The notes under the pieces were generated by a model. That model ran no database searches. It was not told the origin of the DNA and worked only from the letters and a program-made list of their open reading frames with translations. Shown here in pieces: positions 1 through 64,000 of a DNA stretch of 64,000 nucleotides (position 1 is the first letter of the stretch; the number at the start of each line of letters is the position of its first letter). Source of the stretch: Anabaena lutea FACHB-196 (GTDB lineage Bacteria; Cyanobacteriota; Cyanobacteriia; Cyanobacteriales; Nostocaceae); NCBI RefSeq assembly GCF_014698305.1, contig NZ_JACJST010000021.1, forward strand, positions 1 to 64,000, in the 5' to 3' direction. The position numbers were made by a program, and so were the translations under genes.

Positions 1-381
1 GAGATGGGGAGATGGGGAGATCTGACAAGGGTAGGTTTTTAATATTATCTGTTAAGGCAGGACTAGGAAGACAAGGAGGGAAAGTAGACAAGGAAGATTT
101 TATACGCACAATGGTCTTTTGACGGACTGTTCTTGTTACCAAGAGAATATGATTTTGTACGGTTTTCCTCCCTTGTCCACTGTCCTTCCTTGTCCACCAA
201 GTCTAGCCCTCACGACAATGTAAAATACCTACCCTTGTGAGGATGGGGAGATGGGGGGATGCAATTTGAATGGTTTGATTAATGGCTTACGCCGTGCGTT
301 AGCACTACAGTTAATGTCCTAAGCACTTTGGCGGTTGCTATACTAAAAAACAATAGTTTGTAAAGAAATGTAAATATTGTC
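1..381. repeat. Intergenic stretch with short tandem repeats
   Basis: No gene is seen before the SDR gene. GGGGAGAT-type units occur at about 1-22 and again at about 239-261. Purine-rich GACAAGGAGGG-like units at about 70-95 face complementary CCTCCCTTGTCC-like units at about 165-196, so the two could pair. Units of this kind resemble the short tandemly repeated repetitive sequences described in heterocystous cyanobacteria. Confidence 0.6.
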
Positions 382-1086
382 ATGCAGGATAAAGTCGTTG
401 TCATTGTCGGTGCTACGGGCGGTATTGGTTCAGCCTTAACTCGTAAACTTGCGCCCACAGGAGCTAAATTGGTACTCGCAGCTAGAGATGCAGTGAATTT
501 AGCCACATTGGCGGAGGAGTTATCAGGGGAAGTCTTAACAGTTCCCACAGACATTACTCAACCCCAACAGGTAAAGGCATTAATGCAAGCAACTATTGCC
601 CAGTTTGGTCAAATCGATGTTTTGGTAAATGCGGCTGGTGCAGGTATCCTCAAACCTTACAACAGTATAGAACCAGCCGATTTAGATAGGATGCTGGATC
701 TAAATTTAAAAGGCAGTTTTTACACCACTCAGGCTGCTGCTGAAGAGATGCAAAAACGTAAGTCTGGTCATATCTGTAATGTGGTGGGAATTCTAGGAAA
801 GCATTCGATGTCAATGGCTGCGGCTTATTCTGCTTCTAAGTTTGGCGTTGTTGGTTTTAGCAAGTGTATGGCCGAGGAACTCAAGCGTTTTGGAGTCAAG
901 TTCACCCTGTTCTATTTTGGTGGCATAGATTCTTCTTTCTGGGACAATGTGAGTTTAAAGGTAGACCGAAAAAAAATGCTCAGTTGCGAAACTGCTGCTA
1001 ATGCCATTTTTTATGCGTTATCTGCCGAACCTCAGGCTGTACCAATGGAAATTAATATTCAACCGGATAGTCACCTATTTTTCTAA
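382..1086 (+). CDS. SDR family NAD(P)-dependent oxidoreductase
   Basis: A classical short-chain dehydrogenase/reductase of 234 residues, the normal length for the family. It has the N-terminal Rossmann glycine motif GATGGIG near residues 11-17, the NAAG-type motif (NAAGAG) after strand 4, a serine region near 133, and the catalytic YxxxK with Tyr149 and Lys153. It should be a soluble cytoplasmic oxidoreductase; the substrate cannot be told from the sequence. It lies about 90 bp upstream of the dioxygenase gene on the same strand and could share a transcript with it. The ATG at 382 has no strong Shine-Dalgarno sequence, but it begins exactly at the conserved N-terminus. Confidence 0.9.
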   Translation: MQDKVVVIVGATGGIGSALTRKLAPTGAKLVLAARDAVNLATLAEELSGEVLTVPTDITQPQQVKALMQATIAQFGQIDVLVNAAGAGILKPYNSIEPADLDRMLDLNLKGSFYTTQAAAEEMQKRKSGHICNVVGILGKHSMSMAAAYSASKFGVVGFSKCMAEELKRFGVKFTLFYFGGIDSSFWDNVSLKVDRKKMLSCETAANAIFYALSAEPQAVPMEINIQPDSHLFF

Positions 1087-1178
1087 GTTCACCATTCTGG
1101 CTGAGGGAATACATGAAAATCTAGTATAAAAGGCACAATTGACTGTATATAAGCTGTTGCGCTGGATTTTCAGAGATT

Positions 1179-2264
1179 ATGCTCCAAATTGATCACGTTC
1201 ACTTTTATGTAGAAGATGCCCAATGGTGGCGAGATTGGTTTGTCAAGCGTCTGGGGTTTCAATCGGTAGTGAGTTCAATTTTCCCTACTCTTGTTAATCG
1301 GGGGAAATCGTTTCATACTTGCACGGAAGTTGTCAAAAATGGCAATGTCTATTTTTTACTGTCTTCACCATTGTTACTCACCAGCCCGGTAGCTGAGTTT
1401 TTGCGTCATCACCCCCCTGGTGTGGCAGATGTGGCTTTTCTGGTGACAGATGTGGAAACTGTGACAGCAAGAGCTTCTGCAAACGGTGCTAAAGTCTTGC
1501 AACCTGTCCAAAATGAGGTGTCCTTCAAATTCGCCAAAATTGCGGCTTGGGGTGGGTTGACGCATACTTTGATGGAAAGACAGGACGTAAAAATAAAGGA
1601 TGGGGAGAGAAATCTTCCACCAATCCCCAATCCTCAATCACCCAACGTTTTTACGGCTATTGATCATGTAGTTCTGAATGTGGAAGTCGGCAATTTACAA
1701 GCTGCTGTCAGTTGGTATGAAAATATTCTTGATTTTCAACCCCAACAAAGTTTTAAAATTCAAACCAATCGCTCTGCTTTGTCGAGTCAGGTGATGATTT
1801 CCTCCAACGGTGGCGTACAGTTACCGATTAATGAGCCGGCTTCTCCTAATTCGCAAATTCAGGAGTTTCTAGATGTGAACAGGGGGGCGGGAATTCAACA
1901 TATTGCTTTACGCACGCCTAATCTTGTGAGTGCGATCGCTCGTTTTCGGGCGGCTGGTTTATCTTTTCTCTCTGTCCCCCAAACTTATTACACTCAGCTA
2001 CAAAAGCGTTTAGAGGTTCCTCTGTCACCTTCAGAACTGCAAGCGATCGCACAACAAGAAATTTTGGTAGATTGTCAACAAGATGCTCCTTTAGGGGCTT
2101 TACTATTGCAAATTTTCACCCAGCCGATTTTTTCTGAGCCGACTTTTTTCTTTGAGTTTATTGAACGCCGTTCCCAAGCTCAAGGTTTTGGCGAAGGTAA
2201 CTTTCGGGCTTTATTTGAAGCCATTGAAAGCGAACAAATTAAACGCGGATTTGTCAGTCAGTAG
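1179..2264 (+). CDS. hppD: 4-hydroxyphenylpyruvate dioxygenase
   Basis: Non-heme iron enzyme converting 4-hydroxyphenylpyruvate to homogentisate, the step feeding tocopherol synthesis and tyrosine breakdown in cyanobacteria. At 361 residues it has the expected two vicinal-oxygen-chelate halves. The predicted iron ligands are all present: His163 in IDHVV, His241 in IQHIAL and Glu326 in FFFEFI. The C-terminal signature GFGEGNFRALFEAIE is diagnostic for this family. It sits between an SDR gene and a HAD phosphatase on the same strand. I saw no frameshift or missing ligand. Confidence 0.93.
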   Translation: MLQIDHVHFYVEDAQWWRDWFVKRLGFQSVVSSIFPTLVNRGKSFHTCTEVVKNGNVYFLLSSPLLLTSPVAEFLRHHPPGVADVAFLVTDVETVTARASANGAKVLQPVQNEVSFKFAKIAAWGGLTHTLMERQDVKIKDGERNLPPIPNPQSPNVFTAIDHVVLNVEVGNLQAAVSWYENILDFQPQQSFKIQTNRSALSSQVMISSNGGVQLPINEPASPNSQIQEFLDVNRGAGIQHIALRTPNLVSAIARFRAAGLSFLSVPQTYYTQLQKRLEVPLSPSELQAIAQQEILVDCQQDAPLGALLLQIFTQPIFSEPTFFFEFIERRSQAQGFGEGNFRALFEAIESEQIKRGFVSQ

Positions 2265-2346
2265 ACTGGGGACTGGTTATTCAATTACCTTTTTCCCAAT
2301 TACCAATCACTGAGATAATGTTCATAAAAATTCCCATTATTTACTA

Positions 2347-3024
2347 ATGCTGAGACTAATTACTGATTTCGACGGACCGATTATGGATGTTTCTGAGCGG
2401 TACTATCGTGTTTATCAATTGTGCTTGGATAAAACCCGATATGCTGATCAAGTAGTGACAGAACTTTCTAAAGCGGAATTTTGGCAACTCAAGCGATCGC
2501 ACACCCCTGAAAAAGAAATTGCCTTAAAATCAGGTTTAGACCCAGAACAGGCACAACAATTTTCCCTTCTCCGCAAGCAAACAGTACATACAGAGCCTTA
2601 CTTTGAGTATGATACCCTTGTTGCTGGAGCCGAAGCAGCCCTCACCAAAGTTCAAGAAGCCGGCATTGATTTGGTAGTGATGACGATGCGTCGGGTGCGG
2701 GAACTGGACTACGCTTTCAATAAATATAATTTAGGTAGATTTTTTCCAGAAAATCGCCGTTATTGTCTCAGTAACGACTATGTAAAAACCCGTGATGTTG
2801 AAGATAAACCTCTACTAATGGCCAAAGCATTAGCGGAACTTCCCCCTGCTAGTGATACCTGGATGGTGGGGGATACAGAAGCCGACATCACCGCTGCGAA
2901 AAGACATAGTATTAAAGTCATGGGTGTAGAAAGTGGAATCCGCGATCGCAGCCAATTAGAACTTTACCAACCAGACTTAATAGTTCAGAATTTGAGCGCC
3001 ACTGTAGATTTAATTCTCTCTTAG
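2347..3024 (+). CDS. HAD superfamily hydrolase
   Basis: Haloacid dehalogenase-type phosphatase of 225 residues. Motif I is DFDGP with nucleophile and acid Asp7 and Asp9 at the extreme N-terminus, motif II is the MTMRR region, and motif IV is VGDTEADI, in the order expected of the HAD fold, with a helical cap between. The substrate is unknown; small phosphomonoesters such as phosphoglycolate are typical. It follows the dioxygenase gene by about 80 bp on the same strand and is followed by a palindrome-containing gap, so it probably ends the transcription unit. Confidence 0.88.
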   Translation: MLRLITDFDGPIMDVSERYYRVYQLCLDKTRYADQVVTELSKAEFWQLKRSHTPEKEIALKSGLDPEQAQQFSLLRKQTVHTEPYFEYDTLVAGAEAALTKVQEAGIDLVVMTMRRVRELDYAFNKYNLGRFFPENRRYCLSNDYVKTRDVEDKPLLMAKALAELPPASDTWMVGDTEADITAAKRHSIKVMGVESGIRDRSQLELYQPDLIVQNLSATVDLILS

Positions 3025-3245
3025 TATTAGAGTTAGCTGGTAGTAAGGGCTTTAGCCCTTATTCAAGGACTTTAGTCCTATCTACAAACCGAACATGATA
3101 TTAGACAGAATTCAAGCCGTTACGGCGGTAAATTATTTGTGCCTTTCTACTCAAAAGCTTGTTGAATCTGCTTTTTAGTTGTTAATTTTTGATTTTTAAT
3201 GGCGAGAAAGCGGTATTAGAGGATTAATATTTTATTTCTTAACTA

Positions 3246-3468
3246 GGGGTTGCTGAATAAAACCAAGACCCGTATAAATCAAAGGTTTGAGGCTGATAAA
3301 CAGGAAAAAAAGTGCAAAGATATAGTGTCTACAGGATGAAAAACCTTGCACTTTTGTGGAGTTCAAGAGATGGAAAAGAAGTTTTCATATCGCCTCCAGC
3401 ATAGCTGCCTCCAAGCCCATGACTTACGTCACGCTGCGCGAACACGAGAAGACTTTCTCAGCAAGCCC
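3246..3468. mobile_element. MITE with terminal inverted repeats and 6-bp target duplication
   Basis: The left end GGGGTTGCTGA (3246-3256) and right end TCAGCAAGCCC (3458-3468) are inverted repeats with one mismatch. The same six bases, TAACTA, lie immediately outside both ends (3240-3245 and 3469-3474), as expected for a target-site duplication. The 223-bp element has an internal hairpin (AAGTGCAA against TTGCACTT near 3315-3355) but no transposase, so it looks like a non-autonomous derivative of an insertion sequence whose ends read GGGGTTGCTGAATAA. Confidence 0.7.
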
Positions 3469-3551
3469 TAACTACACCTAGGGTGTGGACAACGCTCACA
3501 AAACCCTTGATACAGTTAGCATTGCCACCCTACAAAACTTAAAATCTTGCA

Positions 3552-3675
3552 GATACAGCAGAATTCAGGAGTCAGGAGACGCTTCGCAGACCTCCGGTTC
3601 AGGAGTAAAACAGGCTTGGTGTCTAGGTTTCAATTTAGATTCTGTACCTCATTGATCTGCAATCTGCTATATCAT
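3552..3675 (+). repeat. TCAGGAGTCAGGAG dispersed repeat, copy 1
   Basis: This copy starts with TACAGCAGAATTCAGGAG, carries an inner segment ACGCTTCGCAGACCTCCGG, and ends in a region matching the outer part of inverted copies near 24025-24192 and 59925-60047. The ends (TACAGCAGA and TCTGCTATA) are roughly complementary, so it may be a MITE. Confidence 0.6.
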
Positions 3676-3870
3676 TGATGATTTCTATAGGTTGAATATT
3701 AGGAATAATTTCTAGAAAAAACTCTATTAATTATGTCTATGTGATTGAGATCAAAGTCTTGATTTACGAGATTTTATTTGGAATCATGATAAATAAGATT
3801 ACTTGAAATCAAGTTTAATCTTACTAATGAGTTACAAAAAACTCACATAGAAATATAAGGAGGAATTCTC

Positions 3871-4077
3871 ATGGCTAATATCCAAATTTCTAAACTGCTT
3901 CCTGCTGGTTATGAACTATTTAATGATGCTGCCGGCTTTTTGGATGAACTAGCTACTCAGGAATTGCAATCTGTTGTTGGAGGTGGTCATCACTCTTGCC
4001 ATAATCACCACAAACACAAATCCCACAGTGGCTCATACAACAACTACAGCAACCATAAATCTCAATCTTGGTGGTAA
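3871..4077 (+). CDS. Small His-rich peptide with double-glycine leader (bacteriocin/RiPP-precursor-like)
   Basis: A 68-residue peptide with a very strong ribosome site (AAGGAGG at 3857-3863, seven bases before the ATG) and a perfect terminator after it. Residues 1 to about 40 form an acidic, hydrophobic leader with EL-type spacing and end in SVVGG, the form of a double-glycine cleavage site used by C39-peptidase exporters. The remainder is a low-complexity tail rich in His, Ser, Asn, Lys and Tyr with one Cys. Leaders of this kind are known from cyanobacterial bacteriocin precursors. No maturation enzyme or transporter is adjacent, so it is either served in trans or has another job, such as metal binding. 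The function is inferred, not shown. Confidence 0.75.
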   Translation: MANIQISKLLPAGYELFNDAAGFLDELATQELQSVVGGGHHSCHNHHKHKSHSGSYNNYSNHKSQSWW

Positions 4078-4131
4078 GTAACTCATCAATTAAAAACAAT
4101 AGCCGTTAGTTAACAGCCAATCATATCAACA

Positions 4132-4166
4132 GGAAGAGTAATTTTGATTACTCTTCCACCTTTTTT
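4132..4166 (+). terminator. Rho-independent terminator of the small peptide gene
   Basis: A perfect 11-bp stem, GGAAGAGTAAT (4132-4142) against ATTACTCTTCC (4147-4157), closes a TTTG loop and is followed by ACC and six T residues. It lies 55 bases after the stop codon of the peptide gene. Confidence 0.9.
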
Positions 4167-4246
4167 ACGTACTACTTACTCAATAAATTGCATTTCTTGG
4201 CGTTCTTCTTTAGGAAGTGCTTTGCTCTTGTCGGTTTGTAAAATTT

Positions 4247-4576
4247 CTACTTCCAGCGATAAATTAATTGCTGAGAATTTATCCGCCACAGAATTGCAGC
4301 TACATTAGTCAATAAACAAGTAACTGCTAGACCCAGTAAAATATAAGTTGGTAACATCACCACGCCAATTATAAACCAAGTGTAAACGTGCATAATCATG
4401 ATGAAAGCAAACATACTGGCAAATCCTACAGCTTGCCAGACTTGAACTGTGGGGCGGTTTATGACTGTGAGGATAAGTGTTAACAATGTGGCGAGTACGT
4501 TCGCAGGTACAAGGAATGAACAAATACCTGCACAGTTTGTGCGAGAAAATTCAGCTAAAGTTTGGAAATCAAGCAT
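4247..4576 (-). CDS. Small hypothetical membrane protein
   Basis: A 109-residue protein that I do not recognise. It is dominated by three hydrophobic stretches at roughly residues 20-40, 48-70 and 73-97, so a three-helix inner-membrane protein is likely. It ends in a short basic segment (WRINSQQLIYRWK). There is no clear Shine-Dalgarno sequence before the ATG at 4576. It converges with the small peptide gene, whose terminator lies about 80 bases away, and no neighbour suggests a function. Confidence 0.6.
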   Translation of the reverse strand: MLDFQTLAEFSRTNCAGICSFLVPANVLATLLTLILTVINRPTVQVWQAVGFASMFAFIMIMHVYTWFIIGVVMLPTYILLGLAVTCLLTNVAAILWRINSQQLIYRWK

Positions 4577-4758
4577 TAATTTGTGTTAGGTAAGATTAGC
4601 TTATTATTAATTTTAACTTTTTTATTTATTTAACTACACTTAGATTATCATGAAAGTGATTACTCACATCATTTTTTTACATATTTTAAAGAATTCATAA
4701 GAATTCACCTGACTAAGATTTATAACAGATATGGTGGACAATGCCCACCATAGCTGAA

Positions 4759-5160
4759 TTAACCCATCAAAATTACAGTATCGATAACGTGAATTACACC
4801 ATTATCAGCGACAATATCTGCTGCTAAAACTGTGGCATTTTTCACTTCAAAACCATCATCACAATTAATTTTTATGGGGGAACCTTCCACAGAAGTAACC
4901 GTACCTAATTTCGCTAAATCAGCCTGGGTCAGCTTTCCGGGAACCACATGGTAGGTTAAAATCCGTGCTAACTGAGGAATATTTTGTAATAAAGTTGTAA
5001 TTGTGCCTGGGGGTAACTTAGCAAAAGCATCATCAGTCGGTGCAAACACAGTGAATGGACCAGGACTTTTTAATGTTTCCACTAAACCAGCAGCTTGGAC
5101 AGCTGCCACCAAAGTTTTAAACGAATCATTACTAACTGCAATATCAACAATATCCGCCAT
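4759..5160 (-). CDS. Fasciclin (FAS1) domain protein
   Basis: A single FAS1 domain of 133 residues with both conserved boxes: [15 protein letters not shown] (H1) and the C-terminal [13 protein letters not shown] (H2), with the YHVVPG segment between them. FAS1 domains mediate adhesion or carbohydrate binding; this one has no signal peptide and is common in cyanobacteria as a small stand-alone protein. I chose the ATG at 5160 rather than the GTG nine bases upstream, because GAGGTGA sits at the right distance before the ATG and overlaps the GTG. It is transcribed away from the ketopantoate reductase-like gene. Confidence 0.92.
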
Positions 5161-5280
5161 TGATGTCACCTCGTATCTGCCAAAAGTTCTAAAGAATAGT
5201 AAATCATGTTTAACTTTTATTAAAAAAAATCCTGGTACAATATCCTCTGATGATTTTCTTAAGATTTGTTTATAGATGAA

Positions 5281-6249
5281 ATGGGCGATATTACCTACGC
5301 AATTTTGGGAACTGGTGCATTAGGCGGGTTTTATGGCGCTAAACTGCAAAAAGCAGGTAATGAAGTCCACTTTTTGCTCAAAAGCGACTACTTAGAGGTA
5401 AGTCAACATGGTTTAGTCATAGAGTCTAAAGACGGTGACTTTACCCTCCCCCAAGTTCTTGCCTACAGTGATGTAGAAAAAATGCCCGGCTGTGATGTAG
5501 TAATAGTAGCGCTAAAAACGACACAAAACCACTTGCTACCGCACATATTACCACCAGTGATCAAGGATGATGGAGTGGTGTTGGTATTGCAGAATGGACT
5601 GGGCATAGAAGAAGAAATTGCTCAAATTGTCGGAAATGTGAGAATTATTGGTGGGTTATGTTTTCTTTGTTCCAACAAAGTTGCCCCAGGACATATTCGG
5701 CATTTAGACTACGGACAAATTACCTTAGGTGAATATAAATCCAACTATCAGGCCGCAGGAATTACAGAAAAAATGCAGCAAATTGCTGAGGATTTTCAAA
5801 ATGCGGGGATATCAATAGAACTAGCAGAAGATTTACTGTTAGGACGTTGGAAAAAACTAGTTTGGAATATTCCCTACAACGGATTATCTGTAATTCTCAA
5901 CGCTAGAACCGATGAATTAATGGCAGATGTTCACACTCGCCAGTTAGTTGAACAATTAATGTATGAAGTAGCATTAGGGGCGAAAAGTACAGGGCGTGTA
6001 GTTCCTGAAAGCTTTATTCAAACAATGCTTTCTTACACTATCAAGATGAAGCCCTATCGTACCAGCATGAAAATTGATTTTGATGAAATTCGTCCTTTAG
6101 AAGTAGAAGCAATTTTTGGCAACCCATTACGAAAAGCCGAAACTGCTGGTGTAAATTTACCGCAAATTCGCTGTTTATATCAGCAGTTGAAGTTTTTGGA
6201 TACGAGAATAATTCGTAATAGTGCCTACGGCAAGCTACCGCCAACGTAA
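5281..6249 (+). CDS. panE: 2-dehydropantoate 2-reductase family protein
   Basis: An NADPH-dependent reductase of the ketopantoate reductase family, which makes pantoate for coenzyme A synthesis. The N-terminal Rossmann motif [10 protein letters not shown] is at residues 8-17, the LQNGLG segment follows the second half-domain, and the catalytic-lysine region [14 protein letters not shown] is near residue 195. The length, 322 residues, suits the family. I chose the ATG at 5281; an upstream TTG at 5266 is in frame but has no better ribosome site. Family members also act on other 2-oxo acids, so the exact substrate is an inference. Confidence 0.85.
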
Positions 6250-6628
6250 TAGTGCCGAATGCAGGTTATGCCGTAATGAAGATGTTTGAAAAGCCTAAAT
6301 TCATACTTGTCTGGGCGATTATAAATCGCGGCTATACAGGCAAAACCCATGTGGTCAAGAGCGGCTACACTTGGATATGACATTCCGAATGCAATTTTAT
6401 CTGGATTCAGGTCACGAATTACTAGTAGCTTCTGCTACTGCATGGGCGGATGCCTATCCTGGGTGTTTGGCGTTTAAGTGTATTTAAGTATAGTGATCAA
6501 TTATCTATTTGTAATACATTATATAGGACTCCTATTTGATTTTTTTTGGCGCAGTCTACGCTTGCAAGAATAATTACACGTCTATATACTTCTTCCCTCC
6601 CTGCCCACACAATTAAAAATTGAGCAGC
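6250..6628. other. Intergenic region with dispersed repeats
   Basis: No gene is seen. Around 6315-6350 there is a sequence of the GGCGATTATAAATCGCGGC type, a palindromic motif that I believe is widespread in Nostoc intergenic DNA. A TATAGGACTCCTATTTGAT segment near 6520-6540 recurs at about 31290-31310. The promoter of the kinase gene should lie in the A/T-rich last 120 bases. Confidence 0.5.
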
Positions 6629-9600
6629 ATGGTTAGCACTCTTGTCAGTATTCCCGGTTATAGCATCACTGAAGAACTATACAATGGTTTAAGAACCCTG
6701 GTTTATCGAGGGGTTAGAGAGACTGACTTCTTACCAGTGGTGATTAAACTGCTGAAAAATCCTTATCCAACTTTTGGCGAACTCTTGTCATTTCGCAATC
6801 AGTACACCATTGCTAAAAATCTCAACTCCCCCCTAATTATCCAAACCTATAGCCTCCAAGCCTATCAGAACGGTTATGCGCTGGTGATGGAAGATTTTGG
6901 AGGGATTTCTCTTCAAGAGTGGGTAGTGGGGGGAAGGGTCGAATCTTTAATGGAGTTTTTGGAAATAGCGATCGCACTCTGCAAGGCCTTAGATATACTT
7001 TACTGCGAGCGGATTATTCATAAAGATATCAAACCTAGGAATATTTTAATTAATCCCGAAACCAAACAAGTTAAATTAATCGACTTTAGTATTGCATCTT
7101 TACTGCCACGGGAAACACAAACACTAATCAATCCCAATGTGTTAGAAGGAACACTTGCTTATATCTCTCCAGAACAAACAGGAAGGATGAATCGGGGGAT
7201 TGACTACCGCACTGACTTCTATTCAGTCGGTGTAACTTTCTACGAATTACTCACTGGAGTTTTGCCATTTCGATCAAATGATCCGATGGAGTTGGTGCAT
7301 TCTCATATTGCGAAACTTCCACCCCTAGTACATGAAATTAACCCACAAATCCCGTCTGTAATCTCAGCGATTGTCAGTAAATTGATGGCAAAAAATGCTG
7401 AAGATAGATATCAGAGTGCGTTGGGATTGAAGTTTGATTTAGAAAATTGTTTACATCAGCTACAAGTTAATGGTATAATTGAGGGCTTTGAGATTGGGAA
7501 ACGGGATGTGTGCGATCGCTTCATCATCCCTGATAAACTCTATGGACGAGAAGCTGAAGTATCAACCCTACTCCAAGCATTTGAAAGAGTTAGCCTTGAT
7601 GCAACAGAAATGATGTTGGTAGCCGGGTTTTCGGGAATTGGGAAAACTGCGGTTGTCAACGAAGTTCATAAACCGATTGTGCGTCAACGCGGCTATTTTA
7701 TCAAAGGGAAATATGACCAATTTCAACGGAATATTCCCTTCAGTGCATTTGTGCAAGCATTTCGGGATTTAATGGGGCAATTGCTATCAGAAAGTGACGT
7801 TCAAATTCAGCAATGGAAAAATCAAATATTATCAGCAGTTGGCGAAAATGGACAGGTAATTATTGAAGTCATTCCCGAATTAGAAAAAATCATTGGCGAA
7901 CAACCACCAGCAGTAGAATTATCAGGAACTGCGGCACAAAATAGATTTAATTTATTATTTCAAAAATTCACTCAAGTCTTGACCAGTGCAGAACATCCCT
8001 TAGTAATGTTCCTTGATGATTTACAATGGGCAGATTCAGCATCACTGAAATTAATCCAGTTATTAATGGCTGATACAAATCATCTTTTATTAATTGGTGC
8101 ATACCGTGATAATGAAGTAGATCCGGGACATCCATTAATGTTGACTTTGAGTGAAATTCAAAAAAACCAAGCAACTATTAATACTATTACTTTAACACCC
8201 CTGAGTCAATCCCAAATCAATCAATTAGTCGCTGATACCCTAAAAAGTACGGAAAATTTGGCATTACCCTTTTCCCAATTAGTCTATCAAAAAACTAAAG
8301 GCAACCCATTTTTCGCCACCCAATTTCTCAAAGCCCTACATGAAGAAAATCTCATTCAATTTAACTTGGAGTTAGGCTGTTGGCAATGCGATCTGTCCCA
8401 GATTAATCAACAAGCCTTGACCGATGATGTTGTAGAATTTATGGCGTTGCAGTTAGAGAAGTTACCCTTAGCAACCCAGAATATTCTGAAGTTAGCCGCT
8501 TGCATTGGCAATCAGTTCGATCTCACAACATTAGCAATTGTTTCAGAACACTCAGAAGTAGAAACCGCAGCCAATTTATGGAAAGCATTGCAAGAAGGTT
8601 TGATTTTACCAATTGGTGATATTTATAAGTTTTATCAACAAGAGTCATTAGTCATTAGTCATCTGTCATTAGTAGATAGTCAAAAACAAATGACCAATGA
8701 CAATGGACAAATGACAGTTTCTTATAAATTTTTACACGATCGCGTTCAACAAGCAGCCTATTCCCTAATTCCCGATGACCAAAAACAAACGACTCATTAC
8801 CAAATCGGACAACTGCTTCTACAACAGATTTCCGCACAAGCTAGAGTTGACCGGATTTTTGAAATCGTCAATCAATTAAATCACGGAACTGCTTTAATTA
8901 CCCAACCAACTCAACGAGAAGAATTAGCCCAACTCAATTTAATTGCCTGTCGCAAAGCTAAAACTTCAACTGCCTATCAAGCAGCGCGTGAATATGCGAC
9001 AGTGGGATTGTCTTTGTTGGCAGAAAATACTTGGCAGCAGCAATATGAAATGACCCTCACCTTGCATGAATTAGCGGCAGAAGTAGCACTGCTAAACGGT
9101 AACTTTGAGGCAATGGAACAATTCATTGATACTGTTATTCAACAGGCACATTCCTTACTAGAAAAGGTTAATGTTTACTGCATTAGAATTCAAGCAAATA
9201 TCTCTCAGGGTAAACTCACTGACGCGATCGCACTTGCTCAACCAGTCTTACAACAGCTTGGTGCCACTTTTCCTGAAACACCCACACCATCAGATTTGCA
9301 ACAAGAAATCCAAGAGATTGAGGAACTGATTGGAGATAGGCAAATTGCCGATTTGATTAACTTGCCTCAGATGCGAGATGCCGAAAAACTCGCTATTCTG
9401 AAGATTGCCAGTATCATTAGCCCAGCAGCTTACCTCACTGGTTCAGCGTTGTTCCCATTGCTGAATACTTTGTCCGTTAAACTCTCGATTCAGTACGGTA
9501 ACACATCGACTTCTACTTACGGCTATGCGAACTATGGCAATATTCTTTGCAATTTCTTTCAAATCGTGGATACAGGAACGCAGTTTGGTTCCCTGGCACT

Positions 9601-12466
9601 CCAAATTATCTCAAAACTCGATGCCAAAGCAAGTAAAACAGATGTTTTGATGCTATCGGGGTTGTTTATTGTACACCGCAACTCTCACATTCAAGAAACA
9701 CTACCCCTCTTGCAAGAAGGTTACACCAGTGCGTTAGAATTTGGCAACCTGGTACTTGCTGGGTACAATGGCCACAGTTTTTGTCTCAATTCTTTTTGGT
9801 GCAATCAACCCCTGGCTACCTTAGAGCAGGATATTTGCGCCTACTGCCATAGTTTGATGCAAATAAATCAATTGACAACCGCAAATTATTGTCGGATTTA
9901 TTGGCAACCGGTTTTAAATCTGCTGGGTGTTGCAGAACATACCACCCTTTTGTCTGGAAAAGCCCTTGAGGAAACAGAATTTCGACCGCAGCTACAATCC
10001 GCCAATGATGGATATGGATTGTATATTTTCTATTTATATAAATTAATGCTTTGTTTCTTGTTTGGAGAAATTGAGCCAGCGAAAAATCATGCTAGTGAAG
10101 TCAGGCGCTATTTTATGGCTGGTGCGGGATTAGTCAGCGAACCAGTATTTTATCTTTATGATTCTCTGCTAACTTTGGCACAATTAAATCCACAGTTAGA
10201 TGAAATATCAGAAGCATTGCAGGGTGTCATAGAAAATCAAACTCTTTTACAGCAATGGGCGGATCATGCACCCATGAATTATCAACATAAGGTTGATTTG
10301 GTAGCGGCAGAAAAATGTCGAGTGTTAGGACAAAAAGCCGAAGCAATTGAGTTTTACGACAAGGCGATAACTCTAGCCAAAGCTAACGAATATACCCAAG
10401 AAGAAGCACTTGCTAACGAACTGGCAGCAAAATTCTACCTAGATTGGGGCAAAGAGCGCATAGCCGGGGAATACATGGTTGCAGCCTATTACGCATATTC
10501 TCGTTGGGGTGCAAAAGCCAAAGTCGCTGATCTAGAAGCTCGCTATCCGCAACTACTTAGACCTATATTAGAGCAAACCCGTTCTCCTCTCTCCACTCAC
10601 GAAACTCTGTTTACATTGGGTAGTGTCACCTCCACTAGTTCGGCCATATCCAGTAGTAATGTTTCTCTGGCTTTAGATTTAGCTACTATTCTCAAAGCTT
10701 CTCATACTATTTCCGCTGAAATCGAACTGGAAAATCTACTTTCATCGTTGATGACCATCGTCATCGAAAATGCGGGGGCTGATAAATGCGTGTTCATGCT
10801 TATGCGAGACGATCGCCTGTTAATCAAAGGGTCAATTACCACAGGTTCAAAGCCAGTTGTCTTGCAGCGTATTCCCATTGAAGATAGCCAGGACATTCCC
10901 CACAGACTGATTTACAAAGTCTTGCATGACAAGCAAACTGCTGTGCTGGTGAATGCAAGTGCCGATCGCACCTTAGCCAACGATCCATACATCATCCGTC
11001 AGCAGCCCAAGAGTATTTTGTGCAGTCCGATTTTGCATCAAGGGAAATTGAGGGGCATTTTGTATCTAGAAAATAATCTAGCAACGGGAGCATTTACAAG
11101 CGATCGCGTGGAATTGCTAAATTTACTTTGCGCTCAAGCGGCGATTTCTTTGGAAAATGCTCGATTGTATGAGCGATCGCTAGAGTATTCCCAACAACTA
11201 GAGCGATCGCTCAATGAGTTGAGTGCGAGTAACTCTCGCTTCCATAAGCTAGTAGACAATGTGCCTGGGGTAGTTTTTCAATATGGCATGAGTGCCGATG
11301 GGTTTATATCGTTGAGCTACATCAGTGCCAATTGTTACAGCTTGCTGGAAATTACCCCAGAGCAAGCCATGTCCAATTGGCAGTTTTTGACAGATATGGT
11401 GCATCCAGATGACATCGCAAGTTTTCGGCAGTCCCAAACTCACACCATTCAAACCGAATCTTCCTGGCACTGGGAAGGGCGAATTATCACCCCATCAGGG
11501 ATTATCAAGTGGATTCATGGGGAATCTCAAATCCAAAGATTTGCCGATGGCTCTATGGTTTGGGATGGATTATTTTTGGATATTAGCGAACGTAAACGAG
11601 CAGAGCAAGAACTGCAAAATGCCCAATTACAAATAGTGCAAAGTGACAAAATGTCTGCACTGGGTAACTTAGTTGCTGGTGTCGCTCACGAAATGAATAA
11701 TCCCCTCGGTTTTATTGCTGCTAGTCTCACACAAGCTAAACCTACTATCGCTGATATTGTTGAACACTTGAAACTCTATCAACAAAATCTACCAAATCCA
11801 GCCGATGAAATTATAGACCACGCTAAAGAAATTGATTTGGATTATAGCTTATCAGACTTGCCCAAGATAATTGATTCTATGTCTATAGCGTGCGACAGGC
11901 TCAAAAACATCAGCACCAGTTTACGTACTTTCTCTCGTGCCGATCAAGATTACAAAGTGCCATTTAACATTCATCAAGGTATTGATAGCACAATTTTAAT
12001 TTTGAAACATCGCCTTAAGGCAAATCAACACCGTCCTGCTATTGAAGTTGTGAAAAAATACGGTAATTTACCTCAAGTAGAATGTTTTCCTGGTCAATTA
12101 AATCAGGTATTTATGAATCTACTGGCAAATGCTATTGATGCCTTGGATGAATCTAATCATGGAAGCAACTTTGAAGGAATTAAAGCTAGTCCTAACCGCA
12201 TTATAATTACAACTTCAGTAGAAACTAATCTAGTTAAAATTGCCATTGCTGATAATGGTAAAGGGATGAGTGAACAAGTAATATCAAAAATATTTGACCA
12301 TTTATTTACTACAAAAGCTGTTGGTAAAGGCACAGGATTAGGATTAGCAATCGCCCAGCAAATTATAGTGGAAAAACACAACGGTTCGCTTTTTGTGAAT
12401 TCTACACTCGGTGAGGGATCTGAATTTGTCATTACCTTACCCATTCTGGCTGAAATTCCAGGTTAA
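6629..12466 (+). CDS. Giant hybrid Ser/Thr kinase - AAA ATPase - GAF - PAS - histidine kinase
   Basis: A 1945-residue signalling protein. An N-terminal Ser/Thr kinase domain (about 10-275) has VVIKLL for the ATP lysine and HKDIKPRN as catalytic loop near 130. Next comes an AAA/ORC-type ATPase with P-loop GFSGIGKT near 332-339 and LVMFLDDLQWAD as Walker B, then a long helical, TPR-like region to about 1330. A GAF domain (about 1370-1520), a PAS domain (about 1535-1655) and a histidine kinase follow, with phosphoacceptor His1687 in AHEMNNP and G-boxes ADNGKGM and GKGTGLGLA. The architecture matches the Hstk family known in Anabaena. The DFG metal motif reads DFS, so Ser/Thr kinase chemistry may be altered. 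I preferred the ATG at 6629 to the in-frame TTG at 6620. No response regulator is adjacent. Confidence 0.93.
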   Translation: MVSTLVSIPGYSITEELYNGLRTLVYRGVRETDFLPVVIKLLKNPYPTFGELLSFRNQYTIAKNLNSPLIIQTYSLQAYQNGYALVMEDFGGISLQEWVVGGRVESLMEFLEIAIALCKALDILYCERIIHKDIKPRNILINPETKQVKLIDFSIASLLPRETQTLINPNVLEGTLAYISPEQTGRMNRGIDYRTDFYSVGVTFYELLTGVLPFRSNDPMELVHSHIAKLPPLVHEINPQIPSVISAIVSKLMAKNAEDRYQSALGLKFDLENCLHQLQVNGIIEGFEIGKRDVCDRFIIPDKLYGREAEVSTLLQAFERVSLDATEMMLVAGFSGIGKTAVVNEVHKPIVRQRGYFIKGKYDQFQRNIPFSAFVQAFRDLMGQLLSESDVQIQQWKNQILSAVGENGQVIIEVIPELEKIIGEQPPAVELSGTAAQNRFNLLFQKFTQVLTSAEHPLVMFLDDLQWADSASLKLIQLLMADTNHLLLIGAYRDNEVDPGHPLMLTLSEIQKNQATINTITLTPLSQSQINQLVADTLKSTENLALPFSQLVYQKTKGNPFFATQFLKALHEENLIQFNLELGCWQCDLSQINQQALTDDVVEFMALQLEKLPLATQNILKLAACIGNQFDLTTLAIVSEHSEVETAANLWKALQEGLILPIGDIYKFYQQESLVISHLSLVDSQKQMTNDNGQMTVSYKFLHDRVQQAAYSLIPDDQKQTTHYQIGQLLLQQISAQARVDRIFEIVNQLNHGTALITQPTQREELAQLNLIACRKAKTSTAYQAAREYATVGLSLLAENTWQQQYEMTLTLHELAAEVALLNGNFEAMEQFIDTVIQQAHSLLEKVNVYCIRIQANISQGKLTDAIALAQPVLQQLGATFPETPTPSDLQQEIQEIEELIGDRQIADLINLPQMRDAEKLAILKIASIISPAAYLTGSALFPLLNTLSVKLSIQYGNTSTSTYGYANYGNILCNFFQIVDTGTQFGSLALQIISKLDAKASKTDVLMLSGLFIVHRNSHIQETLPLLQEGYTSALEFGNLVLAGYNGHSFCLNSFWCNQPLATLEQDICAYCHSLMQINQLTTANYCRIYWQPVLNLLGVAEHTTLLSGKALEETEFRPQLQSANDGYGLYIFYLYKLMLCFLFGEIEPAKNHASEVRRYFMAGAGLVSEPVFYLYDSLLTLAQLNPQLDEISEALQGVIENQTLLQQWADHAPMNYQHKVDLVAAEKCRVLGQKAEAIEFYDKAITLAKANEYTQEEALANELAAKFYLDWGKERIAGEYMVAAYYAYSRWGAKAKVADLEARYPQLLRPILEQTRSPLSTHETLFTLGSVTSTSSAISSSNVSLALDLATILKASHTISAEIELENLLSSLMTIVIENAGADKCVFMLMRDDRLLIKGSITTGSKPVVLQRIPIEDSQDIPHRLIYKVLHDKQTAVLVNASADRTLANDPYIIRQQPKSILCSPILHQGKLRGILYLENNLATGAFTSDRVELLNLLCAQAAISLENARLYERSLEYSQQLERSLNELSASNSRFHKLVDNVPGVVFQYGMSADGFISLSYISANCYSLLEITPEQAMSNWQFLTDMVHPDDIASFRQSQTHTIQTESSWHWEGRIITPSGIIKWIHGESQIQRFADGSMVWDGLFLDISERKRAEQELQNAQLQIVQSDKMSALGNLVAGVAHEMNNPLGFIAASLTQAKPTIADIVEHLKLYQQNLPNPADEIIDHAKEIDLDYSLSDLPKIIDSMSIACDRLKNISTSLRTFSRADQDYKVPFNIHQGIDSTILILKHRLKANQHRPAIEVVKKYGNLPQVECFPGQLNQVFMNLLANAIDALDESNHGSNFEGIKASPNRIIITTSVETNLVKIAIADNGKGMSEQVISKIFDHLFTTKAVGKGTGLGLAIAQQIIVEKHNGSLFVNSTLGEGSEFVITLPILAEIPG

Positions 12467-12622
12467 CTTTTTGGAGATTTTGCAAACCATATGTTCATAA
12501 AATTCCTATAAATCCAGCTTTTTTTCCGGTAAATGAGTTCAGATTGTTGCAAGAAGAGTGGTGATTTACATTTTTTGTGTTATAACCCTCACAGAAAATG
12601 AACTAAGGCAGACGACTACTCT

Positions 12623-15181
12623 ATGGAACCAGACAAGCTGGCCCGGTTTAAAGAGTACGGTGAATTTATCCTCAGGAAAATTGACTCAGTACCCCAACGT
12701 CCTTCCCAACAAGAAGATTGGGTTCCTACTAGCCTCGATGATTGTTTAATGCGCCTGCGGGAGGCTGCACAGAAAACTGTAGAACTGGCTACCTCACCCG
12801 TAAAAATCGGCGTTATGGGTGAATTTAGTAGCGGGAAAAGTTTACTACTGGGTAGTCTGATTGGTTATGCAGATGCTTTACCCGTCAGCGAAAATCCCAC
12901 AACTGGGAACGTTACTGCCATTCATATTCAGCCCCAGGATGGCTTTGTTACCACCAAAATAGATAATTACACGGTTGAATATTTATCTCATGAAGGTGTG
13001 AATGAGTGTTTGCACTTCATGTTGGGGGAAGCAAACCGCCGCGCTACCGCCGCCGGACTACCACCGTTACAAGTCTCCAAAATCAAAACAGGCAAAGATA
13101 TTTCTATCTGGTGTGAGGAAGCATGGAAAAGCTCAAGTAATTTAGAGTTACGCTATTTGCTGCGAGAGTTAGTGTTATTTCTGCGGGCTTATCAAGCTTA
13201 TGGTGAGGCTTTATGTGGTAGTCATTATCACATTGATGCTGCTACAGCCCATGAGGGATTACAACTAACGGAAATGCCCATGGCTATCCAAACTCTCAAA
13301 TTTGAGGATTTACCTCCAGCCCATATCCGTTTACCAAGTGCGCCCCAAAGACTACAAACGCAATTATTACAAAATAGCTTTCTCTTGATTCGCCGTGTTG
13401 ATATTGATGTGAAAATATCACAGGAAATTTGGGATGTAAATGGTGCTGAGGAATTTGTACTGTTAGATTTTCCCGGCTTGGGGGCGGCGAATTCCGGTGC
13501 AAGGGATACCTTTTTGTCACTGCGGGAATTGGCACAGGTACAGACGATTCTGGTGTTGCTCAATGGTAAATCACCGGGAAGCGATCGCGCTAATAAAATC
13601 TTCACGATGATGCAGCAGCAACGACCAGGACAAGATTTAAAAGATTTAATTCTTGTCGGTGTGGGACGTTTTGACCAATTACCTCTGGATAGTGAAGGTG
13701 GCGAAAGAATACTGGATTTTTTAATTGAAGATCATCCCAATTCTCAACCTTTGCAGACAGATATAGTTTTCCAAAAACTGAAAGTTCTACAAACTATGAT
13801 TGATGGGGCGGAAGCTTTTACTAGCCAAAAAGACCGCATCGTTTTATTATCTCCATTGTTAGGATTAGCTGAACTAGCAAAACGTTCGACAACAGTTAAA
13901 GCAGGGTCAGAAGAGTTTATTGCTAATTTAGATTATCCTGATTATCTAGAACGGTCGAAGCGAATACAACAAAAATGGGGTAAATTAAGCGAACGGTTGT
14001 TAACAACTGAGACGCGGAATAATCTAGGTAGACAGTTAGGTTATTTTGCCCAAGATGGCGGTATTAGTAAACTGCGAGAATTGATTCAAAATCATGTTGC
14101 CACACATGGTTTAAAGCAATTATATGAAGATACTCGGAGGGCGGCTGATGTAGTGCGTCAGCAACAAGAACAGCTAAAAGATATCATTGAAGAAATTCAC
14201 GAACAAGGTATTCCCACAGTTGATAATCCGGCTTTAGTTGAATTGCGGTTAGGAATTGAAAGTTTAGATAAAGCTTACAGAAACTTTCAAAAAGATTTGG
14301 GGAAAGAACCACTCAAAGATCGGCGGGGAGTTGTTGTCAGCGATGTCATTAAAGACGAATTGACTTATCGAATTCTCAATTGGAGTCAGTGGACTTTACT
14401 ATTTAATAAATCCCAAAATGGGAAAATTGCTTTAGCAGAATCTAAAGGTGCGGCGGGGAAATTATTTGACAGAGGAAATAGGATTAATAATTCCTTACCT
14501 ACCAAGAGTGATGACTTTTATCCAGAATTTGAAAAGACCATTAAAGAACTGGAAGATTTTGCCCGCGATCGCATTCGTCAGGCAGTGGTAGACTTGTTAG
14601 GTAAATTAGCCAGTCAAGTAGTTTTAGAACGGGAAAATTTACAGGCAATTCTCAAGCCAGAAATAGAACCAGTTATTGAAGAAAGGTTTGGAGTAGAAGC
14701 AGCAGACTTATTTTATAAACTCCTCTTAGGATGCGACCCTAATCAATGGAAAGAAGCAATTATCTTAGAAATCAACAGCCAAGATAAAGCGATTTCACCA
14801 GAAATGATGTTTCCCCTAGCGCGACGAGATGAGAAACACAACATTGGGCAAATTTTTGATTGGTCGCCAGAAAAAAACCAAAATTCACCTCGTTCTGCAA
14901 ATCATCAAATGTTTGTTTTACGTCTGCGAGATGAAATCACAGCCAGCGCCAGTCTTCATCTTGTCCAATATGTCAGCGAAGTAAATCAGCAAGTTAATGC
15001 CGAATTAGAAGGGATTTTGGATCAAATTATTCCCAGTTTACAAAATCTATCTAAAAAAGAAGAATTACTCCGATATATTGCAGCAGGAGACGCACCTCCA
15101 GAATTAGCAATTCCCACTTGGTTACAGATTCTTTCAGGTATTGCCGAAATTAAGGAAAGTGATACCTATGAGTATCTTTAA
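12623..15181 (+). CDS. Dynamin-like GTPase
   Basis: An 852-residue large GTPase. The G1 P-loop is GEFSSGKS at residues 66-73, G3 is DFPGLG from Asp282, and a G4-like RFDQ is at 349-352; a long helical stalk-like region follows, with acidic coiled stretches near 510-570. Bacterial dynamin-like proteins remodel or tether membranes. No transmembrane segment is obvious. It heads a co-directional run with the Hsp70-like ATPase at 15419 and the 363-aa protein at 19030. This pairing recalls the SrfC/SrfB proteins of enterobacteria, but I cannot verify homology here. The first ATG fits; the ribosome site is weak. Confidence 0.8.
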   Translation: MEPDKLARFKEYGEFILRKIDSVPQRPSQQEDWVPTSLDDCLMRLREAAQKTVELATSPVKIGVMGEFSSGKSLLLGSLIGYADALPVSENPTTGNVTAIHIQPQDGFVTTKIDNYTVEYLSHEGVNECLHFMLGEANRRATAAGLPPLQVSKIKTGKDISIWCEEAWKSSSNLELRYLLRELVLFLRAYQAYGEALCGSHYHIDAATAHEGLQLTEMPMAIQTLKFEDLPPAHIRLPSAPQRLQTQLLQNSFLLIRRVDIDVKISQEIWDVNGAEEFVLLDFPGLGAANSGARDTFLSLRELAQVQTILVLLNGKSPGSDRANKIFTMMQQQRPGQDLKDLILVGVGRFDQLPLDSEGGERILDFLIEDHPNSQPLQTDIVFQKLKVLQTMIDGAEAFTSQKDRIVLLSPLLGLAELAKRSTTVKAGSEEFIANLDYPDYLERSKRIQQKWGKLSERLLTTETRNNLGRQLGYFAQDGGISKLRELIQNHVATHGLKQLYEDTRRAADVVRQQQEQLKDIIEEIHEQGIPTVDNPALVELRLGIESLDKAYRNFQKDLGKEPLKDRRGVVVSDVIKDELTYRILNWSQWTLLFNKSQNGKIALAESKGAAGKLFDRGNRINNSLPTKSDDFYPEFEKTIKELEDFARDRIRQAVVDLLGKLASQVVLERENLQAILKPEIEPVIEERFGVEAADLFYKLLLGCDPNQWKEAIILEINSQDKAISPEMMFPLARRDEKHNIGQIFDWSPEKNQNSPRSANHQMFVLRLRDEITASASLHLVQYVSEVNQQVNAELEGILDQIIPSLQNLSKKEELLRYIAAGDAPPELAIPTWLQILSGIAEIKESDTYEYL

Positions 15182-15234
15182 TAGGCGGGGTTGCAGAAGA
15201 GATAATTTTCCCAATAAATCATGACCAATGACCG

Positions 15235-15365
15235 AAGAGGACGCGGAGAGTCGCCTGTGTCCGACGTTCGACGTAAATGGTTTCCAGCCCCCGACTTGAG
15301 TGGTGGAGAAGAAAAAAGACATTCCTTGCTGGAATCCCCTGGCTTTAGACATGGGGTGTAAGAGC
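15235..15365 (+). mobile_element. Remnant of an IS200/IS605-type (TnpB) right end
   Basis: A short open frame ends at the TAA at 15359-15361 with residues SLLESPGFRHGV, which looks like the tail of a TnpB-type protein. The same bases contain the imperfect hairpin CCCCTGGCTTTAGACATGGGG, typical of the right end of such elements. The rest of the element is missing. The call rests on recognition of these motifs and is tentative. Confidence 0.45.
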
Positions 15366-15400
15366 GTCTCCGTGTCCCCGTGTCCCCGTGTCTTCTTCAA
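15366..15400. repeat. Short tandem repeat CCCCGTGT
   Basis: Three CGTGTCC units follow the IS remnant and lie just upstream of the ATP-binding protein gene. Its ribosome site, AAGGA near 15407, comes right after the repeat. Confidence 0.6.
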
Positions 15401-15418
15401 TAATAAGGAACCTACATA

Positions 15419-18400
15419 ATGCCTGTGGAAATTAGCCTTCCACCTCGTTATCAACTGCGTGTTAAAGACAATAAAAGTTTGGATTTACCTGCTATTCAAA
15501 TTGTGGCAGCTAATAGCAATATCCCGCATATTTCTCGTATTATCTGCACCGTCAGAGGTACGCCAACGAAACTAGCCGCAGAAATTCAACAAAAATATAA
15601 ACACTTTAACTCGGCTACACCTAAAAAAATCTCTAACTTATGTCAACTAGGCCAATATCCCTATCAGTTAGAGGAACCCATCACAGAAGTAGTAAACTGT
15701 ACTTTACAGGTAATTGTTGAGTATTTTGACTCTAATGCTACCGGAAATCCAATTTTATCTATCCGCAAGCATCTGAGTGTTTCCTGTAATCTTTGGTTTT
15801 CACCAGATTTTCAAACAATAGCAATGGATACGCCAATGAACCCTTTTGAATTAGATACCTATCTAAATAAATTAAGTCAGCAATTGAGTGAAAAATTGAA
15901 CGAAAAATCTAAAAAAAGATTTCCTGGTTGGTTTGCTTTAGATTTTGGGACTTCTAATTCTACAGTTACACTTTTCGATCCTATTGAAGTTCCAATTGCG
16001 GAAATTTTACCACGAGAACAAGAACTCCGATTACGTCAACGTTTAGCAGATTGGTTAAATTCTCCTGTTACTTCTGCTTTACCTGAAGTGAGTGTGGGTG
16101 AATGGGAAAAGTTTATTGCTAATATTAGCAAAAATTTAGAAATTGAACCAGAACAGTTAAGTGAAGTTTTTGAAAGTGATAACAAAGAGCAATTTTTAGA
16201 AGCTATTCGCCAAATCGAATTATGTCTAGGAAACAGTGACCGATTTCGTCGTGCTGTCAGTAAAAAACTTTATCAAATCTATCATGAAGTCTTCCGTGTC
16301 CCGACTTTAGAATCACAGAACTTAATTCCTATAGTTTTAGATATTGACAGACGAGATACAGAAATTCCCAGTGAAATGGAAGTATTGCAACTAGCGCCAT
16401 TAAAGTTGGGAATGGGTAGAGAAGCCAGAGATAATAGAAAAAAAGCGATCGCATACGGTGCGTCAAAGACAAACCCGCAAGGTACAACTACTTCTGTTAA
16501 AGAAATTATTAGCCGATTTCACCACTCTCCGAAACGCTACTTTGGTCAAAATCGTACTTTCCCGGTAATCATAGACGGGGAAGAAGAAAATATTCAAGTT
16601 AATCAACTAATTCAAGCTGCTTGGGCGCATTTGATCGAATTAACTGAAGATTATCGCCAACGCGCTAGACGCAGATTTTCTGAGGGAGATTTATTAACAG
16701 CAGTTGTCACATACCCGACAGTCGCACCTCCAGTAGTTCGCAAAGAAGTTAAACAACTGGTAGAACAATTGGGAATTGATGATGTGCAAACAGCCTATGA
16801 TGAAGCTGTTTCTGTAGCCATATTCTTTTTATGGCGAGAATTTGGGGGAAATTTAAATATTGGAATTGAATCTTTTAAAACTCGCTGTCGCCAAAATGGC
16901 AATAAATGGTCACAAAATGTTTTAGTTTTGGATATCGGCGGTGGGACTACAGATTTAGCTTTAATTGAACTAACATTAGAAGATAAAACTCCATTTTTTG
17001 CTGATAATGAAGACCGAGGTTTAGGCGGACGTTATTATAAACTAACTCCTAAATTATTAGGTTCTTCAGGACATTTACAATTAGGTGGTGAATTAATTAC
17101 TTTGCGAATTTTCCGGCTTTTAAAAATTGCCCTGGCTGATTTTCTTTTAACAGCATTAACTAATGGAGACATCGAAAGCGATAAATTAGATGACCTAATT
17201 AACTCTGAATTAAATGAACGCTTTTTAGAAGAAGGTAATTTTAAACCTGGAAGTTTATTGAAATGTGTAGATAAAGAAAATCCTGAAGGTGACGTTGCAT
17301 TCAAAGATGCTTTAGATACAGCCGAAAAAGTATTACCTACCCGCTGGCAACAAGCACCCCAACGCCTACAAACATTTTACACACTTTGGGATCATGCCGA
17401 AGCGGCTAAACTTAAATTAGGACAAAAACCACCCGGTGACGGTTCTTTATTTGTTTTTACTCTTTCTGAACAACAAATTAGTGAACTACTAGCCCAAAGT
17501 GGAGTTAAGTTTCAAGTGATCATTCCTGATGCTATTTCTCTAACTATAGACAGTCAGCAATTTGAACGCAGTGCAGTTTCGCCAATTAAAGAAGCAATTG
17601 GAATTGCAAAAGGACTAATGGAAAGTCGCTTAGATTCTGGAGATAGTCAAAAAGTAGATTGGTTAATTCTCTCTGGCAAAACTTGCAATCTTGACTTGGT
17701 ACAAAATCAAATTTACCAAGAATTTAGCAAATCTCCCTATTTTGTTTGGAACCCAGAACGAATTACGTTTGTTTTAGAATTTACCAAACTCGCGACCTCT
17801 GCTGGTGCTTGTTATGCTGAAAAATTACGCCGATTAAGATTTGATCCTGAAGAATCAAAAAGTCTACTGCGTAAAGGCGCAAACCAGTTAGAAATAGATG
17901 TTAAAAACCTATTTTATTATTTACCTTGTAACTTCAAACGTAAAACCCAAAGTAACGAATTGTTAGGAATATTTAACGCTGGACAAGAACTCTATCAACT
18001 TGCTGCATGGGAAAGCGTCGCTAAAGTTCGTACTCATTGGCAAGGTATACAATTAACAAATATTATCTATCGTCAAGACTATGAAGATGGCGATTTACGT
18101 CTCTGGGGTAGCTTTGATGGAAAAACTTTAATGGAGAAACTAGGCATGGAAGAAGCACAGTTTCTCAAACAAATTAAAGTCCAATTTGAAATTGACCAAA
18201 CATTACAATTTAGCGTTTTGCTATGTCAAGGAAATCCACATTATTTAATAGATGTTGCTGGTATTGATGTCAATTCAGCTATATCAAAAGATTTAGAAAC
18301 ATCAGATCTATTCGCTGATGGTAAATTAAAGTGGAATATTGCCGTTGAAGGTTACTATAAAGACTTAAATGATGGTGATATTGCTATCAATGTTTTAGAG

Positions 18401-18844
18401 TCAGCAACGGTTGATCTACCAAATGCCTATCATTTAGTATTTGCAGTTGATAATAATGAAAATAAACGACTAGAAACATTTCACTATTTACAAGATGGTG
18501 TGACAGAACCGGGCAAAGGTTTAATTAGTAATGCTTTACCACCTTTCCCTCAAAGTGGACAACACACTTTCTATGTTTACCAAACAGATAGTGAAACTAA
18601 TACAAAAAAATGGATACGCATTGGTTCACTGAGTAAGCCAGATATTACTACAGATTACCCCTGTCAATATCATATTACTCTCGACAACAAAGGTATATTG
18701 CGAATGCACGCGGGTGAAGTTCCCTACTGGACATCACACAATCAAGAATGTCTCCAACAAGAAGGATGTGTTTATCGTGCAGAATTGGAATTACAACCCA
18801 ATGAAGTTGATAAAGAACGCGATCCTTTTTGCGGAATACATTAA
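15419..18844 (+). CDS. Hsp70/actin-like ATPase, large
   Basis: An 1141-residue protein with the actin/Hsp70 nucleotide-binding signature in three parts: phosphate-1 DFGTSNST from Asp175, phosphate-2 DIGGGTTD from Asp505, and an adenosine-type SGKTCN near Gly753. The gap between phosphate-1 and phosphate-2 (330 residues) is far longer than in DnaK, so the fold carries large inserts. About 170 residues precede the ATPase core, and a C-terminal region of about 300 residues (some beta-rich) follows. It resembles the SrfB class in size and layout; that relation is inference. It lies between the dynamin-like gene and the 363-aa gene and probably works with both. AAGGA precedes the ATG. Confidence 0.8.
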   Translation: MPVEISLPPRYQLRVKDNKSLDLPAIQIVAANSNIPHISRIICTVRGTPTKLAAEIQQKYKHFNSATPKKISNLCQLGQYPYQLEEPITEVVNCTLQVIVEYFDSNATGNPILSIRKHLSVSCNLWFSPDFQTIAMDTPMNPFELDTYLNKLSQQLSEKLNEKSKKRFPGWFALDFGTSNSTVTLFDPIEVPIAEILPREQELRLRQRLADWLNSPVTSALPEVSVGEWEKFIANISKNLEIEPEQLSEVFESDNKEQFLEAIRQIELCLGNSDRFRRAVSKKLYQIYHEVFRVPTLESQNLIPIVLDIDRRDTEIPSEMEVLQLAPLKLGMGREARDNRKKAIAYGASKTNPQGTTTSVKEIISRFHHSPKRYFGQNRTFPVIIDGEEENIQVNQLIQAAWAHLIELTEDYRQRARRRFSEGDLLTAVVTYPTVAPPVVRKEVKQLVEQLGIDDVQTAYDEAVSVAIFFLWREFGGNLNIGIESFKTRCRQNGNKWSQNVLVLDIGGGTTDLALIELTLEDKTPFFADNEDRGLGGRYYKLTPKLLGSSGHLQLGGELITLRIFRLLKIALADFLLTALTNGDIESDKLDDLINSELNERFLEEGNFKPGSLLKCVDKENPEGDVAFKDALDTAEKVLPTRWQQAPQRLQTFYTLWDHAEAAKLKLGQKPPGDGSLFVFTLSEQQISELLAQSGVKFQVIIPDAISLTIDSQQFERSAVSPIKEAIGIAKGLMESRLDSGDSQKVDWLILSGKTCNLDLVQNQIYQEFSKSPYFVWNPERITFVLEFTKLATSAGACYAEKLRRLRFDPEESKSLLRKGANQLEIDVKNLFYYLPCNFKRKTQSNELLGIFNAGQELYQLAAWESVAKVRTHWQGIQLTNIIYRQDYEDGDLRLWGSFDGKTLMEKLGMEEAQFLKQIKVQFEIDQTLQFSVLLCQGNPHYLIDVAGIDVNSAISKDLETSDLFADGKLKWNIAVEGYYKDLNDGDIAINVLESATVDLPNAYHLVFAVDNNENKRLETFHYLQDGVTEPGKGLISNALPPFPQSGQHTFYVYQTDSETNTKKWIRIGSLSKPDITTDYPCQYHITLDNKGILRMHAGEVPYWTSHNQECLQQEGCVYRAELELQPNEVDKERDPFCGIH

Positions 18845-18845
18845 A

Positions 18846-19000
18846 GTAATTCGTAATTCGTAATTCGTAATTAAGTTATTCTTGATTTTCTCCGCGTCCC
18901 CGCGTCCCTCCATCTCCCCATCTCCCCATCTCCCCATCTCCCCATCTCCGTGTCCCCGCGTCCCCCCATCTCCCCATCTCCCCATCTCCCCATCTCCCCT
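18846..19000. repeat. Tandem repeats CGTAATT and CCCCATCT
   Basis: A short run of CGTAATT units (18849-18875) is followed by a long run of CCCCATCT units interrupted by CCCCGCGT units (18893-19000). This fills nearly all of the gap between the Hsp70-like gene and its downstream partner. Repeats like these are common between genes of heterocystous cyanobacteria. Open frames across them are meaningless. Confidence 0.8.
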
Positions 19001-19029
19001 GCAATGCAAATTCACTATTTCTCAGCCTC

Positions 19030-20121
19030 ATGATGCAGCATTTACGTCAATTAATAGAAATAGAAAATTCAGAATTAGCCCAAGTGCTACGATTTGGTTT
19101 ATATGGATTAGAAGCGGCACTAAATCAGGCGCGAGAGGAATATTCACAAGACCCAGGAATTGAGTTATGTGATCAGGTTTTGCAAGAACTTTATGAACTT
19201 TTACGACCGATACCATTTGCACAAGTTGAGGATAGTAGAGGATTAAAATTAATTCATTTGCAAAAAGCTTTTAATTCTGACTCAGAACTAAATTTTTATC
19301 TAGGAAATTCTCCTTTACAAAGCCAAACAGATGCTGACTTGTGGAATGAAATTCAACGCTATTTGCTGCGAGTTCCTGAAGATTTAGCTACATCTTGGAG
19401 ACAGTTGGCTGGGGAAATGGCGCAAGAAGTTGGCGCGGTTGAAGACAATCAAAATCTTGATGAATTGCCATTTATTCGTGATGAGTTAATTTATCCTGGA
19501 TTGAGTGGAACTGTTCAAGCTAAAGGGCTATGTTTATCTCAAAAAGCACTTTTGAAAACAGAGATAACCCGGATTTATCCAACCTGTGATTTACAGTTAT
19601 TAGCTGGGTTTATACTTTTATATATTAAATGTATTGAGATAGAACCAAATTTACATCATGCTTTGAAGAGCGTGTTTAGTTTTGATGTGGTTTCTTTACA
19701 CACCAACCCAGAACAGCGCCATCTCTATCTTGAAGCATTGAGCGATCGCTTGCAACGTACCGAAAAAGCTGAGGAAAATACTGACCCTATCTTCAATCTA
19801 CGTGCTTGGATTGACATGGATGAAGCTATCCATTCCTTAGTATTTATTCCCCCAGCCGAGCGTTATTCCTGGTGGGGGAAGTTACAACAAGAATCACGAC
19901 GTATCCTCAAAAAAGTTGCGAATAAAGCCATTAAAGCAGGACATGATATCCGCATTAAACAATTATCAGGACTGTATGCTGATAATTGTACTTTTTCCAA
20001 AGATGACATCCAATTAGATTGTGGCGGTACACCAGGAGAAGTTTTAACTTGTCTGCGAGTGTATGCGCGAATTAATCACGAAGAAAATCCGGGGCGGGTT
20101 CTATTTCGGTCTTTACGGTAA
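19030..20121 (+). CDS. Hypothetical protein, third member of the dynamin/Hsp70-like gene set
   Basis: A 363-residue acidic, mostly helical protein of no family I recognise. It has no signal peptide, no membrane segment and no nucleotide-binding motif. The C-terminal part contains a basic patch (RRILKKVANKAIKAGHDIR) and a segment rich in conserved-looking Cys and Gly (LDCGGTPGEVLTCLRVYAR). It starts 185 bases after the Hsp70-like gene, the gap being filled by tandem repeats, and is the last gene of the three. Position and orientation suggest an accessory or adaptor role for the GTPase/ATPase pair. Two adjacent ATGs (19030 and 19033) are possible starts. Confidence 0.75.
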   Translation: MMQHLRQLIEIENSELAQVLRFGLYGLEAALNQAREEYSQDPGIELCDQVLQELYELLRPIPFAQVEDSRGLKLIHLQKAFNSDSELNFYLGNSPLQSQTDADLWNEIQRYLLRVPEDLATSWRQLAGEMAQEVGAVEDNQNLDELPFIRDELIYPGLSGTVQAKGLCLSQKALLKTEITRIYPTCDLQLLAGFILLYIKCIEIEPNLHHALKSVFSFDVVSLHTNPEQRHLYLEALSDRLQRTEKAEENTDPIFNLRAWIDMDEAIHSLVFIPPAERYSWWGKLQQESRRILKKVANKAIKAGHDIRIKQLSGLYADNCTFSKDDIQLDCGGTPGEVLTCLRVYARINHEENPGRVLFRSLR

Positions 20122-20190
20122 AAAGGAAAACGCGGGGAGGGGGAGACGCGGAGACTGTGGGACGCGGGGAGAGGAAGACGCGGAGAAAAT
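20122..20190. repeat. Tandem G/A-rich repeat GACGCGG
   Basis: Imperfect units of the GACGCGGGGAGAG kind follow the stop codon of the 363-aa gene directly. They are of the same sequence class as the run at 22881-23051. Confidence 0.65.
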
Positions 20191-20233
20191 TAAGAATTAG
20201 CTGTCACCTGTCAGCTGCCCCCCGCCCCCTGCT

Positions 20234-20419
20234 TTACTGCATACGCGGAGGTGTAGGACGAGGTGTACGAGGAGCCGGTGAAGGCGAAGTTACAGGTGAG
20301 GGGGTTGGCGAGGCAAATAAAGTTTGTGGTGTATTCATAGCTTGAGAATCTTGAGGTATTGCGGCCAAGGTAGCAGTCCCCAAAAATGCAACTAAAGTCA
20401 ACCGTGCGAAGGATCTCAT
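20234..20419 (-). CDS. Small secreted proline-rich protein
   Basis: A 61-residue protein with a convincing signal peptide: MRSFAR as the basic start, a hydrophobic core LTLVAFLGTATLAAI, and a likely cleavage after DSQA near residue 27. The mature part of about 33 residues is rich in Pro, Thr, Ser and Ala (PTPSPVTSPSPAPRTPRPTPP). A periplasmic or cell-wall location is expected; the function is unknown. It is convergent with the 363-aa gene and divergent from rsmA. The ribosome site (GGGA before the ATG) is weak. The small size leaves some doubt that it is real. Confidence 0.6.
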   Translation of the reverse strand: MRSFARLTLVAFLGTATLAAIPQDSQAMNTPQTLFASPTPSPVTSPSPAPRTPRPTPPRMQ

Positions 20420-20639
20420 ATTTTTATCCCTGTCAAGACTTATGCTACTCTATTTTGATACATCCTCAAAACCTAGCTATCTTGCTATAGTTAGGCTCAC
20501 TTATGTTTCTATAAGTAGAAAAATGCATTTAGAAAAATGTCTAAAGTTGATATTTAAGTGAGATGTAATTAATTAATGTCAAGATCAAAATACGGAGTTG
20601 ATAGAAAATGCTAAAAAGCAGATGGAGAAACAAATATAG

Positions 20640-21446
20640 ATGATTCAACCGCGCAAGCAATTTGCTCAACATTGGTTAAAAAGTGAAAAGGCACTCGACG
20701 CAATTGTCAAGGCAGCAGAGTGTAAAAGTAGCGATCGCATTTTGGAAATTGGCCCTGGTACTGGAATTCTGACTCGGCGGTTGTTACCCCTAGTTAAATC
20801 CCTAGTCGCTGTGGAAATTGACCGCGATTTGTGCAAATTACTTGTCAAACAACTAGGTCAGAGGGAAAATTTTTTACTGCTGCAAGGGGATTTTCTGACT
20901 CTAGATGTATCATCTCAACTGTCTGCTTTTCCCAATTTCCAAAAGCAAAATAAAGTTGTTGCCAATATTCCCTACAATATTACAGGGCCAATTATTGAAA
21001 AATTACTCGGTACGATCGCTCACCCGAACCCAGAACCATTCGATTCTATTGTCCTACTGGTACAAAAAGAAGTCGCCGAAAGATTATATGCTAAACCTGG
21101 CTCCAGGACTTTTGGGGCTTTGTCAGTCCGGGTACAGTATTTGGCTAATTGTGAGTTAATTTGCACAGTCCCCGCTGCTGCATTTGAACCACCACCAAAG
21201 GTCGATTCCGCAGTAGTGCGATTGCGTCCTCGTCAAATTGAAATTCCCGCCCATGATCCCAAAAAGTTGGAAAATCTGCTGAAATTAGGGTTTGGGTCTA
21301 AGCGAAAAATGTTAAGAAATAATTTGCAATCGGTAATTGACCGCGAGCAATTGACTCAATTACTGGAACAATTAGGAATAAATCCCCAAGTACGCGCCGA
21401 AGACCTCAGCGTTGAACAATGGGTGTCACTCACAAATCAGTTATAG
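20640..21446 (+). CDS. rsmA: 16S rRNA (adenine1518/1519-N6,N6)-dimethyltransferase
   Basis: KsgA/RsmA, which dimethylates two adjacent adenines near the 3' end of 16S rRNA during small-subunit maturation. At 268 residues it is of normal length. The SAM-binding motif EIGPGTGILT is near residues 36-45 and the catalytic NIPY motif is present (NIPYNIT, near 108). The N-terminal Gln/Phe-rich RKQFAQHWL segment is typical. ispE follows about 160 bp downstream on the same strand, a pairing common in cyanobacteria. Confidence 0.96.
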   Translation: MIQPRKQFAQHWLKSEKALDAIVKAAECKSSDRILEIGPGTGILTRRLLPLVKSLVAVEIDRDLCKLLVKQLGQRENFLLLQGDFLTLDVSSQLSAFPNFQKQNKVVANIPYNITGPIIEKLLGTIAHPNPEPFDSIVLLVQKEVAERLYAKPGSRTFGALSVRVQYLANCELICTVPAAAFEPPPKVDSAVVRLRPRQIEIPAHDPKKLENLLKLGFGSKRKMLRNNLQSVIDREQLTQLLEQLGINPQVRAEDLSVEQWVSLTNQL

Positions 21447-21604
21447 CAGGGAACAGGGAACAGGGAACTCTTAACAGTAAAAAAGCTTGAAAGTCTTTTG
21501 GTGTATGGGTTTAATGACAAATTTATGTACTAACATACTTTATGTCCTAACCTACCTGGCAACTGCTATAAATGATAACTGGTTACTGTTAACTAATAAC
21601 TAAT

Positions 21605-22552
21605 ATGCGTTCTTATAGTTTAATTGCACCTGCCAAAATCAACTTATATTTGGAAATCATCGGCGACCGCCCTGATAGATATCATGAGTTAGCAATGATA
21701 CTGCAAAGCATCGACCTAGCAGACCAAATTGATATCCAATCTGCCAGCACAGAGACGATTCGCGTTCACTGCAACCACCCACAAGTACCGACAGATAATA
21801 GTAATTTAGCATACCGAGCCGCCGCGCTAATGGCGACAAAGTTTGCCGACGCGTATAGAAACTTTGGCGGTATTGACATTACTATAAAGAAGCGAATTCC
21901 TGTAGCAGCGGGTTTGGCTGGTGGTTCCACAAATGCAGCAGCGGTGTTGGTGGGGATAGATTTACTCTGGAACCTGGGACTAACTTTTGCCGAATTAGAA
22001 GAATTAGGCGCTACCCTAGGTTCTGATGTGCCATTTTGTATTTCTGGGGGAACTGCGATCGCTACAGGCAGAGGTGAACAACTCTCTCCTTTACCAAGTT
22101 TAGATCACATCCACATAGTCTTGGCCAAATACCGGAGTTTAGAAGTTTCTACTCCTTGGGCATACAACACCTATCGTCAAGAATTTGGTAGTACTTACAT
22201 TAGAGATACCGCCAATTTAGCAGATCGTGCTAATGCAGTCCATTCGGGAGAAATAGTCAAAGCTATTGTCAATAAAAATACCGTAGAAATCGCCCAAAAA
22301 CTGCACAATGATTTAGAAAAGGTAGTCTTGCCAGCTTATCCTCAAGTTTTGCATCTACGCGAATTATTTGCCACTCAACCAGGGGTTTTAGGCACAATGA
22401 TGTCTGGTTCTGGCCCTTCAGTATTTGCTATTGTAGAATCGGCAGAACAAGCAGAAATTGTCAAATTAAAAATCCGAGAAGCAATTCCTGATCAAGATTT
22501 AGAATTATTTGTGACTCGGACAATTACACATGGAATTAAAATCGCATCATGA
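21605..22552 (+). CDS. ispE: 4-diphosphocytidyl-2-C-methyl-D-erythritol kinase
   Basis: GHMP-family kinase of the non-mevalonate (MEP) isoprenoid pathway, phosphorylating CDP-methylerythritol at the 2-hydroxyl. The N-terminal APAKINLYLEI and the ATP-binding PVAAGLAGGSTNAAAVL are the expected signatures, and a C-terminal GSGPSVFA glycine loop is present. The length, 315 residues, is usual. Its stop overlaps the start of the DUF3082 gene by four bases (ATGA), so the two are translationally coupled. This pathway supplies carotenoids, phytol and plastoquinone in cyanobacteria. Confidence 0.96.
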   Translation: MRSYSLIAPAKINLYLEIIGDRPDRYHELAMILQSIDLADQIDIQSASTETIRVHCNHPQVPTDNSNLAYRAAALMATKFADAYRNFGGIDITIKKRIPVAAGLAGGSTNAAAVLVGIDLLWNLGLTFAELEELGATLGSDVPFCISGGTAIATGRGEQLSPLPSLDHIHIVLAKYRSLEVSTPWAYNTYRQEFGSTYIRDTANLADRANAVHSGEIVKAIVNKNTVEIAQKLHNDLEKVVLPAYPQVLHLRELFATQPGVLGTMMSGSGPSVFAIVESAEQAEIVKLKIREAIPDQDLELFVTRTITHGIKIAS

Positions 22553-22872
22553 ATGAACCAAATATCACCCCTTCCGCAGATACTAACGCCCAAGTACCAC
22601 CGACTCCCCTACGCTGTATCATGGGTGCGGCTATGTCAGGAGGATTTGGATTTGCCATGTATTCCTTGATGATAGCGATCGCTACAACTTTTGCCAGCAA
22701 ACCTATCCATTCAGATAACCCCATGGTAGTGAATATTGGTTCTGCTGTCCGTACCTTAGTTGTAGGTGTAATCGCTTTAGGAACTGGGATATTCGGAATC
22801 GTGGCGCTTGGTTTATTAGCTTTGGCGGTACAACTATTATTACAGCAATTGACAAAGCCTAGAAACAGTTAA
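22549..22872 (+). CDS. DUF3082 family membrane protein
   Basis: A 107-residue protein with two strong membrane segments (about residues 25-48 and 68-100) and a short Pro-rich start. The composition and the segment CIMGAAMSGGFGFAMY match the cyanobacterial family DUF3082, whose function is unknown. The start overlaps the ispE stop (ATGA), so it is in the ispE transcription unit. A tandem-repeat array follows directly after the stop codon. Confidence 0.85.
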   Translation: MNEPNITPSADTNAQVPPTPLRCIMGAAMSGGFGFAMYSLMIAIATTFASKPIHSDNPMVVNIGSAVRTLVVGVIALGTGIFGIVALGLLALAVQLLLQQLTKPRNS

Positions 22873-22880
22873 TTAAGTCT

Positions 22881-23051
22881 GACGCGGAGACACGGGGATG
22901 GGGAGACGCGGGGACACGGAGACGCGGGGACGCGGAGACACGGGGATGGGGAGACGCGGGGACACAGACACACGGAGACAGGGAGACACGGTGACGCGGG
23001 GACACAGACACACAGACACATGGAGACATGGTGACACGGTGACACGGAGAG
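22881..23051. repeat. Tandem repeat array GACGCGGAGACACGGGGA
   Basis: About 170 bases of degenerate 7-9-bp units (GACGCGG, GACACGG, GACACAGA). It fills the space between the DUF3082 gene and the convergent response regulator gene. There are no equal spacers or identical direct repeats of CRISPR size. Confidence 0.85.
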
Positions 23052-23065
23052 TTTTTTTGATATGA

Positions 23066-23935
23066 TCAACTACTTAACGGTAAATCATTTACCCATGATG
23101 AGCGGTTTTTGATGACTTGTAGCTTTGCAGTTTTGGGAATTTGCCCAAATTGATTTTGTTTTCTCCAAATTGTTGGAGCTAAGTTGTGATATTGGCGAAA
23201 CTGGCGGGAGAAATGACAAGCCGTTTGATAGCCGAGTTGTGTCGCAATTTCTTCAATAGTCTGATTAGTATTTTTCAGTAAAGTACAAGCAGCTGCCATG
23301 CGGCGCTTAACAATCCAGACATTCACAGTCTCTCCCGTTTCTTTACCTACTTGGGTAGTTAAGTAAGCCGAGGAATAACCAACAGCTTGTGCCACATCAG
23401 ACAATGTGATCCCTTTGTGATAATTAGCTTCAATATAGTCGAAAACTTCTTTGAGGTGGGTAACAGGCGGAAAGATGAACTCAGAATTTAATGAACCATC
23501 TGACAATTCTGGGGCTTGATGAAAGTTAGCAGCATAAGAGTATCTAAGGAGTGCTTGCTTTTCTAGTCGGATTGCGATCGCTTTGAGCAAATGATTAACT
23601 GTCAAAGGCTTGGTAAGATAGTCATCTGCGCCCAAATCCATCGCTTTTCTCATAGATGCCATCGTGTTACTAGCTGTGAGAAAAATGAACGGAATAACAG
23701 CTGTGACATAATCTTGACGCAGCTTAGTAACAACAGTGTAACCATCCATACCTGACATCATCAGATCGCAAATCACCAAATCTGGTAAATGTTCTTGTAC
23801 TTGTTGGATACCAACCAGACCATTTTCCGCTCCTATCGCCACAAAGCCTTCAGCCTCAATACCTTTTAAGAAGAGATCACGGGTAGGTGCATCATCTTCA
23901 ATCACAAGAATTTTTTTCGACGATTCGCGTATCAT
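23066..23935 (-). CDS. Response regulator with AraC-type DNA-binding domain
   Basis: A 289-residue transcription regulator. The N-terminal receiver domain (residues 7-125) has the acidic pocket EDD at 13-15, phospho-acceptor Asp57 in CDLMMSGMDG, the LTAS switch and the conserved lysine in DYLTKP. The C-terminal AraC/XylS domain (about 170-270) has two helix-turn-helix units; the second includes IEEIATQLGYQTACHFSRQF. Receiver-AraC fusions act as activators or repressors when phosphorylated. The histidine kinase at 24246-25112 lies upstream on the same strand and is the probable partner. The 310-bp gap between them holds an inserted dispersed repeat. Confidence 0.93.
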   Translation of the reverse strand: MIRESSKKILVIEDDAPTRDLFLKGIEAEGFVAIGAENGLVGIQQVQEHLPDLVICDLMMSGMDGYTVVTKLRQDYVTAVIPFIFLTASNTMASMRKAMDLGADDYLTKPLTVNHLLKAIAIRLEKQALLRYSYAANFHQAPELSDGSLNSEFIFPPVTHLKEVFDYIEANYHKGITLSDVAQAVGYSSAYLTTQVGKETGETVNVWIVKRRMAAACTLLKNTNQTIEEIATQLGYQTACHFSRQFRQYHNLAPTIWRKQNQFGQIPKTAKLQVIKNRSSWVNDLPLSS

Positions 23936-24004
23936 TTTGTAACCAATATAAAGTTTTCAAAGGGAATGATTACTAAACTCTTCGCTGATGATTAAGCCGA
24001 GACA

Positions 24005-24192
24005 CAATTAAGGTGGATTTGAGAATATAGCAGATTGCAGATCAATGAGGTACAGAATCTAAGTTGAAACCTAGACACATTCGCCAGTTTTACTCCTGAA
24101 CGGCAGTTGCTTTATGCCGGGGAACCCGTCCACCGCACTGCCTCCTCCTGAACCGGAGGTCTGCGAAGCGTCTCCTGAATTCTGCTGTATAG
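24005..24192 (-). repeat. TCAGGAGTCAGGAG dispersed repeat, copy 2
   Basis: An inverted copy of the element at 3552-3675, sharing both the outer sequence (AGATCAATGAGGTACAGAATC) and the inner CCGGAGGTCTGCGAAGCGTC. A further segment with GGGGAACCCGTCCACCGC is present here only, so this copy carries an extra insertion. It separates the kinase gene from the response regulator gene. Confidence 0.65.
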
Positions 24193-24245
24193 CAGTCCTT
24201 TTCGGAAACATATAGGGAATAGAGAACACAGTTATTGATGAAAAA

Positions 24246-25112
24246 TCAAACCTCTGAATAGGGAACTGATGGCAGCATCACAGTAAATGTTGTGCCTACA
24301 CCAACTTTAGTCACCCATGTGACTTCTCCGTGATGTAAATCTACAAGAGTTTTAACAATCGATAAACCTAGTCCTGTACCAGGAATATTATCAATATTAC
24401 TACCTCGATAAAATGGCTCAAATAGTCTTTTTTGATCTTCTTCAGTAATGCCAATTCCTTGATCTCGAATCTGAAAGACCACTTTTCCCTCCTCACAATC
24501 AAGTATTAAATCTACTGTGCTGTCAATTGGAGAATATTTAATTGCATTATCAAGCAAATTAGTCAAAATCATATCCAAAAATTTTTTATCAATCCATGCT
24601 GTTGAGCAATCACCTCGACTGTAGAAATTAATAGAGTTATGGCTATCTTTCAGCAGTCTTTTTGCCAGCAACTCCTCGCAGAACTGAAGCAAACTAATTG
24701 GTTTTTGATCTACATTTATTTTTGCTGATTCTGTTTTAACTAAGGATAGAACATCATCCAAAATTTGGTTTATTTGTTCGACTGCTATTTGAATATGTTC
24801 CAGGAATGGTCGTATTTTATCCCCTGTCCATTGATGGATATGTCGCTGGATTAAGCTATTAGAAAAATACACAACGTTTAATGGTGTACGAAATTGGTGA
24901 CAGATAATAGAAACAAAATGCGCTCTGAATTCGCTGAGTTGTTTTGCTTGTTCTAAAGCCTCATATAATTCTGACTCTGCATATTTGTAATTGGTGATTT
25001 CAATACCGATAATCACTTCAAATTTTTTACCGTCAACATCTAGGTTACCATCTAACTGAGATACAGCACAAGCTATCCATTTCTCTGTACCGTCCTTAGT
25101 CAGTATCTTCAT
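24246..25112 (-). CDS. PAS-containing sensor histidine kinase, N-terminally short
   Basis: The 288-residue product has only the end of a PAS/PAC domain (residues 1-40, TKDGTEKWI onward), then a dimerisation domain with phospho-acceptor His in CHQFRTPLN near residue 72 and an ATPase domain with N-box NLLDNAIKY, G1 RDQGIGI and G2 GTGLGLSIV. All catalytic boxes are intact. The reading frame stays open for about 80 bases upstream of the ATG with no other start codon and then hits a TAA, so the sensor part may have been lost by frameshift or deletion. It pairs with the response regulator at 23066-23935. Confidence 0.82.
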   Translation of the reverse strand: MKILTKDGTEKWIACAVSQLDGNLDVDGKKFEVIIGIEITNYKYAESELYEALEQAKQLSEFRAHFVSIICHQFRTPLNVVYFSNSLIQRHIHQWTGDKIRPFLEHIQIAVEQINQILDDVLSLVKTESAKINVDQKPISLLQFCEELLAKRLLKDSHNSINFYSRGDCSTAWIDKKFLDMILTNLLDNAIKYSPIDSTVDLILDCEEGKVVFQIRDQGIGITEEDQKRLFEPFYRGSNIDNIPGTGLGLSIVKTLVDLHHGEVTWVTKVGVGTTFTVMLPSVPYSEV

Positions 25113-25474
25113 CTCCTGATATTCACAATTGGTTTTTTCACATTGCCTTAATTGTTTAGTTTTGATTAGTTGGGCTTGTGTTTTACTTTTACGTTATTCT
25201 GGACACAACCCTATAGAATATATACCTTACCGTACTTATATCAGATTGCTCAAAAATAATTGCCTACTTGCTGGTTCTCAGCAAAATCAAACTGCCAAAA
25301 AAGATATGGAAGTGTTTAATATCAAGTCAAATTGGATTCATTTCTGAGAAGGTAAAAAATTGAGTTTATGCCTAGATACATTTCTCATAACTCCTCACGA
25401 GAAAAGTTGAAGAATGAAATTTCATAACTCATAATTCAAAATTCATAATTCATAATTCATAATTCATTCTCATC
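25113..25474. other. Intergenic region between the kinase and trpC-like genes
   Basis: No supported gene. A plus-strand open frame of 72 codons at 25129-25347 opposes the possible lost start of the kinase and has no recognisable family. A TAATTCA tandem run at about 25422-25467 immediately precedes the trpC-like start. The A/T-rich sequence between could hold divergent promoters. Confidence 0.5.
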
Positions 25475-26350
25475 ATGATTTACCCAGTTAGTATCTTTAA
25501 TAGTCGGCTGCAACCTATCCTCAGAGAAATTGTTTCGCAAAAAAAGCTAGAAGTCGTACAAATGCAGCAAGAAATGTCTTTAGCTTCTTTACAACGTCAA
25601 TTAACTGCTGCTCCGACTGTACGAGATTTTTTTACGGCTGTGCAGCAAAGCCTTGACAAACCGAGTTTGATTGCAGAGGTAAAACCAGTATTACCTACTC
25701 AAGGTGTGATTAAACCAGAATTTAATCCAGTAGCGATCGCTAAGGCATATGAGCGTGGTGGAGCAACTTGTCTATCTGTAGTTACTGACCAAAAGTTTTT
25801 TCAGGGTGGTTTTGAGCATTTGCGTGCTATCCGTCATCGAATAGCATTACCTTTACTGTGCAAAGATTTTATTCTCGATCCCTGCCAAATTTATTTAGCA
25901 AGGGCTGCGGGTGCTGATGCAGTATTATTGATTGCGGCTATTCTTTCAGATCGAGAGATACATAACTTTTTGCGTGTGATTCACTACTTGGGAATGAATG
26001 CTGTAGTGGAAGTCCATAACTTAACTGAATTGGATCGGGTACTGAAGTTAGAAGATTTACGCATAGTGGCAATTAACAACCGCAGTTTGGAAGATTTTAG
26101 TGTCAATGTTAGCACCACTCAGCAATTAATGGCAGCGAGGAGATCACAATTACAAAACTTAGGTATTATCGTGATCAGTGAATCAGGAATCGAAACTTCG
26201 GCTGATTTATCTCTCATTGCTGATGCTGGTGTTAATGCCGTCTTGATGGGAGATTCTTTATTGCAGCAAGCAGATTTAGAAGAAAGTGTTCGGAGTTTAC
26301 TTAAGCCTAATTCCCCTGTCTATAAAGACTTGGTAAAAAAGGCAGTATAA
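25475..26350 (+). CDS. trpC: Indole-3-glycerol phosphate synthase, divergent paralogue
   Basis: A TIM-barrel enzyme of tryptophan synthesis that closes the indole ring of CdRP. The length is 291 residues. Catalytic residues of the family appear conserved: Glu68 and Lys70 in AEVKP, Lys130 in LCKDF, the Glu in VVEVHN, the Asn in INNRSL, and the ESG of ISESGI. The strand-1 loop is unusual: the normal SPSKG is replaced by LPTQG, just after Lys70. This suggests a second TrpC copy, perhaps with altered kinetics or a specialised pathway, rather than the housekeeping gene. No other trp gene is next to it. Confidence 0.85.
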   Translation: MIYPVSIFNSRLQPILREIVSQKKLEVVQMQQEMSLASLQRQLTAAPTVRDFFTAVQQSLDKPSLIAEVKPVLPTQGVIKPEFNPVAIAKAYERGGATCLSVVTDQKFFQGGFEHLRAIRHRIALPLLCKDFILDPCQIYLARAAGADAVLLIAAILSDREIHNFLRVIHYLGMNAVVEVHNLTELDRVLKLEDLRIVAINNRSLEDFSVNVSTTQQLMAARRSQLQNLGIIVISESGIETSADLSLIADAGVNAVLMGDSLLQQADLEESVRSLLKPNSPVYKDLVKKAV

Positions 26351-26720
26351 AATTTTCTGAAAAACCGTTCTTTTCGTCTTGATTGAAGCCTTTAAACCCC
26401 CCTTTTCTATCAGGGAATGGGATAGGGGGTTAGGTTTCCAAGGCTGATCGCTTTGGAGTATATACTCAAAACGGTTAGAAACTTAACTTTTTCTTGACAA
26501 AAAAATAACTTCTACGCCTCTCTCCGTTTACGGGGAGAGGTTTGGAGATGGGTTAAGTTTTGAGACGTTTGCAGTATAGACGGCTGGGAACTTTACTTTT
26601 AAACGCAGAGGTACGCAGAGTTTTTGTTCAAGTTTTCGCTCTCTCATTTATGCAATACTGTAAAGTTCAGATATTAGGCATTTTTAGTATAATACATTGA
26701 AAATATCTTCTGGCATAAAT
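26351..26720. other. Intergenic region with repeats
   Basis: No gene is seen. There is a CCCCCCTTTTCTATCAGGG segment (26397-26416), a GGGGAGAGGTTTGGAGATGG segment (26535-26556) and a AACGCAGAGGTACGCAGAG segment (26601-26620); all have the look of dispersed cyanobacterial repeats. Two convergent genes flank it, so terminators rather than promoters are expected. Confidence 0.5.
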
Positions 26721-28181
26721 CTATACTTTGACAACTTTTAAAGTTCTCAAACTAGTATCTGCACAACCAGTAATAAATCCGCCCATTGTCTGAATTTGTT
26801 GCAGATATTCTAAAGCTGATTGTGTGATTATTTCTCCTGGCATTAATACTGGAATTCCTGGAGGATAAGGACAAATAATTTCTGCACAGATCCTTTCTTG
26901 GGTTTTTTCTAAAGGTAATATCTCACTTTCAGCAAAAAAAGCCTCACGAGGAGAAAGACAAGAAATATAGTCTATTTTATCATCGTTCCTATATTTACAT
27001 ATATTGTACTGACTTGTCAATTGTGGTATCTGAGTCAGACTTTTTACTCCGTGAATTAAGGCGTTAATATCCTCCTTTGTGTTTCCCAAGCTAATGATAA
27101 ATATCAGATGTTGAAGAGAGGAAAATTCTGGAGTTACACCCATTTGATTAAGAATTTCTTCGGCCGCAAAACCTGTTAAACCTAATTTAGAAACATTAAT
27201 TGTTAATCGTGTTTTATCTAAATCTATAAATCCCGGTGATTTTTCTCTCTTAGCAAGAGGAGTAGATAAACCGGGAATTTGATTAATTTGACTTCTGGCT
27301 ATTTCCGCTAATTGCAAAGTCTCAAACATCAACTTTTCTCCGTTAATAGCCATTTGTTGACGTGCAGCATCTAGAGAAGCTAGAAGTATAAAACTAGGAC
27401 TTGTAGATTGCACTAATTGCAAAGCTTTATTGACTCTATCAATATCAATTCTATTTCCTTGAATATGTAACATTGATGCCTGTGTCATTGCACCAAGGGT
27501 TTTATGAATAGACTGCACTGTTAAATCTGCACCTGCGACTAATGCTGAAGTCGGTAATTCTGGGTGAAAATGGAAATGTGCGCCATGTGCTTCGTCTACG
27601 AGAAGGGGAATATTGTATTGGTGGGTAAGGTTTACAAATGCTTGCAAATCTCCACAAACACCGTAATATGTAGGATAAACTGTCAGCACTGCTTTTGCAT
27701 CTGGATGTTTTGCTAATGCTGCTTTTACTGCTTCCGGTGTAATGCTGTGAGCAATATCTAAATCTTCATCATATTCAGGCTGAATAAAAATAGGAATTGC
27801 ACCAGAAAGAATTAAACCAGAAATAACCGAAGAATGCACATTTCGCGGCAGAATTATTTTTTCTCCCATTCTGCAAGTAGCGAGAATTGCAGCTTCAATT
27901 CCACAGGTAGAACCATTAACTAAAAACCATGTTTTTTCAGCACCAAAAGCTTCCGCTGCGAGTTCTTGTGCTGCGAGAATTGCATTTTCTGGTTTGAATA
28001 AATTATCTAATTCTGCTAATTCTGTTAAGTCAGCGAGAAAGACATCTTTACCTAATAAATCAGTTAAAAGTGGGGAAATGCCCGCACCGCGTTTATGTCC
28101 TGGGGTGTAAAAGGGTGCGTGAGGACGGGTTTTACAGGCTTTTAAGGCATCTATAAGGGGGGTTTGGTTTTGATTGAGCAT
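26721..28181 (-). CDS. Orn/Lys/Arg decarboxylase family protein
   Basis: A PLP enzyme of the fold-type-I Orn/Lys/Arg decarboxylase family. The N-terminal FYTPGHKRG, the DEAHGAH aspartate region and the Schiff-base lysine in SIHKTLGA are characteristic, and the C-terminal YPPGIPVLMPGE is typical of the short cyanobacterial/Gram-positive type. It would decarboxylate arginine, lysine or ornithine for polyamine supply; the substrate is not decidable here. I chose the ATG at 28181 (MLNQNQTP). An in-frame ATG at 28235 would add 18 residues of less typical sequence and is possible. It is convergent with trpC and divergent from the GIY-YIG gene. Confidence 0.88.
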   Translation of the reverse strand: MLNQNQTPLIDALKACKTRPHAPFYTPGHKRGAGISPLLTDLLGKDVFLADLTELAELDNLFKPENAILAAQELAAEAFGAEKTWFLVNGSTCGIEAAILATCRMGEKIILPRNVHSSVISGLILSGAIPIFIQPEYDEDLDIAHSITPEAVKAALAKHPDAKAVLTVYPTYYGVCGDLQAFVNLTHQYNIPLLVDEAHGAHFHFHPELPTSALVAGADLTVQSIHKTLGAMTQASMLHIQGNRIDIDRVNKALQLVQSTSPSFILLASLDAARQQMAINGEKLMFETLQLAEIARSQINQIPGLSTPLAKREKSPGFIDLDKTRLTINVSKLGLTGFAAEEILNQMGVTPEFSSLQHLIFIISLGNTKEDINALIHGVKSLTQIPQLTSQYNICKYRNDDKIDYISCLSPREAFFAESEILPLEKTQERICAEIICPYPPGIPVLMPGEIITQSALEYLQQIQTMGGFITGCADTSLRTLKVVKV

Positions 28182-28293
28182 TTTTGGGTAAACTGATTTT
28201 TCTGAAAAATATACTGAAATAGTCTCTATAGACATTAGGTATATAAAAGCGTTAAATTGTCTTAAGAATTTATAAGTTTAGTCTGCCAATACC

Positions 28294-30636
28294 ATGCCAA
28301 AACACAAAACGCAAGATGAATTTATCAAAGAAGCTCAGGCTAAACATGGAGATTTTTATGACTATAGCAAAGCACTTTACATAAGCTCTAACACCAAAGT
28401 CATTGTAATTTGCCCTCAGCATGGGGAGTTTCAAATTACTCCTAGCCATCACCTTCAAGGTGTAGGTTGTCGTAAATGCTTTAATGAGAGAATGCGGAAT
28501 GATCAAAATAATATCATTGCAAAATTTCGTCAAACTCACGGCGAATACTATAACTATGATAAGGTAATTTATAAACGAATTGACTTAAAAGTTACGATTG
28601 AATGTCCCCTTCATGGTGACTTTGAACAAGTACCAAAAGCTCACATAGCTGGATCAGGTTGCGCTAAATGTGCCGTTGAAGGACAAGCCTTATCAAATCA
28701 GGAATTTATTATAAAAGCTCAAATCAAACATGAAGATAGATATGACTACAGCCAAGTTGTCTATATCAATAACTCTACTAAAGTAGCTATCATTTGCCCA
28801 ACGCACGGACTTTTTAACCAACTGCCAAGTAATCATCTTCGAGGCAGTCAATGTCCTCTATGTTCCAAAGAAATTATTATGGCAAAAAAACATAGATTTG
28901 AATATAAAAATGTTACTTATCCTAGTATTAAATCTGCTTGCAAAATTTTGGGTAAAGATTACTGGATTGTTCTAAAAAGATTAGATGCTGGTTGGACTTT
29001 AGAACAAGCTTTTGATGACGAACCTCATAATCCTCGACATCCTTTTGAATTTGATGGAATTGTCTTCAATGGAATAGAAGATGCTGTTCGTAAACTCAAT
29101 GCTCCTGTTAGTTCTACCACTGTTAGAAGAAGGCTTGCAGAAGGAATGGATAAAGAGCAAGCTTTATTTACTCCTCCTAAGTTTGGGTACGATAATGGAG
29201 TAATTTATGTAATTACTAACTGTATAAATGGTAAGCAATATGTAGGATTGACCACAACATCTATAGAAGAAAGATGGGAGAGGCACTTAGATCAAGTCTC
29301 TAGAAAAGAAGCTTCTCTCATTCACAAAGCAATCGCTGAATTTGGAGAGGAGAATTTTACACTAGAAGTTATTGATCAAGCTTCTGATATTGGAGAATTG
29401 CGAATTAAGGAGCGTGAGTGGATTAAGAAACTTAATACTTTTAAGCCTAAAGGTTACAATGTAACTTTAGGTGGAGAGGTGGGTGGTGCGCCAGGTAAGC
29501 CGACAAGAATTCCTGGAGATCCTACGCTTTATCCATCTGTTCAAGCAGCAGCCCAAGCTTTAGCTGAACGAGAGGGAATTAGCCAAGAAGCTGCTGAGAA
29601 AAGAATTTATACAGGTCGGGTTGATGCCAATAAACCTCATGGTATGTCTAAAACCAAAATTTATAAGTATTGGGACAGATTAGTTCACCAATCAGCTAAC
29701 CCCAACTCTAAAGAGTACAATGGTTACATTATCTGTGAAAATTGGCAGCATTTTCATAAATTTTTTGAGGAAATGAATGAGGGATATCAAGAAGGTTTAT
29801 GTCTTAAGTTGATTGATCCTTCTCTTCCTTATTCTAAAGAAAACTGTTCATGGGTTCCTAAGAGTGAATTACATAAAATTCATGGGATGGTAGGAACTAG
29901 GCTTTATGGATTATGGACTAATCTAGTTCGCAATATTGCTAATCCTGAATCAGATGCTTATAGAGGAACGCCAATAGATGATCGTTGGCGAAACTTTATT
30001 TTGTTTTATGAGGATATGGGCAATGAATATGAAGAGGGAAAACTTCTCCAACTGAAGAACTCAAGCCAGCCATACTCTAAAGATAATTGCCAATGGGTAT
30101 GGCAACATGGTAAACAACAGGCTCATCCATTATTTGGAAGTTACTTGTATAAACTTTGGAGACGAATTGTAAACGAGTCTTGCAATCCACAGTCTAAAAA
30201 TTACAACGGTTCTGAAATTTGTGAACGCTGGTGTGATTTTGCCTTGTTTTGTGAAGATATGGCTCTAACATACAAAAAGGGGCTTAAACTAATTAAGCTC
30301 AACTCTAATATGCCCTATTCACCAGATAATTGCGAGTGGAAAAACAATCGAGAAGCAGCCCAAACTCATGGAATGGTAGGAACAAAGTTCTATCAAATTT
30401 GGGCAAGACTAAAGCATCATCGTACTAATCCAACTGCCAAAAATTATGAAGGAACATCTCTGTGTAAAAGTTGGCAGATGTTTGAAAACTTCAAAGCTGA
30501 TATGTATGATTCGTATCAAGAAGGAATGGGTTTGAAGCTAATTGATCCAAGCAAGCCTTACTCTAAGGAAAATTGCTGTTGGATGACCAGATGTGATTTG
30601 CTTAAAAAACATCCCATATCTGACTCAAAAGATTAA
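28294..30636 (+). CDS. Modular GIY-YIG endonuclease-like protein with tandem DNA-binding-like repeats
   Basis: A 780-residue protein with four parts. Residues 6-191 hold three repeats of about 62 residues, each with a HG..YDYS start and a C-x-x-HG...C-x-x-C set suited to zinc binding (DUF723-like). Residues 205-295 hold two NUMOD-like units (TYPSIKSACKIL; VFNGIEDAVRKL). A GIY-YIG nuclease spans about 302-400 (VIYVI, QYVGLTT, Arg in EERWERH, Glu in KEREW, GYNVTLGG). After another NUMOD-like unit, four 81-residue repeats run from about 449, 530, 611 and 692, each with a W, a CxxW and PYSxxNCxW. This resembles free-standing homing endonucleases. All catalytic motifs seem intact. The target is unknown. 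Confidence 0.82.
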   Translation: MPKHKTQDEFIKEAQAKHGDFYDYSKALYISSNTKVIVICPQHGEFQITPSHHLQGVGCRKCFNERMRNDQNNIIAKFRQTHGEYYNYDKVIYKRIDLKVTIECPLHGDFEQVPKAHIAGSGCAKCAVEGQALSNQEFIIKAQIKHEDRYDYSQVVYINNSTKVAIICPTHGLFNQLPSNHLRGSQCPLCSKEIIMAKKHRFEYKNVTYPSIKSACKILGKDYWIVLKRLDAGWTLEQAFDDEPHNPRHPFEFDGIVFNGIEDAVRKLNAPVSSTTVRRRLAEGMDKEQALFTPPKFGYDNGVIYVITNCINGKQYVGLTTTSIEERWERHLDQVSRKEASLIHKAIAEFGEENFTLEVIDQASDIGELRIKEREWIKKLNTFKPKGYNVTLGGEVGGAPGKPTRIPGDPTLYPSVQAAAQALAEREGISQEAAEKRIYTGRVDANKPHGMSKTKIYKYWDRLVHQSANPNSKEYNGYIICENWQHFHKFFEEMNEGYQEGLCLKLIDPSLPYSKENCSWVPKSELHKIHGMVGTRLYGLWTNLVRNIANPESDAYRGTPIDDRWRNFILFYEDMGNEYEEGKLLQLKNSSQPYSKDNCQWVWQHGKQQAHPLFGSYLYKLWRRIVNESCNPQSKNYNGSEICERWCDFALFCEDMALTYKKGLKLIKLNSNMPYSPDNCEWKNNREAAQTHGMVGTKFYQIWARLKHHRTNPTAKNYEGTSLCKSWQMFENFKADMYDSYQEGMGLKLIDPSKPYSKENCCWMTRCDLLKKHPISDSKD

Positions 30637-30747
30637 TTTATTTAGCACCAACGTCTTAGTTAAACGTAAAGCAGTACAATTCTTAGCTAAAGCTAGATTA
30701 CAGCAATTCCTGCTATATAATAATTCCAACTTTCAAAAAATATCCCC

Positions 30748-30939
30748 ATGATTGAAATTGTATTTCTCGTTGAAGATGATCCAGACGGTGGTTATACAGC
30801 CACAGCATTAGGCCAATCAATTTTTACTCAAGCTGATGATATAGAAACACTGCGAGTAATGATTCGTGATGCTGTTCGCTGTCATTTCCCTGATCAAGAA
30901 AAATGTCCTAAAATTATTCAGTTACAAAATATTCTCTAA
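30748..30939 (+). CDS. HicB-like antitoxin domain protein, orphan
   Basis: A 63-residue protein with the HicB/UPF0150 half-fold: hydrophobic strand IEIVFLVEDD, the glycine turn DGGYTATALG, then a helix of the TQADDIETLRVMIRDAVRCHF kind. Databases often mislabel such proteins as oxoisovalerate dehydrogenase. In a HicAB module it would neutralise the HicA mRNase, but no HicA-sized gene is next to it; the following gene encodes a membrane protein. It is probably an orphan or a solo regulator. The short upstream gap after the GIY-YIG gene suggests co-transcription is possible. Confidence 0.8.
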   Translation: MIEIVFLVEDDPDGGYTATALGQSIFTQADDIETLRVMIRDAVRCHFPDQEKCPKIIQLQNIL

Positions 30940-30944
30940 ACAAC

Positions 30945-31247
30945 ATGAACTTCAAAGATATCAAAGAAAAATTATTCCCAATTATCAAAGTCATATCCAT
31001 AACACTTATCACCAGTGCAATAGGCTTAGAATTATGGAATATCCAAACATCAATAACTAACAGTCAACTACCAAGTATCTTAACTCCCGCTTTGATAATT
31101 GCTCATGTTGCATTATCGGCTCATTTTCTAGAAGGAATAATTGCGGCTTATTATGCACCCGCTCAAAATCAGACACCAATCAAATATGGAACATATACAT
31201 TTTTTGTCGGTACAATTGGGTTATTAGAATTGTTTGACAATAAGTAA
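30945..31247 (+). CDS. Small hypothetical membrane protein
   Basis: A 100-residue protein with three hydrophobic stretches (about residues 12-32, 43-66 and 80-96), the middle one starting ILTPALIIAHVALSAHFLEG. I do not assign a family; the pattern of conserved-looking His and Tyr residues recalls small uncharacterised cyanobacterial membrane proteins. It begins six bases after the HicB-like stop codon, so the two are most likely translated from one mRNA. Confidence 0.7.
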   Translation: MNFKDIKEKLFPIIKVISITLITSAIGLELWNIQTSITNSQLPSILTPALIIAHVALSAHFLEGIIAAYYAPAQNQTPIKYGTYTFFVGTIGLLELFDNK

Positions 31248-32068
31248 ATAAGCATAGCTTGCCCGTAGCGCTTACGGGAAGCCTTTATATAGGACTAATA
31301 TTTGATTTTTGAAATATACGTAGGGTGGGCATTGCCCACCGTTGGAGGGTTTAGTAAGGCATAGCCCTACCTACACTACTTAAAATTTTATGGCTACGCT
31401 ACGCAAGCTATCAAATATCATTTATGATTCCTATATATAAATTAAAATATATAAATTAAAATTACTCCTACAAAAAATCAAGGCTGTCACTTCATTTCTG
31501 CGTAAGTCCTATAGTTTTCTTAGTCAACCAGAGTTCTCAGCTAAATATATCGCTCTTACAGCATAGAACCCTATGTGTCGAATGGTAGAAGATTTTAGAG
31601 ACAAGACGAAGCTAATCTGTTTATAGGGTTTTCTAGTCTACTGAAGTACCAAGTTATCTGCTTTCATCCTCTTCTCTATGCGGTTAATTCTTTCTTGCTG
31701 TACCTCATGAATGTGGAAATCTCTGTATACAATCACAACATTTGCTCCCCTTAAACTAAAACCAGATTTTAGCCACTTTATAAGCACTCAAAACTTGTTT
31801 GCTCATTTTGTCTGTCAGGAGAGAGAGTCAAACATCTACTAATAGATTGGCTTTTTTAGATGGATAATAGATGGTCTTTTGATACTGACAATCAATGAGC
31901 AGAATTAAGTAGAGTAATGTCAATAATTAAAGGTTTGTAGAGAGGTCTTTAGACCTTAAATTAGGGCTGTAGCCCTAACTACGAGCCAATTTCAAAATTT
32001 GATGATTATGGAGGTCTTATTGTTGATTAAACTTATGTAGTTTTTACTTGAGATTTAAGGAGAAAAGA
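31248..32068. other. Long intergenic region with palindromes and a possible gene remnant
   Basis: About 820 bases without a convincing gene. The sequence GTAGGGTGGGCATTGCCCACC (31320-31340) recurs at 36795-36815 with one change and in part at 4732-4750. TAGCTTGCCCGTAGCGC and GCTACGCTACGCAAGC palindromes lie at 31256-31272 and 31393-31408. The palindromes GAGGTCTTTAGACCT and AGGGCTGTAGCCCT (31941-31977) resemble those at 3045-3080. A 49-codon frame on the minus strand (31638-31787) is listed separately. Confidence 0.55.
31638..31787 (-). pseudogene. Possible small ORF or gene remnant
   Basis: A 49-residue frame from a GTG (31787) to a TAG, with a protein-like charged C-terminus (GANVVIVYRDFHIHEV, then QQERINRIEKRMKADN). 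The amphipathic, helix-like ending looks like real protein, but there is no ribosome site, no family match, and a stop lies just upstream. It is more likely the end of a decayed gene than an active one. Confidence 0.25.
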
Positions 32069-35000
32069 ATGATTTTTTCAAATTTGATCATGACTTTAGA
32101 GTCGTGCTATTTACATTTAGGATTAGCACCGATAAAAGCAACTGCTAAAGTGTTAACTCCCGTACAAACACCATTGATTTTTTCTAGTCCTAAATTTTTG
32201 TTGGCTTTGCTATGTGGTGTATTCATGGCATTTGCTTTTCAATTATTATTCACAAATCTCTCTGTAGCTGCGGGAATTTCAGCTATAGGAACTGGTGCAT
32301 ATTCTGATGTTGATGATACACAAACATTAGGTGGAAGTATTCGCAAAGTTGAAGCGAAGATTGGGACTTGGGCAATTTTTTCTTCCAGTATTGCATTGTT
32401 TATCGCTTGTTTTTTAGCGGTTAAACTCAGCTTAATTCAAAGTGCGTTTTTGGGTGCAATAATCGGTGTCGTTATTTGGTCTACCTACTTCACAGTCATT
32501 ATGTGGCTGGGTTCTAATGCTGTAGGTTCATTAATTGGTTCTTTTGTTAGCACTGTAACGAATGGTATTCAAGGTTTGTTGGGTACAGCGACTTCTGCTA
32601 TTGGTGCTAATGTTGCTCAAAGACAGATGGTTTCTACGGCTGAAGAAATTACCGCCGCAGTGCGACGAGAATTAACTTCTGGTTTTGATGCTGACAGTAT
32701 TAGAAATACTTTGCAAAGTTCTTTGAGTTCTTTACAGTTACCACAGCTAGATGTCAAAGAAATTAGAAGTCAATTTGACCAGTTGTTAAAAGATGTAGAT
32801 TTGCGAGATATCGGCAATAGTGAACTTCTAAAAAATATCAATCGTCAGACTTTTGTTGATTTAATCAGCAGCCGGACAGACTTTTCTCAAGAAGAAGTAA
32901 ATAAAATTGCTGACCAACTAGAGGATGCTTGGAAGCAAGTTTTAAATCGCCAAAATACGACGGGAAAAGTGCTGGATTTATTGAAGTCTGCTAGTCCAGA
33001 AGAATTAAAATCAGAAAAATTAGGTGAAAGGCTGCAACAACTGATCACTGTTGGGGGAAACGGTAAGCAAACCAATGGTGTGCTAAAACAAGCTATTCAA
33101 TATGGCTTAGGTGCAGCAGGAACAGCAGTATTAGAAAGAGCTAATATTTCTGATATCAATGTTCAAGAAATCACAACTGAATTGCAAAAAATTGGCAGTA
33201 AAGCTCAAGATGTCGATGTCAATAAAATTATTGAACAATTGAAACAGGTTCTGAATAAAACCAGTGAACAAGCAAGTAAATTAGGTACTCAATTAGGTGG
33301 AAGATTATCCACGCAACCTCAGAATAATATCAAGGCAGATGTAGAAGAATATATCCTTAATTCTTTCCCTTGGCATTTTAACCACCTGACGATTCAAGAT
33401 GAATTTAGAGAAGTCATTTATGACCCCAATGCCAACCCCAGCAATGTTCGCCATAATTTAGAAGAAATCAATCAAGATTACTTTTCTAATTTGTTGCAAC
33501 AACGGGCTGACATCAATGAAGACAGGAAGCGAGAAATTGCGGAACAATTAGAAAATATTCGCCAAGAAGTTCTACCCATTGTTCAACAAGCAGAAAAACA
33601 GGAAAAATCACAAAATCTTCGCAGTCAAATAGAAGATTATTTGCGGAATGCGAATAAAGAAGAATTAAATCCAGAAGGGATTGAGCGCAACTTTGGAGTT
33701 ATTCTAGAAGATCCAGAAGCTGGTTTTGAAGATTTACAGGAACGGTTGAGTGAATTTAATCGGGATACTTTTTTACCATTACTTCAGCAACGCCAAGATA
33801 TTAGCGAAGAAGAAAATAACAATATTATTGGTCAACTCGAAAGCACCCGTGAGAATATTATCAATCGGGCTAGAGAATTGCAAGAACAAGCCAGAAATAA
33901 AGCTGATGAATTGCGTCAAAGAGTAGAAGATTATCTGCGGAATACTAACAAAGAAGAACTCAATCCTGATGCTATCAAGCGTGATTTTCAAGTCTTGTTA
34001 GAAGACCCGCAAGCCGGAATAAATCTTTTGCGTTCTCGCTTATCACAGTTCGACCGAGATACGTTAGTACAATTATTAAGTCAGCGTCAAGATTTAAGTG
34101 AAGAAGAAATTAACCAAACTCTAAACTCTTTGGAAAGAGTACGAGATAATATTCTGCAAGCACCACAAAAAGTTGGTGAAAAAGCGCAAGAGCAGTATGA
34201 ACAAACAACAACAGCAATCAGGGAATATCTGCGAAATACCAACTTAGAAGAACTCAATCCAGAAGGTATTCAGCGAGATTTGCAACAGTTGTTGAATGAT
34301 CCCAGAGAAGGTGCTGTAGCATTACGTAATCGCCTTTCACAATTTGATCGGGAAACATTAGTTAAATTGCTGGCTGGACGCGAAGATTTGAGTGAAGAGC
34401 AAGTTAATCAAATCATCGACTCTGTACAACAAGCGATCGCTAATATTATTAAAGCACCCCAACGTTTGGCGCAACGCACGACTAAACAAGTGCTAGATTT
34501 TGAAGCCAATCTGGAAAATTACCTCCGTAACACCAACAAAGAAGAATTGAATCCTGAAGGAATCAAACGCGATTTGCAATTGTTGCTGTCTTCACCCCGC
34601 GCAGGTATTGGGACTTTAGGTGAGCGTGTTTCCAGAATTGACCGTTCTACATTGGTAGCTTTGCTTTCTCAACGTGAGGATATTTCTGAAGAAGAAGCAA
34701 ACCGAATTGTAGACCAAATTGAATCTGTGCGTGACTCGATAGTTCAACAATTCGAGCAAATTCAGCAAAGAATGCGATCGCTAGTTGACAGTGTTTTTGG
34801 CAGAGTTCGCGACTATCTCAACGCCTTAGACCGTCCCGAACTCAGTTATGAAGGCATTCAGCATGATGTTGCTAAAATCTTCGATGATCCGCAAGCTGGA
34901 TTTGAAGCATTGCGCGATCGCTTAAGTCAATTTGATCGTGATACCCTAGTTGCTCTCCTCAGTTCTCGTTCAGATATCTCCCCAGAGCAAGCTAATCAGA

Positions 35001-35236
35001 TTATCAATCGTGTTGAATCAGCGCGGGATAGCGTATTACACCGAGCCGAACGCATCCAGCAAGAAACCCAAAGAAGACTCCAAGCTATTCGAGAACAAGC
35101 CAAACAACAAGCAATTGATAGTAAAAAAGCCCTTGCAGATGCGGCTTGGTGGTTATTTAACGCCGCTGTTGTCTCCCTAGTTGCGTCAGCAATAGGTGGA
35201 GTTTTAGCCGTAATTACTCCCAATCTATTTGTTTAA
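32069..35236 (+). CDS. Large membrane protein with six ~98-aa helical repeats
   Basis: A 1055-residue protein of unknown function. Hydrophobic segments at about 40-68 and 98-160, and another at the C-terminus (about 1020-1052), anchor it to the membrane. Between them lies a long, charged helical domain with six tandem units that begin near DNA positions 33341, 33629, 33922, 34216, 34510 and 34804. Each unit contains YLRNTNKEELNPEGI, DPxAG, LSQFDRDTLVxLLSxR and DISEEExNxI. An older, weaker unit lies before them. The near-identity of units 2-5 points to recent tandem duplication. I chose the ATG at 32069, preceded by AAGGAG at nine bases, over an upstream TTG. It could be a scaffold or stalk at the membrane. 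Confidence 0.85.
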   Translation: MIFSNLIMTLESCYLHLGLAPIKATAKVLTPVQTPLIFSSPKFLLALLCGVFMAFAFQLLFTNLSVAAGISAIGTGAYSDVDDTQTLGGSIRKVEAKIGTWAIFSSSIALFIACFLAVKLSLIQSAFLGAIIGVVIWSTYFTVIMWLGSNAVGSLIGSFVSTVTNGIQGLLGTATSAIGANVAQRQMVSTAEEITAAVRRELTSGFDADSIRNTLQSSLSSLQLPQLDVKEIRSQFDQLLKDVDLRDIGNSELLKNINRQTFVDLISSRTDFSQEEVNKIADQLEDAWKQVLNRQNTTGKVLDLLKSASPEELKSEKLGERLQQLITVGGNGKQTNGVLKQAIQYGLGAAGTAVLERANISDINVQEITTELQKIGSKAQDVDVNKIIEQLKQVLNKTSEQASKLGTQLGGRLSTQPQNNIKADVEEYILNSFPWHFNHLTIQDEFREVIYDPNANPSNVRHNLEEINQDYFSNLLQQRADINEDRKREIAEQLENIRQEVLPIVQQAEKQEKSQNLRSQIEDYLRNANKEELNPEGIERNFGVILEDPEAGFEDLQERLSEFNRDTFLPLLQQRQDISEEENNNIIGQLESTRENIINRARELQEQARNKADELRQRVEDYLRNTNKEELNPDAIKRDFQVLLEDPQAGINLLRSRLSQFDRDTLVQLLSQRQDLSEEEINQTLNSLERVRDNILQAPQKVGEKAQEQYEQTTTAIREYLRNTNLEELNPEGIQRDLQQLLNDPREGAVALRNRLSQFDRETLVKLLAGREDLSEEQVNQIIDSVQQAIANIIKAPQRLAQRTTKQVLDFEANLENYLRNTNKEELNPEGIKRDLQLLLSSPRAGIGTLGERVSRIDRSTLVALLSQREDISEEEANRIVDQIESVRDSIVQQFEQIQQRMRSLVDSVFGRVRDYLNALDRPELSYEGIQHDVAKIFDDPQAGFEALRDRLSQFDRDTLVALLSSRSDISPEQANQIINRVESARDSVLHRAERIQQETQRRLQAIREQAKQQAIDSKKALADAAWWLFNAAVVSLVASAIGGVLAVITPNLFV

Positions 35237-35267
35237 AGGCGATTTCCCAAGAATCATCTTTTTAAAT

Positions 35268-35306
35268 GTAGAGATGTTCCATGGAACGTCTCTACAACGT
35301 TTTTTA
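35268..35306 (+). terminator. Hairpin terminator with a Nostoc-type palindrome
   Basis: GTAGAGATGTTCC pairs with GGAACGTCTCTAC around a central palindrome CCATGG, with one mismatch, and is followed by AACG and a run of T. It lies 32 bases after the stop codon of the repeat protein. The palindrome is of a kind repeated through Nostoc genomes, so a mobile-repeat origin is also possible. Confidence 0.6.
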
Positions 35307-35330
35307 CATCATTATCAAGTTAGACTGACC

Positions 35331-35534
35331 ATGATTAATCCCGCTGCTATCTCCATACCCGAACCCCAAATTCCCACTCCTGAAACCAACCCCCTACCAC
35401 CACGTCCTCAGCCTACACCACAAGAGCCAACCATTCCCCCACCTTTCCCGGAACCAGTACCAGAAACAGTCCCCGCACCAATTCCCCAAACCGTACCAGC
35501 ACCAATTCCCCAAACCATTCCTCAACCTGTTTGA
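35331..35534 (+). CDS. Small proline-rich protein
   Basis: A 67-residue frame rich in Pro, Glu, Thr and Ile, made of imperfect PAPIPQTVP and PQPTPQEPTIPPPFPEP units. It has no signal peptide and no membrane segment. It starts with ATG at 35331, about 95 bases after the large repeat protein and 46 bases before ychF. Similar Pro-rich tails occur at the end of larger cyanobacterial proteins, so it could be a fragment or a stand-alone peptide; it has no recognisable function. Confidence 0.4.
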   Translation: MINPAAISIPEPQIPTPETNPLPPRPQPTPQEPTIPPPFPEPVPETVPAPIPQTVPAPIPQTIPQPV

Positions 35535-35579
35535 ATTATCTTTATAGTGGATAGTTGAAACCAAAATCTAAAATTTACA

Positions 35580-36671
35580 ATGCTAAGAGCCGGAATTGTC
35601 GGACTTCCCAACGTCGGAAAATCAACCTTATTTAACGCTGTAGTGGCTAACGCTAAAGCCGAAGCCGCTAATTTTCCATTTTGCACCATCGAACCGAATG
35701 TTGGCATTGTCTCAGTACCAGACGACCGGTTAAACGTTTTGGCAAAAATTGCTACTTCAGTACAAATCGTACCCGCCCGTGTCGAATTTGTCGATATTGC
35801 CGGTTTGGTGAAAGGTGCAAGTCAAGGAGAAGGACTAGGTAATCAATTTTTATCCCACATTCGGGAAGTTGATGCGATCGTTCATGTCGTGCGTTGTTTT
35901 GAAAATGATGATATCATTCACGTTGCCGGTTCAGTTGACCCAGCGCGAGATATTGAAATCATTAATTTAGAACTTGGTTTATCAGACTTATTCCAAATTG
36001 AACGCCGTATTGATAGAACTCGCAAACTAGCACGCACCAGCAAAGATGCACAATTTGAAATTACAATTCTGGAAAAATTAGCCGCAGCTTTAAATGAAGG
36101 TAAATCAGTTCGTCAAGTCAGTTTGAATGCAGAAGAAGCTGAAATTATTAAAGGCTTAGGATTACTTACCAATAAACCAATTATTTACGCTGCTAATGTT
36201 TCTGAAGATGACTTAGCAACTGGGAATGATTTTGTGGAAAGAGTGCGAGAAGTTGCTGCTCAAGAAAATGCTCAAGTCGTGATTGTTTCTGCACAAGTAG
36301 AAGCGGAATTAGTGGAATTACCAGAAGCAGATAAAGCTGACTTTCTGGAATCATTGGGTGTCAAAGAAGGTGGTTTAAAATCTTTGATTCGTGCAACTTA
36401 CACCCTTTTAGGTTTGCGGACATATTTTACCTGCGGCCCCAAAGAAACCCGCGCATGGACAATTAATGCCGGAATGTCTGCACCCCAAGCCGCAGGAGTA
36501 ATTCATTCTGACTTTGAACGGGGATTTATTCGCGCTGAAACTGTTGCGTATAATGATTTAGTAACACATGGTTCGATGAATGCAGCCAAGGAAAAAGGTT
36601 TAGTCAGAAGTGAAGGAAAAGAGTATATTGTCCAAGAAGGTGATGTAATGTTATTCCGTTTTAATGTGTAG
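35580..36671 (+). CDS. ychF: Redox-regulated ATPase YchF
   Basis: An Obg-superfamily P-loop protein that binds ATP rather than GTP and is associated with ribosomes and stress responses. The G1 motif GLPNVGKST is at residues 8-16, the switch DIAGLVKGAS is present, and the nucleotide-specificity motif is replaced by one of the NVSEDD type, as in YchF. The C-terminal TGS domain (about 280-363) contains LRTYFTCGPKETRAW. The length, 363 residues, is standard. It is the same strand as, and follows, the Pro-rich frame. Confidence 0.97.
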   Translation: MLRAGIVGLPNVGKSTLFNAVVANAKAEAANFPFCTIEPNVGIVSVPDDRLNVLAKIATSVQIVPARVEFVDIAGLVKGASQGEGLGNQFLSHIREVDAIVHVVRCFENDDIIHVAGSVDPARDIEIINLELGLSDLFQIERRIDRTRKLARTSKDAQFEITILEKLAAALNEGKSVRQVSLNAEEAEIIKGLGLLTNKPIIYAANVSEDDLATGNDFVERVREVAAQENAQVVIVSAQVEAELVELPEADKADFLESLGVKEGGLKSLIRATYTLLGLRTYFTCGPKETRAWTINAGMSAPQAAGVIHSDFERGFIRAETVAYNDLVTHGSMNAAKEKGLVRSEGKEYIVQEGDVMLFRFNV

Positions 36672-37195
36672 CAAGTAGATCAGGTGCGTTAGCCACAGCA
36701 TAACGCACCCTTGCTCAGAACTAACTTTTTATTCACGACTAATTTAAGATTGCTACAGGAATCATAAATGATATTTAAAAAATTTTAAATTTCGTAGGGT
36801 GGACATTGCCCACCAAACCCTTGTTAACGAAGGCAGGAGGCAGGAGGCAGGAGGCAGGAGGCAGAAGGCCGTTTTTGTAACGGGGATTTATGCCCCGCTC
36901 CAAAAACTTTTCGCCTTTTAAGGCGAGGTTTTAGACCCGATTGTTTCGATAAATTTGTCATTGCCCACTCTAAGTATATTTAACCCATATTCCGCACTTC
37001 AAAAAGTAGCATAATCAAACTACTCAATTCAATTAAAGATTTATCTGGAAATTCTTCCTGCTCTAATTTCGTTACTTGTTTGTTAGCTTTTAAAACTTCT
37101 TACTATGTTGATATTTAGAAAATTCGCAAAGCTTTTTTGTGTACTAAAGTGAAGAGTAAATTGGCTGAATATCACATTTTCAACACTCTCAAAAT
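36672..37195. other. Repeat-rich intergenic region
   Basis: No gene is supported. Contents in order: a GTGCGTTAGCC palindrome (36685-36710); a GTAGGGTGGACATTGCCCACC copy (36795-36815); a GGCAGGA tandem run (36831-36867); a GGGGATTTATGCCCC palindrome (36880-36895); and a TTTAACCCATATTCCGCACTTC motif (36980-37002), complementary to a motif near 63915-63938. A frame of about 40 codons on the minus strand ends inside that motif and may be a gene remnant (residues FPDKSLIELSSLIMLLFEV). Confidence 0.55.
36831..36867. repeat. Tandem GGCAGGA repeat
   Basis: Five near-perfect copies of the heptamer GGCAGGA, a short tandem repeat of the kind typical for heterocystous cyanobacteria. Confidence 0.85.
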
Positions 37196-37683
37196 CTAAA
37201 ATTGACTTGGGGTTTTCATCTCATAATTAGTAAGAGATGTTAAAACATGATCTTGCCAGCGACCTGCTATAAATAAGTAGTCCCGCGAGTATCCATCTGT
37301 CAGAAAATCTAATCGTCTCAATAGCTTTGCACTTCTTACATTAGTTGGTATGTAGTTAGCCATAATTCGATGAAGTTTTAACTCATTGAATACATACGCG
37401 ATCGCTCCTGTTAGAGCCTCAAACATATAACCATGTCCAACCGCTCGATAATCGAAATTGTAACCCAGATAACAAGCTTGAAATGGTCCCCGCATAATTC
37501 CTGTAAAGTTACATTGTCCAACGACAGAACCAGATGGATTGTTTTTTGAAAAAATTACTAACTCTAGTGACAGATACCAAACCTGGATATGATTGAACAA
37601 GTGGAACTGATACTTTGAGGAATTTTGACTCAAATTCTTGATGAAGTTCCAATGGGACTCTGACACGAAAAATGCGAGTGATC
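37196..37683 (-). pseudogene. Chimera of a monooxygenase 5' end and a GNAT acetyltransferase 3' end
   Basis: From the ATG near 37683 the first 40 or so codons read MITRIFRVRVPLELHQEFES and on to PGLVSVT, the start of an antibiotic-biosynthesis-monooxygenase-type protein. From about 37565 on, a different frame encodes the last two-thirds of a RimJ-type N-acetyltransferase (GQCNFTGIMRGPFQACYLGY, then GYMFEAL and LHRIMANYIPTNVRS). The 156-residue open frame across both is the acetyltransferase frame, and its first 35 residues are just out-of-frame monooxygenase DNA. So a deletion or recombination joined two gene pieces. Neither part is whole: the GNAT lacks its first third and the monooxygenase its last half. 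Confidence 0.75.
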
Positions 37684-37710
37684 ATTGAATGTAACAAATT
37701 TATAGTATTT

Positions 37711-37745
37711 GTAGGGTGCGTTAGGCAAAACCGGAACGCACCATT
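37711..37745. repeat. GTAGGGTGCGTTAGGC palindromic repeat, copy A
   Basis: GGTGCGTTAGGCAAAACC is followed by GGAACGCACC; the ends can pair into a hairpin. An almost identical copy lies at 38868-38900, so the PEP-CTERM gene is bracketed by two direct copies. Confidence 0.8.
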
Positions 37746-37940
37746 AATCAAGTTTACTAATACTTGTGCTGTCTAGCAGACATGGATGAGATTTATTGTC
37801 AATGCGTAACTCCTAAAGTTTTGGTAAACATCAAACAATGTTTATATAAAGCTTCAGTAAACTTGCTTAATTCTACTTTCTGGGTAAAAAATAAGTAGTG
37901 TAAGATAATTTTATTAATACCTACTAACAAAAAATACCTA

Positions 37941-38837
37941 ATGATTTTGCGAAATAACTTCCTTAAAGGTGCAACTGGACTTAGCTTGCTCGCATTAGGA
38001 ACCTTAGTATTCACCCCTTCAGCGCAGGCGGCTGCTTTCAGTGCAATTCGGATTGGTGATATTGATGGGTTCGGGTACGGAACAGCAACAGGATACCAAG
38101 GCGCATACGGCGGCCCTGCGAATGTAGATGGAGTTGGTGTACTCGGTACAGGTGACTTTCTACCCGATCTGAACCAAAACGGAGTACTAGCCACAGGTGC
38201 AGGAGACGATTTTGATAATCGTTCAGCAGCAGAGAAAGCTGGAAATTTTTTAACGGGCGGAGGGTTTACTGACAAAGGGAGTACGGGTTCAGAATATACC
38301 GATATCTCACTATCCACCAGTTTTCGCAATACGTTTCCGAATGCGACAACGCACCCCTTTCCAGGAGATGGCAATCCTGCAACGTTAAGCAACCAACCAG
38401 GCTTTAAGTTTGATTTCTTTGTGAATCAAAGCGATATCATTGCTAACGTTCCTCTATTTTTCAATCTCGTTTTTGGTGACTACGAGGTTATACCTGCACA
38501 GGTCGATTTCACCCGTGCTGATGGTACAACGTTTACTAGAGCCGTAACCGCACAACCCGGTACACAAGATGGCCTCATTCAAGCCGCTTTTGTACAACTA
38601 GACTTTAGTGATGTGTTTACGGCGAATGGCTCAATTTATGATGGTTTTCTGAGAGTTGACTTTAACGCGCCTAACGAACCTTACACTGCATTTGATTTTG
38701 CTGAAATTAGCACGTCACAAATTTCCATTGATCCTAAACCTGTACCCGAACCTGGGACTTTATTAGGGTTATTGGCGATGGGTGCTTTTGGAGCAGGTTC
38801 GGCGATTACGAGAAAGCGAGTTTCTCGCTCTGTTTGA
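37941..38837 (+). CDS. PEP-CTERM sorting domain protein
   Basis: A 298-residue exported protein. The N-terminus is a signal peptide (KGATGLSLLALGTLVFTPSAQAAA, cleavage near residue 30). The C-terminus has the PEP-CTERM signal: PVPEPGTLLGLLAMG, a hydrophobic stretch, and the basic tail RKRVSRSV. The middle, rich in Gly, Asp and Asn with FDFFVNQSD and FGDYEV, has no known domain. Exosortase-type enzymes cut such signals and anchor or release the protein; the likely site is the cell surface or extracellular matrix. No exosortase is nearby. Direct copies of one palindrome flank the gene. Confidence 0.9.
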   Translation: MILRNNFLKGATGLSLLALGTLVFTPSAQAAAFSAIRIGDIDGFGYGTATGYQGAYGGPANVDGVGVLGTGDFLPDLNQNGVLATGAGDDFDNRSAAEKAGNFLTGGGFTDKGSTGSEYTDISLSTSFRNTFPNATTHPFPGDGNPATLSNQPGFKFDFFVNQSDIIANVPLFFNLVFGDYEVIPAQVDFTRADGTTFTRAVTAQPGTQDGLIQAAFVQLDFSDVFTANGSIYDGFLRVDFNAPNEPYTAFDFAEISTSQISIDPKPVPEPGTLLGLLAMGAFGAGSAITRKRVSRSV

Positions 38838-38865
38838 CAATGCCTATGCGGTAGGGATGAATAGT

Positions 38866-38902
38866 TGTAGGGTGCGTTAGGCAAAACCGTAACGCACCAT
38901 TA
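38866..38902. repeat. GTAGGGTGCGTTAGGC palindromic repeat, copy B
   Basis: Matches copy A at 37711-37745, including the following bases ATTAATCAAGTTTACTA. The match extends beyond the hairpin, so the flanks were duplicated too, as if the gene between arrived with them or recombined through them. Confidence 0.8.
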
Positions 38903-39121
38903 ATCAAGTTTACTACCTACGTATCTGTTAATTACATAAATTAGATTGTATAGATTTACGAAGTGTTACGGCTGCTAAAATACTCACTGCTGTAAGGTAG
39001 ATTCGCTGTAACCACAAATTACTCAATTTCAAACTAATAAGGTGGCTACATAACCAAAAAATTCTCCTATATGTGAAGGAATTTTATCTGTATTCTGACT
39101 CCTGACTCCTGAATTCTTAAA

Positions 39122-39511
39122 TCAAATATTATCCTGGGAAAGAATAGCAATAATATCAGCAAGCTGTCGTGAAGTATCCCGTTCTTCTGGAGTTTCCTTT
39201 CCTAAAGATGTTTCTTTAACGAAGCGATAAATATCTGCTGCACCTTCAAATGTACGTTCTGTCAAACCAACTGCACCAAAGGTATCTGCTATTTCTTCCA
39301 TTTCTCCTACCCAACGGTGCGCTTTCGGTAGCATTGTCGGAATTTGACGATTCAGATACTCTAACAATTCTTTTTGACTAGTAGATAATTCTTGCCAAAG
39401 TTCCTGATCTAAATTAAGACGATGAGCAGCAATTAGTAATTCCGTGCTAATAGCTGTTAATCCTTCACCTTTTGCATGAGTTAACCTTTGATACCGTAAG
39501 GCGTTGATCAC
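39122..39511 (-). pseudogene. C-terminal remnant of a 6PGDH-like oxidoreductase (DUF1932)
   Basis: A 129-residue frame that resembles the C-terminal helical domain of NAD-binding 6-phosphogluconate-dehydrogenase-like proteins (DUF1932): KGEGLTAISTELLIAAHRL, MLPKAHRWVGEMEEIADTF and a GAADIYRF-type end. The Rossmann half is absent; the frame opens with a GTG (39511) just 56 bases from the MFS gene at 39568. It is probably the tail of a broken gene. A TCAGGAG-type repeat fragment lies next to its 3' end (39093-39117). Confidence 0.6.
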
Positions 39512-39567
39512 TGTGAAAAACTAATTCCACCAAAAATCATGACCATCCTCATTCAAAAACTAGGATT

Positions 39568-40764
39568 TTATGTTTGTTTGAGATATCGCATTTGATTAGC
39601 AAACCAAACTGCCAACACTGCCACAGCAATACCACAGACGATGAAACAAGTTTTATAACCGGTATTATCTACAATCCGACCTAAGACAACAGCACCAATA
39701 CCCTGCCCCAAAAATAGATTAAATGCAAACAGAGAAACCGCAGTTCCCCGTGACTCAGGAGATAGTTCTGTGGCTTGAGTTTGTAAGGTACTGTGCATCA
39801 TGTTTAAACCAAGTCCAAGCAGGATGATACCCGGAATAAATAGTATCCAAGATGGCAAGATGGTAATGGATAAGTAACAGCTACCAACCAATAAACCACC
39901 AACCATAACTAACCCTTTTTCACCTAATTGTTGTACGAGCCGTTTAACGGAAATGCTGTAAAGTAGTCCACCCATACCCAAGCCACTGAGTAGGATTCCA
40001 ATAGTGATATATGGTAGATGATAGTTATCTCGAATAAATGCACCAATGTATGCAAAGCCACCGTATAAGAAGAAACCTTCAATAAACACCGCAGTGATGA
40101 CTAGACGAGCCGCCGGTTTAGTCATCAGTTGCAAATATGGTTTCAAACTTGAGGAAATATTACCTGTTTGGGTTCGAGACTGATGTGGTATGTGCCGTGT
40201 TGCTTGCCAAAAAATGATCGCCACCAACATGGACGTAACCCCAAACAATAAAAAGATTTCACGCCAACTGATAAATTGCCCAAAGATACCGCCTAAACTG
40301 CTACTGAGGATTTGACCTAACATTAAGGCGCTCAGATAACGTCCAATTGCTGTTTGTCGTTCTGCATAGGGAAAGTTATCACCGATATATGCTATGGAAA
40401 GGGGGATAACCGCCGCTGCAAACATTCCGGTGAGAAATCGCAATAAGATTAAGAGGGGAAGATTGGGTACAAAGGCACACAAGGCTGTACCAATGGCAAA
40501 GATGGATATTCCTACGGTCATCACTTTGAGTTTGCCAATCCTATCTCCTAAAGGCCCATAAATTAATTGAAACAGTCCATAGGGAATTGTATATGCGGAA
40601 ATAATTGCGGCTGTATTTCCTACGGTAGTTCCAAAGTCATTGGCAATAATACGGAGCAATGGATCAACGACTCGCATATCTGCTATGACCATGAAGGAGA
40701 TAGCACCTAATAATAGTAATGAGACACGCGGATTATTTATTTTTTCTGCAATGATTTTAGTCAC
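39568..40764 (-). CDS. MFS transporter (12 TM, drug/metabolite exporter type)
   Basis: A 398-residue major facilitator with a dozen hydrophobic segments. The loop 2-3 signature is present (GPLGDRIGKLKVM, the G-x-x-x-D-R-x-G-R/K motif), and the TM5 region includes LSSSLGGIFGQFISWREIF, the motif C-type ending of drug:H+ antiporters. It is expected in the inner membrane, exporting a small molecule. It starts 15 bases after the neighbouring MFS gene at 40780, so the two are almost certainly one operon. Confidence 0.9.
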   Translation of the reverse strand: MTKIIAEKINNPRVSLLLLGAISFMVIADMRVVDPLLRIIANDFGTTVGNTAAIISAYTIPYGLFQLIYGPLGDRIGKLKVMTVGISIFAIGTALCAFVPNLPLLILLRFLTGMFAAAVIPLSIAYIGDNFPYAERQTAIGRYLSALMLGQILSSSLGGIFGQFISWREIFLLFGVTSMLVAIIFWQATRHIPHQSRTQTGNISSSLKPYLQLMTKPAARLVITAVFIEGFFLYGGFAYIGAFIRDNYHLPYITIGILLSGLGMGGLLYSISVKRLVQQLGEKGLVMVGGLLVGSCYLSITILPSWILFIPGIILLGLGLNMMHSTLQTQATELSPESRGTAVSLFAFNLFLGQGIGAVVLGRIVDNTGYKTCFIVCGIAVAVLAVWFANQMRYLKQT

Positions 40765-40779
40765 TGGTATTTCTCGTAA

Positions 40780-42093
40780 TTACGTTGTAGAGTTCAGTAA
40801 CTGATTGGAAGAGGTAGTTTTGAGTTTGATCCATTTTGTCAAAATTGGTAACTGTCGAGTAAACCAGATTGCTTCAAAAAGGCAAACTATACCGCACCCC
40901 ATTACTGTATACGACGCACCGATGTTTTGGGCCAGACTGCCAACCATTAAGTTACCCAAGGGTAATGTGCCAATGACAGCTAAAGAATAGAGACTCATAA
41001 CTCTACCCCGCTTATCGTCTTCCACTAAGGTTTGAATAATTGTGTTACCGCAAGAAACCTGGAGCATACTACCCCCACCGATGACAACGAGAATCAATAA
41101 GGATAGCCAAATTTGACCAGATAGGCCAAAGGCAATTAGTCCAATGCCAATGGTTGCTGGACACAATGCCATTACCCGTTCTAAACCTAATACTTGCCGA
41201 CGCAAACTGAGATAAACGCAGGCCAGGAGCGAACCCACGGAACTAGCTGCACTCAATAAACCCATCGTACCCCCGTCTCCTTTGAGAATATCTGCGGCAA
41301 ATATGGGGAGGATGGCCATGTAGGAAGCACCTGCTAAACCATGCAATGTTAATAGTAATAGAATGACGCGAATTGGTAATGCTTTGTAAACATAGCTGAA
41401 TCCTTCTTGCAATTTTTGCCAGGTGTTGTTGGTTTGGGGTATGTCTGACGTTAAATTTGGTTTTAGTCTCATTGCTGCCAGTGTCACCAAAGCCACAACG
41501 TAGCTGAGGCTATCGTAGAGGAAGCAATATTTAGCTCCGACAGTAGCTAGTAACATTCCACCAATAGCAGGCCCAATTAACAAAGAACTACTGAGCATGG
41601 CAGAATAAAGGGCGATCGCATTTCCCAAATCATCACGGTTATCAACTGTTTGGATCACAATCGCATACCGCACTGGCATATCTAATCCTTTCAACAATCC
41701 ACCCAAAATAGCGACAATCATCAGTAACCAAAAATTTACCAATCCTAAAAAGGTGAGTGTGGTGAGAGTGAATGAGACGATGATTCCCAATACTTGCACC
41801 AGCATTAGTAAATTTCGTTGATTCCAGCGATGGCGCAAAGCGCCCGCCGGAAGGCGATCGCACAAAACCCCAGAAAATGGAGTTAGCAATAGGGTAGGGA
41901 TAAATTGCAAAAACCCAGTTAAACCAAGCAACCAAGCAGACTTAGTCAAGTCATAGATTAACCAGGAAATCGTTACCTGGGTCATGAATGTCCCAGACAA
42001 GGACATGGTTTGTCCACTAAAGAAGAGTCGAAAGTTCCGGGATTTAAATGCCGGGAGATGCAGATAAATCGTTCTTTGCAGCCAGAAAATCAC
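40780..42093 (-). CDS. MFS transporter (MFS_3/EntS-like) with a HIP1-type insert
   Basis: A 437-residue exporter of the EntS-like MFS group: FKSRNFRLFFSGQTMSLSGTFM at the start, then WLIYDLTKSAWLLGLTGFLQ, and the motif A region. In motif A the family usually reads D-R-W-N-R-R-N; here an extra LPAGALRHR separates CDR from WNQRN. That extra piece coincides with a 39-base repeat (41826-41864) found almost identically at 58795-58833. The frame is kept, so the protein may still work with a longer cytoplasmic loop. First gene of the two-gene MFS unit. Confidence 0.9.
   Translation of the reverse strand: MIFWLQRTIYLHLPAFKSRNFRLFFSGQTMSLSGTFMTQVTISWLIYDLTKSAWLLGLTGFLQFIPTLLLTPFSGVLCDRLPAGALRHRWNQRNLLMLVQVLGIIVSFTLTTLTFLGLVNFWLLMIVAILGGLLKGLDMPVRYAIVIQTVDNRDDLGNAIALYSAMLSSSLLIGPAIGGMLLATVGAKYCFLYDSLSYVVALVTLAAMRLKPNLTSDIPQTNNTWQKLQEGFSYVYKALPIRVILLLLTLHGLAGASYMAILPIFAADILKGDGGTMGLLSAASSVGSLLACVYLSLRRQVLGLERVMALCPATIGIGLIAFGLSGQIWLSLLILVVIGGGSMLQVSCGNTIIQTLVEDDKRGRVMSLYSLAVIGTLPLGNLMVGSLAQNIGASYTVMGCGIVCLFEAIWFTRQLPILTKWIKLKTTSSNQLLNSTT
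41826..41864. repeat. HIP1-bearing 39-base insert inside a coding gene, copy 1
   Basis: GCGATGGCGCAAAGCGCCCG runs on to CCGGAAGGCGATCGCACA. All 39 bases recur in the LLM monooxygenase gene at 58795-58833. It contains the HIP1 core GCGATCGC and an internal palindrome GGCGCAAAGCGCC. Such very small mobile repeats are known in Nostoc. Confidence 0.9.
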
Positions 42094-42303
42094 AATTGCT
42101 CTGATTTTATTTAGGTCATCTAATCATTAGTGTTACATAGTTTTTAAAATACAAACACCTTGATTTTGGAAAATTACTGCATTTTTGGAAATTAAAATAA
42201 GGCGTTAATATTGCACAAGAAAAGTGCGTTAGCCTCTGGCATAACACACCCTAATAATTAATGTTTTACCCTTGTAGATGAAAATGCCTAAACCGTAGTT
42301 TTA

Positions 42304-42975
42304 CTAAGCAGCAACAGGAACAGGAGTAGCAAACTTAGCATATCGCTCAATATAGAACTCTTTAGAGTTAGCGATCGCCTTCACTGATGGACGTTCTTTA
42401 AGAGCGTGTTTCCACTGTTTCAGACGAGTGAATTCCGCAGGTACTCCAAAGCCACGATAATGCTTCAGAGCAGGCCAACGTTCAAACCAAGGGAAGAAGG
42501 TAAAATCAACCAAACTGATAGATTCACCAAACCAATAAGGCCCTTCTCCTGATAGTTTCCCGAAAGCTTCGTTTTCAATGAATTCCAGGTGTTTGTAGAG
42601 TTCTTGTTTGGCTTCTTCTTGTTTTTGGGGATCTGGATTCCGCAAGAGAGTAGAAAAAGCAGGAACTAATCTAGTATTGGCAAAATCAATCCAGATGCGA
42701 GCTTGAGCTTTAGCAATAGGACTGTTGGGTAAAAGCGGTGGATTTGGGAAAACCTCATCTAGATATTCATTAATTACTGCTGATTCCCAAACGCTATTTT
42801 CTCCATGTGTAATTGCGGGTACTTTTCCGTAGGGAGAAACCTTTGTAAATCCTTCCGGTTTATTCTGCAAATCAATTTCAATTAAATCGAAATCTATACC
42901 TTTTTCTTGGAGTACCAAGCGTGTACGGTGAGCATAAGGACAAACTACCGCGCTGTAAATCTTGATGTCAGCCAT
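42304..42975 (-). CDS. Glutathione S-transferase family protein
   Basis: A 223-residue protein with a complete N-terminal thioredoxin-like domain (MADIKIYSAVVCPYAHRTRL, a CPYA active-site motif, then SPYGKVPAI and the SNAIL-like ESAVINEYL) and a helical C-terminal domain with FPWFERW. The Cys motif suggests an omega- or dehydroascorbate-reductase-like class. It may conjugate or reduce small electrophiles, in the cytoplasm. It is followed on the same strand, upstream, by the nitroreductase 20 bases away, so they probably share a transcript. Confidence 0.93.
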   Translation of the reverse strand: MADIKIYSAVVCPYAHRTRLVLQEKGIDFDLIEIDLQNKPEGFTKVSPYGKVPAITHGENSVWESAVINEYLDEVFPNPPLLPNSPIAKAQARIWIDFANTRLVPAFSTLLRNPDPQKQEEAKQELYKHLEFIENEAFGKLSGEGPYWFGESISLVDFTFFPWFERWPALKHYRGFGVPAEFTRLKQWKHALKERPSVKAIANSKEFYIERYAKFATPVPVAA

Positions 42976-42994
42976 GTTGAGATTCCTTTGTGAA

Positions 42995-43600
42995 TTAATC
43001 TTTTAACAAAGATGATGTATTTCCCCACTCTCCACTAAATACAAATTCCTGTAATGGCTTGCGGACGCGAAGAGCTAATTCTCGTTCTCTTAATCCGTCA
43101 GTAAGAATTTGTGGATCTCCTGGATAGCCAACTGTTAAAGCAGTTGCAGGATCATATTCATCTGGGATTTGATATTCTTTTCTGGCTTTATCCACATCAA
43201 ATCCCGCTATCTGATGCACAGATAAACCCAAAGCCGTTGCTTGAATGGCTAGATTTTCCAATGCCAACCCAACATCATGAAAAGCGTGCCGATTTACCTT
43301 GCCATCATCAAAGTGCAGTTTAGCAACCGCAAGTATCAACACAGGCGCATTTTTCGCCCATCCTTGATTGAACTCAACTAGGACACTAAGTAGACGATTA
43401 TATTCTGTTGGGTCGTCTTTAGTGGCAACAATAAACCGCCAAGGTTGATGGTTATAGGAAGAAGGGGCCCAACGAGCCGCTTCTAAGATTGAGCGTAACT
43501 TGTCTTGTTCCACAGGTTGGTTGCTATAAGCTCTGGGACTCCACCGACTGCGAATCAACTCATGGACAGGGTATTGCGTTGGAGCAAGTTTTTCCGTCAT
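42995..43600 (-). CDS. Nitroreductase family protein
   Basis: A 201-residue FMN-dependent NAD(P)H oxidoreductase. The N-terminal SRWSPRAYSNQPVE (the R-R-S-x-R FMN loop variant) and WAPSSYNHQPWRFIVAT are typical, and the C-terminal half has GLALENLAIQATALGLSVHQ with a YPGDP-type end. Such enzymes reduce nitroaromatics, quinones or act in detoxification; the exact substrate is unknown. The gene pairs with the GST gene downstream and is divergent from the broken SDR gene, so the 180-base gap between should be a two-way promoter. Confidence 0.92.
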   Translation of the reverse strand: MTEKLAPTQYPVHELIRSRWSPRAYSNQPVEQDKLRSILEAARWAPSSYNHQPWRFIVATKDDPTEYNRLLSVLVEFNQGWAKNAPVLILAVAKLHFDDGKVNRHAFHDVGLALENLAIQATALGLSVHQIAGFDVDKARKEYQIPDEYDPATALTVGYPGDPQILTDGLRERELALRVRKPLQEFVFSGEWGNTSSLLKD

Positions 43601-43781
43601 TCTCTATGGATTTCCTTCTTGATATATTATATCTCAATGATTGCTGGTATATCTGTTGCCACTGTCTACAGGCACAAGTGAGGAAAATTTATTTCTGCAA
43701 AACCAAATTATATAGTACGGTATTTTGATAGATTAATCGTGGTTTATTTAAGTTACTTAATGAATTACCAAAATTAAGCAA
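43601..43781. promoter_or_regulatory. Divergent promoter region with TACGGTA motif
   Basis: This gap separates the nitroreductase (minus) from the SDR gene (plus). It contains TACGGTATTTTGATAGAT at 43716-43733, close to TACGGTAATTTGATACAC (52557-52574) and TACGGTAAATCTATAGAT (54247-54264), both upstream of other genes here. It may be a shared regulator site. Confidence 0.4.
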
Positions 43782-44468
43782 ATGACAAACACAGCATTGA
43801 TTGTTGGTGCAGGAAGCGGACTGAGCGCCTCATTAGCTCGGTTATTGACAAAAGAAGGCTTCACCGTAGCGTTAGCAGCACGGCAAATTGATAAACTCTC
43901 TGCTTTAACTCAAGAGATTGGCGCTGTGAGTTTTGCGGCTGATGCTTCTAAACCGGATGATGTAAATCGGCTTTTTCAGCAAGTTGAAGAAAAACTAGGA
44001 GTGCCAGAAGTAGTGATTTATAATCCCAGTTGGCGAGTTAGAGGGTCATTAATTGAGCTTGACCCTGCTGATGTTGCCAAGACACTGGAGATTACTTGAG
44101 GGGGCTTTTTAGTTGCACAGGCAGCTGCGAAACGCCAGTTAGCTTTAGGTAGAGGCGCAATTTTCTTTACAGGGGCTTCCGCCAGTGTGAAAGGTTATCC
44201 TCAGTCTGCGCCTTTTGCAATGGGTAAATTTGCCCTACGCGGTTTAGCTCAAAGTATTGCCCGTGAACTTGCACCGAAGAATATTCACGTAGCTCATTTT
44301 GTTATTGATGGGGCAATTCGTTCTGCAACTCGTCAAGAGTCTCCTGACAAACCTGATAGTTTTTTAGATCCAGATGCGATCGCTCAAACTTACCTTAACA
44401 TTCTCCATCAACCGCGCAATGCTTGGACATGGGAAGTGGAACTACGTCCTTGGGTTGAACCATTTTAA
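43782..44468 (+). pseudogene. SDR oxidoreductase with an in-frame TGA
   Basis: Two halves of one SDR protein lie in the same frame and are divided by a single TGA at 44097-44099. The first half has the Rossmann motif GAGSGLSASLARLL and the N-terminal strands; the second begins GGFLVAQAAAKRQL and goes on to SASVKGYPQSAPFAMGKFAL. In relatives the residue at the stop is probably an aromatic or Cys (TGG or TGT/TGC would need one change). Everything else, including length (228 codons), looks normal. So this is a one-base nonsense mutation, or less likely a read-through gene or a sequencing error. Confidence 0.8.
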
Positions 44469-44498
44469 AAAATTTAACTTACGGCGATGGTAGGAAAA

Positions 44499-44668
44499 TT
44501 AAATTTTCTGGCCATTCGCATAGATAAAATAGTTATCCGTCAAATTTACTTGGGTTTTAAACCCAATTTTTTCTAGATGCGCTTGCAATTCATCAGCCTG
44601 ATAGAAAATTTTGACTATAGTAAATTCTTGCCCATTATTTAATTTTGGTATTAGTTGAACAATTTACA
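44499..44668 (-). pseudogene. C-terminal fragment of a class I SAM methyltransferase
   Basis: The minus-strand frame ending at the TAA (44499-44501) reads KLNNGQEFTIVKIFYQADEL and then a LGF-T-x-V-x-L-T-x-x-YFIY ending, the usual tail of class I methyltransferases that end in a FIYG-like strand. No SAM-binding motif remains. An upstream stop closes the frame after about 55 codons. Confidence 0.6.
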
Positions 44669-44701
44669 GCTTTTATTTTAACGCTAAAAATCACTCTTCT
44701 A

Positions 44702-45015
44702 TCACTTTAGTTGCTCAACAATGGACGGTATTTCATTGAGTTCATCAATAATTACATCTACATCTTGAGGTTCTGCCCAAACTGAGTTACGTTTCCAAAT
44801 AGCTTTTAAACCTGCTCCTTTTGCTCCCAAAATATCAGCTTCTGGATGATCACCAACAAATACACTTTTTGCACAAATCTAGTAATGTAATCTATTTTAT
44901 CAATATGACTCAGTTGCAGTGCAAATCTATCATATTGTGAATTGATAAACTGTTGCAGTGATACCTCACGGTCAAGTAATGTTCCATCTAAGTCAAAGAG
45001 AACTGCTTTAATCAT
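44702..45015 (-). pseudogene. HAD hydrolase with an internal deletion and frameshift
   Basis: The start MIKAVLFDLDGTLLDREVSL is motif I of a HAD phosphatase, continuing for about 45 residues. The frame then shifts, and the last part, AKSVFVGDHPEADILGAKGA with a C-terminal stop at 44702, is motif IV and beyond. The middle of about 110 residues (motifs II and III and the cap) is missing. The two halves are out of register, so no functional product is expected. Confidence 0.75.
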
Positions 45016-45159
45016 ATAGATTTAGTGAATTCTGATAAAATCATTAAATTAATTTTTCTTGATTAACGATTGGCTACAGTTAATTCAATAGTCAAATATA
45101 ATTCTTCTTCCAAATATTGGGGTTGTTTTTGTCGCTACATAACATAATGGTTTTTTAGT

Positions 45160-45429
45160 TTAATTATTTTTCAACTTTAGGAAATATTTAAAATATGTTG
45201 AATTCTGCATATTTAATAAAGAATTAATTAGCTTTAACGGTATTGTCATAAATCCATTATCAATTGCCAGAGTTGGTATTTTACCTGTCGGTTTGTAATG
45301 CAATATTTCGCTGTTTGGATCTCCAACAGTGACTTTTTGCATCTCTATCAGATGACTGATATTTAGTTCCAGTACAGCTACCCGTGCTATCCGTGCGTAA
45401 GGAGAGTTAGAAGTGTAGAATAACTTCAT
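45160..45429 (-). pseudogene. N-terminal fragment of a glutathione S-transferase
   Basis: Residues 1-66 (MKLFYTSNSPYARIARVAVL, then KIPTLAIDNG) form most of a GST thioredoxin-like domain. The remaining residues are low-complexity, without the SNAIL motif or the helical C-terminal domain. A whole GST would be about 200 residues, so more than half the gene is gone. Its 3' part runs into A/T-rich DNA beside the broken HAD gene. Confidence 0.7.
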
Positions 45430-45574
45430 GAGAAACGTATACTAAAGTTTTTAATAGGGGTAGAAACCAGAGAGAAAATCATAGCGATCGCTCATTTGAT
45501 AGGTAGATATTCACGCAGAATTTGAGCGATCGCTGTAATTTCTCATTCTTTGGCTTTTTTAATAGAAATTGGTT

Positions 45575-46393
45575 CTATTTTTCTTTCCAAGCAACTAAGG
45601 CTGTAATTGGCAGTTCTTCAGTAAATTCTCCAGAGGGTTCGACTTCTAGTAAGGAAGCTCTTAAATCTGCTTCAAATTTCTCGCGGTTTTCACCAAAGAA
45701 AGAGGGTAAACCAAAGGCGGTGGAATAGATGTAGCCGATGTAAGAGTCTATCGTCCAATGTTGGGGAGATTTTATTTCGTAAGTTTCTAAACGAGAGAAA
45801 GAGGACTGCTTGAGGACTTCTTCATGGGGTACTGCTAAAGGTTTCCATTCACCTTCTCCACCTTTACCTGTGCGTCTACGCTCCCCTAACCACCGTTTAA
45901 CTACTGCGATCGCAGTTTGTTTCCAAAGATGATCGCTTTCCCAAGCGTTATCATTAGTCTTGAGGATGGCAATTCCACCACCATCAATTACTAGATTCTC
46001 TAGTTTGGAAAGTACCAATTCTCGCTCCATCCAGTGAAACGATCGCCCCATTGTCACTAATTGAAATTTACCTAATTCCTCAGAAATTGACTCTGCACGG
46101 TCATGAACCCAGCGAATATTCGTTGCTCCCACTGCTGCGGCCTGTTCTTGGGCTTCTTTGAGCATTTCTGCATCTGGATCAAGTCCCACTACTTCCGCAA
46201 AACGATTATGAAAGGGAATCCCCACTAATCCCGCACCACAACCAAGGTCTAGCAATCTTCCCTGACCATCGAGTTTAAACAAATCTGTTAGCAAGTCAAA
46301 CAACGCTTGGGGATATTTCGAGCGATAACGGGCATAATACCAAGCAGCACCTTGAAATAAAGTTGAATCGTAGGTAGAAATAGTTGTAACCAT
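45575..46393 (-). CDS. Class I SAM-dependent methyltransferase
   Basis: A 272-residue methyltransferase with the SAM-binding motif LLDLGCGAGLVGIP near residues 45-58 and the post-I acidic loop VVGLDPDAEM. The remainder has the usual alternating strand/helix pattern and an aromatic SFHWMERE segment after strand 4, as in many small-molecule methyltransferases of the ubiE-like type. The acceptor is unknown. I chose the ATG at 46393 because GGAG lies ten bases before it; the TTG at 46408 would overlap that site. No partner gene is evident beside the decayed region downstream. Confidence 0.85.
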   Translation of the reverse strand: MVTTISTYDSTLFQGAAWYYARYRSKYPQALFDLLTDLFKLDGQGRLLDLGCGAGLVGIPFHNRFAEVVGLDPDAEMLKEAQEQAAAVGATNIRWVHDRAESISEELGKFQLVTMGRSFHWMERELVLSKLENLVIDGGGIAILKTNDNAWESDHLWKQTAIAVVKRWLGERRRTGKGGEGEWKPLAVPHEEVLKQSSFSRLETYEIKSPQHWTIDSYIGYIYSTAFGLPSFFGENREKFEADLRASLLEVEPSGEFTEELPITALVAWKEK

Positions 46394-46717
46394 TAGTTTA
46401 AACTCCAAATTCTCATGAAACCCTCTTCTGTTTGGGAAAAATCACTACTATTTATCTTTTCAATACCAAAACAAACGCAGACATGACTGTAGACAGCCAT
46501 CTGTGCATCACCCTAAATGGGTGTGGATAATTGATGGGCTTAATACTTGGGACAAAATAAAAACTACTCTTTGTTGACCGACTTAACGTAGATTATTTTA
46601 GGAGTATGGCATGACTACGGGTAAAATTCAAGTCTTTTGACAATAAAATATTATGGCTGCCTAAACCTAAAGCTATCTAATTATTATAATTTCTAAATAT
46701 ACCAAAGAGAGATACCT

Positions 46718-46936
46718 ATGGCAAATGCAACTGCTACAATTCCCTACCGATTAGCGAGTAATGAGTACCAAAGTGTTATGGACGTTAGCCTTAACGCATC
46801 AATAAACTGTTATGGTGCATTACTACGGAAAAAGATAGCAGGTAGGATGCTTACCGCACAAGATAGGATAATTTACAGCACTTCCCGGTGTTATGAGGTA
46901 CAAGAACCCCACCCCCGCAAGCGAGGAGGGGGCTAA
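46718..46936 (+). CDS. Small reading frame of unknown status, 3' end in a MITE
   Basis: A 72-codon frame starting with MANATATIPYRLASNEY, preceded by AAAGAGAG about eight bases upstream. The first 50 or so residues are protein-like but fit no family I know. The last 20 (starting CYEVQEPHPRKR) are encoded by a MITE-like palindrome, so either the original C-terminus was lost by insertion or the frame is chance. Confidence 0.3.
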   Translation: MANATATIPYRLASNEYQSVMDVSLNASINCYGALLRKKIAGRMLTAQDRIIYSTSRCYEVQEPHPRKRGGG

Positions 46937-46967
46937 GATGTACCTTATATAATTGGAAACTGCTGTA
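46874..46967. mobile_element. MITE-like palindromic element
   Basis: Ends TACAGCACTTCC and GGAAACTGCTGTA are inverted repeats with small mismatches. The centre has CCCCACCCCC facing GAGGAGGGGG. There is no coding content. It resembles hairpin-forming non-autonomous elements found in several cyanobacteria. Confidence 0.55.
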
Positions 46968-47102
46968 TTTCCAGGAGTTCCCTTAGCCTGAATAGCATTT
47001 TGATTGAAAAGTTTGGCTATATATTTAGCCTAGCTAACAATTAGCCATTAATAAATTTGGTTAAAGGTATATTTAATTGAATCCAGCACTTGTCTTCTCG
47101 CT

Positions 47103-47182
47103 AGAGTTATGTAATGATACTTGTAAACTACGCTAAATTGGTCGATAAATTGTAGATTATCTTTCAAGTAGAATATCTGACA
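47103..47182 (+). promoter_or_regulatory. Conserved upstream element with TAAACTAC/GTAGATTA inverted repeat, sulfatase copy
   Basis: About 80 bases that match the sequence at 60153-60231 upstream of the amidohydrolase at most positions, with nearly the same spacing. Within it, TAAACTAC (47123-47131 region) and GTAGATTA (near 47153-47160) form an inverted repeat with one mismatch. This layout fits the operator of a LysR- or similar regulator of sulfur genes; that identity is inferred. Confidence 0.6.
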
Positions 47183-47338
47183 ATTGCGATCGCACCCACC
47201 TTAGTATCAAATGCTTCGCTAATACTCACAATATCTACTCAGTACGAATTGGGCTTGAAATCTGTAATCACGACTTACAGAAAGGTTTTCTAGAACCAAT
47301 GAAAGAAATTATTCAGAAATTTAGAAATTTAATTACAG

Positions 47339-48649
47339 ATGGTTTCTACTAACTTTGCTCTCAAACAGCGTCCTAATGTAGTCTTCATTTTAGCTGACGA
47401 TTTAGGTTGGGGTGATCTGAGTATTGATGGACAAACAAACTATCAGACACCCCATTTAGACCAATTAGCAAAAGAGGGAATACGTTTTAGCCAAGCTTAT
47501 TCTGATTCCCCAGTTTGTACACCCACCAGAATTGGTTTTTTTACAGGACGTTATCCAGGAAGACTAGCAATAGGAAATTATGAACCCTTACTAAGTTTTC
47601 AGCAAATAGGAGACACTGTTGGACTACCTCCAGAACATCCCACCATAGCCTCTTTATTAAAAGCAAATGATTATGAAACAGCCTTAATTGGAAAATGGCA
47701 TTGTGGTTATTTGCCCAAATATAGCCCATTAAAAAGTGGCTTTGATGAATTTTTTGGTAACTTTAGTGGAGCAATTGATTACTTTCGTCATGTAGATACT
47801 AGTGGAGAACCTGACCTCTGGGAAGCTGACGTAAAAGTTGAGGAAATAGGCTACATCACAGACATATTTACTGAACGTGCTGTAGATTTTATCAAACTTC
47901 CTCGTAGCAATCCTTTTTATCTCAGCTTACATTACACTGCACCTCATTGGCCTTGGGAAGGGGCTGAAGATATAGAACTAAGTAACGCTTTAATTGGTAG
48001 AGATAATCTACAAAATTGGGTTAACACAGGTACAGCAGAATCTTATGCAGCAGTTGTACAGAGTCTAGATCATGGTGTTGGTAGAGTATTGCAAGCTTTA
48101 GAAGATACCGGAATAGCTGAAAATACCATCGTGATTTTTGCTAGTGATAATGGAGGGGAAAAGTTCTCTAATTTTGGGACTTTTCAAGGCAAAAAAGGAA
48201 ATTTATATGAAGGTGGAATCCGAGTTCCTACCTTTATTCGTTGGACTGGAGTTATTGCCCCAAATCAAATAAGTGATCAAGTAATCATCACCCATGATAT
48301 TACAGCTACAATTCTGGCAGCAACGCAAACTAATTCCGACCTTAATTATCCTTTGGATGGTGAAAATTTACTGCCTATTATTCAAGGTGAAATTCCTGCT
48401 CATGCTCGAACATTATTTTGGAGACATAAGGGAAATAACCGACCTGGTTTACCGCTCAGAGTTAAACAAGGTGCGGTTCGTAGTGGAGACTGGAAGTATT
48501 TGAAAGTGGGAAAAGATGAATATCTTTTTAATCTTGCTCATGATGAAAAAGAAGAAATTGATCTCCAAGTAGAACATAGAGAAATATTTGAAGAATTAAG
48601 GTCTAAATATCAGACATGGGAATCTGAATTAGAACCTTATTTAGTTTGA
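47339..48649 (+). CDS. Sulfatase
   Basis: A 436-residue alkaline-phosphatase-fold sulfatase. The catalytic signature CTPTR is at Cys60-Arg64, where Cys60 becomes formylglycine after maturation. Metal-binding ADDLGWGD is at 19-26, IGKWH and later a SDNGG motif complete the active site. It would release sulfate from organic sulfate esters. No signal peptide is visible, which suggests a cytoplasmic enzyme. It heads a co-directional run of sulfur-related genes, and its upstream region shares an element with that of the amidohydrolase gene. A formylglycine-generating enzyme is not in this window. Sulfatases on carbohydrates and on alkyl sulfates cannot be told apart here. Confidence 0.9.
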   Translation: MVSTNFALKQRPNVVFILADDLGWGDLSIDGQTNYQTPHLDQLAKEGIRFSQAYSDSPVCTPTRIGFFTGRYPGRLAIGNYEPLLSFQQIGDTVGLPPEHPTIASLLKANDYETALIGKWHCGYLPKYSPLKSGFDEFFGNFSGAIDYFRHVDTSGEPDLWEADVKVEEIGYITDIFTERAVDFIKLPRSNPFYLSLHYTAPHWPWEGAEDIELSNALIGRDNLQNWVNTGTAESYAAVVQSLDHGVGRVLQALEDTGIAENTIVIFASDNGGEKFSNFGTFQGKKGNLYEGGIRVPTFIRWTGVIAPNQISDQVIITHDITATILAATQTNSDLNYPLDGENLLPIIQGEIPAHARTLFWRHKGNNRPGLPLRVKQGAVRSGDWKYLKVGKDEYLFNLAHDEKEEIDLQVEHREIFEELRSKYQTWESELEPYLV

Positions 48650-48664
48650 ATCAATGGCTTGAGT

Positions 48665-49159
48665 ATGAAATCAATCAAAATTCGTGATTATCAGCCAGAG
48701 GATTTAGAGAATATTGTTCAACTTTGGTATGGAACATGGCATCAAACCTTTCCCCATCTCCAGCACCCACAACCATATTCTGAATGGAAACAAAAATTTT
48801 ATGAATTAGTAAAGGACGGGGATATTTTTGTTGCTGACGTTGAAAACAAAATTGCTGGTTTTGCAGTTATCCTGACGAAAGAACAATGTTTAAGCCAGCT
48901 TTTTGTAGATGAGAATTACCAAAATTTAGGTATTGGGTCAGCATTACTGAATCTTGCTAAAAGATTGTGTCCTCAAGGACTGAATCTTTACACATTACAA
49001 GAAAATATTAAGGCTCGTGCATTTTATGAAAAACACGGTTTTAAAGCGAGAACATTTTCAATTAATGAATTTAACGGTCAACCGAATGTTGAATATTATT
49101 GGGAACCTGAACCTGTTTTAGCATCTTTATCTTTTAACAGTTTAGAAAAACATAGTTGA
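48665..49159 (+). CDS. GNAT family N-acetyltransferase
   Basis: A 164-residue GNAT protein. The acetyl-CoA loop is LFVDENYQNLGIGSALLN (motif A, near residues 82-99), and the end has the aromatic KARAFYEKHGFKA. It probably acetylates an amine of a small molecule or a protein, in the cytoplasm. It starts 13 bases after the sulfatase stop and its own stop lies upstream of the next gene's start, so the three genes form one operon. I chose the ATG at 48665, two codons after a TTG. Confidence 0.88.
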   Translation: MKSIKIRDYQPEDLENIVQLWYGTWHQTFPHLQHPQPYSEWKQKFYELVKDGDIFVADVENKIAGFAVILTKEQCLSQLFVDENYQNLGIGSALLNLAKRLCPQGLNLYTLQENIKARAFYEKHGFKARTFSINEFNGQPNVEYYWEPEPVLASLSFNSLEKHS

Positions 49160-49179
49160 CGAATCAGGAGGACAAGGAA

Positions 49180-50841
49180 TTGATTACAGAAAATGAACTA
49201 CAACTAACTGCTGACGTGCTGGTAATTGGTGGTGGCCCTGCCGCAGCTTGGGCAGCATCGGCCGCCGCATCTCAAGGTGTCAAAGTAATCATTGTTGATA
49301 AAGGCTTTCTCGGTACAAGTGGTGCTGCTGCGGCCAGTGGTAATGGCATCATGGCTCCTTCTCCTGAGAATTGGGAAAAAGTTGTATCAGAACGTTATCG
49401 TGTGGCCAAAGACCTCGCTAACTTGCGTTGGATCGAGCGTGTGGTCGAAAAAACTTGGCTGAGTTTGCCCTTAGTGGAAAGTTGGGGTTATCGCTTTCCT
49501 AAAGAAAACGGTGAATCAGTACGCCAAAGTTATTATGGCCCGGAATATATGCGAATCCTTCGCAAACACCTTTTGCGAGTGGGTGTGCAGATTCTAGATC
49601 AAAGTCCGGCTTTAGAACTGTTATTAGCTGAAGATGGCTCGGTAGCAGGTGCTAGAGGTGTGCAAAGACAACATCATCGTGCCTATACTGTTCGCGCAGG
49701 TGCAGTAGTTTTAGCGAATGGCGGTTGTGCATTTTTGAGTAAAGCCTTGGGTTGCAATACCAACACAGGTGATGGAATGCTGATGGCAGTAGAAGCCGGT
49801 GGTGAACTCTCCAGTATGGAAGCTTCAAATCACTATGCTATCTCCACCGCTTTCAATGCCACAGTGACAAGAGGCGTTCCTTTTGGCTGGGCTAGTTATA
49901 CTGATGAAGAAGGTAATGATTTGGGTGGCTATATCAATGGTCGTCGAGATCCATCCTTCCTTCCCAACGCCTTGATGAAAGGCCCTGTTTATGCTCGTTT
50001 AGATCGAGCCAGTTCTGAAGTCAAGGCAGTGGTTGAAAAGTCTCATTTCATCGCTTTTCTACCTTATAAAAAAGCTGGCATTGATCCCTATACAGAAAGA
50101 GTTCCCGTGACCTTGGTGTTTGAAGGTACAGTCCGTGGTACAGGGGGAATTCGGATTATCAATGATAGTTGCGGTACAAAAGTGCCAGGACTTTACGCGG
50201 CTGGTGATGCGGCATCACGGGAGTTTTTAGCAGGTTTAGCTTCGGGAGGTGGTGGCCCTAATGCTGCTTGGGCAATTTCCACAGGACAATGGGCAGGAGA
50301 AGGTGCAGCTGCTTTTGCCAAGAGTCTGGGGATTCATGCAAATGAACGGGTAGTGCGTCCTGCTGGACAAGTGGGATTGCGATCGCCTATGGCGGGGCGT
50401 AGCCCATCGCAGTCTTCAACTTCAGAAACATTCGATAGTGAGGCGATCGCACGTGCTGTCCAATCTGAAATATTCCCGTTAGAGAAGAATTACTTGCGTT
50501 CTGAGCAGAAACTTTTAGATTCCCTCGCCAAATTAGAAACACTGTGGCAACAGGTAAAAGGCAATCCAAAACAAGATACAGTGCGCGATATGGAATTTTC
50601 TCGGCGAGCGGCTGCTCTCACGGCAGTAGCACGTTGGGCTTATTTTAGTGCCTTACATCGTCAGGAAACCCGAAGCGAACATATTCGTGTGGACTATCCT
50701 GAAACCGATCCCAATCAGCTTTATTACCAAGCTACAGGAGGCTTAGATAGGCTTTGGGTTAGGCGTGATTGGATTAAGGATGAAATCGGTACACCATCAG
50801 TATTAACCACTCAAACTACATACTCTGTATCCAAATCTTAA
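49180..50841 (+). CDS. FAD-binding protein, fumarate reductase/APS-reductase-like flavoprotein
   Basis: A 553-residue flavoprotein. The dinucleotide motif VLVIGGGPAAAWAA is at about 11-24, followed by DKGFLGTSGAAAASGNG, the second FAD motif of the fumarate/succinate reductase and adenylylsulfate-reductase flavoprotein group. Later, GLYAAGDAASREFLAGL completes the FAD site. The start is a TTG (49180): AGGAGG at 49166-49171 stands eight bases before it, while no site precedes the earlier in-frame TTG at 49156. A short low-complexity segment (RSPMAGRSPSQS) coincides with a HIP1 repeat insert. It pairs with the ferredoxin downstream and likely forms a two-subunit oxidoreductase for a sulfur compound; that is inference. 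Confidence 0.85.
   Translation: MITENELQLTADVLVIGGGPAAAWAASAAASQGVKVIIVDKGFLGTSGAAAASGNGIMAPSPENWEKVVSERYRVAKDLANLRWIERVVEKTWLSLPLVESWGYRFPKENGESVRQSYYGPEYMRILRKHLLRVGVQILDQSPALELLLAEDGSVAGARGVQRQHHRAYTVRAGAVVLANGGCAFLSKALGCNTNTGDGMLMAVEAGGELSSMEASNHYAISTAFNATVTRGVPFGWASYTDEEGNDLGGYINGRRDPSFLPNALMKGPVYARLDRASSEVKAVVEKSHFIAFLPYKKAGIDPYTERVPVTLVFEGTVRGTGGIRIINDSCGTKVPGLYAAGDAASREFLAGLASGGGGPNAAWAISTGQWAGEGAAAFAKSLGIHANERVVRPAGQVGLRSPMAGRSPSQSSTSETFDSEAIARAVQSEIFPLEKNYLRSEQKLLDSLAKLETLWQQVKGNPKQDTVRDMEFSRRAAALTAVARWAYFSALHRQETRSEHIRVDYPETDPNQLYYQATGGLDRLWVRRDWIKDEIGTPSVLTTQTTYSVSKS
50378..50411. repeat. HIP1-bearing insert inside the flavoprotein gene
   Basis: TGCGATCGCCTATGGCGGGG to AGCCCATCGCA: a palindrome-like segment with HIP1 core whose product (RSPMAGRSPS) is out of place in the flavoprotein. 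It is similar in style, not identical, to the 39-base inserts at 41826 and 58795. Confidence 0.6.
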
Positions 50842-50850
50842 CGGAAGATC

Positions 50851-51192
50851 ATGATCGAACTTGTCAGCCATAAACTCTGTATTAATTGCAATCTCTGCGT
50901 CCAAGTTTGTCCTACCAATGTCTTTGATGCAGTTCCCAATCAACCACCTGCGATCGCCCGCAAGGAAGATTGTCAAACTTGTTTTATGTGTGAGGCATAT
51001 TGTCCTGCGGATGCGCTTTATGTTGCACCGGAATCTCATACCGAGATTGCAGTCAATGAGGATGATTTAATTGCAAGTGGCATTATGGGTGAATATCGTC
51101 GGATCTTGGGTTGGGGATATGGCAAGAAAAACAATAGTGAGTTAGATACTGCTCATAAACTGCGTCAACTGCCCCGTCCTTATCAAAGTTAA
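50851..51192 (+). CDS. 4Fe-4S ferredoxin, partner of the flavoprotein
   Basis: A 113-residue protein with two clusters: CINCNLCVQVCP (residues 9-20) and CQTCFMCEAYCP (near 42-53), each with the C-x2-C-x2-C-x3-C-P form for a [4Fe-4S] centre. Two clusters and the short C-terminal extension recall the beta subunit of adenylylsulfate reductase (AprB). The gene starts nine bases after the flavoprotein stop with a GGAAG site before the ATG. It most likely passes electrons to or from that flavoprotein. Confidence 0.88.
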   Translation: MIELVSHKLCINCNLCVQVCPTNVFDAVPNQPPAIARKEDCQTCFMCEAYCPADALYVAPESHTEIAVNEDDLIASGIMGEYRRILGWGYGKKNNSELDTAHKLRQLPRPYQS

Positions 51193-51206
51193 TTTGAGGC
51201 AACAAC

Positions 51207-51854
51207 ATGGGCAAAACAGAGTTCAAACTTGTAATTTTTGATTGTGATGGAGTGTTGGTTGATAGTGAACCAATTATCAATCGCATTTTTGCAGAAACGC
51301 TCACTGAATTTGGTTTTCCTATCACCCATGCAGAAGTAACTCAAAAATTTATAGGAAAATCTCTCAAAACTTGTTTAGAGATTATCGAGCAATCCTACCA
51401 GAAACCATTGCCGAAAAATTTTATTGAACTTTGTAAGGAACGAGAATTCGCTGCAATGCAGCAAGAGTTACAGGCAGTTTCGGGCATTACCGAACTATTG
51501 GAGCAAATTACCTTACCAAAATGTGTAGCATCAAATAGTAGCCAACACCATATTCAATTTGTCTTGAAATTAACAGGACTTCTACATCAATTTGAAGGAA
51601 AAATATATAGCTGTTATGATGTTTTGCGTCCTAAACCTTTTCCTGATGTATATCTCTATGCAGCCGAGCAAATGAACACAAATCCAGAACATTGTGTTGT
51701 AATTGAAGACTCTGTACCGGGTGTGCAAGCTGCGTATGCGGCAGGAATGACCGTTTTTGGTTATGCCCAACATAGCTATCCTACTGCTCTTACTGCTGCT
51801 GGAGCGAAAATAGTTTTTAATGATATGCGGCAACTTTCTCAACTGCTTCTTTAG
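51207..51854 (+). CDS. HAD-IA hydrolase, beta-phosphoglucomutase-like
   Basis: A 215-residue HAD phosphatase. Motif I is FDCDGVLVDSEP (nucleophile Asp near residue 11), the Thr/Ser motif II is ASNSSQ, motif III lies in RPKPFPDVYLYA, and motif IV is IEDSVPGVQAA. The size and cap point to subclass IA, where beta-phosphoglucomutase and phosphoglycolate phosphatase belong. The start has no strong ribosome site, only AGGCAAC nearby. It follows the ferredoxin gene by 14 bases and so probably belongs to the same transcript; the substrate is unknown. Confidence 0.88.
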   Translation: MGKTEFKLVIFDCDGVLVDSEPIINRIFAETLTEFGFPITHAEVTQKFIGKSLKTCLEIIEQSYQKPLPKNFIELCKEREFAAMQQELQAVSGITELLEQITLPKCVASNSSQHHIQFVLKLTGLLHQFEGKIYSCYDVLRPKPFPDVYLYAAEQMNTNPEHCVVIEDSVPGVQAAYAAGMTVFGYAQHSYPTALTAAGAKIVFNDMRQLSQLLL

Positions 51855-51917
51855 CGTTGGGAAGCTAAAAATTATGAACTCATCTCTAAAGAGTACGATG
51901 GCTGTGCGATATCACCT

Positions 51918-52505
51918 ATGGTTAGCCATAACAAACAACTCTCTATAAGACAAGTCAACATAGATGAAATTCCACTCCTTCACCAAATCCTGATAGCTTG
52001 TGGTTTGAACTTAAAAGAACGGTTTGGTCTGAGTCACTGGATGCCACCAAATTATCCTCTTGAAGAAATGCTCAAGGATGCCATAGAACAGGATATCTAT
52101 GCCGTCACAATTGGTAAAAACCTTGTTGGTACTTTCACGCTGGAAATGATGACAACTGTTCCATTGAGCTACATGAGGTATGGAAACATTATTTGGCAAA
52201 TACCAGAAGATGTTCCAGCAGTGTATGTCCATAAACTAGCAATTCTTCCAACTTGGCAAGGAAAAGGACTAGGAACTTGGTGTATGCAAACTATTGAGAA
52301 ACTAACAATTAAACAAGGTTACTATGCTGTTCGGTTGGATGGAGTGAAGACACACCCAAAACTCTTGTTTTTCTATCAAAACCAAGGCTATCAGCAAGTG
52401 GGGGAACTAATTTACAACTCAGATATATGGGTTGATGCAATTGTCTTTGAGAAAGTTTTAAAGTTTTCTTCTCCAGGTATTGCATTTGGCAATAGCCTTG
52501 TTTGA
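51918..52505 (+). CDS. GNAT family N-acetyltransferase
   Basis: A 195-residue GNAT protein. The acetyl-CoA motif LAILPTWQGKGLGTWCMQTIE (about residues 109-129) is clear, and KLLFFYQNQGYQQVGE follows, the typical beta-bulge end. The N-terminal IRQVNIDEIPLLHQIL is the usual first strand-helix of the family. The substrate is unknown; the gene sits in the sulfur-scavenging region but has no direct link to it. The last 20 or so residues are not conserved-looking. Confidence 0.85.
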   Translation: MVSHNKQLSIRQVNIDEIPLLHQILIACGLNLKERFGLSHWMPPNYPLEEMLKDAIEQDIYAVTIGKNLVGTFTLEMMTTVPLSYMRYGNIIWQIPEDVPAVYVHKLAILPTWQGKGLGTWCMQTIEKLTIKQGYYAVRLDGVKTHPKLLFFYQNQGYQQVGELIYNSDIWVDAIVFEKVLKFSSPGIAFGNSLV

Positions 52506-52556
52506 GGTTTGATATCCGCAACCCTTTTCCCTTTTACACTTTGAAACTTGCAAAAC

Positions 52557-52574
52557 TACGGTAATTTGATACAC
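52557..52574 (+). promoter_or_regulatory. TACGGTA motif upstream of O-methyltransferase
   Basis: TACGGTAATTTGATACAC lies 70 bases before the O-methyltransferase start and resembles motifs at 43716 and 54247, each in front of a gene in this accessory region. Confidence 0.35.
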
Positions 52575-52644
52575 TTGGCGTGGATTAGAGATGGAAAAAT
52601 TGTTTAATTTACTTATTTTTTACCTACTATTGAGGAGATGAACT

Positions 52645-53322
52645 ATGACTCAGGAACAATGGAGCGCAGTTGATCACTACATCACCAATCTGCTTGTGCC
52701 GTCCGATCCTGCCCTGGATGGGGCGCTGAAATTGAGTGATGAAGCTGGACTCCCACCACACAATGTTTCACCCAATCAAGGCAAACTACTGTTGCTGTTG
52801 GCGCAGATTCACGGGGCGAAGACAATCCTGGAAATTGGCACCCTAGGCGGTTATAGCACAATCTGGCTGGCGCGCTCGCTACCTGTTGATGGACACCTGA
52901 TCACTCTAGAGGCTAACCCAAAGCACGCTGAAGTCGCCGACACCAACATCTCTCATGCTGGTCTATCTGACCGTGTTGAAATCCGTGTTGGACTGGCAGT
53001 GGAGACACTACAACAACTTGCCACAGAGAGGCGGACATTTGACCTGATTTTCATTGATGCTGACAAACCAAGCAATCCAGATTATTTTACGTGGGCGCTC
53101 AAGCTTTCTCGTCACGGTACTTTGATTATTGCCGATAATGTTGTCCGCAACGGGGCAGTAATTGATGCAGCTAGTGAAGATCCCAGTGTTCAGGGGGTGC
53201 GTCGCTTCAATGAATTACTTGCCAATGAGCCACGAGTGAGCGCCACGGCAATTCAGACAGTAGGTAGTAAAGGTTATGACGGCTTTGCTTTAGCTCTTGT
53301 TACCTCAATATCTGCATTGTAA
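52645..53322 (+). CDS. SAM-dependent O-methyltransferase (family 3)
   Basis: A 225-residue catechol/caffeoyl-CoA-type O-methyltransferase. The SAM motif ILEIGTLGGYSTIWLA is at about 61-76, IFIDADKPSN is the metal/catalytic strand, and IADNVVRNGAV follows, the pattern of the cation-dependent family. The likely substrate is a small phenolic or similar compound. GAGGAGATG precedes the ATG closely. Base composition is more G/C-rich than its neighbours (for example 52720-52930), a possible sign of transfer. Confidence 0.92.
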   Translation: MTQEQWSAVDHYITNLLVPSDPALDGALKLSDEAGLPPHNVSPNQGKLLLLLAQIHGAKTILEIGTLGGYSTIWLARSLPVDGHLITLEANPKHAEVADTNISHAGLSDRVEIRVGLAVETLQQLATERRTFDLIFIDADKPSNPDYFTWALKLSRHGTLIIADNVVRNGAVIDAASEDPSVQGVRRFNELLANEPRVSATAIQTVGSKGYDGFALALVTSISAL

Positions 53323-53385
53323 ACAATTAGATATGTTCTTAAAGCTACCTACTTAATCTGTTTTCGTGACGCATAGGGAGGACGT

Positions 53386-53799
53386 GTGAGCAACATCAAA
53401 ATAGCAGGTGAGGAGATCGAGATACTGCAATGTTTCCCCATCATCAAACAACTTCGTCCACATCTGACTGAGCAAGCATTTATTAAGCAGGTTCAGCGTC
53501 AGCGTGTTAAGTACGGTTATACACTCTGCTATCTAGAAGACTTAGGAAAATTACAGTGTGTTGCTGGGTTCAGAATATCAGAATGTTTGTGTGATGGGAA
53601 ATATCTATATGTTGATGATTTAGTGACTGATGAGTTGCAGCGATCGCTTGGATACGGTGAAAAGGTATTTGAATGGCTTGTCAACTATGCTCGTGTAAAC
53701 GGCTGCAACGAGATTGGGCTTGAATCTGGAGTTCAAAGATTTGCTGCACATCGATTTTATATGAAGCAGAGAATGCGTATCTCTAGCTCGGTTGCGTGA
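53386..53799 (+). CDS. GNAT family N-acetyltransferase, end fused to an amidase fragment
   Basis: A 137-residue GNAT protein with a GTG start at 53386, a GGGAGG site just upstream. It has VAGFRISECL, YVDDLVTDELQRSLGYGEKVFEWL (acetyl-CoA motif) and HRFYMKQRMRIS at its end. In relatives the last residues read YHF-like; here the frame runs into SSVA and stops where amidase DNA begins (about 53783), so only the last few residues were changed. The protein is probably still functional. Its role and substrate are unknown. Confidence 0.85.
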   Translation: MSNIKIAGEEIEILQCFPIIKQLRPHLTEQAFIKQVQRQRVKYGYTLCYLEDLGKLQCVAGFRISECLCDGKYLYVDDLVTDELQRSLGYGEKVFEWLVNYARVNGCNEIGLESGVQRFAAHRFYMKQRMRISSSVA

Positions 53800-53980
53800 A
53801 CAAGGTGCTGTATTATTGGGCAAAACTACTACATCTGAATTTGGTTGGAAAGGTATTACAGATTCTCCCCTAACTGGTATCACTCGTAACCCTTGGAATC
53901 TGGAACTCACGCCAGGAGGAAGTAGTGGTGGTGCAGCAGTTGCAGCCGCCTTGGGTTTGGGAACAATTCATTTAGGTAAG
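53783..53980 (+). pseudogene. Internal fragment of an amidase gene
   Basis: Some 65 codons of an amidase-signature enzyme: LARLREQGAVLLGKTTTSEF with the catalytic lysine region, then GITRNPWNLELTPGGSSGGAA, the Gly/Ser-rich signature with the catalytic serine. The sequence before and after is not amidase, so both ends of the gene (about 400 residues in all) are missing. It directly follows the acetyltransferase gene. Confidence 0.75.
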
Positions 53981-54377
53981 GAATACGTGGTTCATTTTTC
54001 CGTCACGACTTGCGAAAAATATCTCTCAAACCCTCATTACTCTGTGAACTCCGTGCCTCTGTGGTATGCTTTACGGCACGCTACGCGTTAGCGGAGCTTA
54101 ATGCCTCCGGCACGCTACGCGTAGCTTGCTTCCCGTAGGGTACGCTTTAGCGATACATTTTTCCGTGACTCGTGCGTAAGTCCTGATTATATTTAACATA
54201 AAATAAACAGATTTTTTAACCCATTAAAAATATAAAAATCTTATAATACGGTAAATCTATAGATTTTTAGTAGAATAGATGTTAATTTAGAATCACATCC
54301 TCTGGTATGTCGTTATGAACACATACCGAACAAGTGGACAAGTACGAAAACAGTCCTAATGGATTAAGAGAATTCAC
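53981..54377. other. Intergenic region with repeats and the tauD promoter region
   Basis: No gene is seen after the amidase fragment. CTCTGTGAACTCCGTGCCTC at 54040-54059 matches CTCTGTGTTCTCCCTGCCTC at 62026-62045. A palindrome-rich segment with GGCACGCTACGCG repeats lies at 54075-54150. The A/T-rich part near the dioxygenase holds the palindrome AAATCTATAGATTT (54253-54266), listed separately. Confidence 0.55.
54247..54266 (+). promoter_or_regulatory. Palindromic operator-like site upstream of tauD
   Basis: AAATCTATAGATTT is a perfect 14-base palindrome, overlapping a TACGGTA motif, 110 bases before the dioxygenase gene. It is a candidate binding site for a dimeric regulator. Confidence 0.4.
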
Positions 54378-55346
54378 ATGAGCAACAAATATATTGAAGT
54401 CAAACAAGTGGCTGGTTTCATTGGTGCAGAAATCAGTGGTGTAGACCTTTCACAACCACTACACGATGATGCGGTCAAAGAAATTCGTGAAGCACTGTTG
54501 AAGTGGAAAGTTATCTTCTTTCGTAATCAAAACATTGACCATGCAGCGCAGATTGCGTTTACAGCCCGCTTCGGGGAAGTAACTTACGCCCATCCCCACG
54601 AAGATGAGCCAATCGAAGGCTTCTCCCAAATCCTGCCCATTGACCGCAGCCGCTATGAGCGCCGTAACGGTTTGCGCCGTTCTAGCTACGAAAGCCGCTG
54701 GCACACCGATGTAACAGCAGCTATCAATCCACCTGCGGCTTCAATTTTGCGTGCAGTTAACGTTCCTAGTTTCGGCGGTGATACCCAATGGACTAATTTG
54801 GTTGCAGCTTACGAAGGTTTGTCAGCCCCCTTACGTGCATTGGCAGATACACTAAAAGCAGAACATCGTTTTAATGCTCGGTTAAACATACCCAGCAACA
54901 GCAAACTTGCCCAGCGTATTGCTGCCAATCCCATAGTTTCCATCCACCCAGTAGTTAGGGTGCATCCAGAGACAGGTGAACGCGCATTGTACGTGAACCC
55001 AGGTTTTACTTCCCATATCCTGGATGTGTCTCGCCAAGAAAGCGACCTGTTGCTGGAGTTGTTCTTTAATCAGATCACCAAACCTGCTTATACCACCCGC
55101 TTCCGTTGGAATAACGGTGACATAGCCTTCTGGGACAACCGCGCTACCGCACATTTAGCTCCCCAAGACTTGGATCATATAGAAGTTGAGCGTGTACTTT
55201 ATCGCACCACTATTACAGGGGATGTTCCTGTTGGGGTAGATGGTTTCCGTTCTCAAATCGTTGAAGGTGAAGTTTTCAACAGTGAATTACCCACTGTTTT
55301 AAAGCAAACAGCCGAAAAGTTAGAACCAGAACTAGCTCTTTCATAA
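54378..55346 (+). CDS. tauD: TauD/TfdA-family Fe(II)/2-oxoglutarate dioxygenase
   Basis: A 322-residue alpha-ketoglutarate-dependent dioxygenase of the taurine/alkylsulfatase group. The facial triad is His109-x-Asp111 in RWHTDVT and a distal His in FWDNRATAHLAPQ; the 2-oxoglutarate Arg follows in RVLYRTT. It would hydroxylate taurine, another sulfonate or an alkyl sulfate so that sulfite or sulfate is released. Alkylsulfatase AtsK and TauD are hard to tell apart from the sequence, so the symbol is given as family. It lies among sulfatase, flavin monooxygenase and binding-protein genes, which fits sulfur scavenging. Confidence 0.9.
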   Translation: MSNKYIEVKQVAGFIGAEISGVDLSQPLHDDAVKEIREALLKWKVIFFRNQNIDHAAQIAFTARFGEVTYAHPHEDEPIEGFSQILPIDRSRYERRNGLRRSSYESRWHTDVTAAINPPAASILRAVNVPSFGGDTQWTNLVAAYEGLSAPLRALADTLKAEHRFNARLNIPSNSKLAQRIAANPIVSIHPVVRVHPETGERALYVNPGFTSHILDVSRQESDLLLELFFNQITKPAYTTRFRWNNGDIAFWDNRATAHLAPQDLDHIEVERVLYRTTITGDVPVGVDGFRSQIVEGEVFNSELPTVLKQTAEKLEPELALS

Positions 55347-55408
55347 GCTAGAAAATAGTAAACTGGGCTGTGGTTAAATTCTGCAACCCGGTTTATGCAA
55401 CATAATCT

Positions 55409-56272
55409 ATGAGCGACACAATCTATATTTCAGATTTAGACGGCACACTGCTCACCAAAAATGCGGTTTTGTCAGACTTCAGTAAAAGCAAGTTGCAAGA
55501 ACTATTGCAAGATGGACTTCTGTTCACGGTTGCCAGCGCCCGTAGTGTAGTTTCTATGGGTGTAGCTTTGGATGGGTTGAAACTACCTCTGCCGATTGTG
55601 GAGTTTAATGGAGCTTTTATTTCTGATTTAGAATCTGGTCGTCATGAGATTATCAATAGCATTGAGCCAGAAATTATTGAAGATATTTATCAAATTATTT
55701 CTAGCTTTAAATGTGTCCCTTTTATTTCCAGTTTTAATGGTGCGGAAGATTGTTGTTATTACCAGGAAATAATCAATGAAGGAATGGAGTGGTATCTTAA
55801 TGATCGCCTATTTCATCAAGATAAACGATTACGATCGCTCACTAAGTTAACCGATTCCTTCCGCGACCAAATAGTTTGTCTTACCGTCATTAATAAAACT
55901 GAAATTCTATCTGAATTAGAAATTATCATCCGAGAAAGATATGGAGACAAAATCCAAACTTATCATTATGAAAATAATTATGCTCCTGGCTGGCACTGGC
56001 TGACAATTCATAGTTATAAAGCAACAAAGGCTCAGGGCATCCTTACCCTACAAGAAATTTATGGATTAACCAGCAATAAATTGATTGTGTTCGGGGATCA
56101 TAACAACGATATTGAAATGTTTAAAATTGCCGATTATGCAATTGCCGTTGATAACGCAACGGTGGAATTAAAGCGCCACGCAAATCATATCATTGAGTCC
56201 CATGAAGTCGATAGTGTTGTGCGATATATCTACCAAGATTGGAGTCAACAGACCTCGCTTAAATTAGTTTAG
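55409..56272 (+). CDS. Cof-type HAD-IIB phosphatase
   Basis: A 287-residue HAD phosphatase of the Cof/HAD-IIB class: motif I YISDLDGTLLTKNA (Asp9 and Asp11), the helix-strand motif II TVASARSV, a large C2 cap, the lysine in SYKATKAQGI, and motif IV VFGDHNNDIEMF. Typical substrates are sugar or nucleotide phosphates or flavin phosphates. It follows tauD by about 60 bases and may be co-transcribed. I find no frameshift. Confidence 0.92.
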   Translation: MSDTIYISDLDGTLLTKNAVLSDFSKSKLQELLQDGLLFTVASARSVVSMGVALDGLKLPLPIVEFNGAFISDLESGRHEIINSIEPEIIEDIYQIISSFKCVPFISSFNGAEDCCYYQEIINEGMEWYLNDRLFHQDKRLRSLTKLTDSFRDQIVCLTVINKTEILSELEIIIRERYGDKIQTYHYENNYAPGWHWLTIHSYKATKAQGILTLQEIYGLTSNKLIVFGDHNNDIEMFKIADYAIAVDNATVELKRHANHIIESHEVDSVVRYIYQDWSQQTSLKLV

Positions 56273-56295
56273 ATTACATCTTGGAGAGAAATACC

Positions 56296-57138
56296 ATGTC
56301 AGAATCATCTAAGATACAAAACTTGCTTGCAGATGAGGTGTTAGCTCATTACGAACTTGGTTTAGAAGCTCAACGTTTATCTAAGCGGACAAATCCAATT
56401 GAATTAGCCCGTACCCAAGAAATTATCAGCCGCTACTTGCCTCCTCCACCCGCAGTCATTTTTGATGTTGGTGGCGGTTCTGGTATCTATGCTACTTGGC
56501 TTGCCCAGCAAGGCTATGAAGTTCATCTGATTGATCCAGTTCCCTTACATTTAGAGCAAGCGCGGAGTGCTTCCCAGGCTCAACCAGATCATCCAATTGC
56601 AAGTATTACATTTGGTGATGCTCGCCAATTAGATCGGGCAGATGCCAGTGTAGATGCTGTGCTTCTACTTGGGCCACTGTATCACTTGATTGAACAAAGC
56701 GATCGCCTTCAAGCTTTACGCGAAGCTAACCGGATTTTAAAAAGCGGAGGGCTGGTATTTGCCGTTGCCATTTCTCGTTTTTCTTCTCTAGTAGACGGGT
56801 TGTTTCGTGGATATCTGGATGACCCAGAATTTGTAGAAATTGTCAAAGGCGATTTAGCTAATGGCCAGCACCGTAATCCTACTAATAATCCAGCTTACTT
56901 TACGACCACTTTTTTCCATCATCCTGATGAACTCAAAGCAGAAGTAGAAGCAGCAGGTTTAGTTTGTGAACATCTTTTAGGTATCGAAGGGCTAGGTAAA
57001 TTACTACAGAATTTTGAGGAACATTGGAGTGACCCAAATCGCCGTGAAACGCTCCTACAAGCTATTCGCTGGCTGGAGGCTGAACCTTCCACATTAGGAA
57101 TTAGCTCCCATATTTTGGCTGTTGCTAAAAAAGAGTAA
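56296..57138 (+). CDS. Class I SAM-dependent methyltransferase
   Basis: A 280-residue methyltransferase. The SAM motif VIFDVGGGSGIYATWLA is at about 44-60, and the acidic HLIDPVPLHLEQA follows. LLLGPLYHL and GGLVFAVAIS are the later strands of the fold. The acceptor is unknown. I chose the ATG at 56296: GGAGAG lies about eight bases before it, whereas the TTG at 56281 would include that site. It starts 23 bases after the HAD gene stop, so the two are probably in one unit. Confidence 0.88.
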   Translation: MSESSKIQNLLADEVLAHYELGLEAQRLSKRTNPIELARTQEIISRYLPPPPAVIFDVGGGSGIYATWLAQQGYEVHLIDPVPLHLEQARSASQAQPDHPIASITFGDARQLDRADASVDAVLLLGPLYHLIEQSDRLQALREANRILKSGGLVFAVAISRFSSLVDGLFRGYLDDPEFVEIVKGDLANGQHRNPTNNPAYFTTTFFHHPDELKAEVEAAGLVCEHLLGIEGLGKLLQNFEEHWSDPNRRETLLQAIRWLEAEPSTLGISSHILAVAKKE

Positions 57139-57159
57139 CAGTTCTCCCCAAAACGCATA

Positions 57160-57257
57160 TATAGCAGGAGTCAGAAGTCAGGAGTCAGAAGTAAAGCCCT
57201 CTTGTAGTGGGAGTTTCATGAGCAATTGATGTCCTCACTACTCTGTCTACGGCTATA
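57160..57257. repeat. TATAGC...GCTATA dispersed repeat, copy 3
   Basis: The start TATAGCAGGAGTCAGAAGTC and the end TCTACGGCTATA are complementary at their tips. It shares the AGTTTCATGA...CTACTCTGTCTACGGCTATA part with 63428-63542, so both are members of one mobile-repeat family. Confidence 0.75.
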
Positions 57258-57397
57258 TCAAACGAGTAATCAAAAGTATAAATTACTATTATATTTTCCG
57301 AAATAAACACTGCTCTATCAGTTAACTTGAAGCCAGAAAAATGCTCCTAAATGCCGCAGAATCCCCAGCGTCCAGTGTACGCTTTGTTGGGGTTCCT

Positions 57398-58150
57398 TTA
57401 TGCAGGCTTTCTGCTGGCTTTTAAAAACAAAGGCCATTGCACTAATTTAGTTTTACCAGGCTCATTCCAGATTGTTTTCAATTTTATCTCCAGTTGGTCA
57501 ACTGGGTCGTTTCCAAGTTCTGCTGAATAGCGTTTCACCGCAGACCAAGTACGGAAATACCCTAATAATTGCTGTAAATTCCACTCTACCTTCATTGAAA
57601 AATTTTTTGGGATGTTAATTTCATCAAACGGAAGGACTAAATCACGATAGCCATTTTTTACTTGGCGATTGCCGCTTGCCCAAAATCGGTCGATCGGCTC
57701 AAGTAAATTCTTAGTAATAGTTTCATCAATTTCGGGTTCAATTTCTAACCGACCATAACCCCAAACAGCTAAAATACCTTTTGGTTTTAGTACTCGTTCT
57801 ACTTCTTGAAAAAATTTTTCTTGGTCAAACCAGTGTATTGCCAAAGCTACCATAACCAAATCAAATAACTGGTTTTCAAATGGGGTATGTTCAGCAGGAG
57901 AAACACTGTAGTTTATCTTATGATGTGTGATGGAGTGTTGAATTTGCTCGACACTAATATCAGTTGCTTCAACATGTGAAAAAAATTTTGCACATGAGAT
58001 GGCTGCTTGCCCATTTCCAGTTGCACAATCCCAGGCGCGGTCGTGATATTCGGAAATTTCGCTCAAAAATAAAAAAAGCTCATCGGGGTATTGAGGTCTA
58101 TGTTTGGCATATTGTTCCGAATTGAGCGAAAAGCTTTGAATGTTGTTCAC
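57398..58150 (-). CDS. Class I SAM-dependent methyltransferase
   Basis: A 250-residue methyltransferase. The N-terminal HRPQYPDELF is typical of the trans-aconitate/UbiE-like group. The SAM motif is AWDCATGNGQAA near residues 38-49, the acidic strand is VEATDISVEQIQ, and FDLVMVALAIHWFD is the usual active-site strand. The substrate is unknown. It is on the minus strand, convergent with the methyltransferase at 56296 and in line with the LLM monooxygenase gene, from which it is separated by a gap of about 85 bases that contains a truncated TCTACGGTTATA repeat end. Confidence 0.9.
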   Translation of the reverse strand: MNNIQSFSLNSEQYAKHRPQYPDELFLFLSEISEYHDRAWDCATGNGQAAISCAKFFSHVEATDISVEQIQHSITHHKINYSVSPAEHTPFENQLFDLVMVALAIHWFDQEKFFQEVERVLKPKGILAVWGYGRLEIEPEIDETITKNLLEPIDRFWASGNRQVKNGYRDLVLPFDEINIPKNFSMKVEWNLQQLLGYFRTWSAVKRYSAELGNDPVDQLEIKLKTIWNEPGKTKLVQWPLFLKASRKPA

Positions 58151-58235
58151 TGTTACTCCGATAAAAAGAACTGGAAGCCCAACGGCTTAATTGAGCGGCA
58201 AGCGATCGCTTTTCAATTCTGTCTACGGTTATACA

Positions 58236-59609
58236 TTACCGAACAGACGTAGTTGCGGTCTGAAAAAAGCGATTAGCAGGGCGTGTCAATCCCAGATTTT
58301 CCCGCAGCGTCTTACCTTCGTACTCTTGGCGAAAAATTCCCCGCCGTTGGAGTTCTGGAATCACTTTGTCCACAAAATCATTTAGCCCTTCTGGCAGAAA
58401 AGGGAACATAATATTGAAGCCATCAGACCCTTCCTCAATCAGCCATTGTTCCATCTCGTCAGCAATGCTTTGGGGCGTACCCACAAAGGCCAGTCCACCA
58501 TAACTACCGATGCGTTGCGCCAACTGACGAATTGTTAGATTTTCCCGTTGCGCCATTGCAATCACTCGTTCTCGTGAAGTTTTTCCGGCGTTAGTAGGGG
58601 GGATTTCCGGTAAATAACCATCGGGGTCAAAATGGGAAACGTCGTAGCCAAGTGCGCTATTTAAACTAGCAATACCACTTTCATAGTGTACTAGGCTATC
58701 CAAGTGAACTCGCTTGGCACGTGCTTCGGCAACGGTTTCACCCACAACGACTAAAGCTCCAGGAAGAATTTTAATACTATCTGGATCTCGTCCGAGCGAT
58801 GGCGCAAAGCGCCCGCCGGAAGGCGATCGCACACGACCCTTAATATCAGCATAGAACGCCTTACCCATCTCCAGATTGCCAGCTGATGCAAACACGACCT
58901 CGGCAGTGGCAGCAGCCAGTTGACGACCTGCTTCAGAAGCTCCTGCTTGGACTATCACTGGCCAACCTTGAACAGGTCTAGCGATGTTCAATGGCCCCCG
59001 CACCGACAGGTGTTTTCCTTGATGATTGAGAACGTGAATTTTTTCGGGATCAAAATAAATTCCTGATTCCACATCTCGAACAAAAGCATCGTCCGCAAAG
59101 GAATCCCAAAGACCAGTGACGACTTCATAAAATTCTCTCGCTCGCACGTAGCGTTCATCATGCTCTATCTGCTCTTCTAATCCAAAGTTAAGTGCTGCAT
59201 CTGGATTAGCTGTGGTGACGATGTTCCAACCAGCACGACCGCCACTGATATGGTCAAGAGACGCAAAGCGGCGAGCAATGTGGTAAGGCTGGTCATAAGT
59301 CGTGGAAGCAGTAGCTACCAGTCCAATGTGTTCGGTGACGCTGGCGAGAGCAGAAAGCAGAGTGAATGGCTCGAAGGAGGTAACAGTATGACTGCGTTTG
59401 AGGGCGTTAATGGGCATATTCAGCACTGCTAAATGATCAGCCATGAAGAATGCATCGAACTTCCCTTGTTCTAGTTTCTGAATGAATCGTTTCAGTGCTG
59501 GGAAGTTAAAATTAGCGTCAGGTAAAGCCCCAGGATAACGCCAAGCACCTGTGTGTATACTGACAGGTCGCATAAAAGCACCTAACTTTAACTGCTTTGA
59601 TCCACTCAT
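58236..59609 (-). CDS. LLM flavin-dependent monooxygenase (NtaA/SnaA/DszA-like)
   Basis: A 457-residue luciferase-like FMNH2-dependent monooxygenase of the NtaA/SnaA/DszA/SoxA family, which oxygenates nitrilotriacetate, dibenzothiophene sulfone and related compounds. The family signatures RPVSIHTGAWRYPGA, FMADHLAVL, HISGGRAGWNIVTT and VQAGASEAGRQLA are present. Between FYADIKGR and GRDPDS there are 13 extra residues (VRSPSGGRFAPSL) from a 39-base repeat insert. The start is well supported: GGAGGA sits four bases before the ATG at 59609. Together with TauD, the sulfatase and an SsuA-like lipoprotein, a role in organosulfur use is plausible but not proven. Confidence 0.9.
   Translation of the reverse strand: MSGSKQLKLGAFMRPVSIHTGAWRYPGALPDANFNFPALKRFIQKLEQGKFDAFFMADHLAVLNMPINALKRSHTVTSFEPFTLLSALASVTEHIGLVATASTTYDQPYHIARRFASLDHISGGRAGWNIVTTANPDAALNFGLEEQIEHDERYVRAREFYEVVTGLWDSFADDAFVRDVESGIYFDPEKIHVLNHQGKHLSVRGPLNIARPVQGWPVIVQAGASEAGRQLAAATAEVVFASAGNLEMGKAFYADIKGRVRSPSGGRFAPSLGRDPDSIKILPGALVVVGETVAEARAKRVHLDSLVHYESGIASLNSALGYDVSHFDPDGYLPEIPPTNAGKTSRERVIAMAQRENLTIRQLAQRIGSYGGLAFVGTPQSIADEMEQWLIEEGSDGFNIMFPFLPEGLNDFVDKVIPELQRRGIFRQEYEGKTLRENLGLTRPANRFFQTATTSVR
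58795..58833. repeat. HIP1-bearing 39-base insert inside a coding gene, copy 2
   Basis: Identical over 39 bases to 41826-41864. Here it is in frame within the LLM monooxygenase and adds 13 residues, VRSPSGGRFAPSL, at a loop. Confidence 0.9.
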
Positions 59610-59701
59610 TCTTCCTCCGTATAAATTCAGGGTAAATTTTTATAAAAGGTAAGTATTCAAACTCTTTAATATGGGCTGTTAATCGAAATTTTGTATAACT
59701 T

Positions 59702-59803
59702 CTAGCTGGCTATTGCTTCACTTTCTACTGTTAACGCCCGCACTCTTGGTATAATTTCCACCGCAAAACGCTCTATTTCTGTGGCAAAGGGCTGGAATTG
59801 CAT
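59702..59803 (-). pseudogene. C-terminal remnant of an LLM-type monooxygenase
   Basis: A 33-codon frame (MQFQPFATEIERFAVEI, then PRVRALTVESEAIAS) that resembles the last helix of bacterial luciferase-like monooxygenases. It may be all that is left of a second flavin monooxygenase gene next to the intact one at 58236. Short, so the identity is tentative. Confidence 0.4.
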
Positions 59804-59924
59804 TCAGATAAAAATACGGCAAGTCAATAGGTTTACTGTAGTATTTTACTCATATTTGCACAAATGAACAGAAAAAGCAAGTGGGTATTGTGACTTAAAC
59901 ATTTTTGAAGAAGAAAAAAGTGTA

Positions 59925-60047
59925 ATACAGAATCAAAATTAAAACCTATACACCAAGCCAGTTTTACTCCTGACTCCGGTTGGTGCATCTCGACTACGCT
60001 CGATAACCGCGAAGTCGAACCACTGACTCCTGACTTCTGCTGTATAG
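59925..60047 (-). repeat. TCAGGAGTCAGGAG dispersed repeat, copy 4
   Basis: An inverted copy of the repeat at 3552-3675: the outer parts CAGAATC, ACACCAAGCCAGTTTTACTC and CTGACTTCTGCTGTATA match. The inner part (GGTGCATCTCGACTACGCTC onward) is different from other copies, so the centre has been replaced. Confidence 0.65.
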
Positions 60048-60152
60048 CCAAACTAATCAAAACAAGGTCAAAGTCCCTTTGGATATATATTTGAGGCGAT
60101 TTTATTGGTGTTTTTCCCTAAGTCCCATAAATCTGCTACTTGTCATTTAGCC

Positions 60153-60231
60153 AGAGTTATGTCATTATACTAATAATCTACGGCAAATCGCTCGACAAAC
60201 AGTAGATTAACCAAAGGCAGAGTGGCTGACA
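60153..60231 (+). promoter_or_regulatory. Conserved upstream element with TAATCTAC/GTAGATTA inverted repeat, amidohydrolase copy
   Basis: The second copy of the element at 47103-47182. TAATCTAC (60174-60181) and GTAGATTA (60202-60209) are exact inverted repeats of 8 bases, with 20 bases between. It lies about 190-270 bases before the amidohydrolase start, at a distance similar to the sulfatase copy. Confidence 0.65.
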
Positions 60232-60424
60232 GATAAATTATTCATAACGTTGGATACATAATGCCAAAATCCTTACCCAAATTTAGGTATTGCATTGGTT
60301 TATTGGTCGTAGTTAATAGACTGCAACATAGATTTTGATATCAATTTATCTGCTCCCAGTTCTGCTCGTTGAAGGCTTACGGCAAAGCAACGTCAAGTAA
60401 TCGCATCATTGTGGAGAAATAATT

Positions 60425-61909
60425 ATGACTATTGCCCTTGAGCGTCCCACAAAAAAATCCCGTTCTGCACAAATTCGTGAGCAATTAGGTTATCCCATCA
60501 TTGATACTGATGTGCATACCCAGGAATTTGAGCCTGCTTTTCTTGACTATTTAGAGCAGGTGGGTGGTTCTCAGATTGTTGATAAATTCAAAGAGCAGTT
60601 ACCCGGTGCTGGACGTTTTCGTTGGTTTCAACAAACTCCAGAAGAACGTTATGCTTACCGTACTGCTCGTCCTCCTTTCTGGGGTCGGCCAACAAAAGAC
60701 ACTTTAAGTCTAGCTACAGTTAGCTTACCAAAGCTATTGCATGAGCGTCTGCAAGAAGCAGGGACAGATTTTGCCATCCTTTACCCCAATTTGGCAACTT
60801 TAGCACCGCAAATTAAGAATGATGAAATGCGGAGAGCAGTTTGCCGTGCAGCGAACCTATATCATGCAGATATCTTCCGTCCCTACTCTGACAGGCTAAC
60901 TCCTATTGCGACTATTCCTTTGAATACACCAGAGGAAGGGATTGAAGAATTAGAATATGCGGTCAAAGTCTTGGGTTTAAAAGCTATTCAAATTCCTGGG
61001 TATGTGACTCGGACTATTCCTGCTTTTGAGAAATACCCGGAAGAGGTGCAACGAGAAGCAACTTGGATTGATAATTTTGCTTTAGACAGTGCTTATGATT
61101 ATGATCCTTTCTGGGCTAAGTGTGTAGAACTGAAAGTAGTACCTACAACTCATGCTTCTGGTATGGGTTGGACTCCTCGACGTTCGATTTCCAATTATCA
61201 ATATAATCATATTGGACACTTTGCCTCAGCGGCTGAAGCATTCTGCAAAGCTCTGTTTTTTGGTGGTGTTACCTATCGTTTCCCGACTTTGAAGTTTGCC
61301 TTTCTAGAAGGTGGTTCAGCTTGGGGTGCTAGTTTGTATACAGATTTAATCTGGCATTGGGAAACCCGTAATCCTGAGATTTTACAAAATAATCATCCTG
61401 GTAATATCAACAGAGAAGAATTGCGCGAATTGTTTGCTCTTTATGGTGGGCCAGAAATCAAAGATAGATTTGAAGAATTAGGCAGTGGTTTAGGATTCCA
61501 CGGTAAATATTTTGCACCAGAAGACCCTGGTGATTTGAATGAATTTGCAGCCGCAGGAATTACTAAAGCTGAAGATGTACGCGATCGCTTTTTGAATCAT
61601 TTTTACTTTGGCACAGAATCAGATGATATTCGTGTTGCCTACGCTTACTACCAAAAAGCCAATCCCTTTGGTGACAGAGTAAAAGCCTTTTTAGGTTCTG
61701 ATTCCGGTCACTGGGATGTACCTGATATTACTGCTGTTACTTCCAATGCTTATAGCTTCGTCGAACGGGGTATTTTCAGTGAAGATGATTTACGTCATTT
61801 TCTATCTACTTACCCACTAGAGTTATACACCAGCCTCAATCGTGATTTCTTCAAGGGTACAGCGATTGAAAAAGACGCTGAAGCATATTTAGCTAGTGTA
61901 GGTCGTTAG
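60425..61909 (+). CDS. Amidohydrolase family protein
   Basis: A 494-residue TIM-barrel metal hydrolase of the amidohydrolase_2 type. The N-terminal strand IIDTDVHTQEF (about residues 25-35) is the usual metal-binding start, though the H-x-H is DVHT here. A mid-sequence TTHASGMGW and FLEGGSAWG hold candidate metal or active-site residues, and a late GSDSGHWDVPD gives the final Asp. Such enzymes hydrolyse or decarboxylate a range of small substrates. A ribosome site (GGAG) is about eight bases before the ATG. The gene is followed by the binding-lipoprotein gene and preceded by the element shared with the sulfatase gene, so a link to sulfur-compound breakdown is likely. Confidence 0.85.
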   Translation: MTIALERPTKKSRSAQIREQLGYPIIDTDVHTQEFEPAFLDYLEQVGGSQIVDKFKEQLPGAGRFRWFQQTPEERYAYRTARPPFWGRPTKDTLSLATVSLPKLLHERLQEAGTDFAILYPNLATLAPQIKNDEMRRAVCRAANLYHADIFRPYSDRLTPIATIPLNTPEEGIEELEYAVKVLGLKAIQIPGYVTRTIPAFEKYPEEVQREATWIDNFALDSAYDYDPFWAKCVELKVVPTTHASGMGWTPRRSISNYQYNHIGHFASAAEAFCKALFFGGVTYRFPTLKFAFLEGGSAWGASLYTDLIWHWETRNPEILQNNHPGNINREELRELFALYGGPEIKDRFEELGSGLGFHGKYFAPEDPGDLNEFAAAGITKAEDVRDRFLNHFYFGTESDDIRVAYAYYQKANPFGDRVKAFLGSDSGHWDVPDITAVTSNAYSFVERGIFSEDDLRHFLSTYPLELYTSLNRDFFKGTAIEKDAEAYLASVGR

Positions 61910-62165
61910 AGGATATCTGGCAAGTATCAGAATTGATAGAGATCCCCCCAACCCCCTTAAAAAGGGGGATTAAAATCTTCTGTATTTTAATACAGTTCAG
62001 TTAACAATTTGTTGATCTCTTTTCTCTGTGTTCTCCCTGCCTCTGTGGTTTGTTATAAAAGAGATTTTGCGGATTAACTGAACCGTATTGCTCTATATTC
62101 CACAGCATTTAAATTTTGTCGTGTTCATTGTCTTCTCAGCCCTCCCCGGTAACTGAAAAAATATT
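61910..62165. other. Intergenic region with palindromes between amidohydrolase and binding protein
   Basis: CCCCCTTAAAAAGGGGG (61952-61968) and CTGTATTTTAATACAG (61979-61994) form hairpins; neither has a clear T run. CTCTGTGTTCTCCCTGCCTC (62026-62045) is the repeat also found at 54040. The two genes may still be co-transcribed through the hairpins. Confidence 0.55.
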
Positions 62166-63260
62166 ATGGTTGCAACAGTCAAAACCCAAAAACTGAGTGT
62201 ATTTCGTCGTTTGAAGTTGGTTCTATTGCCGGGATTGTTAGCAATAACAACCTCGGTAACAATAGCTGGTTGTTCTGGAACAAATGAAAAAGCAGCTAAT
62301 CCCACATCAGAATCAGATCAACAGGCTTTGGACGTAAATCAGTCTCAAATTAAAACCAAAGTTTTGCGGATGGGATATCAACAAGCAGGAGATTTAATCA
62401 GGATTACAAAAGTTTTAGAAAAACGTCTTGAACCGTTGGGTGTTAAGGTCGAATGGGCGCAATTTGCCCAAGGACCGCAACTAATGGAAGCGATGAATGT
62501 CGGCAAACTTGATTTGGGTTCTGTGGGTGAAACTCCACCTATTTTTGCTCAAGCTGCTGGCGCACAAATAGCTTACGTAGTAGGGCGACGCACAACAGAA
62601 AAAACAGGTAGAGGAAGTGCGATCACTGTTCCACCTAATTCTCCCATCAATACTGTTAAAGACATCAAAGGACAAACCGTAGTATTCCAAAAAGCTTCTG
62701 CTTCCCATTATTTTATCCTCCGAGCTTTGGAAGAAGTAGGTTTAAAATATAGCGATATTAAAGTCCAAAGTTTACCGAATGTAGAAGCTAGTAGTGCCTT
62801 TTTGGAAGGGAAAATACCCGTTTGGGTAACAGGTGATCCTCATCTAGCTAGAGCAGAAAAAGCAGGTAAAGCAAAGGTAATTAGAACTGCTCAAGGTATT
62901 GGATCTCCTGGTGGATACTATATTTCTAACAAGCAATTTGCAATTGACAATCCAGAACTGCTGCGAATAGTCATTGAAGAAATTGATAAAATCGAACGTT
63001 GGGCAGAAAAGCATCCCCAAGAGACTGCTAAATTAATTGCACCTTATCAGAAATTACCTCCTGATGTGATGGATTTGGTAATTAGTCGTCGTAGTTATGG
63101 ATTAAGAGCTATTTCTCCCGACTTGATTAGTGATCAACAGCGTGTTGCAGATTATTTCTATCAAAATGGTTTGATTCCTAAACCTGTTAATGTTCAAGAA
63201 GCTATGTTGACATCTCAACAGTATGCAGCTATTACTCCTCCTACAATCAGTCAAAAATAA
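62166..63260 (+). CDS. ABC transporter substrate-binding lipoprotein, aliphatic sulfonate (SsuA-like)
   Basis: A 364-residue periplasmic binding protein of the SsuA/NMT1/TauA class. The signal sequence RRLKLVLLPGLLAITTSVTI ends in a lipobox (IAGCSG) with Cys36 as the lipid-modified residue. The fold-specific segments LRMGYQQAGD, LDLGSVGETPPIFAQAAGA and VWVTGDPHLARAEKAGKA are all present. It should bind a sulfonate (or a related anion) and hand it to an ABC permease. No permease or ATPase gene is present downstream within the window. Its place beside the amidohydrolase, TauD and sulfatase genes supports the sulfur role. Confidence 0.9.
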   Translation: MVATVKTQKLSVFRRLKLVLLPGLLAITTSVTIAGCSGTNEKAANPTSESDQQALDVNQSQIKTKVLRMGYQQAGDLIRITKVLEKRLEPLGVKVEWAQFAQGPQLMEAMNVGKLDLGSVGETPPIFAQAAGAQIAYVVGRRTTEKTGRGSAITVPPNSPINTVKDIKGQTVVFQKASASHYFILRALEEVGLKYSDIKVQSLPNVEASSAFLEGKIPVWVTGDPHLARAEKAGKAKVIRTAQGIGSPGGYYISNKQFAIDNPELLRIVIEEIDKIERWAEKHPQETAKLIAPYQKLPPDVMDLVISRRSYGLRAISPDLISDQQRVADYFYQNGLIPKPVNVQEAMLTSQQYAAITPPTISQK

Positions 63261-64000
63261 CAAACATAAGATTTTTGAGATTAACAATTAAGCAATTAGG
63301 TAGCACGAAAGATTGCTAAAATAAATTCTTCAATTCCTGTCAGGTGGGTTAAGTTTTCATTAATCCGCCATCTTTTCTTAATGAAACAATATGATTTAGG
63401 ATTGCTATAGCCATCAAGATTAGGACGTATAGCAGAAGTCAGGAGTCAGGAGTAAAACCGTCTTTTAGTTTTAGTAGAAGTTTCATGAATGGCTTCCGCC
63501 AACCTGCGCTAATATGTCCTAACTACTCTGTCTACGGCTATAATTCAAGGTTTAACCTAATATAACTGGTGTACAAAAACCTGCTCACCTTAATTAAGTA
63601 AGTCAACCTAAAAAAACATCAAATAAACCTAACCCCCCAACCCCCTTCCCTATTAGGCTATCCATTACCCACATCTTTCTTAACATGGCGAAAAAGTAGA
63701 TAAGGCATAACTCAAATTTTTCGCTTTTTTAATGGATAAAGGTACTCGACTTATCCATTTCCTGTTTGATATTAATTTTAAATTACTTTCACTATGCCTG
63801 ATGGATTTCTATTTAGTAGTTCAAGGGAAAATTATGTCTGTATTATTACGGCAATAATTAAGTATTTCTACTTAATGTTCTATGCTGCTTATGATATTTG
63901 TATATGTACTACAATTTGAAGTGCGGAATGTGGGATTTAAAAAATCAAATATTATTCCTATATATGTGTCTAATTATAGATAAGATTATCATCAAAACTG
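63261..64000. other. Terminal intergenic region with dispersed repeats
   Basis: About 740 bases with no supported gene. A copy of the TATAGC...GCTATA family is at 63428-63542. A CCCCCCAACCCCC segment lies at 63633-63645. TTTGAAGTGCGGAATGTGGG at 63916-63935 is complementary to a motif at 36982-37003. The remaining sequence is A/T-rich and could contain a promoter for a gene beyond the window. Confidence 0.55.
63428..63542. repeat. TATAGC...GCTATA dispersed repeat, copy 5
   Basis: The start TATAGCAGAAGTCAGGAGTC and the end CTCTGTCTACGGCTATA match the copy at 57160-57257. A GAATGGCTTCCGCCAACCTG insert in the middle makes this copy longer. Confidence 0.75.

Follow-up and report, generated by a model that had tools for sequence, protein, structure and literature searches.

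How bacterial dynamins are controlled is, to our knowledge, a largely open question. In animal cells, vesicle coats are disassembled by Hsc70, and GrpE acts as the nucleotide exchange factor of Hsp70. Two described three-part or multi-part gene systems are comparable to the locus analysed here. The SrfA, SrfB and SrfC proteins of X. stockiae bind one another (PMC6950479) and srfABC influences swarming (PMC4219756); Kaur et al. (2020; PMC7159879) place GAP1-N2/DO-GTPase systems with HSP70 and GrpE among the conflict systems of multicellular prokaryotes. We found no earlier description, in the open papers searched, of a trio made up of a dynamin, an Hsp70-like protein and a possible GrpE-like protein.

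Results

The window (the whole 64,000-nt stretch of DNA analysed) carries three large genes in sequence, each with an ATG start; their open reading frames, all on the forward strand between 12623 and 20121, bear out the earlier note, which had described them as consecutive on one strand.

12623..15181, + strand: DLP, dynamin-like GTPase, 852 aa, first open reading frame of the trio
15419..18844, + strand: HSP, SrfB-like Hsp70/actin-type ATPase, 1141 aa, second open reading frame
19030..20121, + strand: U363, 363 aa, third open reading frame; possibly an exchange factor of the GrpE type
12573..12585, + strand: candidate promoter-like block TTTTGTGTTATAA, conserved, 38-50 bases 5' of the DLP gene

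Gaps of 237 bases (DLP-HSP) and 185 bases (HSP-U363) separate the genes in the window. Ahead of the DLP start codon, TGTTATAA (or TGCTATAA) begins at a distance of 44-46 bases in 20 of 24 loci, the window counted. GTA-N8-TAC and TCCGGA are motifs taken for heterocyst regulation; the former occurs within 400 bases at just one of the 24 loci and the latter at none, and we rejected such regulation of the trio. The six neighbours scanned in the window encode a ketopantoate reductase, a sensor kinase, RrnaAD, a GHMP kinase, DUF3082 and a response regulator.

Among 194 sampled cyanobacterial genomes, the DLP, HSP and U363 families share one and the same set of 25, comprising all 25 sampled members of the window's family, Nostocaceae, and none of the 169 others. 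Because these 25 genomes belong to one family, their perfect co-occurrence may reflect a single inheritance. The earlier note had made its proposal depend on homologues being adjacent in other genomes, and they are: the order DLP-HSP-U363 on one strand recurs at 63 of 72 loci, a set in which at least four genomes appear twice (L032/L064, L042/L070, L044/L072, L051/L094) and certain contigs stop next to the trio, as well as at five of five actinobacterial loci. The note's description of a cyanobacterial version proved too narrow, since the trio also occurs in certain soil-dwelling and filamentous bacteria, among them one Streptomyces, one Nocardia and a further three genomes from the latter's class, with a patchy distribution in actinobacteria, and partially in a Myxococcota MAG, where HSP-U363 was seen; relatives across these groups share 27-39% identity where aligned. 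In two of the 25 genomes U363 is retained far from the DLP-HSP pair. Apart from the trio, no neighbour is common to more than 11 of 25 loci, a count that sets aside open reading frames inside or across the ends of the trio genes. A DUF4407 gene lies immediately 5' of the trio at L122, L123 and L124 and was not seen in the single gene scanned near the upstream side at each of L109 and L111; we rejected it as a fourth core gene, as it scores above cut-off in only 2 of the 25 family genomes. The two large genes, DLP and HSP, have dN/dS of 0.06-0.11, indicating purifying selection, and this together with the order conserved in cyanobacteria and beyond makes the trio more than a chance arrangement: the three genes belong together as a linked set.

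Several alignments underlie the comparisons. A1 holds 20 of 25 HSP sequences (L033, L035, L037, L045 and L049 left out), A2 21 of 25 DLP sequences (L033, L035, L037 and L043 left out) and A3 22 of 23 linked U363 sequences (L033 left out); A4 (25 U363 rows), A5 (21 DLP rows) and A6 (22 HSP rows) were hand-picked from 48 loci, each with the window included.

12818..12841, + strand: G1 P-loop GEFSSGKS, DLP residues 66-73; every one of the 21 A5 rows fits GxxSxGK[ST]
13466..13477, + strand: G3 DFPG, DLP residues 282-285; identical across all 21 A5 rows
13664..13678, + strand: G4-like GRFDQ, DLP residues 348-352, non-canonical; R-F constant throughout the 21 rows and followed by D, N or H
14381..14392, + strand: WxxW, DLP residues 587-590; each W is unchanged across the 21 rows, and the motif is a candidate for a membrane-contact loop

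Pfam Dynamin_N matches the window DLP at 33.5 bits (cut-off 27) and all 21 DLP members at E up to 0.1. The earlier reading of an intact G1 and G3 with a G4-like motif stands for G1 and G3 throughout; canonical G4 is N/TKxD, and the aligned members show [G/S]RF[D/N/H] in its place, with only R-F constant. The AlphaFold2 model, with helices at residues 481-527, 629-665 and 761-811, matches SynDLP (7zw6, E 4.7e-14), BDLP (2j69, 9.3e-10), IniA (6j72, 1.9e-7) and also mitofusin, and aligns with SynDLP 9em9 at Z 21.6 over 426 residues and 8.4 A. The matches to SynDLP, BDLP and IniA span both GTPase and stalk, so that the 852-aa protein has, in its predicted structure, the dynamin-like stalk that the earlier note had required of it. 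On this model DLP is a bacterial dynamin-like GTPase with a stalk, an assignment that holds despite the non-canonical G4 because the fold and the other motifs carry it. The WxxW motif directly precedes a low-confidence stretch of the model and may form a membrane-contact loop.

15941..15961, + strand: phosphate-1 motif DFGTSNS, HSP residues 175-181; kept in 22 aligned rows
16931..16954, + strand: phosphate-2 motif DIGGGTTD, HSP residues 505-512; kept in 22 aligned rows
17669..17683, + strand: adenosine-type motif LSGKT, HSP residues 751-755; kept in 22 aligned rows
15419..15835, + strand: HSP N-terminal domain, residues 1-139; absent from some relatives

These three motifs, which we take to be the phosphate-1, phosphate-2 and adenosine motifs of Hsp70/actin ATPases, are present in all 22 aligned HSP members, six of which (L088, L093, L103, L105, L109, L111) carry a single conservative change; the motifs confirm the three-part signature first noticed in the window. 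Pfam Hsp70 (PF00012) scores the window HSP at 13.5 bits, below its cut-off of 20.6. By tblastn, residues 1-139 match in 18 of 24 loci, with no match in L044, L046 and L047 and only stray short ones in L045, L048 and L049.

Kinship with SrfABC, which the earlier note had raised by analogy with SrfB and SrfC, was assessed via the SrfB, Virul_Fac and other Pfam/NCBIfam profiles. SrfB (PF07520) matches the window HSP at 1.8e-5 and 23.4 bits (cut-off 27.1), locally, over profile positions 508-583 of 992 (about 76) rather than the full length; every one of the 22 HSP sequences in A6 is matched at E up to 0.1, and the cut-off is exceeded in 4 of the 25 family genomes. The SrfC profile, Virul_Fac (PF10139), found one of 21 DLP members, that of Nocardia, at 0.011 and 14.5 bits, below its cut-off of 28.1. 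Profile matches thus make kinship with SrfABC likely for HSP, whereas for DLP and U363 it is unproven.

19939..20118, + strand: U363 C-terminal beta domain, residues 304-363, resembling the GrpE beta wing in structural alignment of the model

The third gene, for which the earlier note could name no family, encodes a protein with no match in Pfam, NCBIfam, PADLOC or PHROG up to E 1, and the U363 members have no supported match to any Pfam or NCBIfam family. Its structure model is confident (pLDDT 91.4), and its best Foldseek match is GrpE 1dkg_A at a sub-significant E of 0.037 (probability 0.87, TM-scores 0.18/0.35); human GrpEL1 9bls is also among the matches, none of which reaches E 0.001, and the next, at 0.071, is unrelated. 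The C-terminal domain aligns with 1dkg_B 136-195 (Z 5.9, 58 residues, 2.9 A) and 9bls_B 159-217 (Z 6.3, 57 residues, 2.8 A), the beta wings of 1dkg, 9bls and 9blt all align with the U363 C-terminus, and 4ani_B aligns through helices and wing over 86 residues. For the GrpE layout of a helical bundle followed by a wing, Z is 5.6-6.3 on the wing, a range about 6 that VIA-align's own note does not trust, and unrelated chains outscore GrpE on other parts of U363. Compared ungapped with the GrpE profile, the register implied by the structural alignment comes first among 149, a result attained by 1 of 2000 shuffles of the columns; by sequence score the wing segment ranks 3rd of 305 by z and 4th by raw score, with other segments scoring equally well. 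Pfam GrpE (PF01025) is unlisted for all 25 U363 members up to E 10, in a search whose HMMER filters drop most weak matches; an hmmsearch profile search against PDB sequences returned no GrpE, and local profile-profile alignment with hhalign missed the wing (probability 1.5, different segment). Identification as GrpE by sequence was accordingly rejected. The structure model alone suggests a likeness to GrpE, and U363 may be a GrpE-like nucleotide exchange factor, a possible role that goes beyond the earlier note, which was made from sequence only.

Discussion

We favour, at a probability of roughly 0.4, the reading that the trio is one membrane machine in which a private Hsp70-like ATPase, assisted by an exchange factor of the GrpE type, runs a dynamin. 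DLP, as a stalked GTPase, would polymerise on a membrane and bend, fuse or cut it, and HSP would be its dedicated ATPase; U363, with a GrpE-like helical bundle and beta wing, would open the HSP ATPase cleft with the wing and release ADP. Cycling in this way, HSP would most likely load, remodel or take apart DLP polymers, an action that we liken to that of Hsc70 on vesicle coats. We infer the physical complex of the three proteins, its action on membranes and the direction of the chaperone effect; for the complex, the mutual binding reported for X. stockiae (PMC6950479) is relevant if the families are related. Judging by distribution alone, the trio most likely serves the routine upkeep of membranes, or the integrity of septa and filaments, in filamentous bacteria. 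More tentatively, the trio may be a core machine of filamentous cyanobacteria in which a private Hsp70-like ATPase and GrpE-like factor assemble or dismantle the dynamin polymer, as a prokaryotic counterpart of Hsc70 uncoating.

Possible, rather than probable, is the same dynamin and Hsp70-like machine with U363 as a plain adaptor or scaffold, its beta domain resembling GrpE by chance. The failure of hmmscan, the PDB profile search, hhalign and the segment ranking to support GrpE by sequence argues for an adaptor, as does a Foldseek E of 0.037, but GrpE structures from three organisms (1dkg; 9bls/9blt; 4ani) map to the same C-terminal stretch of U363, and its partner gene is Hsp70-like.

We are slightly more doubtful that the trio is a branch of SrfABC (DLP as SrfC, HSP as SrfB, U363 as SrfA) doing the job of SrfABC within its own cell, a reading compatible with the dynamin machine. 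The SrfB matches in every aligned HSP, above cut-off in four genomes, the similar make-up of a three-gene set, and the complex and swarming effect described for SrfABC (PMC6950479; PMC4219756) are consistent with it; the short extent of the SrfB match in the window HSP, the lone sub-threshold SrfC match and a U363 that has no supported family speak against it.

It is unlikely that the trio serves multicellular bacteria in conflict or phage defence, in the manner of the GTPase/HSP70 systems that Kaur et al. (2020) describe. That paper (PMC7159879) ties GTPases, HSP70 and GrpE to such conflict; Nocardia L111 has an Hsp70, a DO-GTPase2 (29.1 bits, cut-off 27) and a sub-threshold GAP1-N2 (22.7 of 24) downstream; PADLOC matched DLP to LeoA, over the G1 region (4.1e-6); and the actinobacterial distribution is patchy. 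Against this, the trio is universal in the sampled family, dN/dS is low for the two large genes, and the six scanned window neighbours include no effector and no GAP1 or DO-GTPase gene. PADLOC gave nothing further for DLP and only a weak PDC-M61B match for HSP (0.027); among IMG/VR viral contigs, none of 43 pattern matches from the HSP alignment was confirmed; and tblastn against PLSDB found no match for the three window proteins or two actinobacterial HSPs, on which ground spread by plasmids was rejected. We therefore favour a routine membrane role for the trio over the defence function that the earlier note had entertained, given its universal presence, low dN/dS and lack of a plasmid match. 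That three unrelated genes simply stay together is very improbable: the intergenic gaps would allow it, but the trio recurs in its order across both cyanobacteria and actinobacteria, the Myxococcota MAG has HSP-U363, identity is 27-39% where aligned, and U363 is kept even where unlinked.

If the dynamin-machine reading is true, a private Hsp70 motor and its exchange factor would offer a concrete, testable mechanism for controlling a bacterial dynamin. It would also provide a first mechanistic account of SrfB-type genes, at present named virulence factors, in harmless, genetically tractable organisms such as Nostoc and Anabaena.

Comparison with known systems

The trio resembles the SrfABC operon as a three-gene set whose HSP is matched by the SrfB profile, but its DLP falls short of the SrfC profile, its order would correspond to C-B-A, and it belongs to the core genes of the cyanobacterial family sampled. 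With the GAP1-N2/DO-GTPase systems of Kaur et al. (2020), it shares the joining, in multicellular bacteria, of a GTPase to an HSP70-like and possibly a GrpE-like protein, although neither GAP1 nor DO-GTPase lies among the six window neighbours and the trio's GTPase belongs to a different family. SynDLP and BDLP, the best structural matches of DLP, have the same GTPase domain and long helical stalk; at 10-15% sequence identity in structural alignments, DLP differs from them in the long stretch from G1 (66) to G3 (282), in its non-canonical G4 and in its conserved partnership with an Hsp70-like ATPase. Finally, like the DnaK-GrpE pair, the locus sets an Hsp70-type ATPase next to a protein whose C-terminal domain may be a beta wing of the GrpE kind; unlike that pair, it has an HSP of 1141 aa and a U363 of 363 aa that the GrpE profile misses, and it is coupled to a dynamin.

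Results

The three large genes that follow one another on the window's forward strand are a real conserved unit, broader than the cyanobacteria. An open reading frame check recovered all three as the earlier note had placed them, on a single strand:

12623-15181 (+), DLP, dynamin-like GTPase, 852 aa
15419-18844 (+), HSP, SrfB-like Hsp70/actin-type ATPase, 1141 aa
19030-20121 (+), U363, third protein, 363 aa

The intergenic gaps are 237 bases (DLP-HSP) and 185 bases (HSP-U363), and a conserved promoter-like block, TTTTGTGTTATAA, precedes DLP at 12573-12585, its TGTTATAA portion lying 44-46 bases upstream in 20/24 loci. In all 24 other sampled genomes of the window's own cyanobacterial family, DLP and HSP adjoin in the same order, with U363 next in 22; the remaining two retain U363 elsewhere in the genome. 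The most widespread other neighbour, within flanks of limited length and with reading frames inside the three genes set aside, reached at most 11 of 25 loci, the window included. Across a wider set the trio was complete in 63 of 72 loci (some genomes counted twice), always in one order and on one strand, which bears out the linkage first proposed from sequence alone. Comparison of the window with four relatives gave dN/dS values of 0.06-0.10 for DLP, 0.075-0.114 for HSP and 0.14-0.25 for U363.

Window 6620-12466, just upstream of the trio, encodes a 1948-aa protein that combines Ser/Thr kinase, AAA ATPase, GAF, PAS and histidine-kinase-type ATPase domains; beside the trio in the 24 other family loci, matches to it were confined to the C-terminal kinase region, with no full-length copy seen.

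Of 194 sampled cyanobacterial genomes, 25 carry HSP, and all of these belong to the window's family (13 genera). U363 and DLP (the latter at E <= 1e-20) occur in the identical 25 genomes and in 0/169 others; the Pfam SrfB model also finds matches in those 25. No family genome without HSP stood among those listed in order of kinship, a list that leaves 149 non-matching genomes unnamed. Family members include four heterocyst-forming Nostocales: Calothrix sp. NIES-3974, Dolichospermum sp. ST_sed8, Trichormus sp. M33_DOE_039 and Richelia sinica FACHB-800. The set extends further: a scan of named genomes returned at least 48 loci, which include the cyanobacteria Oscillatoria princeps, Hormoscilla and Symploca as well as a Streptomyces, a Nocardia and a Myxococcota MAG, so the 0/169 reflects the sample rather than all cyanobacteria outside the family. 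HSP occurs in 4/148 genomes of the Nocardia genome's class and 2/296 of the Streptomyces genome's phylum (starting genomes included), and in 1/5 of the Myxococcota MAG's phylum, the MAG itself. Every sampled genome of one cyanobacterial family therefore has the trio, whereas its occurrence elsewhere is patchy. Gene order is the same in 5/5 actinobacterial loci, two of which were aligned with the window and share 27-30% identity with it; in the Myxococcota MAG HSP adjoins U363, and DLP is not visible because the contig starts inside HSP. The earlier description of a cyanobacterial version is therefore too narrow.

DLP is firmly a dynamin-like protein. Dynamin_N scores above its cut-off in the window and matches 21/21 DLP members, and the predicted model (pLDDT 82.8, pTM 0.63) has the long stalk helices that the earlier note had named as a test. 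Foldseek gave 75 matches at E <= 0.001, the best 50 including SynDLP, BDLP, the bacterial dynamin pair 5oxf, mitofusin, IniA, dynamin and LeoA; VIA-align placed the model on SynDLP with Z 21.6 over 426 residues (8.4 A). Of the GTPase motifs noted previously, G1 and G3 are intact, but the motif alignment shows G4 altered from the canonical form; a WxxW pair is invariant. DLP is split in one genome (L043:11501-14088).

HSP is likely kin to SrfB, judging from local profile matches. The proposed SrfB link holds in that the profile matches 22/22 HSP members of a broad alignment (E <= 0.1), although the window protein's own match is local and below cut-off (23.4 bits against 27.1), as is that to Hsp70 (13.5 against 20.6). 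Cyanobacteria, actinobacteria and the Myxococcota MAG all retain the three-part actin/Hsp70 signature, six rows showing single conservative changes. An N-terminal domain of ~139 residues is absent from 6/24 family loci (L044-L049). One genome has HSP split close to the N-terminus (L049:8746-11743), and another has a 278-aa reading frame in a ~1.4 kb gap between DLP and HSP (L045:11935-12771). Nostoc sp. KVJ20 (L076, L090) and Calothrix sp. PCC 7103 (L091, L097) each carry two diverged HSP copies; beside the second KVJ20 copy the DLP reading frame is ~250 residues longer at its N-terminus, and no U363 was found in that locus.

U363 indeed has no recognizable family: the window protein matched nothing in four profile libraries, and 25 members gave no convincing Pfam or NCBIfam match. 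Its predicted model is confident (pLDDT 91.4, pTM 0.76), and the top Foldseek match, with none at E <= 0.001, was E. coli GrpE (E 0.037, probability 0.87); human GrpEL1 also appears among the matches, and the next match after GrpE (E 0.071) is unrelated. VIA-align laid residues 304-363 onto the GrpE beta wing of 1dkg, 9bls and 9blt (Z 5.6-6.3, 56-58 residues, 2.8-3.0 A) and residues 252-361 onto 4ani_B 110-213 (Z 5.6, 86 residues, 3.9 A); rows ranking above GrpE are unrelated proteins, mainly over residues 178-305. The sequence-level case is weak: hhalign of U363 against GrpE lacked the wing match. The ungapped register taken from the structural match was best of 149 and equalled by 1/2000 shuffles, but other U363 windows score as well (among 305, the wing ranks 3rd by z and 4th by raw score). 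The window's genome has the usual GrpE-profile gene and two diverged ones, at G000:C11:39386-39751 and G000:C34:148396-148806.

Discussion

Because an Hsp70-type ATPase adjoins a protein with a GrpE-like wing, and a dynamin gene stands beside both, the arrangement suggests that HSP and U363 would act as an ATPase and its nucleotide exchange factor, with DLP as their client. Exchange by U363 is put forward here as a hypothesis open to test, not as a finding.

Nostoc bDLP1 and Synechocystis Slr0869 are named in the available portion of a review on the dynamics of cyanobacterial membranes, which makes no mention of such a trio (PMC9950537). In three actinobacterial loci a DUF4407 gene immediately precedes the trio (L122:5809-7017; L123:13442-14842; two in L124, 14070-15386 and 15477-16445), possibly encoding a membrane partner there. 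Downstream of the Nocardia trio, at L111:13019-18502, are genes for an Hsp70, a DO-GTPase2 and a possible, sub-threshold GAP1-N2, which resemble systems with HSP70 and GrpE described in the accessible text of Kaur et al. (PMC7159879), whose main text does not contain the words dynamin, SrfB or SrfC. Excerpted accounts of the Srf proteins report srfB and srfC in host-associated Deltaproteobacteria (PMC3608642) and, in Salmonella, altered swarming with unaffected swimming upon srfC mutation, polar srfB mutation or operon deletion (PMC4219756). In Xenorhabdus stockiae, SrfA, SrfB and SrfC are reported to bind each other (PMC6950479, in part), which would fit a complex of DLP, HSP and U363 if the families are related.
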